IMG/VR virus record: IMGVR_UViG_3300020477_000113
Span: 1-26,483 of that record
Direction: 5' to 3' (one strand)
From: a virus
DNA: 26,483 nt
Part shown: positions 1-26,483 of the stretch, one piece after another
Layout: the number at the start of each line of letters is the position of its first letter
How positions within the stretch are numbered: position 1 is the stretch's first letter
Position numbers and translations under genes: made by a program
Notes under the pieces: generated by a model
The model's database searches: none
The model's input: only the letters and a program-made list of their open reading frames with translations
Told to the model about the DNA's origin: nothing

Positions 1-1
1 C

Positions 2-118
2 GGTTTGGACGAGGCCACTCAGGCGAAATACGAAAAGATTATTGACGCGGAGCAAGCGGAATTTAATCGCCTAGATGCAATATATGAAAATGTTAAATCG
101 ACAGCAGAGGACGATTAA
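2..118 (+). CDS. C-terminal end of an unknown protein (truncated by window edge)
   Basis: An open frame runs in from the left edge and stops at TAA 116-118. The 38 visible residues are acidic and helical-looking, ending in TAEDD. It lies just before the lysis cassette on the same strand, so it is probably the last gene of the structural (tail) module. The piece is too short to assign a family. Confidence 0.55.
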   Translation, partial: GLDEATQAKYEKIIDAEQAEFNRLDAIYENVKSTAEDD

Positions 119-170
119 GAATAACGTCAGTTCTATATCGTCAGATTATTAACACCAAGGATCAGCACAA

Positions 171-650
171 ATGTCATTTGGGATACAACTTGACGATCTT
201 ATGAAACACGTTATTCGCCCAACACTTCAACATATCGATTGTTGGTCAGAAGCTGCCGAAGAATTAGTCCTTGGTACAGCAATTACAGAAAATTATCTGC
301 ATGGCCCTGTAAGTTTGGATCAAGATGGGGGCGGTCCAGCTATGGGTCTTTGGCAAATGGAGCCAGCTACCTTGAAGGACATATTTGATAATTATTTAAG
401 ATACAGAGCTAATCTGAAAAACCGAGTGGACATGCTTATGACGGTATGGCCGATTCCAGAAGCGCAATTGAGTGGTAATCTATTTTTCGGTGCGGCTATG
501 TGCCGGATACATTATCGCAGAGTAAAAGAGGCATTGCCGCCAGTCGGTGATTTTGAGGCCCAGGGAGCTTATTATAAAAAGTATTACAACACCGAATTAG
601 GTGCTGGGACCGCTGAAAGATATGTAGAGGCGTGGCAAGAAGCCGCGTAA
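171..650 (+). CDS. lysozyme/transglycosylase-fold phage endolysin
   Basis: A 159-residue protein likely to cleave peptidoglycan at lysis. What is seen: a helical start, a Glu at residue 40 in the motif TAITENYL that fits the catalytic acid of the lysozyme superfamily, then GLWQMEPAT at about 59-67, which matches the G-L-x-Q conserved segment of SLT/goose-type enzymes. No signal peptide or membrane segment is visible, so export would depend on the holin. The start has an AAGGAT ribosome site nine bases upstream. The next gene is a holin, which supports the lysis role. An alternative is a virion-associated muralytic protein, since related proteins occur in podovirus structural modules. The fold call is from motif recognition only. 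Confidence 0.7.
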   Translation: MSFGIQLDDLMKHVIRPTLQHIDCWSEAAEELVLGTAITENYLHGPVSLDQDGGGPAMGLWQMEPATLKDIFDNYLRYRANLKNRVDMLMTVWPIPEAQLSGNLFFGAAMCRIHYRRVKEALPPVGDFEAQGAYYKKYYNTELGAGTAERYVEAWQEAA

Positions 651-655
651 TCGCC

Positions 656-1177
656 ATGATCGCCAGTCTCATCCCGTTAGCGCTCGATCTCGCGTCCAGC
701 TTCGTTCCGGATTTGGTGTCCTCCATTACCGGAACCGATAAAAAGAAAGCCGAGAAGATAGCGGAAAAAGTTGTTGGTGTTGCGAAAACCGTGACGGGTT
801 TGGATGAAATCACCAACACAGAACAACTCAAACACGCCCAGCGTATTTTGCAGGACGACGATCAGCTGCAAGTTGATCTCAGGATGCAGCTATCTGAAGA
901 GCGGATCGAAACAGCAAGAATTTATGCGGAAGATCGCGCCAGCGCCAGAGCGCGTGAAATTGCGATCAAAGACAAAATTCCAGCTATCCTGGCGATACTC
1001 ACGCTGTTTTCGTTTTTCGGCTATATCGGAGCGGTTACATTTTTGCCGGAACATATGATGGTGTCTGAGGGCTTTCTGAATTTGGCGGTGGGATGGTTGG
1101 GCGGCACGGCGTCAACTGTTGTCGCCTACTACTTTGGCAGCAGTGCTGGTCAAGATAAGACACTCGCGAATAAATGA
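656..1177 (+). CDS. three-TM holin of the gene-transfer-agent release family
   Basis: A 173-residue membrane protein that would permeabilise the inner membrane and time lysis. It has an N-terminal hydrophobic stretch (about residues 1-17), a charged, helical, Ala/Glu/Arg-rich middle, a TM around IPAILAILTLFSFFGYIGAV and a C-terminal TM ending in the motif VAYYFGSSAGQ. That ending is the hallmark of the 'holin of 3TMs, for gene-transfer release' family common in Alphaproteobacteria. I chose ATG 656. An in-frame GTG at 632 would overlap the endolysin by 19 bases and add eight residues. It sits between the endolysin and a coiled-coil membrane protein, forming a compact lysis cassette. Confidence 0.8.
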   Translation: MIASLIPLALDLASSFVPDLVSSITGTDKKKAEKIAEKVVGVAKTVTGLDEITNTEQLKHAQRILQDDDQLQVDLRMQLSEERIETARIYAEDRASARAREIAIKDKIPAILAILTLFSFFGYIGAVTFLPEHMMVSEGFLNLAVGWLGGTASTVVAYYFGSSAGQDKTLANK

Positions 1178-1200
1178 AGCCATGTGGTTTGGTGTGAGAC

Positions 1201-1536
1201 ATGGAAATCGACGCAAGGATGATTTTGACATTAGGCGGTATGTTAGCCAGCGTTGTTTCCGCATTTGTCATTGTTAAAACAAAACTTCAGGCCGTTATAG
1301 AGCAGTTGTCGGACATTGAGGACCGACTACGGACGATGGACAAGTCTAACGATTCTCAAGAGGTCACGATTCAAAATCATGCTCAACGGTTGGATGTGAT
1401 GTCTGGGATGTTGGCTCCAAAGGAGCGAGAGGCAAGGGCAAGAGAAACAGCGAGCATCATTGCCGAAGTAGCACAGCTACGCAGAGAAATTGACAAGTTG
1501 TCTAATATGCACAACGGGGTGCATCCGCCAAAGTAA
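1201..1536 (+). CDS. single-TM coiled-coil protein, spanin candidate
   Basis: A 111-residue protein with one N-terminal membrane segment (about residues 7-25), followed by an alpha-helical, heptad-like, charged region to the end. This topology, small size and position after endolysin and holin are what an inner-membrane spanin (Rz-like) would show. I see no embedded lipoprotein (Rz1-like) frame, so the assignment is by topology and context only. The ribosome site is weak. The gene converges on the leftward gene that ends at 1543, leaving six bases between stop codons, and no hairpin terminator separates them. Confidence 0.6.
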   Translation: MEIDARMILTLGGMLASVVSAFVIVKTKLQAVIEQLSDIEDRLRTMDKSNDSQEVTIQNHAQRLDVMSGMLAPKEREARARETASIIAEVAQLRREIDKLSNMHNGVHPPK

Positions 1537-1542
1537 CGGCAA

Positions 1543-1836
1543 TTATTCAGCCTCCCTCATCTCCAGGGTTGTGGTCAAATATTCATCGATTGCATGAATG
1601 CCCTCGGCCATCACTTCGCGAAACATCTTTTCGCTGGGCATCTGGTCGCCCCATTCGAAGTCATAAATCGCCAGGGCCGTTTCTTCGGCGGCATCGGTGT
1701 AAACCAGATCAGACAGAACGGCGGTGTCTTCGTCTTCGGTGGTCCACTTCGCAATGAACTCCGGTGGTTTGCGATGGATGATCCATCCTTGTTCATCCAT
1801 GTCGAAGGGATCAATCCCGACTATCCATTTGTGCAT
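1543..1836 (-). CDS. unknown acidic 97-residue protein
   Basis: A soluble, acidic protein (many Asp/Glu, Trp near the N-terminus) with no motif I recognise. Its ATG lies 16 bases inside the end of the upstream gene, with CTGGAG as ribosome site, so the two are translationally coupled. It is the last gene of a short leftward group (3153 to 1543) lying between the attachment site and the lysis cassette. In a temperate phage this position often carries accessory or lysogenic-conversion genes, but nothing in the protein says so directly. Confidence 0.65.
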   Translation of the reverse strand: MHKWIVGIDPFDMDEQGWIIHRKPPEFIAKWTTEDEDTAVLSDLVYTDAAEETALAIYDFEWGDQMPSEKMFREVMAEGIHAIDEYLTTTLEMREAE

Positions 1837-2318
1837 ATCGGACTCCAGCTAATCCATCTGCCAGACGCTTTCTTGCGCCCACCATCGTCTATGAAGATCC
1901 AATCACCTTTCTTTGTCCCCGTAAAGGATACCTCTCCCAGTTTCCGTGGCCTTCGTCGTGATCCACCCCACTCGGTGTAGCTACCAGTCACTCGGATAGT
2001 TTTCTCTTTCGGTTGACTTGCGGTCAGTTCCGCCACGATGTCATCGCGTTCATCTGGTGTGAGATCATTCCAGAACCCGATGAGTTGTTCAGGGTCATAG
2101 AAGTCGGCTCGGTTAAACCAAGTACCTCCGGTGTGATGCCATTCTGTGGACACCCAATGGCCAGCTTTGGCGAGGGATATGGCGAGCGACTTTGTCCCTG
2201 CCCATCCAGCATTTCTTAAGTCATCGAGAGTGATCTTGCTGAGCGGCTTAATGCCAATGTCATAAGCTGCTACTGCACGATTACTCATGCCGTTGGCGTA
2301 GTCGTATCCTCCTAGCAT
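1821..2318 (-). CDS. unknown phage protein, 165 residues
   Basis: The start at 2318 has a good GGAGG site seven bases upstream. An internal ATG giving MSNRAVAAYDIG is a possible second start. The N-terminal half (SNRAVAAYDIGIKPLSKIT) looks like a conserved phage module, followed by a Trp/His-rich patch (STEWHHTGGTWFNRADFYDP) and a basic C-terminal segment with RRRPRK. I cannot name the family. The basic tail suggests nucleic-acid contact, which is only inference. The gene overlaps the downstream one by 16 bases. Confidence 0.7.
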   Translation of the reverse strand: MLGGYDYANGMSNRAVAAYDIGIKPLSKITLDDLRNAGWAGTKSLAISLAKAGHWVSTEWHHTGGTWFNRADFYDPEQLIGFWNDLTPDERDDIVAELTASQPKEKTIRVTGSYTEWGGSRRRPRKLGEVSFTGTKKGDWIFIDDGGRKKASGRWISWSPICTNG

Positions 2319-2336
2319 TTCACGCCCTCCAATCTT

Positions 2337-2678
2337 TCATGCTGCCAAACTCCTGTAACCAAATGGCTCGGTTTGTGTTTCTTTGAGTAATTCCCCAATT
2401 GTTTGTGTGGTTTGAAAATATCTGTCTCGTTCAACTGGTAAACCCATTGGACCAGTGACAGACTCTAGTTCAGAAATGCTGACAGAACCAAGTTCCACAT
2501 AGCCGTGTCCTAAATCACAGAGGCCGAATGCGGTGTCGCCATCGTCTGCGAGTTCGGTCAGCAGCCAAGTGGCTTGAGCGTCGGGTGTGAATAGCTTCAC
2601 GATTGGGATGTGATCGTGTGACGGCTGTTTTGCCTGGGCTGACAATTTGGCACAGAGATCCTTTGTGAGTAATTTCAT
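2337..2678 (-). CDS. unknown 113-residue protein
   Basis: Starts at ATG 2678 (MKLLTKDL), with GAGAGG seven bases upstream; a GTG codon directly before it is less likely. The protein contains an acidic central patch (ADDGDTAFGLCDLGHG) and the segment YVELGSVSISELE, and has no membrane segment. Proteins of about this size with 'PDAQATWLLTE...D.D.AFGLCDLG.G..ELG' patterns are familiar to me as DUF2958-type plasmid and phage proteins (PF11171), and this one fits well. The function of that family is not established. Confidence 0.75.
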   Translation of the reverse strand: MKLLTKDLCAKLSAQAKQPSHDHIPIVKLFTPDAQATWLLTELADDGDTAFGLCDLGHGYVELGSVSISELESVTGPMGLPVERDRYFQTTQTIGELLKETQTEPFGYRSLAA

Positions 2679-2766
2679 CACTCATCCTCTCTTAGATATA
2701 TATGAATAGGTGGTATGGCCCTCAGAGGCGCTGAGAGCGGCGTACAGGCGTTTTATGGTTGGTCGG

Positions 2767-3153
2767 CTATATATCGCGTCGCCATGGGCGCGGAAACTCG
2801 GAGGGATGGTCTGTAGTCAAATGACTAGCGCAACGCGGGAGAAAGCAATTCGTTAAAACAGCCGGATAACCGTCTGCTCTATCAAGATTTGCGATAATGC
2901 CTAGAAGGTCATGCGCGAAATTGAAATCATCAAAATCAAGCATCTTTTGAAGATCAATATCCGGGCAGGTTCGCAATACAGATTCGAGATCCCTTTGAAG
3001 TTGCCCGTGCATAAGGTCTGGGTATTTTTCATCTATGTATATGTCTGCACAATGGTGGTAAATGTTTTCGATTGAAGGCTCTAACAAAGACATTGCTCTG
3101 TCAGTTAGTGCAATGATTGTTCCGGAGTCATCCGGGTTGTGAATATTTCTCAT
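2767..3153 (-). CDS. unknown 128-residue protein
   Basis: A soluble protein with a His/Asp/Leu-rich composition and no recognisable domain. The start at 3153 has a strong AGGAGG site. It is the first gene of the leftward group beyond the attachment region, so its promoter must lie in or near the attachment-site sequence (3154-3484), or transcription must read through from the integrase operon past the bidirectional hairpin at 3329-3355. Confidence 0.65.
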   Translation of the reverse strand: MRNIHNPDDSGTIIALTDRAMSLLEPSIENIYHHCADIYIDEKYPDLMHGQLQRDLESVLRTCPDIDLQKMLDFDDFNFAHDLLGIIANLDRADGYPAVLTNCFLPRCASHLTTDHPSEFPRPWRRDI

Positions 3154-3180
3154 CAGCCTCCTCCTGGGGAGTTAAAAGTC

Positions 3181-3240
3181 CTAGTCTCTGGCTCGTAAGC
3201 CATTGAAATTGCGTGAGTGAAAAACACTCAAAAAGACTAG
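3181..3240. repeat. inverted pair of CTAGTCT repeats, left arm of the attachment site
   Basis: CTAGTCTCTG at 3181-3190 and its inverse, AAAAGACTAG at 3231-3240, flank a short spacer on the left of the tRNA-like core. Matching copies lie on the other side of the core at 3400-3432. Paired repeats on both arms of a core next to an integrase gene are typical arm-type integrase binding sites. The role is inferred from position. Confidence 0.55.
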
Positions 3241-3270
3241 GATTTGAGGCTGGAAGCCATTTCTTCAGAC

Positions 3271-3310
3271 GTGACAGGCCGGCGCTCTAACCAAACTGAG
3301 CTACACCCCC
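3271..3310 (-). other. attP: attachment-site core: 5' half of tRNA-Asp(GTC)
   Basis: Read on the minus strand, the 40 bases form the acceptor 5' strand GGGGGTG, the D arm (GCTC, loop with GG, GAGC), the anticodon-stem 5' strand CCGGC and the complete anticodon loop CTGTCAC with anticodon GTC (Asp). After the loop only the first base agrees with a tRNA-Asp; no complementary anticodon stem, T arm or acceptor 3' strand follows. The fragment therefore stops at the anticodon loop, a common crossover point of tyrosine integrases. It lies 175 bases from the integrase stop codon and is flanked by phage genes on both sides, as in a circular phage attP. Most tRNA-targeting phages carry the 3' part, so carrying the 5' half is unusual. 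Confidence 0.75.
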
Positions 3311-3328
3311 AGATCTCAAGAAACCTTC

Positions 3329-3355
3329 AAAAAGTCGCAGATATCTGCGGTTTTT
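3329..3355. terminator. bidirectional intrinsic terminator between integrase and att core
   Basis: A perfect 14-base palindrome (CGCAGAT/ATCTGCG, 3336-3349) is flanked by a run of A on the left and a run of T on the right, so both strands give a hairpin followed by U residues. It can end the leftward integrase operon and any rightward transcript entering from the attachment region. Confidence 0.7.
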
Positions 3356-3399
3356 GTCTTAATACACATGGGCATATTGGTCAAGTCTAATGGTGATAC

Positions 3400-3432
3400 C
3401 TAGTCTTTTTCTAGTCTCTTACCTAGTCTTTT
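3400..3432. repeat. three tandem CTAGTCT repeats, right arm of the attachment site
   Basis: CTAGTCTTTT (3400), CTAGTCTCTT (3411) and CTAGTCTTTT (3423) are spaced 11 and 12 bases apart, roughly one helical turn, so bound proteins would line up on one face of the DNA. Together with the copies at 3181 and 3231 they bracket the tRNA-derived core. They are probably integrase arm sites. Excisionase binding is an alternative. Confidence 0.6.
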
Positions 3433-3484
3433 GGTCGTTTTTTGTTCTTATCTTTTGATCGTTTTGCAACTCCTTGTTTCTTAT

Positions 3485-4600
3485 TTACCATCGATCTTGT
3501 GGTTTCCGCGAAGTTTGAGATTGTCTTGCGGCGGCTTTATTAGGCACTTCATAGACACGCAACATGGGAGAACCTGGCACATGGCCGGTGAGTGGCTCGG
3601 AACGCCCCCCTCCGGTGGCTATTTCCGTTGCGCCTGTCCGTCGCAAATCACGAAACTGCAAAGTATTTGGAATACCGGCAGCTTTGCGGATTTTTCTAAA
3701 ATCCTTTCCGAACGAATCCTTGTCATATGGTCGTTGCGTAGAATCTTTTAAAATGATCTGAATAGATTTACGCGCAGGAAGAAGCTGCAAAGATCGTTTT
3801 GACAGTGGCGCCCACACCTCGCCGCCTTCGTCGTTATCTTCGACTTTGGCTTGCGTGAAATCCACGCCCTCACCGTCAAAATCATTCCATGTAGCAGTCA
3901 AAAGATCCGTAAGACGTTGGGTCGTATCGTAACCAAACGAGATCGTGAATGCGACAGCCGGGTAATTCATATCTAATGCGGTTTGAATCATTTTGTCTAT
4001 TCGACCAGTCGTCCACAGATGTTTTTTCTTATTCCGCCCTTTAGAATGTCGAAGGCCAAGCTGGTTGCACGGATTCTCGTGCTTATACCAACCATCTTCT
4101 TTTGCCCAATTCAGAACCCGCCTTAACCACTTGATCGTTTTATTTGCTTTATTTTCAGTGTTTCCAGCAGCAATAGCTGATTCTTTAATTTTTGCATGAA
4201 AGGCACGAATATGTTTGCGTTCGATTTTATCACAAGGAATTTTAGCGAGCGGCGATTGTTTTATAAGGCTTAACGCTACTAGTATTTCAGGTTTTGTGTC
4301 TTTGCCAACATTAACAAACCAGGGACCTTTTTCATAACTGAGACAAGCCGCAGCTAATGAAAACGGTATAGGTGTATCTTTTTTTGGATTTTTAGCGTCA
4401 GTCCATTCTTTGGTTCGTTGGCGACTTTTAATGATGGCATCATTGGTTAATTCGGGGCCAAGCATTTCTGCTTTCGCACCGAGTTTCCGCGCCCACAGTG
4501 GTGGCACCCACCACCAATTTTTAATTGCTGGTCCCGTCCCACGGGGTTGTCCATTATTGGCTATTTGATATGTGTATTTTAATTTCAAAATGGCTCCCAT
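3485..4600 (-). CDS. int: tyrosine recombinase (phage integrase)
   Basis: A 371-residue site-specific recombinase that would integrate the phage at the adjacent tRNA-Asp-derived site. An N-terminal arm-binding region leads to a SAM-like core-binding domain (about 110-185), then the catalytic domain. Catalytic residues seen: Arg229 (YDTTQRLTDLL), Arg320 (QFRDLRRTGATE), His340 (LTGHVPGS) and Tyr350 (LRVYEVPN). The usual His three residues before the second Arg is Arg317 here, a substitution I have seen in other phage integrases. The length is normal. The start has GGGAGAG upstream and overlaps the end of the excisionase-like gene by 16 bases. It is the last gene of the leftward operon and ends at the bidirectional terminator. 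Confidence 0.92.
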   Translation of the reverse strand: MGAILKLKYTYQIANNGQPRGTGPAIKNWWWVPPLWARKLGAKAEMLGPELTNDAIIKSRQRTKEWTDAKNPKKDTPIPFSLAAACLSYEKGPWFVNVGKDTKPEILVALSLIKQSPLAKIPCDKIERKHIRAFHAKIKESAIAAGNTENKANKTIKWLRRVLNWAKEDGWYKHENPCNQLGLRHSKGRNKKKHLWTTGRIDKMIQTALDMNYPAVAFTISFGYDTTQRLTDLLTATWNDFDGEGVDFTQAKVEDNDEGGEVWAPLSKRSLQLLPARKSIQIILKDSTQRPYDKDSFGKDFRKIRKAAGIPNTLQFRDLRRTGATEIATGGGRSEPLTGHVPGSPMLRVYEVPNKAAARQSQTSRKPQDRW

Positions 4601-4848
4601 TTTTCTAGCTCTCCCATCAGCCCAGCACTACTAGAAATTATGCCACGTTTCTTCGCCAGTGCATCATCAATTTCTGTTCGCAGCCAGCCATTAAGCTCAG
4701 AGTCCTTTTCAGGGAGTCCGTAGCGCTTTAGCGCGTGAACACGCCGCATCAATGTAGAGCTAGATTTCACTCCAAGATATTGCATCAACAGCGGCGGCGT
4801 TAGCACGGCGGGCCATTGGGGCGGTGGTTCGATGGCTGAAGCACTCAT
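4585..4848 (-). CDS. small putative excisionase / DNA-binding protein
   Basis: An 87-residue protein with a central segment (LTPPLLMQYLGVKSSSTLMRR) that looks like the first helices of a MerR/AlpA-type winged helix, and a conserved-looking ELNGWLRTEIDDALAKKR following it, as in excisionases and AlpA regulators. It overlaps the integrase start by 16 bases, and its own start shares a base with the upstream stop (TAATG), so the two genes are co-translated. A recombination directionality factor is the best reading. A transcriptional regulator of int is the alternative. Confidence 0.6.
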   Translation of the reverse strand: MSASAIEPPPQWPAVLTPPLLMQYLGVKSSSTLMRRVHALKRYGLPEKDSELNGWLRTEIDDALAKKRGIISSSAGLMGELEKWEPF

Positions 4849-5267
4849 TAGACACCCATTAATTTTTCAATGGCAGATATGGAAGTCGTTCCGAACCACT
4901 CACCGGCTAGTCGTTTGATACGATCTTCTCCCGATTTAGCAGTAGTCGCGTCACGATTTAGCGCTTCTCCAATTTTGGTATAAGAATGTGCTGTATGTTT
5001 CCTCGCCAAATAGAAGTACAGCTGTCTTGCTATTTTTAATTGCCGATCTCGTCCTGGTTCTTTTGATGCCATTTCCGGTATGGTATATTGGTAATAGTAT
5101 GCTACTTTTTCTAAAATACTTTGTAATGTATGGGCAATTTTGGGATCATGTATTTCACAATATTGAGCCGGATAATTATGAGGATCATCCCCTGATAAAA
5201 TTAATGGGAGATCACGTTTGAACGATTCAATCATACTTTTTTGCTCGTCAGTCATAGTCGTAAGCAT
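4848..5267 (-). CDS. stand-alone DnaA domain-IV-like DNA-binding protein
   Basis: 139 residues. The region from about 55 to 135 follows the pattern of the DnaA C-terminal DNA-binding domain: YYYQYTIPEMASKEPGRDR (as in DnaA 'yy.i...dl.sk.R.r....RQ'), then RQLYFYLARKHTAHSYTKIG and the TTAKSGEDRIKRL recognition-helix region, where DnaA has DHTTV..A..KI. The AAA+ ATPase domain is absent. It could bind DnaA-box-like DNA at the phage or host origin, as a competitor or adaptor, or serve as a regulator. It sits at the int end of the replication/recombination operon. TAATG overlap couples it to the excisionase-like gene. Confidence 0.7.
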   Translation of the reverse strand: MLTTMTDEQKSMIESFKRDLPLILSGDDPHNYPAQYCEIHDPKIAHTLQSILEKVAYYYQYTIPEMASKEPGRDRQLKIARQLYFYLARKHTAHSYTKIGEALNRDATTAKSGEDRIKRLAGEWFGTTSISAIEKLMGV

Positions 5268-5274
5268 GATCCTT

Positions 5275-5442
5275 TTAGTCCTTTCTCCAATATTTATAGT
5301 TAGCGCTATCGGGATTATGGGGGCTATTGCGATCCAGCCATTCCTTAAATCGTTTGCGGAAAAACGATGCCATAAACACGAGAATGCAGCCCATAATCAT
5401 GCCAATGATAACGAATATCCCAAGGTTGATAGAAAAGTTCAT
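5275..5442 (-). CDS. small single-TM membrane protein (55 residues)
   Basis: ATG 5442 is preceded by a strong AGGAGG site. The protein has a short N-terminus, one hydrophobic segment (about residues 6-27, ILVF near its end) and a basic then polar tail ending in YKYWRKD. Its stop is eight bases before the next start, so it belongs to the leftward operon. The function is unknown; small phage membrane proteins in early operons often act on host division or superinfection, but nothing here shows that. Confidence 0.65.
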   Translation of the reverse strand: MNFSINLGIFVIIGMIMGCILVFMASFFRKRFKEWLDRNSPHNPDSANYKYWRKD

Positions 5443-5470
5443 CGGTTCCTCCTCTCAAACTAATATCGGT

Positions 5471-5914
5471 CTAAAAAGGAATGTCGTCATCAAAGCCAAC
5501 ATCATCGATAGCTTCTGATGCTGGCGTAGATTGTTCTGGTTTAGTGGCTTGTGGTTTCTTACTGGCACCATTCGAGTTTCTGGTATCCAGCATTTGCAGT
5601 GTAGTGCCATATCCGCCGATGGCGATTTCAGTCGTATAACGGTCTGCGCCGTTTTTATCTTCCCATTTACGGGTTTGCAGCTTGCCCTCGATATATAACA
5701 GAGTGCCTTTGCCGACATATTTTTCCACGATGTCAGCCGTTTTTCCAAAAACAACAATCTTATGCCATTCGGTTTTTTCTTGCCGCTCGCCGGATTTATC
5801 CATGTAGCGCTCGGAGGTTGCGATAGAGAATGTGGCGATTTGTTTACCGTCTTGTGTGTGACGGATTTCTGGATCACGGCCTAGTCGGCCAATCAAGGTT
5901 GCTTTATTAAGCAT
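5471..5914 (-). CDS. ssb: single-stranded DNA-binding protein
   Basis: 147 residues with an N-terminal OB fold: it starts MLNKATLIGRLGRDPEIR and contains TEWHKIVVFGKTADI and YIEGKLQTRKW, all characteristic of bacterial-type SSB. A Pro/Ser/Thr-rich linker follows, and the protein ends in the acidic tip DDDIPF that recruits repair and replication partners. It coats single strands during phage replication and recombination. The start has AGGAGG. It lies directly downstream of the Rad52-type annealase, the usual partner. Confidence 0.95.
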   Translation of the reverse strand: MLNKATLIGRLGRDPEIRHTQDGKQIATFSIATSERYMDKSGERQEKTEWHKIVVFGKTADIVEKYVGKGTLLYIEGKLQTRKWEDKNGADRYTTEIAIGGYGTTLQMLDTRNSNGASKKPQATKPEQSTPASEAIDDVGFDDDIPF

Positions 5915-5922
5915 ATCTCCTC

Positions 5923-6621
5923 CTATTCAGCGGCGGCTTGTGCGGGTTCGGACTCAGCCATGATGGCTTTACGCTCATCAATTTCGACTTTGAGTTGCGC
6001 GAGAAGTGTGGGATTAGTTTTTTGAACGTGGGAGGCTTCGGGACGAATCGAGGTTAGCCATTTTTCAAATGTCTGTTCTGATGACCACTTGGTTTCATTA
6101 CATTTGCTAATCTGTTCCTCGACCCACTTCTTATCTTTTTCCCATTGTTTGGTAGCGGCGGCGTGTGCGTGTTCCTTTTTTTCCTCCGCTGCACGAGACT
6201 CACCAACCTCCGCTTTATCCTTGTCATAAAGGGCCAAGCCAAACGGATTTCCGAAGGTCATTAGAGCGCGTTTCATTGCGTCTGTTTCCGCCTCCTTTGC
6301 GGCAGACTCATGATTATCACCAGCATTTTTCATTTTGCCGTGACCGGCTCCGGTGCCTTGTCGGACAATTTCGGTGCCGTCTTCAGAGCGAACCGTGATT
6401 TGGACACACGCAACATATGTACAGCGCACATTGTCGTTAGCCACACACTCATTAGAGAGTGTTCGGCGTTCCCAGTTACCGTAGCCGAAAATACGGTTGG
6501 CTTCCGCTATAGCCCACCAGCCTTCTATGTAAGAAACAGCACGACCGCCTTGATTGCGTTCTTTAACATTGCTGCGATCCAGTTTATCGGACAGGTCTTT
6601 AACCTGTTGATCGGTAAACAT
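5923..6621 (-). CDS. Rad52/22-family single-strand annealing protein
   Basis: 232 residues. The N-terminal about 120 residues carry the Rad52-family pattern: SYIEGWWAIAEANRIFGYGN, WERRTL, a strand with VRCTYVACVQITVR, a Gly-rich GTGAGHGKMKNAGDNHESA and the helix AAKEAETDAMKRALMTFGN. The C-terminal part is charged and helical and ends QAAAE. It would anneal SSB-coated strands produced by the phage nuclease. ATG 6621 overlaps the upstream TGA (TGATG), and no separate ribosome site is visible, so it probably depends on coupling. Confidence 0.9.
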   Translation of the reverse strand: MFTDQQVKDLSDKLDRSNVKERNQGGRAVSYIEGWWAIAEANRIFGYGNWERRTLSNECVANDNVRCTYVACVQITVRSEDGTEIVRQGTGAGHGKMKNAGDNHESAAKEAETDAMKRALMTFGNPFGLALYDKDKAEVGESRAAEEKKEHAHAAATKQWEKDKKWVEEQISKCNETKWSSEQTFEKWLTSIRPEASHVQKTNPTLLAQLKVEIDERKAIMAESEPAQAAAE

Positions 6622-6914
6622 CACTCTGCTGCTGCCGCGACGGTTTCGGCCTTGTTGGCTTCGGCTTCAGCTTCTCTTTCAGCCTTTTGGTCTTCCTCGT
6701 TCCGCTCTTTGTCGGGTTCGGCGGTCCACTCGATAGATCGTCCTAAAGGCGACTCGTGAAAACGAATTTCGAAACCGTAACGGCGGTCGACTTTCTTGAG
6801 GGCGTCCATCAATGCGTCCCAGTCGCTGTCCACCGAGGAAAAGGTCTTTACGACGATATCGACGTTCTTAATCGTTACGATCTTGTGTTCAAGTTCATGT
6901 GAATATGCAGTCAT
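6621..6914 (-). CDS. unknown 97-residue protein upstream of the annealase
   Basis: ATG 6914 (MTAYSHELEHK) is chosen because GGAGG lies eight bases upstream. The in-frame ATG at 6929 includes that ribosome site and is less likely. The N-terminal two-thirds look like a small alpha/beta domain (IVTIKNVDIVVKTF), followed by a highly charged Glu/Lys/Ala tail ending VAAAAE. It is coupled to the annealase gene by a one-base overlap and may assist it. I do not recognise the family. Confidence 0.65.
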   Translation of the reverse strand: MTAYSHELEHKIVTIKNVDIVVKTFSSVDSDWDALMDALKKVDRRYGFEIRFHESPLGRSIEWTAEPDKERNEEDQKAEREAEAEANKAETVAAAAE

Positions 6915-7112
6915 TAGTTGTTCCTCCATTAGAGTAGTGGTGCGGTGCTACGCCCTTTAGCTAACCACAGCGAGCGGGAAATCGCCGGGGGTGGAGCGTT
7001 TCAAGAGCGCTTAGTCAAAGGACAAATATGAAATCGCTGCATCTTGTCGAAATTCATATTGCTGCCTAAGCAGCCACCGCGTTGCCCCGAGAGGTGCCAC
7101 CCCTCTGGAATT
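6915..7112 (-). other. 198-base intergenic gap in the leftward operon with two small hairpins
   Basis: Between the DUF932 gene and the next start there is no credible gene. Two short hairpins are visible: GCTGC/GCAGC at 7061-7074 and AGAGG/CCTCT at 7090-7106. Neither has a U run, so they may be processing or attenuation sites rather than terminators. A second promoter for the downstream half of the operon could lie here, but I see no convincing -35/-10 pair. Confidence 0.35.
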
Positions 7113-8201
7113 TCATGCAGCCATTTTCATTTCTGTTGTCCAGGCAGTTTTCGGTAACTCAAGAATGTCGCCACCGAGTTTTTCCATATCAGTGGCGCGG
7201 TCATAGCTTGTGTGATCTTGTGAGGCGCGTGTGACAGCTTGGCCTAGCCCGAGAACAGATAAGTCACCGCCCTCGATAAGATGTTTGAGAACAGACTTCC
7301 CTTCGTCCTTACTCAGCCAGCCCTTCTTCTCGATGACCTCAATCGCTTTAACTGGATCACCGATATCAACATCGTGAGCATCACGCATTTTGTTCAGTGT
7401 CTTATCGAATTGAACTTGATCCAGACTTGCTTTGAGAACATCGCGGAGCTTCAGCATCAAAGCGCGGTCATCGGCTTCCATTGTCTCATCGGACATGATC
7501 TCTCGAACACGCTCTTCGTCGCTGCTCTGGCGCCCAATATGATATTTGCTCAAGCCTTTGTCGGTAATCCAGCCATTGAGGCATCGCAACTCAAAAGCCA
7601 TCGGTTTTACCGATACCGATCCCATGCCGATTTCACTGTTGGAAATGCAGACACCGCCTTGAACGATCTGACCAACCACGTCACCTTGGATACGCGGGTC
7701 AACCGCTTTGATATACATTTTGGTGTCCGTTACTTCGCAACTTTCAATTTTCAGATCCGGTATTTCCGCCAATATTGGCAGCACGGCTTCCGCAATTTCT
7801 TCGTTGTCAATAATGCGATATCGATTTGAAAGAAACGCACGAACACCCTGGTTGTTGGTTCGTATCAGCCTTGTTTCTGGTTCATGTTCAAACCAATGAT
7901 TTATGTTAGTCGCCAGAAGATGCGGTGCATCTTCAGCCATACGATCAACATATTTAGCAGGTATGTTGAGACGTGATCCGACTTGTCGTAAGGCATGTTG
8001 TGAAAGAGCAGGTGCGGAAAGAGCGCGTTCGTAAGGGCTAATTGGCATTTCCGTTTCAGGCATCGGTAATCCGGAAATTTTAATACGATTATCATTACTG
8101 AAGGCTGTCAGTTTCCGGGTGTCGGCAAGAAAGTCATGTTTTTCGTTTTTGCGGTCAGTTAATTCTTGAGCCAATGCGGCAATTGTTCGTCCTTCTTTCA
8201 T
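7113..8201 (-). CDS. DUF932 phage/plasmid-like protein
   Basis: 362 residues. The stretch from about 40 to 280 matches the DUF932 (phage/plasmid-like protein, TIGR03299 type) pattern: SQHALRQVGSRLNIPAKYVD, the NQGVRAFLSNRYRIIDNEEI block, and the GGVCISNSEIGMGSVSVKP block followed by CLNG. The biochemical role of the family is not established. It is frequent in phage and plasmid early regions beside recombination genes, as here between the nuclease and the annealase. AGAGGAG precedes the ATG. Confidence 0.85.
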   Translation of the reverse strand: MKEGRTIAALAQELTDRKNEKHDFLADTRKLTAFSNDNRIKISGLPMPETEMPISPYERALSAPALSQHALRQVGSRLNIPAKYVDRMAEDAPHLLATNINHWFEHEPETRLIRTNNQGVRAFLSNRYRIIDNEEIAEAVLPILAEIPDLKIESCEVTDTKMYIKAVDPRIQGDVVGQIVQGGVCISNSEIGMGSVSVKPMAFELRCLNGWITDKGLSKYHIGRQSSDEERVREIMSDETMEADDRALMLKLRDVLKASLDQVQFDKTLNKMRDAHDVDIGDPVKAIEVIEKKGWLSKDEGKSVLKHLIEGGDLSVLGLGQAVTRASQDHTSYDRATDMEKLGGDILELPKTAWTTEMKMAA

Positions 8202-8213
8202 TTGGCATCTCCT

Positions 8214-8390
8214 CTAGTTAGTTAATTTATCCGGGTCTTTCGCCAGCAGCAGAAGTGTGAGTGATGGCATTATTGTTCCATTTGCTAGTTCAACATCGTA
8301 TGTGATGTGTTCCGGTTCATTGAAAGTACGACCAACGACTTTGCCGGAACCGATATCGGCAACTGTGACACTTTGACCAATCTCAAACAT
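8214..8390 (-). CDS. small beta-rich protein (58 residues)
   Basis: A short frame in the operon gap between the nuclease and DUF932 genes. It begins MFEIGQSVTVADIGSGKVVG, followed by alternating strand-like segments (HITYDVELANGT), a pattern resembling an SH3-like/KOW beta barrel. The start lies ten bases beyond the nuclease stop, and GGCAT is the only weak ribosome-site-like sequence, so coupling is likely. The function is unknown; it may be a small nucleic-acid or protein-binding module. Confidence 0.6.
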   Translation of the reverse strand: MFEIGQSVTVADIGSGKVVGRTFNEPEHITYDVELANGTIMPSLTLLLLAKDPDKLTN

Positions 8391-8399
8391 ATGAATGCC

Positions 8400-9338
8400 T
8401 CAATGCTCCGTCGTGTTTTCATTCTTTTGGATCGCCGCCCACTGAGGACAAAAGTCAGACACGGAACAGTAATCGGCACAGCGAATGTTTTCGCCGGGAC
8501 GCTCTACAATTTCGTGACCTGTTTTGAGTTCAGATGCGTCGTCAAGAAGGCTTTTGTTGCGGGCGTAATCGTACAATTCTTCGATACTGTTTGTTACACG
8601 AAGCGCAGATTTTCTGCCTTTTTTCATCAGGGCAAATGTCGTCGGTTTCATCCAGCGATCTTCCTCGCTGCAGGACGGCATTTTTGCTAATGATTGTGCT
8701 TCTTGATGAAGGTGGACTCTATCTTCAATGAACTTTTGCTGTTGTTCTTGAGGCCACATTTCGATTGGAATAACCGCTACTTGATGTTGCGGATATGCAG
8801 TATCACCTGATTGGCGGCGGCGCATCGCTTCGCGTTTTGACCAATCACGGAAAATACTAATGACTTCAATTCGTTCAAGTTTGAGGTTCGGGTAATTTTC
8901 TTCTACGAGCCATGCCAGTAAATTAAGTTGTTCAGTTCTTTCAGCGCGAAGTCCGTAGATTTTTTCCCACACACTCATTTGTTTGAAATCAATCAATACA
9001 GCCTTTTGCTGTAATGAATCTGTTGGATAATGGACAGCCAGGGAGTCAAATTGCCCTCCCACTCGCCAACCAGCAACAGTGCCGTACAGACGTTTCTCGG
9101 CAATTGCTGTAACATTTGCGCGTTCCAAAACAATGTGCATTGCCTGACCCATTAGCGAATAGATCCGGTCAGACACATCCTCAACGATGTCATCCTTGTG
9201 TTTATGTTTGAGGGCAACCTGTTGGGCCGGGGAAATAAGCTCTGTAACCGTGATGTCAGATTCACCACGATTATAATTATCGTTTTTTACCGCCCGGACG
9301 ACTGCATCGGGTAAGCCCAATGTATTAGTGAGTTGCAT
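8400..9338 (-). CDS. PD-(D/E)XK (RecB/Cas4-type) nuclease
   Basis: 312 residues. Nuclease signature: His68 in GQAMHIVLERA, Asp98 in GGQFDSLAV, Asp117-x-Lys119 in VLIDFKQMS and Gln137 in TEQLNLLAWLV, in the order of the RecB/Cas4 superfamily. Three cysteines near the C-terminus (287, 291, 297; CADYCSVSDFC) recall the Fe-S cluster of Cas4/AddB-type enzymes, with a fourth ligand possibly further upstream. It would resect DNA ends to feed the Rad52-type annealase. Its start overlaps the upstream gene by 14 bases and has AAAGGATC as ribosome site. Confidence 0.85.
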   Translation of the reverse strand: MQLTNTLGLPDAVVRAVKNDNYNRGESDITVTELISPAQQVALKHKHKDDIVEDVSDRIYSLMGQAMHIVLERANVTAIAEKRLYGTVAGWRVGGQFDSLAVHYPTDSLQQKAVLIDFKQMSVWEKIYGLRAERTEQLNLLAWLVEENYPNLKLERIEVISIFRDWSKREAMRRRQSGDTAYPQHQVAVIPIEMWPQEQQQKFIEDRVHLHQEAQSLAKMPSCSEEDRWMKPTTFALMKKGRKSALRVTNSIEELYDYARNKSLLDDASELKTGHEIVERPGENIRCADYCSVSDFCPQWAAIQKNENTTEH

Positions 9339-9789
9339 TTTGTGATCCTTTTTCTTTCCACCTGCGAATGTAATTTTTACGTTCGGCCATCAATGTAATT
9401 CGCTGTAACGCGATTTTTCGCTCGTCCAGCTTGTTTTGAATGGCCTGATAAAAGTCAGCAGGTTTTGGAGGGGATGGGTAAACATATGTCTTGATGACAA
9501 TGCTTGCTGCTTCTTTCAGAAGATCGGGAGGAATCTCGATCAACGCTTCGATATATCCTTTGTATGCCGTTGTGCTGAGAGTTGACGCGGATAGCACTTC
9601 CCAAACATCATCAAGAATTTGTACGACTTGAGCATCTGATGATGGAGCCAGTAGCAGATCACATTCTTCCTTGTGGAAATCTAAGTCATCGACCTCAAAA
9701 TCGAGGTCATAAGGCATAGGCCATGAGTTATTCGGCAGCTGCCTGTCTGTGAGAAGTGACGGCCAAAGTAAGAGCAGTTCGTCGCTCAT
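9325..9789 (-). CDS. putative helicase-loader-like protein
   Basis: Called from ATG 9789 (154 residues). Other in-frame starts are ATG 9963, which would overlap the initiator gene by 236 bases, and ATG 9717, which would remove the overlap. None has a strong ribosome site. The C-terminal half (YIEALIEIPPDLLKEAASIV, then YPSPPKPADFYQAI) resembles the helical domain of phage loaders such as G39P, where a helix pair ends in a P-x-x-P-A-D segment. With an O-like initiator immediately upstream and no helicase in view, a host-DnaB loader is the natural role. That is inference; residue-level homology is weak. Confidence 0.6.
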   Translation of the reverse strand: MSDELLLLWPSLLTDRQLPNNSWPMPYDLDFEVDDLDFHKEECDLLLAPSSDAQVVQILDDVWEVLSASTLSTTAYKGYIEALIEIPPDLLKEAASIVIKTYVYPSPPKPADFYQAIQNKLDERKIALQRITLMAERKNYIRRWKEKGSQNATH

Positions 9790-10354
9790 CGGTGGCGGCG
9801 GCTGTGCCACGCGCCGGTCGTTTACGATGGTTAAATTCGTTCGATTTGAGGACCCAATTCTTCCAGGCTTGGTCCCATCGGGCGAAACGTCCATCTCTTG
9901 CTCGCCAGTAGGCGCAAAATCGTTCTGTCTCAATTTCGATATCGACGCCGATAGCTTTTTCATTTGCCCAATTCCTCATGTCATCAGATATTGCAAAGTC
10001 GTCAGGGAGACTTCGCGCAGATTTGCGGCGGCTCACCTTCTTATGAGGTGTCGCTCGTTCTGTCTCATTGATCCATGGATTCGCCAATAATCTCTCATAA
10101 TTACAAATGGTTATGAGAGTGATCCCCGTCGCAGTGTCCGTCGCTATATAGCCGTAGTTAATTAGCTCGTTCAGAAAGCGATGTGTCTTATCCTTGGACC
10201 AGTCGAGAACGATGGCGAGATCTCGGATTGAGATATGAAGTCGCCCTGCTTGTGGATCAGCTGCGCTTAAAATCCACATCCAGGCGGATCGCTTGTCGAA
10301 AGTTCCGCCCGAAAATGGTGGCCTCATCATCCATCCGGGTTCTAAACAACGCAT
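9728..10354 (-). CDS. O-like replication initiator with N-terminal winged helix
   Basis: 208 residues. The N-terminus (FDKRSAWMWILSAADP, then GRLHISIRDLAIVLDWSKDK and THRFLNELINYGYI) is a winged helix of the phage replication-protein type. The C-terminus (DDFAISDDMRNWANEKAIG, WRARDGRFARWDQAWKNWV) matches the Trp-rich domain seen in lambda-O-like and DnaT-like proteins. It would bind the phage origin and recruit the loader and helicase. It ends RQAAAE. The start at 10354 overlaps the RusA stop by 13 bases and has GAGG upstream. Confidence 0.8.
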   Translation of the reverse strand: MRCLEPGWMMRPPFSGGTFDKRSAWMWILSAADPQAGRLHISIRDLAIVLDWSKDKTHRFLNELINYGYIATDTATGITLITICNYERLLANPWINETERATPHKKVSRRKSARSLPDDFAISDDMRNWANEKAIGVDIEIETERFCAYWRARDGRFARWDQAWKNWVLKSNEFNHRKRPARGTAAATDERRTALTLAVTSHRQAAAE

Positions 10355-10773
10355 TTTCTGTATTCCTCGACAGTTATGATTGTCGCGCCTTTGATCGCGA
10401 ATTGTTTGGTTGCCCGGACATCTACGACTTGTGCATCGTCGGCAAAAACAACATCGTTCAAGGCGTCGAGAGCGAGCTTGGCGTAATTATCAACATCCGG
10501 TTTTCCCGGATGTGCGCGACCAGAAAGAGCCAAGTCTTTTTTAATTCCAGGCCAGCTTTTCGGTACTGGTATGAGGGCGTCAACACGGACGCGGAGAGGT
10601 CCGAGAAATGGCTTCTGATTTTTTAATGCCAGCCGTGCTTCAGACCGAATAACGTCTTCGGCTTTTCGTGTGTTTGAGGGCGTATAAAAGTGTTTGCTTC
10701 TGGCGCTATAGCGAGGTCGTGCTTTAGCGACAGGTTTCCCTGCGATAACAATCCGCAAAGGCTCGCGATTCAT
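10342..10773 (-). CDS. rusA: RusA-family Holliday junction resolvase
   Basis: 143 residues from ATG 10773. An in-frame TTG at 10794 lies inside the upstream gene. The core GKPDVDNYAKLALDALND, followed by VVFADDAQVV, is the RusA signature with acidic catalytic residues Asp93, Asp95 and Asp112/113. Basic residues near the N-terminus (KPVAKARPRYS) fit junction binding. RusA homologues act on recombination intermediates and are typical of lambdoid early operons. It lies between a winged-helix gene and the O-like initiator. Length is normal for the family. Confidence 0.93.
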   Translation of the reverse strand: MNREPLRIVIAGKPVAKARPRYSARSKHFYTPSNTRKAEDVIRSEARLALKNQKPFLGPLRVRVDALIPVPKSWPGIKKDLALSGRAHPGKPDVDNYAKLALDALNDVVFADDAQVVDVRATKQFAIKGATIITVEEYRKCVV

Positions 10774-10778
10774 AATGA

Positions 10779-11072
10779 TTAGACCGCGAGCCAAACAATT
10801 GCTTTTTTCCCGGAGGAATTTTTTCGTCTGATACCACTATCGAAAATTTCGTGTAAGCGGTTCAGTTCGGTAATACGTGGTCGAATGCTGAGTTTCGATA
10901 CTCTCAGATATGAGGCAATCTCATCAGCTGTCAAACCTTGTTCAGCGGTTTGAATTGCTTTAAGCGCAAGCGCTCTGAGGCTGTTGGGGTTTTTCAGAGT
11001 TTCTGCGGCTGCGCGACTGGTTTCTCTTTTGCCCAACGCGGGTATGTGCGGGTAAGTGGGTAACGTTTGCAT
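10779..11072 (-). CDS. winged-helix DNA-binding protein
   Basis: 97 residues with a clear helix-turn-helix/wing: LRALALKAIQTAEQGLTADEIASYL, RVSKLSIRPRITELNRL, then a wing ending in KKAIVWLAV. The pattern is that of small winged helices with MarR/ArsR-like 'two-domain E.a..L..s...vr.ri.eL' spacing. GGAAGG lies seven bases before the ATG, which supports this start even though it lies 113 bases inside the XRE gene. It is likely a transcriptional or origin-binding regulator. Confidence 0.75.
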   Translation of the reverse strand: MQTLPTYPHIPALGKRETSRAAAETLKNPNSLRALALKAIQTAEQGLTADEIASYLRVSKLSIRPRITELNRLHEIFDSGIRRKNSSGKKAIVWLAV

Positions 11073-11301
11073 TATTCCCTTCCTTTTGCTGGATTGGAAT
11101 GATGGTCAGTTCGCAATCGAGCGCTTGCGCCCAACACCACAATTCAAATCCTCTTGGTCGGCGGGTCCCGCATTCCCACTTCGACACCAATCTGTCAGCT
11201 ACACCTAGTTTTTCGTTAATTGTTGTTTGCGATAGTCCGAGTTGATTCCTTCGCAAAGCGAATTGTTTTATTACATCTGCAAAGGAATCAAATTGTTGCA
11301 T
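10960..11301 (-). CDS. XRE-family helix-turn-helix regulator
   Basis: 113 residues. The N-terminal about 70 residues form a Cro/CI-type HTH: FALRRNQLGLSQTTINEKLG, VADRLVSKWECGTRRPRGFE, then LWCWAQALDCELTIIP. The last about 43 residues are low-complexity and basic (RNQSRSRRNSEKPQQ) and come from the stretch that overlaps the next gene in another frame, so they may not be under strong selection. ATG shares a base with the upstream stop (TGATG). It is a candidate ligand of the palindromic operator at 12135-12173. Confidence 0.8.
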   Translation of the reverse strand: MQQFDSFADVIKQFALRRNQLGLSQTTINEKLGVADRLVSKWECGTRRPRGFELWCWAQALDCELTIIPIQQKEGNNANVTHLPAHTRVGQKRNQSRSRRNSEKPQQPQSACA

Positions 11302-12089
11302 CAGTTTTCTGTATGAGGCAGTTCAATAAGATTATTGTCACCGACTTGGTAGGGGTATCCTGAATCCGGACCATTTTCGATGAATGGTTTGGTTAGAATT
11401 GACCAGTCTTTTTGAGCGGCAGTATCAAAAATATGCAAAGGCATTCCAAGGGACGAACCCCAATAGCTGCGATAGTGCATATGTTTGGTGCGTGAGATCC
11501 TGGCAAGCATCACAGTTCGGACACAATGCCATGAAAGGCGAATGATCCACCACTGGGTGATTGCAGAGACTGATGGCGCCCACCAGAATGTTTTTTGATT
11601 AACTCCCCCACGCACGAGATTGCCGCGTTCACGTTCATTATTCAAAAAAGTGCGAATGCTTTCAGTAGACACATTTCTTGCAAGTGGTAACCGCAGAATG
11701 TCTTGTGTTGTTAAATGTGCATCCAGAGACTTGTGCGCGATAGCCTCGGATCGTGACAGCAATATCGTGTGATTCAGCAGACCTCGCCAAGCATGTTGAG
11801 TATGGAAATCTTTGTTGAGTTCGGCGGTCAAAAGTTGCGACATAGTATCGACTTCGATAAATCGAAAACGCTCTTTAATAACAGATTGCATTTTCATATC
11901 TGCCGAAATGATGTAACTGGTGAGCTTATGGAAATGATTTATATATAGAGCCAGGTCATTGTTGTTATCGCATTGGTTCAGTTGCAAGCCATACATCCAG
12001 TTGTGTTGATTCGGATCAGCCAAAATGACTTTAGACACACTGTCACGAACAGATTGCAGTTGTGTAGCAACGGTTTCAATTTTCAACAT
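11301..12089 (-). CDS. unknown 262-residue protein, first gene of the main leftward operon
   Basis: ATG 12089 (MLKIETVATQL) has GGAGG seven bases upstream; the in-frame ATG at 12104 would include it. The protein is helical at the N-terminus. A segment around 145-170 (STESIRTFLNNERERGNLVRG) looks like a winged-helix recognition unit, and it is Trp/His-rich after that (QWWIIRLSWHCV). I do not recognise the family. Being first after the operator suggests a regulator or replication switch. Confidence 0.65.
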   Translation of the reverse strand: MLKIETVATQLQSVRDSVSKVILADPNQHNWMYGLQLNQCDNNNDLALYINHFHKLTSYIISADMKMQSVIKERFRFIEVDTMSQLLTAELNKDFHTQHAWRGLLNHTILLSRSEAIAHKSLDAHLTTQDILRLPLARNVSTESIRTFLNNERERGNLVRGGVNQKTFWWAPSVSAITQWWIIRLSWHCVRTVMLARISRTKHMHYRSYWGSSLGMPLHIFDTAAQKDWSILTKPFIENGPDSGYPYQVGDNNLIELPHTEN

Positions 12090-12134
12090 AAGCACCTCCT
12101 CCATCTCATAAGACCACAGGTACCAGAGAAATAA

Positions 12135-12173
12135 ATTACTAAAATTTAGTAATAAATTTTCGTAATAAATTTT
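12135..12173. promoter_or_regulatory. AT-rich operator region with palindrome and direct repeat
   Basis: A 19-base palindrome, ATTACTAAAATTTAGTAAT (12135-12153, only the central base unpaired), overlaps two direct copies of GTAATAAATTTT at 12149-12160 and 12162-12173, 13 bases apart. It lies 46 bases upstream of the first start codon of the leftward operon. This is the classic look of a multi-site repressor operator over an early promoter. The leftward promoter itself is not obvious; a TATAGT on the minus strand at about 12179-12184 is a candidate -10. Confidence 0.6.
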
Positions 12174-12235
12174 AGCACTATATTTTGTGGAAAACGTTTC
12201 GAATGTGAGAAGATTTGGTATGAGGGCGAACCCCC

Positions 12236-12260
12236 CCGGCCGCGAAGCGGCCGGTTTGTT
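12236..12260 (+). terminator. rightward intrinsic terminator with GCGAAGC loop
   Basis: CCGGCCGC, loop GAA, GCGGCCGG (12236-12254) is followed by TTTGTT. The T run is on the plus strand, yet all annotated neighbours run leftward, so it would end a rightward transcript started within about 12100-12235. A second short hairpin, CCACTC/GAGTGG, sits at 12276-12290. Confidence 0.6.
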
Positions 12261-12307
12261 TATCTATAAATAAGTCCACTCGTAGAGTGGTCCATTCCTA
12301 GCTAATG

Positions 12308-12347
12308 AAAAAGTCCGCCTCGACAGCTGTAAGGCCATCGAGGCGGA
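12308..12347 (-). terminator. leftward intrinsic terminator after the 12370-13014 gene
   Basis: A perfect 10-bp stem (TCCGCCTCGA 12314-12323 with TCGAGGCGGA 12338-12347) is followed on the minus strand by five T residues. It lies 23 bases beyond the stop of the leftward 214-residue gene and insulates the operator region from it. Confidence 0.8.
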
Positions 12348-12369
12348 TAAGTTGGATGCAGGAGCTGTG

Positions 12370-13014
12370 CTACTCGGCAGCAGCTGCTATCTGCCGCTCA
12401 TCGGCTACGTTTTTCCAATGCTCGGCATCGGCTTGCGCTTGCTCTACTGGGCTTTGAGAAGGCGCGTATTTTGCAACGAGTTCGCGAGCGATTTCGGTGG
12501 CAGCAGTCTGATTGTCGACGCTACTTCGCGCACCAGCCGGTTTCCATTCGTTGCCCGTTAGCTCGTAATGAGCCTCGCAAGCGGCCTGATGAGCGAGTTT
12601 CCAAAGATCCAGCTGATCTTCCAAACCACGCAAAACGATGCTTACGTTCTGGATCGATGTGTCAGCCCGTTCGCTGCCATCGAAACGAGAAACCATACCC
12701 TGTAACATGACGGCCTTATCAGCCAATGCTTTTTCATTGTAGTCGATATTGCGCTTGGTCTGATAACAGGCATCTCGCAAAAAAGTGTTCACAGCGAATT
12801 TTATTGGCTCCTCGTCCGGATTAACGGATTCAATGTCGATATCAAAAAGCATCGCCAGTTTGTAATATGCGTCATACAAATCAGCGATTTGCTTTTGCGC
12901 CAGGGCTTCCTGGTTGGCGTCCATGGTATCCGTAGAGGCGTCCTGAGCAGAAGGTGCGGTTTCAACTACTTCCCGGTCCATTAAGACGCGAGCTTGTGTA
13001 TTAATATCAGACAT
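12370..13014 (-). CDS. unknown acidic, helical 214-residue protein
   Basis: The start at 13014 has a GAGGT site. The N-terminus is Ser/Thr/Asp-rich and disordered-looking. From about 35 to 150 it is helical (KQIADLYDAYYKLAMLFDID, LDLWKLAHQAACEAHYEL), and it ends in a helical tail finishing RQIAAAAE. No family is recognised. It has its own terminator and lies alone between two hairpins (13051-13084 upstream, 12308-12347 downstream), so it is probably an independent transcription unit expressed strongly or at a different time. Confidence 0.7.
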   Translation of the reverse strand: MSDINTQARVLMDREVVETAPSAQDASTDTMDANQEALAQKQIADLYDAYYKLAMLFDIDIESVNPDEEPIKFAVNTFLRDACYQTKRNIDYNEKALADKAVMLQGMVSRFDGSERADTSIQNVSIVLRGLEDQLDLWKLAHQAACEAHYELTGNEWKPAGARSSVDNQTAATEIARELVAKYAPSQSPVEQAQADAEHWKNVADERQIAAAAE

Positions 13015-13050
13015 GGTGACCTCGTGTTGTTGAAGGTTAAGATAGAATCG

Positions 13051-13084
13051 CCCAAAGCCTCGGAGTTTCCTCCAAGGCTCTGGG
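13051..13084. terminator. hairpin between the NADAR gene and the 214-residue gene
   Basis: CCCA-(internal loop)-GCCT-GGAG pairs with CTCC-AGGC-(loop)-TGGG across a TTTC loop. There is no U run on either strand, so termination would be weak. It may instead stabilise the 3' end of the NADAR transcript or form part of the next gene's leader. Confidence 0.4.
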
Positions 13085-13107
13085 CAGATTCAGTTAGGAG
13101 AATTTAG

Positions 13108-13566
13108 TTAGGAGAGATAAAAGGAATCAAAGTCAGCCTGTAGCTTTTCGCGGACTTCCATCAAAAGACGACCCAAATGATTCATTCCAGTACCAGCGCG
13201 ATCAACGCCCCAGAAGCGATCACCCCAGGTATTGCCTTCTATTAAAGTTGCGTTACCTGTATCGAGCAAACGATCTGCTAAGGCGCCATTCTGGGAAAAC
13301 TTTTCCCATAATATCGCACGCATATATTCTATACGCACACGATTCCATTCGGGCCGTAATACACAGGTACGGCCTATCCGCTTGGCTACAGCTGGGGTAA
13401 TAGCGTGTGCCACCGCTATCTTATGTTCCCTACTATCAGACTTTTCTGCCTGGAAAACATGTTCGGCGGATGGATAACTTATACCGCGAAGCTCTATTAG
13501 GCAGGGATAATGGTTCGATAGGAAATGATATTCGCCTCTAAAGCGGCAAATTGCAGCATCAGTCAT
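13108..13566 (-). CDS. NADAR-family (YbiA-like) N-glycosidase
   Basis: 152 residues from ATG 13566, with GGAGG seven bases upstream; ATG 13578 would include that site. Family marks: FRGEYHFLSNHYPC at the N-terminus, SYPSAEHVFQAEKS, a middle REHKIAVAHAITPAVAKRIG, and LIEGNTWGDRFWGV followed by NHLGRLLMEVRE. NADAR proteins cleave N-glycosidic bonds in riboflavin intermediates (YbiA) or remove ADP-ribose from modified guanine and related targets. In an accessory phage operon, reversing host ADP-ribosylation defences is the attractive role; that is inference. The start overlaps the upstream membrane-protein stop (ATGA). Confidence 0.9.
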   Translation of the reverse strand: MTDAAICRFRGEYHFLSNHYPCLIELRGISYPSAEHVFQAEKSDSREHKIAVAHAITPAVAKRIGRTCVLRPEWNRVRIEYMRAILWEKFSQNGALADRLLDTGNATLIEGNTWGDRFWGVDRAGTGMNHLGRLLMEVREKLQADFDSFYLS

Positions 13567-13742
13567 ATATTCCTCCATTCGTTCGAACCGGGTTTATTCA
13601 TCTGGTTAAACCAGAAATTCGGACTCTTTTTCCGCATATTCAGATACCAGACAGCTGCGATATCCAGGCCAGTGAGGCCATAGCGTATGAGGGTAAAGAG
13701 GATAGTCTGGGCATATCCCAGGAACGCAGAACTCGTAAACAT
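13563..13742 (-). CDS. small single-TM membrane protein (59 residues)
   Basis: ATG 13742 with GGAAGG upstream. A hydrophobic segment (about 7-34, AQTILFTLIRYGLTGLDIAA, then VWYL) is followed by a basic, Asn-rich tail. The frame extends further upstream to 13961, but that part crosses a terminator hairpin and the zinc-ribbon gene in another frame, so I take the short form. ATGA overlap couples it to the NADAR gene. A functional link between the two is possible. Confidence 0.6.
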   Translation of the reverse strand: MFTSSAFLGYAQTILFTLIRYGLTGLDIAAVWYLNMRKKSPNFWFNQMNKPGSNEWRNI

Positions 13743-13768
13743 GAGGCACCTTCCTTCTGTTGAAACGA

Positions 13769-13801
13769 GAAAGACCGGCAGCGAGGAGCCACCGGTCTTT
13801 C
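13769..13801 (-). terminator. hairpin after the zinc-ribbon gene
   Basis: A perfect 10-bp stem GAAAGACCGG/CCGGTCTTTC is followed on the minus strand by TCGTTTC. It lies nine bases after the zinc-ribbon stop codon and ends 26 bases before the start of the small membrane-protein gene, so it can terminate or attenuate transcription between them. Confidence 0.6.
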
Positions 13802-13809
13802 CGTAAATG

Positions 13810-13974
13810 TTAAAGGTAATCGCCATAAAGACGATAAGAGGAAATAGGCGGATCTTGCATTTGCGCCTTAAATTCGCTGGCACAACGATAGCAAACGTCG
13901 CCATTAAGCAGATCGTCTGAAGTAGCAGCGATGTCGCCACAAGATGTGCAAGCAGTATCAAAATGGTCGTCCAT
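13810..13974 (-). CDS. zinc-ribbon microprotein (54 residues)
   Basis: ATG 13974 with GGAGG seven bases upstream; the in-frame ATG at 13998 includes the site and overlaps a terminator. Two CxxC knuckles (Cys9/12 in ACTSCGD and Cys28/31 in VCYRCAS) are 15 residues apart, as in a zinc ribbon. The tail is short and Tyr-rich. It probably binds zinc and a protein or nucleic-acid partner. Small zinc ribbons in phage early regions often target host RNA polymerase or nucleases, but no target can be read from the sequence. Confidence 0.65.
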   Translation of the reverse strand: MDDHFDTACTSCGDIAATSDDLLNGDVCYRCASEFKAQMQDPPISSYRLYGDYL

Positions 13975-13996
13975 GGTAACCTCCAGTAGAGTTGAC

Positions 13997-14030
13997 AAAA
14001 AAAAGGGCGCCAGCGGTATTGCCAGCGCCC
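13997..14030 (-). terminator. strong leftward intrinsic terminator
   Basis: GGGCGC (14005-14010) pairs with GCGCCC (14025-14030). On the minus strand the hairpin is followed by eight T residues (13997-14004). It lies 23 bases after the stop of the SSB-tip protein gene and separates it from the zinc-ribbon gene. Confidence 0.85.
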
Positions 14031-14052
14031 TCGGGTGAAACCGGATTAGGCG

Positions 14053-14184
14053 TTAAAAAGGTATATCGTCAGTGTCGGGAGCATTCAGGTTCGCGCGAGT
14101 CTGCTCCTCGGCGAGTTCGCTAATCGTCGGCGCTTCGTCGCGCAGACAATCGGAACAGACTTTGCAGTTATCGCAATTACTCAT
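14053..14184 (-). CDS. 43-residue Cys-rich protein with an SSB-type C-terminal tip
   Basis: ATG 14184 has GGAGG eight bases upstream; an in-frame ATG at 14256 lacks one. The protein starts MSNCDNCKVCSDC, giving four Cys at 4, 7, 10 and 13 that could bind a metal, then a short acidic helix (ISELAEEQTR) and the end NAPDTDDIPF. The last five residues, DDIPF, are those of the phage SSB tip (DDDIPF), but codons differ between the two genes, so it is not a recent copy. It is the first leftward gene out of the control region and has its own terminator, so it is likely expressed early. Confidence 0.7.
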   Translation of the reverse strand: MSNCDNCKVCSDCLRDEAPTISELAEEQTRANLNAPDTDDIPF

Positions 14185-14262
14185 CTCATCCTCCAAAAAA
14201 TGTTTAAGTAGTGTGGGTGGTTGCCTTGGTAGCGGGCCGTTTGGGATATCCCTCACGCACGC

Positions 14263-14412
14263 TCAAGGGGTAAACTACGTTTAGGCCACTGCAGAACGCC
14301 TAGCGATCCTTCGTATGCGGTAATTTCCAGAAATAACCGCCGTTACCAGAAGACGAAGAACCGCATACGATGTTTAGGATCGATTGGTGGGCGAAGTGCG
14401 CCGACCCCTTGA
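14263..14412. ncRNA. nested long-range stem-loop domain
   Basis: Four or more stems nest exactly: TCAAGGGGT/ACCCCTTGA (14263-14271 with 14404-14412), CGCC/GGCG (14297-14300 with 14390-14393), CGATCCT/AGGATCG (14304-14310 with 14376-14382) and TCGTATGCGG/CCGCATACGA (14311-14320 with 14361-14370). The last two are continuous on one side, with a five-base bulge on the other. Such nesting over 150 bases is hard to get by chance and suggests a folded RNA or extruded DNA structure. Direction is not decided. Confidence 0.5.
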
Positions 14413-14554
14413 ACTTGCATAAGACGGAACAAACAAAAAGTGTGGCTTTAGCCACTCTCTACCGTCGTGAGGTGTAGCCCATCTCGGCCCCGGCCAAGGC
14501 AAACACACACACACACGCAACAAAACTAGCGTGGGACTAGATGCGAAGTGCGGT

Positions 14555-14748
14555 TCTGGACTTCCAGCAACACCGGATGCATTAGCGAACGCATCGCTAA
14601 TGCTCTTTAAGAGCGCGGAGCGCACCAATTGGAATTTGGAAGACAGTCCCCCCGAGCGAAGCGAAGAAAAGTGGCGTAAAGCGCGAAGGAGTTACGCGAC
14701 TGAGTGTAGCCACTTTATGCCTCTCCAGTATTAAATCGGAAGTCCGGG
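14555..14748. ncRNA. closed multibranch structural domain
   Basis: An 11-bp closing stem (14555-14565 with 14738-14748, two G-T pairs if read as plus-strand RNA) encloses three hairpins: GCATTAGCGA/TCGCTAATGC (14579-14603, loop ACGCA), GCTCT/AGAGC (14602-14614) and AAAGTGGC/GCCACTTT (14668-14716), which itself can hold GCGTAA/TTACGC. The result is a cloverleaf-like layout of about 194 nt. The G-T pairs in the closing stem favour plus-strand RNA. Confidence 0.45.
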
Positions 14749-14792
14749 TTCGCTACGCAGCACAGTCCTTAAGCGGCCTACACCGTGGGGGT

Positions 14793-14977
14793 CCGGGGGT
14801 TTGTCGTAACCCCCGGTGGGGATGCAAGGGGTGAAACCCCTTGCTGGGTAACGAAGGAAGGGAATAAAGACATGATCGTTCCATCGATCATAGTCTTAGG
14901 GGTCAAGGGGCGAAGCCCTTGTGCGGGTCAAGGGAAGCAGTTCCCTTGTCGGGGGGTGTCGGGGGAGCGAAGCCCCC
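14793..14977. repeat. array of five GC-rich hairpins plus one AT-richer hairpin
   Basis: Stems: CCGGGGGTT/AACCCCCGG (14793-14816), GCAAGGGGT/ACCCCTTGC with GAA loop (14824-14844), ATGATCG/CGATCAT (14872-14891), CAAGGG/CCCTTG (14904-14921), CAAGGGAA/TTCCCTTG (14929-14948) and GGGGG/CCCCC (14961-14977). Several share a CAAGGG(G) stem and a GCGAAG loop, so the array probably grew by duplication or convergent shuffling. Such hairpins are not followed by T runs, so they are not ordinary terminators. Confidence 0.6.
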
Positions 14978-15119
14978 TGATATGCGAAGCAAGCCATAAC
15001 GGCTCGACATTCAAAATGACGATATCGTATTCCCGTGTTAGCAAGTGTGAAATCCTAAGACGCTGACAAAGCTCACTGTTTCCATTGTGCGTAGACAAGA
15101 AATTAGAGCGCGGCCCTTC

Positions 15120-15125
15120 TATAAT
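15120..15125 (+). promoter_or_regulatory. candidate -10 of the late promoter
   Basis: A perfect TATAAT lies 34 bases before the small-terminase ATG. The best -35-like hexamer, TAGACA at 15092-15097, is 22 bases away, too far for an unaided sigma-70 promoter, so an activator or other -35 would be required. It is the only strong -10 facing the late genes in the control region. Confidence 0.35.
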
Positions 15126-15159
15126 TCCCCGCAGTCGTTACAGAAGTGAAGCTAGGTAC

Positions 15160-15603
15160 ATGCCGAAGAAGAAGAAATCTCAGTCGCAACTCAAACACGC
15201 CGTCCCAACACCAGTTGGCGAAGTACAGCTGACAAGACGACAGAAAGCAGTCGTTGATGCCATGGTAGAAGGCGAGCCAGACGGTGAAGGCGTGTTGCGA
15301 CCTGTGACCGTGACAAGAGCAGCGGAAATCGCCGGATACGCTAAAGGCGAGAGTGGCCGAACAGCAGCCTCTAAAACTCTCCGAAGACCTCATGTTCAAG
15401 CATATCTCTTTCAGAGAGTAGCAGAACAGGTTGGTCTAGGTGCTGTTGGAGCTTCACATGTACTCAATCGCTTAGCACTCAGTGCCAAGAGTGAGTATGT
15501 GCAACTCGAAGCAAGCAAGGATCTCCTCGATCGTGCAGGGTTCAAGGCACCAGAAAAGGTGCAGCACCAGCACGACGTGTCGATCAACATAGACCTCGGA
15601 TGA
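15160..15603 (+). CDS. terminase small subunit
   Basis: 147 residues. A basic N-terminus (MPKKKKSQ) leads to a helix-turn-helix (LTRRQKAVVDAMVEG, then VTRAAEIAGYAKGESGRTAASKTLRRPHVQAYL), then a helical middle (ASHVLNRLALSAKSEYVQLEASKDLLDRAG) and the end HQHDVSINIDLG. This layout, with the HxHDVSINIDL-type tail, is that of phage small terminases, which recognise the packaging site and recruit the large subunit. The frame extends to 15085 upstream, but MPKKKK fits best. It faces away from the control region, which may include the packaging site. Confidence 0.85.
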   Translation: MPKKKKSQSQLKHAVPTPVGEVQLTRRQKAVVDAMVEGEPDGEGVLRPVTVTRAAEIAGYAKGESGRTAASKTLRRPHVQAYLFQRVAEQVGLGAVGASHVLNRLALSAKSEYVQLEASKDLLDRAGFKAPEKVQHQHDVSINIDLG

Positions 15604-15739
15604 GGGTGTCTATAACAGACCCCCCCTCCGAAAGTGGGGTACTACCGTTCCCCTTAAGGCCCCTCACAGCTAGAAATGCTCTCAAAAGCACGCAGTCCCA
15701 TATGAGGGCGTATTGTATATTTTTGCTAGGGAGTGTGCC

Positions 15740-16078
15740 TTGCATTGGACGGGAGTAGTTTTAGGGGAGTTACGACGTGAGGCTGGGATAACGCGGTCTC
15801 AGTTATCTTTGGATTCCGGGGTTGCCGCTTCGACGCTGGCGGCGGTTGAAGGCGGTCGGCGGGAAACGACGGTTCGTAAGCTGGAGAATATTTTAGGGGC
15901 TTTAGGGTACGAGCTAGAGGTTGTTCCGGTATCGGGAGTAGGCCGTGGTCGTCGGGCGCCGAATGCTTTGAGGCCGGATAGAGAGTTTGTTTCGGATGTT
16001 TATGATGATTTGACTGATAGGGAATTGGGCTGTGATTTGTTTGAAGTTCTTCATGCTTTTCGGGATTCTAAAACATAG
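15740..16078 (+). CDS. XRE-family regulator, TTG start
   Basis: About 112 residues from TTG 15740, which has AGGGAG nine bases upstream; the frame has no ATG and another TTG lies at 15713. The HTH is clear: GELRREAGITRSQLSLDSGV, AASTLAAVEGGRRETTVRKL, ENILGALGYELEVVP. A basic linker (GRGRRAPNA) and an acidic C-terminal region (VYDDLTDRELGCDLFEVL) follow. Codon use is heavy in GGG/GTT compared with its neighbours, hinting at separate origin. It lies between the terminase genes, ends at a weak terminator and is a candidate lysogeny repressor or late regulator; an antitoxin is another option, but no toxin partner is seen. Confidence 0.75.
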   Translation: MHWTGVVLGELRREAGITRSQLSLDSGVAASTLAAVEGGRRETTVRKLENILGALGYELEVVPVSGVGRGRRAPNALRPDREFVSDVYDDLTDRELGCDLFEVLHAFRDSKT

Positions 16079-16095
16079 AGCAAACGTCTGTGCGT

Positions 16096-16113
16096 AGCCC
16101 TGGCGGGTTTTTT
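16096..16113 (+). terminator. weak intrinsic terminator after the XRE gene
   Basis: AGCCC/GGGTT around a TGGC loop (one G-T pair) is followed by a run of T. It starts 17 bases after the regulator's stop codon. Confidence 0.5.
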
Positions 16114-16128
16114 GGGTTGATATGGTCT

Positions 16129-16221
16129 TGCCGGGATGAGCGCGGAATCTTTAGCACTGGATTATGTTGACGCCACTCTACCTCCTCTAAGCAGCCCAGC
16201 GTCAACGGCGCTCTCCCGGCA
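16129..16221. ncRNA. long imperfect stem-loop between regulator and late genes
   Basis: An outer stem pairs 16129-16143 with 16208-16221 (TGCCGGGA with TCCCGGCA, then GAGCGC with GCGCTC, one bulged base). An inner stem pairs GTTGACGC (16166-16173) with GCGTCAAC (16199-16206). The apical loop is pyrimidine-rich. The 93-base element has no gene and lies just after a terminator and before the late small-protein genes. It may be a leader structure, a small RNA or part of a packaging site. Confidence 0.5.
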
Positions 16222-16258
16222 CCAGGAAAGGCCATCGCCATAGGCGGATAGTTTAGGG

Positions 16259-16558
16259 ATGTTACTGGAAGCCACGACTGCCGTACTGATCGCCGCAACG
16301 CCTCAAGAGGGCGTGCGTCAACAACCCCCAGGCTGTCCCCCGCACGAAATCTGGCGTGACACACTTTCGCAGAAGTTTGGTGAGAACCGCATTTTCAAGG
16401 GCATTACCGGAACCGGAGATATCGTCCGGATTTATATGAATTTTGGCTCCGGTACATGGACCGCCACCCTCGAAAACGCTGGCTTTGAATGCCAGAAGGC
16501 GCATGGCCGGGACGGTATTTTGTCTCCTGGCGCGAGGATGCTGGAAACCACGCAATGA
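16259..16558 (+). CDS. small probably exported protein of an alphaproteobacterial family
   Basis: 99 residues. The N-terminal hydrophobic segment (MLLEATTAVLIAATPQEG) looks like a short or degraded signal peptide. The central part (IWRDTLSQKFGENRIFKGIT, GTGDIVRIYMNFGSGTWTAT) follows a pattern I know from small hypothetical proteins of Alphaproteobacteria and their phages, where 'L...YGE.....G......E....GTWT' recurs. Its function is not known. No proper ribosome site precedes the ATG. It overlaps the next microgene by four bases (ATGA). Confidence 0.65.
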   Translation: MLLEATTAVLIAATPQEGVRQQPPGCPPHEIWRDTLSQKFGENRIFKGITGTGDIVRIYMNFGSGTWTATLENAGFECQKAHGRDGILSPGARMLETTQ

Positions 16559-16668
16559 TGTTCCACATGATCTTTGCCAAGCACGTTACCGATGGTCTTT
16601 TCAGCCTCTATAGATGGATTAGACGCATATTTTCACGCCTCAAAAGGCTCCTTCTGTGGGGCCGGTAA
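16555..16668 (+). CDS. 37-residue basic amphipathic microprotein
   Basis: The start overlaps the upstream stop (ATGA) with a second ATG directly after it. After MMFHMIFAKHVTDGLF the sequence becomes a basic amphipathic helix (SLYRWIRRIFSRLKRLLLWG). It resembles antimicrobial-type or membrane-active peptides in composition. It may be a real coupled gene or a chance frame. A membrane or DNA-contact role would be guesswork. Confidence 0.45.
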   Translation: MMFHMIFAKHVTDGLFSLYRWIRRIFSRLKRLLLWGR

Positions 16669-16686
16669 CAATCATGGAGAAAAGCG

Positions 16687-16797
16687 ATGCCTAAAGGTAA
16701 AGGATACGGCGAGAAACCGAAACGGGCCAAGCCTGGAACCAAGAGAAAGGTGACAAAGCGCACAAGAAAGCCTCGCCGTGCTGTGAAATACGCCTAA
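16687..16797 (+). CDS. protamine-like Lys/Arg-rich microprotein (36 residues)
   Basis: ATG 16687 with GGAGA ribosome site. The protein is almost half Lys/Arg, begins MPKGKGYGEKPKRAKPG and continues TKRKVTKRTRKPRRAV. Similar small 'MPKGKG-Y-G' basic proteins occur near the packaging and structural genes of T7-like podoviruses. It probably binds DNA in the virion or during packaging. It lies four bases before the next start. Confidence 0.7.
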   Translation: MPKGKGYGEKPKRAKPGTKRKVTKRTRKPRRAVKYA

Positions 16798-16800
16798 ATC

Positions 16801-17025
16801 ATGGGCGAGGGACTTGAGTGGATTACCGGTCTGTCCCATGACGATTTAAGCCGCCTGAGAGCGTCGGTTCGCCGCGTCCAAATGCGGCATTATCCTGACC
16901 GGCATATCAATGATTATGAATGCGACAAGATCATCGCCTCGCTTGGGCCGCAAGTTGCTGAAAAGCAGATCAAGGCCCAGGTCGATGCAGGTATTTTGGC
17001 AGCAAAACCTATCGTGCATGGATAA
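16801..17025 (+). CDS. conserved small podovirus protein upstream of the large terminase
   Basis: 74 residues, helical: MGEGLEWITGLSHDDLSRLR, a basic helix RRVQMRHYPDRHINDYECDK, then a second helical half (PQVAEKQIKAQVDAG). This type of protein recurs just before the large terminase in T7-like alphaproteobacterial phages; its role is unknown, possibly packaging-related. Its TAA shares one base with the large-terminase ATG (TAATG), so the two are translationally coupled. Confidence 0.75.
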   Translation: MGEGLEWITGLSHDDLSRLRASVRRVQMRHYPDRHINDYECDKIIASLGPQVAEKQIKAQVDAGILAAKPIVHG

Positions 17026-18560
17026 TGCCTACCATCACCTATAAGCCGGATGGTACGGTTCTTAAATCCTTTATGAAGTCGGACAGATTTGTTCGCGGCA
17101 TACGCGGCCCTATCGGCTCCGGTACGTCAACGGCCTGTTGTATAGAGATATTCCGCCGCGCTTGCGCCCAGGAACCTGACGATAAAGGCATTCGGCGCAG
17201 CCGTGCGGCAATCGTGCGGAATACGTTTCCGGAACTAAAACTGACCACGGCCAAAACATGGCTCGAATGGTTTCCGGAAAACGATTTCGGGCATTTCTCA
17301 TGGTCGCCGCCCTTCATTCATATGATTAAGGTCAACGATATCGAGCTTGAGGTAATCTTTCTCGCACTCGACAAGCCTGAAGATATTAAAAAGCTGTTAT
17401 CGCTTGAGTTGACTTTCTGCTGGATCAACGAGGCCCGTGAAGTGCCGAAGCAGATCGTGGATGCGGCAACCAGCAGATTGCGAAGATTCCCGGCGATGAA
17501 GGACGGTGGGGCTACATGGTCGGGCCTGATTATGGATACCAACGCGCCTTCCGAAGAACATTGGTGGCCGATCATGGCTGGCGAAGTACCCGTGCCGGAA
17601 TGGATGAGTGAGGCTGACCGGCTGACGCTGGTGACACCCGCCGATTGGGAGTTCTTCACTCAGCCGCCCGGAATGCTGGAAAAGACAAACGCGCAGGGCG
17701 AAGTCACCGGATACCATGTCAATCAACGTGCCGAAAATGTGAGAAACCTGGATGGCGATTATTACCCCGGCCTGATTCAAGGTAAGGGCCAGGACTGGAT
17801 CGACGTGTATGTGATGAACAAGCTCGGCACCCACTCTGCTGGCAAGCCGGTCTATTCGACATTCCGCCAGGAAGCACATATCGCCAAGGAGCCGCTCGAA
17901 TGTGTGCCGTCACAGGACGTATGGGTGGGTGTGGATTTTGGGTTGACCCCAGCAGCGATATTCGCACAGAGCCTTCATGGCCGCTGGCGTATTCTGAAGG
18001 AAGTGGTGCGCTCGGATATGGGGGCGAAGCGCTTTGCCGGTGAGATCAAAAAGGCAATGGGCGAGTTTCCTCTTACCGAAGGTGCCAAGTTTCTGATCTA
18101 CGGCGATCCGGCTGGCGATCATCGCGCACAGACCGACGAAAATACGCCGTTTAGAATTTTCCGCGCTGAAGGCTTGATAGCCAGAAAAGCGCCGACCAAC
18201 GATCCCGATATTCGTATTGAAGCCGTGGAGACGGTTCTCAACCGCATGATTGACGGACAACCAGGTATTCTGATCGATCCGCGCTGCGTGGTTCTCAAAC
18301 AAGGCTTTAACGGCGGATATAATTTTCCGTCCGTTGCCGGAACTATCGACCAGTACCAGGAGCGGCCAGCCAAGAACAAGGCATCTCACCCGCATGATGC
18401 GCTTCAATATCTCATGCTGGGTGCCGGTGAAGGCCGCGCACTGACAATAGGCGATAAACCAGCCAAGCCGCATGTAGTGGAGCGGTCACAGAATATCTTT
18501 GACCGGCGCATTCAAAAAGGGAGGCTGACATCTCGGACTCAACGCTTTGCCGTCCATTGA
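17025..18560 (+). CDS. terminase large subunit (ATPase plus nuclease)
   Basis: 511 residues, the DNA-packaging motor. N-terminal ATPase: P-loop GPIGSGTST (28-36), in which the usual Lys is Thr34, with Arg24 and Arg27 just upstream that could serve as in lambda-type terminases; Walker B region LTFCWINEARE, with Glu136 as the catalytic acid. C-terminal nuclease: Asp304 in VGVDFGL, Asp361 in IYGDPAGD and Asp458 in HPHDALQYL, the RNase H-like triad. It is full length and has a basic tail. It starts by TAATG overlap and its stop overlaps the next start (ATGA). Confidence 0.95.
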   Translation: MPTITYKPDGTVLKSFMKSDRFVRGIRGPIGSGTSTACCIEIFRRACAQEPDDKGIRRSRAAIVRNTFPELKLTTAKTWLEWFPENDFGHFSWSPPFIHMIKVNDIELEVIFLALDKPEDIKKLLSLELTFCWINEAREVPKQIVDAATSRLRRFPAMKDGGATWSGLIMDTNAPSEEHWWPIMAGEVPVPEWMSEADRLTLVTPADWEFFTQPPGMLEKTNAQGEVTGYHVNQRAENVRNLDGDYYPGLIQGKGQDWIDVYVMNKLGTHSAGKPVYSTFRQEAHIAKEPLECVPSQDVWVGVDFGLTPAAIFAQSLHGRWRILKEVVRSDMGAKRFAGEIKKAMGEFPLTEGAKFLIYGDPAGDHRAQTDENTPFRIFRAEGLIARKAPTNDPDIRIEAVETVLNRMIDGQPGILIDPRCVVLKQGFNGGYNFPSVAGTIDQYQERPAKNKASHPHDALQYLMLGAGEGRALTIGDKPAKPHVVERSQNIFDRRIQKGRLTSRTQRFAVH

Positions 18561-18949
18561 TTTGGAATGTGCTGTTTTTGGATTTTCCTGGCTATCCGCA
18601 GCAGCTGTGGGCGCGGATCTGGACGCGAAAGGGCTTTCGTCATGTCATGGCATTTGCCTATGACGCAGATAATAAACAATGGCTATTTGTCGAGCCGCAA
18701 CCGGGGCAGGTCATTGTGCGTATTGCTGAAGCCGTAGATGTGGAAAGATTCATCCACTTTGCAAAACGGAACGGCAAAGCATTGAGTTGGACGGAACAGC
18801 ATTGTGTAACGCACGGTTATTCGCTTCGTACCTGTGTTTCGATGATGAAGGATGTCATCGGCTTTCGCGGGTTTTGTTTTACCCCCCATGGTTTATACCG
18901 CGCCATGTTGAAAGCGGGCGCCGAACCTACGTTTGAAGGAGAGGTATAA
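18557..18949 (+). CDS. possible permuted papain-fold (NlpC/P60-like) phage protein
   Basis: 130 residues between large terminase and portal genes. A His in FRHVMAFAYD precedes a Cys in RTCVSMMKDVIG, and a final FTPHGLYRAMLKAGAE follows. The His-before-Cys order is that of circularly permuted NlpC/P60 (YiiX-like) proteins, which are often seen in podovirus structural modules. Peptidase or amidase activity during entry is possible. Assignment is by pattern only. It overlaps the terminase stop by four bases. Confidence 0.6.
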   Translation: MIWNVLFLDFPGYPQQLWARIWTRKGFRHVMAFAYDADNKQWLFVEPQPGQVIVRIAEAVDVERFIHFAKRNGKALSWTEQHCVTHGYSLRTCVSMMKDVIGFRGFCFTPHGLYRAMLKAGAEPTFEGEV

Positions 18950-18950
18950 G

Positions 18951-19178
18951 ATGGGTGGAATTTTCAAAGCACCGAAAGCGCCGCCGCCGCCACCACCGCC
19001 AGACCCAGAACTGGGTAGGCAACGGAGGGAGGCTGAACGCCAAGCCGCTGAAGAGAAGAAAAAGCAGGAAGATTTAGAGCGTGAGGAAAAAGCGCAACTG
19101 AAACGTGGGCGGCGCGGATACAAAAGCCTCTTATCGGGCGACGAGTTAGGATTCCCAAAGGGTAATTTAGGAGGCTAG
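18951..19178 (+). CDS. Pro-rich, coiled-coil small structural protein
   Basis: 75 residues from ATG 18951, with GGAGAGG upstream. Begins MGGIFKAPKAPPPPPPPDPE, then a charged helix (REAERQAAEEKKKQEDLERE) and a basic Gly/Ser tail. The 'MGG-F-P-rich' start is common to small podovirus proteins encoded before the portal; the role is unknown, perhaps a head or connector accessory. Confidence 0.7.
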   Translation: MGGIFKAPKAPPPPPPPDPELGRQRREAERQAAEEKKKQEDLEREEKAQLKRGRRGYKSLLSGDELGFPKGNLGG

Positions 19179-19180
19179 CT

Positions 19181-19576
19181 ATGCCGGTAACAGGCGCAGG
19201 GTTTGGCGGATTTGGCGGCATCGGCGGCAATTCAAGTTCTAGTGGTGGGGGACTTGGCGGCATCGGCTTCAGCGGTGGGCAAAATCCCGGTCTGGGTGGC
19301 ATGGGTATCGGCGCAGGTCCAACGTCTACAACCGGGACGCCAGCATCAACCCCTAACACGACTGCCGGTGGCAACCCCCCTGCCCCTGGATCTTTCGGCC
19401 CAAGCATTCCTATTACGCCAACAGAACCGGTCAGAACCTTGCGTCAGCCAGCGGCATCACCCCCGGTAGAGCAAGCGACGGCAACCGCGGCTCCCGCAGC
19501 TGATCCGTTAAGTGCATCGGGATATGGCGGCGGCACGACGCACAAGCGTATCGCCGTAGGACTTGGAACAGGTTAA
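19181..19576 (+). CDS. Gly/Ser/Pro-rich disordered protein
   Basis: 131 residues of low complexity: Gly-Phe/Gly-Ile repeats (GFGGFGGIGG), then Thr/Ala/Pro-rich linkers, ending GGTTHKRIAVGLGTG. No domain. AGGAGG lies upstream. It is probably a virion or head-associated flexible protein, or a membrane-tethered accessory. The bias is in the protein, and the frame is uninterrupted, so it is real despite the repeats. Confidence 0.65.
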   Translation: MPVTGAGFGGFGGIGGNSSSSGGGLGGIGFSGGQNPGLGGMGIGAGPTSTTGTPASTPNTTAGGNPPAPGSFGPSIPITPTEPVRTLRQPAASPPVEQATATAAPAADPLSASGYGGGTTHKRIAVGLGTG

Positions 19577-19579
19577 TTT

Positions 19580-21223
19580 ATGATTGTTACCGGAAGCGCC
19601 ACTGATACCACGATTATTCCTGGAACAACGGAAATGATGCCGAGCGGGGATTCCCGCACGGAAGTCATTATCCGCAGATATGCCAAAGCGCATAAAAGAC
19701 GTGAGGACTGGTTGCCAAAATGGCAGGACTGTTATGACTTGGCCCTGCCAAACCGTTGCGGCTTTTATACGGCGCAGTATGGCGAAAGCCGCACAGACAA
19801 GATATTCGATTCAACTGCCGTTCATAGCGTTCAGAACTTTGCGTCCCGCGTAAAGTCCTTTACCACCCCGAACTTCGCCAAATGGTCCGAGCTTCGCGCC
19901 GGTTCCGAAATTCCACCGGAAGAGCGCGACGAAGTGAATGAGGGCTTGGTTGAAGTAAACGACTATATGTTTGATACGCTGCAAAACGGCTCGAACTTTG
20001 ACCAGGAAGACCATGAGGCAAATATAGATCTCGCTGTCGGCACGGGTGCGCTTTTATGTGAGGAAGGTACGCTGAACCAATTGATTGAGTTCCGTGCCGT
20101 TCCACTGCCGGAACTGGTACTTGAGCCTGGGCCGTTTTCTTCGATTGACGGCGTATTTTGGCCGCGCAAGATCAAGGTTCACCAAATTCCTGAATTATGG
20201 CCCAAGGCCACAATGCCGGATAAGGTCGCAAAGGATATACGCGATGCACCGGAGCGGGAAATCACGATCATCAATACCACGTTGCGGGACCGCTCAAATC
20301 CGTTGGGTCCGGAGAAATATCTCCATGATATCATTTCTCTTGAGCATCAGGAGTCTATCGAACAAGACACATTTGAAGGCCCCGGATCTTCACCGTGGAT
20401 TATTTTCCGCTGGTCTACGTCCTCATCGGAGGTCTACGGACGCGGCCCTCTACTCAACGCATTGCCGGATATTAAGGTCGCTAATCTGGTGGTGGAGCTA
20501 ACACTCGAAAACGCCGAAACCGCTATTACCGGTATGTGGCAATATGACGACGACACGACCATAAACCCGCATACCGTACAGTTTGTTGCCGGTACGATGA
20601 TTCCGATATCGGCAGGGTCTAATGGCATACGACCTTTACAACCAGGCGGCAGCTTCGATGTCAGCCAACTCATTTTGGAGGATCTGCAAAACAAGATCCG
20701 TCTGGCAATGTACGATCAGCCGCTAGGCGGATTAGAGCAACCAGTGCGTTCCGCCACAGAAATCACCGAGCGGTTGGCTGAGTTTTCCCGCCAAACCGGC
20801 TCTCCGTTCGGGCGGATACAGACGGAAAAAACCCAGCCGATTATGCGTCGTATGGCGTATATCCTGAAGCGTGGAGGGCGCATCAATCTGCCGGAAATCA
20901 ATGGCCGGGAGATCCGCGTACATCCGGTATCGCCTTTGGGCCGCGCCCAGGAGCAGCAAGACATTCTCAATGTGGACCGCTGTGTTGAGCAGATACAAAT
21001 GCGTTTTGGACCGCAAATGGTCGGCATGATGTTCGATCAGGAAAAAGCCGCAAAGTATCTGGCCGAGCGTTGGGGCGTGCCGAAAGATCTCATACGTTCT
21101 GATCTTGAGCGCAAGCAGCTTGTTGAGGAAGTGTCACAAATGGCTGGACAGGCTATGGAAGAAGGTGTGCCGCCACAGGATTTGGCTAAAGCCATAGGCG
21201 GTGGCGGTGGTGCAATGCAATGA
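19580..21223 (+). CDS. portal / head-tail connector protein (T7 gp8-like)
   Basis: 547 residues. Family marks: YAKAHKRREDWLPKWQDCYD near the start, then IFDSTAVHSVQNFASRVKS, a middle with VGTGALLCEEG, SSSEVYGRGPLLNALPDIK, and LYDQPLGG-like TAVR segments with MRRMAYILKRGG. These match the 'bacteriophage head-to-tail connecting protein' family of podoviruses. It forms the dodecameric ring through which DNA enters and leaves. The stop overlaps the next start (ATGA). Confidence 0.93.
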   Translation: MIVTGSATDTTIIPGTTEMMPSGDSRTEVIIRRYAKAHKRREDWLPKWQDCYDLALPNRCGFYTAQYGESRTDKIFDSTAVHSVQNFASRVKSFTTPNFAKWSELRAGSEIPPEERDEVNEGLVEVNDYMFDTLQNGSNFDQEDHEANIDLAVGTGALLCEEGTLNQLIEFRAVPLPELVLEPGPFSSIDGVFWPRKIKVHQIPELWPKATMPDKVAKDIRDAPEREITIINTTLRDRSNPLGPEKYLHDIISLEHQESIEQDTFEGPGSSPWIIFRWSTSSSEVYGRGPLLNALPDIKVANLVVELTLENAETAITGMWQYDDDTTINPHTVQFVAGTMIPISAGSNGIRPLQPGGSFDVSQLILEDLQNKIRLAMYDQPLGGLEQPVRSATEITERLAEFSRQTGSPFGRIQTEKTQPIMRRMAYILKRGGRINLPEINGREIRVHPVSPLGRAQEQQDILNVDRCVEQIQMRFGPQMVGMMFDQEKAAKYLAERWGVPKDLIRSDLERKQLVEEVSQMAGQAMEEGVPPQDLAKAIGGGGGAMQ

Positions 21224-21525
21224 CGGAACGTAAATCGGGATGGGATCGAGTTGTCGATTTACGCGAGGTTGCCAAGTCCGGTCATCGCACTGGCCTTGAC
21301 GGCATCCGGCGCAGCGCAGACTCGGAAAGGAAACTAAACGCCCTGGCGGCTGAAGTATTCAAAAGCAAAGCCGGTCAAGAATGGATCGATTATGTACGCT
21401 CGATCACCATGAACAACGTCACGGGCGCTGGAATTGAGGATTGTGCGTTGCGCCATCTTGAAGGCCAGCGTTATCAAGTTGCGTTGACCCTCCAACGGAT
21501 AGAACGAGGCAAAAAGGGAATTTGA
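21220..21525 (+). CDS. conserved small protein after the portal (Bbp19-like)
   Basis: 101 residues: a basic N-terminus, then AAEVFKSKAGQEWIDYVRSI, TMNNVTGAGIEDCALRHLEG and QRYQVALTLQRIERG. The 'F...Gq..l..l....' and 'LRHLEGqR..v..i' pattern is that of the small phage protein family found after the portal in podoviruses of Proteobacteria (Bbp19-type). The function is not known; it may act in head assembly. It overlaps both neighbours. Confidence 0.75.
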   Translation: MTERKSGWDRVVDLREVAKSGHRTGLDGIRRSADSERKLNALAAEVFKSKAGQEWIDYVRSITMNNVTGAGIEDCALRHLEGQRYQVALTLQRIERGKKGI

Positions 21526-22385
21526 TGCTGATCCGAACCCCCCACCCCTATTTACAGGCCGAAAATGATAGCGGCGCAACTTCTGATGCCGAAGTAGAAA
21601 TCAACGGTACGGAAACCGCTCGTCCTGAGTGGATGCCAGAAAAGTTCTGGGATAACGGCAAAGGCGAGGCGAACATCGAGGCATTGGCAACGTCTTACAG
21701 CCATCAAGAGCAAGAACTCAGCCGTATCGTTCGTGGCGGCAAGACTGCGGAAGAATGGCGCAATGAAGTCCGGGCTGATGTGGAAAAGGAAGTAACGCAA
21801 GGCCAGATAAAAGACCGGCCAGAAAAGGTTGAGGACTATAAATTCAATATACCGGACGATGCCCTGCCCGAAGGCACCGAATGGCAAATGAATGAAGACG
21901 ATCCGCTTTTATCATGGTGGCGGCAAACGGCATATGACAACGGGTTTGGTCAAGACAAGTTTGATGCCGGAATAGCCGAATATGTGAAAATGCAAGCCGC
22001 CAACATGCCGAATTACGATGCCGAAGTGGCCGCGCTTGGCAGCAACGGCTCCGAGCGAATTGAGGCCGTAAATCTTTGGGCCAAGGCCAATCTGACCGAA
22101 GATTCCTATAAGGCCCTGGAAGGTGTGGTGACAACGGCTAACGGCATTAAGATGGTAGAGGAGATCCAATCCCTTACGAAAAATGCGCGTGTGAACAATG
22201 GCAGCGAAGCGCCGGTTCCCAACGCGCCGAAAAGCAAGTCTGAGATTAAGGCTATGCAAAATGATCCGCGCTATTGGGACCCCCTACAGCGCGACGAAAC
22301 ATATGTTGCTGAAGTGGAGGCCGCTTGGAAGCGTGCCTATCCCGGCAACAAAGCAACTGCACCCTCCAATCCGACAGGCGGATAG
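21525..22385 (+). CDS. capsid assembly scaffolding protein
   Basis: 286 residues from ATG 21525, which overlaps the previous TGA. The protein is acidic with helices: PEWMPEKFWDNGKGEANIEA, LATSYSHQEQELSRIV, then an acidic middle (KFNIPDDALPEGTEWQMN) and a C-terminal part with IKAMQNDPRYWDPLQRD and YVAEVEAAWKRAYPG. The 'PEKFwd...G..n.eaL..sY..lE..l' start and basic C-terminus are those of T7 gp9-like scaffolds. It directs procapsid assembly and leaves the shell during packaging. It is located between the portal and the capsid, as expected. Confidence 0.85.
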   Translation: MLIRTPHPYLQAENDSGATSDAEVEINGTETARPEWMPEKFWDNGKGEANIEALATSYSHQEQELSRIVRGGKTAEEWRNEVRADVEKEVTQGQIKDRPEKVEDYKFNIPDDALPEGTEWQMNEDDPLLSWWRQTAYDNGFGQDKFDAGIAEYVKMQAANMPNYDAEVAALGSNGSERIEAVNLWAKANLTEDSYKALEGVVTTANGIKMVEEIQSLTKNARVNNGSEAPVPNAPKSKSEIKAMQNDPRYWDPLQRDETYVAEVEAAWKRAYPGNKATAPSNPTGG

Positions 22386-22516
22386 GAGGCATGTAGGCCA
22401 GAGGTCATTTAAGCGGCCCTGTGAAACCGTTCCCGGCCCCGTAAGGCCAAACCGGATTTACGGAAAAACAGCCAAACCGTCAGACCAACGGATGAAGAAG
22501 AAGTGGAGGGCTAGTT

Positions 22517-23338
22517 ATGGCAGCCAACACTATCTCTACTGCCTTCATCGAGCAGTTTGAAGCTGACGTTCATATGGCTTACCAACGCCAAGGTTCGAAG
22601 CTACGGAATACTGTTCGAACGAAGAACAACGTCTCGAACAAGACAACTTTTCAGAAAGTTGCCAAGGGCGCGGCGTCGCAGAAGTCAAGGGGCGGTGACG
22701 TTTCGCCGATGAATCTCGCGCATACAAACGTCAACGTCACCCTGCAAGACTGGTACGCAAGTGAATACATCGATGATCTCGATGAGCTTCGTATCAACAT
22801 TGACGAGCGCATGGTAGCCGCCAGTTCCGGTGCCTGGGCGCTTGGTCGTAAAACCGACGAGTTGATAACAACGGCGATGGACGCCACGACAAGCACCATC
22901 GCACACGGCTCGGCGGCATTGACCAAGGCCAAGGTCACTTCGGCGTTTGAAACTCTCGGTAACAACGATGTTCCCGAAGACGAAGGACGCTTCTGGGTCA
23001 TGGGCTTCCAGCAATGGACTGACCTGATGGATATTACCGAGTTCGCAAGTCTCGATTATATCGGTCCAGGTACAGGCCCATGGCTTGACGGTGTAACGGC
23101 CAAGCGGTGGCTTGGTTTCACCATGTTCGCTTTTTCCGGGTTAGACGTTGCGAGCAGTATTCGCAAGACGTTTGCCTATCACCGGTCCTCGATTGGTCAC
23201 GCAATCGGGGCTGACGTGGAACTCGACGTGACGTGGCAAGGTACAAAGCAAGCTCATCTGTTTGTAAACAAGATGCAGATGAACGCAGTTTTGATCGACG
23301 CCAACGGCATCATCGAAGTTTCGTGTCAGGAATCGTAG
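22517..23338 (+). CDS. major capsid protein
   Basis: 273 residues. Begins MAANTISTAFIEQFEADVHM and continues YQRQGSKLRNTVRTKNNV, then DWYASEYIDDLDELRINID and WVMGFQQWTDLMDI. This matches the HK97-fold capsid family of podoviruses related to pelagiphage (Phage_capsid_2-type). GGAGGG lies nine bases upstream. A 131-base gap before it, holding GGCC inverted repeats but no gene, may carry a separate promoter or leader. It forms the shell. Confidence 0.9.
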   Translation: MAANTISTAFIEQFEADVHMAYQRQGSKLRNTVRTKNNVSNKTTFQKVAKGAASQKSRGGDVSPMNLAHTNVNVTLQDWYASEYIDDLDELRINIDERMVAASSGAWALGRKTDELITTAMDATTSTIAHGSAALTKAKVTSAFETLGNNDVPEDEGRFWVMGFQQWTDLMDITEFASLDYIGPGTGPWLDGVTAKRWLGFTMFAFSGLDVASSIRKTFAYHRSSIGHAIGADVELDVTWQGTKQAHLFVNKMQMNAVLIDANGIIEVSCQES

Positions 23339-23350
23339 GAGGGTTGAAAG

Positions 23351-23614
23351 ATGGCTTTTTCTCGTACAAGTCTGACGGCACTTGCCTACGGCAACAGTTA
23401 CACTTTGTGGCACTATACGTCTACAGATGCCAAGGCAAGTGTGGATTCGGCCAATTACTTTGCTAATGCGGCTGAGTTGCTACAAGTCGGTGACACTATA
23501 TTTGTCTATGATTCGAACACACCTACCATGACGATCATGCAGGTTCTGTCGAACGATGGGACAAATGTAGACGTGTCAGACGGCACCGCCATTTCGATGA
23601 CGGACACCGATTAG
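23351..23614 (+). CDS. small head protein after the capsid
   Basis: 87 residues of beta-rich composition: MAFSRTSLTALAYGNSYTLW, then ANYFANAAELLQVGDTIFVY and a Thr/Asp-rich end. Proteins starting 'MAF....L..la...g....wHY...D....v...gYF..a...l..GD.i.v' follow the capsid in many alphaproteobacterial phages and may be decoration proteins. GGAGGG lies upstream. A hairpin at 23623-23654 follows. Confidence 0.8.
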   Translation: MAFSRTSLTALAYGNSYTLWHYTSTDAKASVDSANYFANAAELLQVGDTIFVYDSNTPTMTIMQVLSNDGTNVDVSDGTAISMTDTD

Positions 23615-23622
23615 AGAGTGTC

Positions 23623-23654
23623 GAGCGGAGGGTGAGGCGACTCACCTTCCGCTC
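23623..23654 (+). terminator. 14-bp stem-loop with GCGA loop after the capsid genes
   Basis: GAGCGGA-GGGTGAG pairs with CTCACC-TTCCGCTC (one G-T) around GCGA, a GNRA-type loop. Few T residues follow, so it is more likely a leaky terminator or an mRNA 3'-end stabiliser, as often seen after capsid genes. Confidence 0.6.
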
Positions 23655-23672
23655 ACATTCTTGTGAGGCAAT

Positions 23673-24263
23673 ATGGCCGAAACCGATATCTCCGTAGCCA
23701 ATCAAGCGCTCGTCCGTATCGGCGGCGCGGCGATTACTTCGTTTACCGACGGCACAACGGAATCCTCCGTTGCGTCCACGCTCTATGAAACCTATGTACG
23801 CGGCCAGCTGGCGCTGACACGGTGGAATTGGGCGAAGAAAGATTTCTCCCTCAACAAGAACTCAGATACGCCTCTTGAGATGTGGGACTACGGTTATGAT
23901 GTTCCCAGCGATCTTCTTGTTCTTCATCGTGTACTGTACGGTGATCGGGACATTGAGTTCGAACGTTTCAAGGATTTGATCTACACCAATCAGGATAACG
24001 ACGCTGATGATGTAGTGGCGATCTATACCTACCGTGTCGATGAGAATGACTGGCCTGCCGATTTTCTATTATCGGTAGTTACCGGGCTGGCCGCGCAATT
24101 TGCAACGTCGCTGGCGCGGGATGACAAGATGGCGGCTGTTCTGTCAGAAGAAGGCGCTGTTCTGTTCGCGCAGTCGCGGCGTAACGATGCTCAAGGTCAA
24201 ACCGCAAAACGTGCAAATATATCCCGCCTGACGGGGGCGCGGCTGCGTGGAGCGCGTGGCTGA
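23673..24263 (+). CDS. tail tubular protein A (T7 gp11-like)
   Basis: 196 residues. The start ETDISVANQALVRIGGAAIT, then YVRGQLALTRWNWAKKDFSL and LPSD-type DVPSDLLVLHRVLYGDR, and a C-terminal helix QSRRNDAQGQTAKR match the gp11/adaptor family that joins the portal to the tail nozzle. It precedes the large tail protein with a one-base overlap (TGATG). Confidence 0.88.
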   Translation: MAETDISVANQALVRIGGAAITSFTDGTTESSVASTLYETYVRGQLALTRWNWAKKDFSLNKNSDTPLEMWDYGYDVPSDLLVLHRVLYGDRDIEFERFKDLIYTNQDNDADDVVAIYTYRVDENDWPADFLLSVVTGLAAQFATSLARDDKMAAVLSEEGAVLFAQSRRNDAQGQTAKRANISRLTGARLRGARG

Positions 24264-26188
24264 TGGTCAAGAAACTACGGCGTCTGCAAAATAATTTCGT
24301 CGCCGGTCAACTTGATCCGGGTATGCGGCTGCGCTCGGATATCGACGCTTATCGAAACGGTGTTGAAACACTCACGAATTTCCGGCCTTTGTTACATGGG
24401 GGTGCATCCCGGCGTCCCGGTACGAGCTATTTGGCAACACTGAATAAAAAGGCGCGGCTTGCCAAGTTCGTCTTTTCAGAAAGCCAGCAATATATCGTAG
24501 CGTTTATGGAAAGCCGCATCGATGTGTATTCATCAGACGGTTCTGTAGATCAGTCGATTACCTCCGGTGTTCCTTATACGGCGGCACAGCTTTTTGAAAT
24601 ACGCTGGGCGCAGACCGCAGATACGATGATTGTCGTCCACGAAGATCATCCAATTTATAAATTAACGCGCACCGGCGCCTCTAGTTTTACATGGGCCGCG
24701 TTTACGTTTGAGCAGCACACATCCGGCGCACCGCTTAACCAGCCTTATTACAAATATGCTGATGAAGGCATTACGCTAACTCCTAGCGGCACATCGGGTT
24801 CTATTACCGTCACCTTGTCGAGCGGATATTTCACATCTGACTATGTTGATGAAATCATCCGGTATAAAGGCAAGGAAATTATGTTGACCGGATTTACATC
24901 CTCGACGGTTATGGCGGGGAGTGTACGCGAAACATTGGCCGCGACGACAGCAGACATCGATTGGGATGAACCGGCTTTCAGCAGTGTTAAGGGTTATCCG
25001 AGAACAGCGCGGTTTTTTCAGGAACGTCTTTTATTCGGTGGTGGCAAAAGCCTTCCCGATACATTGTTTGCGTCCAAGATTGGGGCATTTTTTAACTTCA
25101 ACCTTGGGACCGGCCTTGATGATGAGGGTATCCAGGCGACCATTGGTAGCGATCAAAGCAATACGATTATGCACTTGGTCGCCTCAAATCACCTGGAAAT
25201 TTTCACTAATGAAAGCGAATGGTACATTCCGACGACGGAGGCTAATCCGTTTGCACCAGCGAATATATCATTTCGTGAGCAAACGACATTCGGCTCTCTT
25301 GAAGTGCCGCCGCGGAAGATGGATGGCGTTACGTTATTTCCAGATCGTACAGGCAAACATATTCGGGAGTTTACCTTCTCGGATATCGAACAAGCCTATT
25401 CAGCAGACAGCGTATCCAAGCTGGTGCCGGATATCTTTGGAACACCTGTGGATGCAGAAGTTATTTCCGGTTCTGACGATCATCCCGAACAGTATTGTTA
25501 CATCATCAATACGGATGGCTCGATAGCGCAGTTAAACACAATGCGCTCAGAGAACGTAGCGGGATGGTCAAAATGGACAACCCGAACCGGGGATAAATTC
25601 ATATCGATAACATCTATCGAGGATGACATATTTTTCTGCGTCCAGCGCACGATCAATTCCGCAACGGTCTATTACCTGGAAAAGCTGGATTACAATGTGA
25701 CGCTGGATTGCGCTGTTACAAAGACGGCTTCCGCAACAACCTCCTGGTCGGGATTAGCGCATTTACAAGCCGCGAGCGTGGATGTGGTGGACAATACCAC
25801 TACAACCCATGCGGGAACCTACACGGTATCTTCAAGCGCGATTACGACCACAGAAGCCTACACCAATATTGATATCGGTTTTGATTACAGTGTAACGCTG
25901 AAGGATTTGCCTATCGAAATCGGCCTCGCCAATGGCTCGATTATGGGGGAGATGAAGCGCGTAACGAAGGTAAACGTGGCTCTTCTTAACTCCTATACAG
26001 TAACGCTCGGCACCCAGGTTCTTCCAATCTATGACGTAACGGATGATCTGAGCGCGGCGCCAGCGACGAAAACCGGAAACTATGAATTTTATGTCCTGGG
26101 TTATGACAAGCTCGGTCAGGTCACGCTGACAGAAAGCGCCCCCCTGCCCTTGACAGTATTGGGAATGGAAAAGGAGGTCGTATTCTAA
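24263..26188 (+). CDS. tail tubular protein B (T7 gp12-like nozzle)
   Basis: 641 residues, beta-rich. The N-terminus (NNFVAGQLDPGMRLRSDIDA, then YRNGVETLTNFRPLLHGGAS and RRPGTSYL) and the internal FQERLLFGGGKSLPDTLFAS block match the tail tubular protein B / nozzle family of podoviruses. It forms the tail tip. The start overlaps gene 11-like by one base, and its stop overlaps the next start (TAATG) with AAGGAGG ahead of it. Confidence 0.9.
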   Translation: MVKKLRRLQNNFVAGQLDPGMRLRSDIDAYRNGVETLTNFRPLLHGGASRRPGTSYLATLNKKARLAKFVFSESQQYIVAFMESRIDVYSSDGSVDQSITSGVPYTAAQLFEIRWAQTADTMIVVHEDHPIYKLTRTGASSFTWAAFTFEQHTSGAPLNQPYYKYADEGITLTPSGTSGSITVTLSSGYFTSDYVDEIIRYKGKEIMLTGFTSSTVMAGSVRETLAATTADIDWDEPAFSSVKGYPRTARFFQERLLFGGGKSLPDTLFASKIGAFFNFNLGTGLDDEGIQATIGSDQSNTIMHLVASNHLEIFTNESEWYIPTTEANPFAPANISFREQTTFGSLEVPPRKMDGVTLFPDRTGKHIREFTFSDIEQAYSADSVSKLVPDIFGTPVDAEVISGSDDHPEQYCYIINTDGSIAQLNTMRSENVAGWSKWTTRTGDKFISITSIEDDIFFCVQRTINSATVYYLEKLDYNVTLDCAVTKTASATTSWSGLAHLQAASVDVVDNTTTTHAGTYTVSSSAITTTEAYTNIDIGFDYSVTLKDLPIEIGLANGSIMGEMKRVTKVNVALLNSYTVTLGTQVLPIYDVTDDLSAAPATKTGNYEFYVLGYDKLGQVTLTESAPLPLTVLGMEKEVVF

Positions 26189-26483
26189 TGGGCGATCCAG
26201 TCACTATCGGCCTGATGGTTGCGTCAACCATGTTAACCGCAAAGGCGCAGAGAGCGCAGGGCAAGGCCCTTGCACAGCAAGCATCCTTTGAACGCCAACA
26301 GGCCGAAGAACAGGCCGAAATGGCGCGTATTAGAGGCATAGATGATGAGGCAGAGCGGCGTAAAGATTTTGCGCGACATGCCGCCACTGAACGAGCGTTC
26401 ACAGCTGCGGCGGGTGTTCGTAATTTCCTTGGCAGTCCACAACGGTTACAGGACGAAGCACGAACTCAGCTGGGCCGGGATAT
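26188..26483 (+). CDS. internal virion protein, N-terminal part (cut by window edge)
   Basis: 98 visible residues: MGDPVTIGLMVASTMLTAKA, then a long Gln/Ala/Glu/Arg-rich helix (QASFERQQAEEQAEMARIRG) and a basic, Ala-rich stretch. Small hydrophobic start plus coiled coil is typical of T7 gp14-like internal core proteins, and the order after tail protein B is that of T7-like phages. TAATG coupling and AAGGAGG are clear. The rest lies beyond the edge. Confidence 0.7.
   Translation, partial: MGDPVTIGLMVASTMLTAKAQRAQGKALAQQASFERQQAEEQAEMARIRGIDDEAERRKDFARHAATERAFTAAAGVRNFLGSPQRLQDEARTQLGRD

Follow-up and report, generated by a model that had tools for sequence, protein, structure and literature searches.

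The locus

What occupies the gene-free gap between the two divergent gene sets of a virus, and does it act as DNA or as RNA? The question is raised by a 26.5-kb viral DNA (26,483 nt; IMGVR_UViG_3300020477_000113, positions 1 to 26,483), the whole of which is hereafter called the window. Leftward genes occupy the region ~1.8-14.2 kb, and encode an integrase, an exonuclease, a recombination-type protein, RusA, a NADAR protein and others. Rightward late genes start from terS (15160), and encode TerS, TerL (17025), a head-tail connector (PF12236), a capsid protein (PF19821) and a tail protein. The block 14185-15159 (975 nt) is the entire gap between the two sets, the leftward gene starting at 14184 and the ATG of terS lying at 15160. 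These coordinates agree with the earlier note on this DNA, in which the block was said to divide early from late genes and to adjoin terS. No tRNA genes were found in the window. The block is flanked by:

15160 to 15603, plus strand: terS, small terminase subunit (PHROG 2538/51 terminase small subunit; Pfam Terminase_2 slightly under cut-off)
14053 to 14184, minus strand: small leftward gene (43 aa) adjoining the RNA described below; similar-looking small Cys-rich ORFs lie at the same place in the related records L084, L088 and L110

Folding of the block

The minimum free energy (MFE) of the block is -395.1 on the plus strand, against -322.9 (sd 10) in dinucleotide shuffles (z -7.3), and the minus strand folds about equally well (z -7.6). 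Perfect inverted repeats of 9-11 bp are found at 14311/14360, 14579/14594, 14793/14808 and 14824/14836, and a long helix (14211-14257/14466-14512) spans 47 nt with 72% complementarity. The description of a gene-free block filled with hairpins is thus borne out, the folding being above chance and coding support missing. In a fold scan of the whole window, the segment 14501-15000 has a z of -6.5, against an average of -1.2 (sd 1.7) outside the block. The only comparable stretch resides at 22.2-24 kb (22250-24000; z -4 to -7.2), and covers the last part of the capsid gene together with the small ORFs that come next, all coding sequence. Fold z-scores of the RNA region are between -5 and -9 in the window, in L084, L088 and L110 and in a fourth record, L106.

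Homologues and distribution

Relatives were gathered via the small terminase, the large terminase and DNA patterns derived from the RNA core. Three divergent records, L084, L088 and L110, whose TerS proteins are 60-64% identical to that of the window, have the same RNA upstream of terS; in all full-length homologues it lies directly upstream of this gene, on the same strand. L126, a contig from a Latescibacterota bin, and the records L106/L107/L109/L112 have the core only, with another internal insert. The TerS of L106 is just ~32% identical; here, too, the core resides on the terS/terL strand, the other gene set is divergent, and terS is separated from the RNA core by small ORFs of the opposite strand. 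Full-length lineages are only four, and the 3' domain is poorly conserved.

A DNA search of the isolated phages in the collection identified none with this RNA. Among isolates, a TerS match was obtained for Pelagibacter phage EXVC031P Hodr alone; its layout is divergent in the same way, but the gap measures only ~0.3 kb. Scanning the genome collection with the 16-base core gave 23 matches, one of which (L126) is real; in the remaining 22 no other part of the core is present, and they are chance-like. Relaxed patterns of the core, and patterns of the second motif, yielded no further lineage. Similarly, the core models R1 and R2 found no match in the other TerS phages searched, and core models found none in 289 genomes from the class of a Hyphomicrobiales MAG, where an empty result is weakly informative.

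Covariation and consensus structure

The full-length alignment includes four sequences (window, L084, L088, L110) and 540 columns, and its consensus consists of 92 pairs. Changes on both sides were found in 29 of them, against 10.6 in shuffles, and none of 500 shuffles scored as high. In the core, aligned from six records, double-change pairs are 17, against 7.5 in shuffles. Covariation among homologues was the test proposed in the earlier note, and compensatory changes were found in both alignments. The covariation score of 0.355 falls to 0.04-0.07 in all slid versions, and the full-length consensus energy is 16 sd below that of column-shuffled alignments. Paired cells in the four-sequence alignment are 95.3%, against 85.3% in shuffles, a percentage that leans toward the consensus structure because this was derived from the same sequences; double changes are the stronger measure. 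Folded singly, L084, L088 and L110 give the same core stems. In L106 the arms of the helices P1 and P2 (listed below) pair in the MFE structure, and the centroid retains only P1.

The structure and its conservation leave very little room for doubt. Since base-pairing has been kept in related viruses, it is almost certain that the block gives rise to a large folded RNA, one whose family has not been described.

Anatomy of the RNA

The earlier note had the whole of 14185-15159 built of hairpins. This holds for the region ~14211-14990, but not for ~15027-15125, which hosts a dyad and a promoter-like stretch. The elements recognized are:

14211 to 14990, plus strand (moderately favoured): large structured noncoding RNA, approximate limits; fold z -7.3, consensus structure and covariation with L084, L088 and L110
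14211 to 14512, plus strand: 5' domain; closing helix 14211-14235 / 14488-14512, 3' arm (CA)n, 20 consensus pairs
14251-14255 (CCUCA) / 14468-14472 (UGAGG), plus strand: junction helix, every cell paired, mostly invariant
14263-14270 (UCAAGGGG) / 14405-14412 (CCCCUUGA), plus strand: P1, invariant in six records
14272 to 14283, plus strand: AAACUACGUUUA between P1 and P2, identical in all lineages found
14284-14290 (GGCCACU) / 14395-14402 (AGUGCGCC), plus strand: P2, one bulge; consensus GGYCRCU/AGYG-C-GCC
14299-14310 / 14376-14387, plus strand: P3, covarying in the window, L084, L088 and L110
14311-14320 / 14361-14370, plus strand: P4, covarying in the same four sequences
14423-14427 (GACGG) / 14462-14466 (CCGUC), plus strand: P5, with a small hairpin within; double changes in 4 of 5 pairs
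14537 to 14557, plus strand: second conserved block, opening the 3' domain (CUAGAUGCGAAGUGCGGUUCU); conserved in L084, L088 and L110
14579 to 14981, plus strand: 3' domain, serial hairpins, weakly conserved
15027 to 15053, no strand assigned: dyad GTATTCCCGTG...GTGTGAAAT, common to L084, L088 and L110 in the alignment
15092 to 15125, plus strand: putative late promoter before terS, read from the alignment; the promoter scan made no call

In the closing helix of the 5' domain five pairs changed on both sides, and 91% of cells are paired. The invariant junction is ordered as UCAAGGGG-N-AAACUACGUUUA-GGYCRCU ... AGYGCGCC-GA-CCCCUUGA. P1 extends outward through covarying pairs (14257-14261 / 14414-14418), and P2 exhibits, across lineages, an A-U/G-C double change and a C-G/U-G change. 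The AAACUACGUUUA segment, in which a 4-bp mini hairpin is possible, is proposed as a candidate binding or tertiary-contact site. P3 and P4 are replaced by another insert in L106/L126. Hairpins of the 3' domain map at 14579-14603, 14793-14816, 14824-14844, 14904-14921, ~14926-14948 and ~14958-14981; the last two have counterparts in the alignment of the relatives.

Closer to terS, the dyad may be an operator. It is overlapped by a minus-strand promoter-like sequence (15051-15024, 9/12), a match within chance. At the putative late promoter L084, L088 and L110 carry TTGACA; the window carries TAGACA, and TATAAT at 15120, at an unusual spacing. Scans revealed no promoter for the 5' end of the RNA and no plus-strand terminator-like site in the region; terminator-like sites are found on the minus strand at 14455-14442 and 14892-14871.

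Comparison with known RNA families

No credible Rfam match was found for the block at gathering or permissive thresholds (E <= 10), nor for its homologues at E <= 1. The best match, Clostridiales-2, is a 23-bit hairpin well under the 58.6 cut-off. The GOLLD and ROOL covariance models match neither the block nor its homologues. As the models do not match, no membership in the GOLLD, ROOL, OLE or intron families is claimed; the earlier note, too, could claim no identity with a known ornate RNA. A literature search, beyond whose reach lay most subscription papers and preprints, retrieved no published description of this RNA.

GOLLD RNAs, which have been examined by cryo-EM, are phage-encoded, with many members >800 nt, an elaborate secondary structure, no known function, a better conserved 3' part, and a location often close to tRNA genes (PMC12286853). 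The block resembles them in being phage-encoded, in size, in elaborate structure, and in having one part conserved better than the other. However, the better conserved part is here the 5' one, Rfam gives no match, and the block lies between early genes and terS in a window devoid of tRNAs. ROOL is a large phage RNA made of many helices, for which no protein partner is known; it often lies near tRNA islands and forms a homo-oligomeric RNA cage (PMC12286853). The block would likewise encode a large multi-helix phage RNA, but differs from ROOL in the missing Rfam match and tRNA neighbours. OLE RNA is ~600 nt long and comes from Gram-positive extremophile bacteria (PMC9723947). Large size, ornate structure and highly conserved unpaired stretches are shared features; bacterial origin, the ~600-nt length and the absence of an Rfam match for the block set the two apart.

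The packaging pRNA of phi29-type phages is <200 nt, and serves a different packaging system. It is also a packaging-connected phage noncoding RNA, but the analogy is limited to the position of the block beside terS; size, packaging system and the missing Rfam match differ.

A covariation-supported multi-helix structure of several hundred nt, as expected of large ornate phage noncoding RNAs, is found in the block, and a new family of such RNAs is the best reading. The homologues thus support what the earlier note had proposed as its main reading, an ornate phage RNA of GOLLD- or ROOL-like size located between early and late genes.

Strand, transcription and function

We hold with moderate confidence that the block encodes, on the plus strand, a ~0.8 kb noncoding RNA acting at a late stage as a GOLLD/ROOL-like RNA particle or RNP. 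In the model proposed, the strand that carries terS and the late genes would be read into this RNA, which would fold into a 5' domain, closed by a long helix one arm of which is (CA)n, and a 3' domain rich in hairpins. The invariant junction within the 5' domain would most likely bind a partner, be it a protein, a second copy of the same RNA or some other RNA. The RNA would be produced, or accumulate, at the late stage, and would work as an RNA particle or RNP, as the ornate phage RNAs GOLLD and ROOL may do. Being linked to terS, it may act in packaging or around the early-to-late switch. We infer a separate or processed transcript, as we do its timing, partner and role.

Alternatively, the late operon could begin with this RNA as its long structured 5' leader: transcripts would start near 14200 and continue across the RNA into terS, and antitermination or translation of late genes would be governed by the structure. 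The constant position of the RNA directly upstream of terS is compatible with this, and the failure to find a 5' promoter or a plus-strand terminator suits a leader no less than a separate RNA. Yet the relatives have in common a promoter-like TTGACA stretch, situated past the RNA and before terS, opposite-strand small ORFs intervene in L106, and 0.8 kb, with an invariant junction, is a large size for a leader acting in cis. A late leader seems rather unlikely.

The plus strand is probably the one transcribed into the RNA; several measures favour it, though none of them decisively. The consensus energy is -164.7 on the plus and -145.8 on the minus strand, a difference which, corrected for composition, amounts to 1.8 sd in this group, is larger in two other groups and is absent in the rest. 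Positions unpaired in both single-strand folds of the window are purine-rich (A 43%, G 25%, T 20%, C 12%), a composition close to that of unpaired rRNA positions. Unbiased wobble counts (11 GU against 8 AC cells) weakly favour the same strand, such counting being almost uninformative for helices common to both strands, and tetraloop signatures are too few to assign a strand. Energy, composition and, weakly, wobble pairs argue against a minus-strand structured 5' leader of the leftward early operon, driven by a promoter near the dyad 15027-15053. The minus-strand terminator-like sites would moreover cut such a leader. Though the minus strand of the window folds equally well, no obvious leftward promoter lies immediately beside the small leftward gene, and the 9/12 match falls inside a dyad common to the relatives, this match is at chance level, and we regard the hypothesis as improbable.

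Packaging sites are often found in or beside terS, which the block adjoins, and the base skew shifts near 14 kb. This would suit a DNA element, either a packaging initiation site or a replication origin or both, whose hairpins act in single-stranded or cruciform DNA; the enrichment upstream of terS of GCGAAGC, a stable mini-hairpin, would fit as well. But the switch of coding strand gives the same skew change, no iterons, Rep sites or phage ends came to light, and a multi-branched, covarying architecture whose helix arms are separated by ~40 to 250 nt would be expected in RNA rather than in duplex DNA. A DNA element is a faint prospect. Other readings were rejected: ORFs inside the block match no PHROG family, and homologues show stops in their frames or no match; the hairpins are single-copy within the record, not repeats scattered through it; and no group I or II intron model matches a block that lies between genes, not within one.

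Only a few large ornate phage RNAs have been described to our knowledge, and the functions of GOLLD and ROOL are not known. The fixed position beside terS, a mutable invariant junction and possible diverged counterparts in many phages would make the ornate RNA proposed here a direct genetic handle on the function of giant phage RNAs. The block also illustrates how annotation can overlook a structured RNA gene where early and late genes of a phage are separated by a gap devoid of genes.

Sequences upstream of terS in other phages

The other TerS relatives searched lack this core, yet many have a structured sequence of their own upstream of terS. In a number of loci, 200-nt windows have z values as low as -5 to -11. 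In 34 of 66 loci, but in none of 57 coding controls, the best long-range helix is better than that of any of 20 shuffles. Loci share ancestry, so that such counts are not independent, and the test is not sensitive, since the clearly structured L005, L011 and L088 fail it. Perfect hairpins occur at 2.8 per kb against 0.47. Of 57 upstream regions, 23 contain alternating tracts of CA/GT or TA, compared with 5 of 51 controls. In L004-L006, L011, L065 and the window an alternating tract forms one arm of the best long-range helix; L037 hosts a 27-bp perfect helix with arms ~500 nt apart. Consensus folds of eight other groups, several made of two or three sequences, are on the plus strand 3.4 to 16 sd better than those of shuffled alignments.

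The block RNA perhaps belongs to a set of early/late-boundary RNAs that diverge fast. Tentatively, in a large clade of tailed phages from the environment that have this terminase set, a boundary RNA may have been kept in position and general architecture (a long closing helix, often with one alternating purine-pyrimidine arm), while its sequence diverged past recognition into many families. If this doubtful but possible scenario is true, the boundary RNA would be of a kind not described so far, an RNA that evolves fast and takes part in packaging or in the late programme of the phage.

Long imperfect inverted repeats, with arms of 37-81 nt lying 200-450 nt apart, are found upstream of terS in L026/L029, L038, L041, L050 and L052. 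One arm is apparently located in the 5' end of the leftward gene, the other near terS; where an arm is apparently inside the gene (L038, L041, L052, L026/L029), some may be inverted duplications rather than such RNAs.

GCGAAGC, which forms a very stable DNA mini-hairpin, is enriched, mostly on one strand, in the 1 kb upstream of terS: 29 copies on the plus and 6 on the minus strand in 57 loci, against 9 and 3, respectively, in a longer coding control.

Genes next to the boundary

Tiny Cys-rich, zinc-ribbon-like proteins flank the RNA in the window (14053-14184, minus strand), L088, L110 and L084. Those of the window, L088 and L110 end with DDIPF, as does the SSB-like protein of the window (5471-5914). 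DDIPF is a C-terminal tip typical of single-strand DNA-binding proteins, and the tiny proteins may compete with SSB for its partners. A strong intrinsic terminator (14003-14032, minus strand) is found immediately past the tiny gene of the window, which may thus be a separate short transcript. Also close to the early/late boundary lies the NADAR-domain protein (13108-13578, minus strand; PF08719; PADLOC PDC-M42C), possibly acting on ADP-ribosylated DNA in counter-defence.
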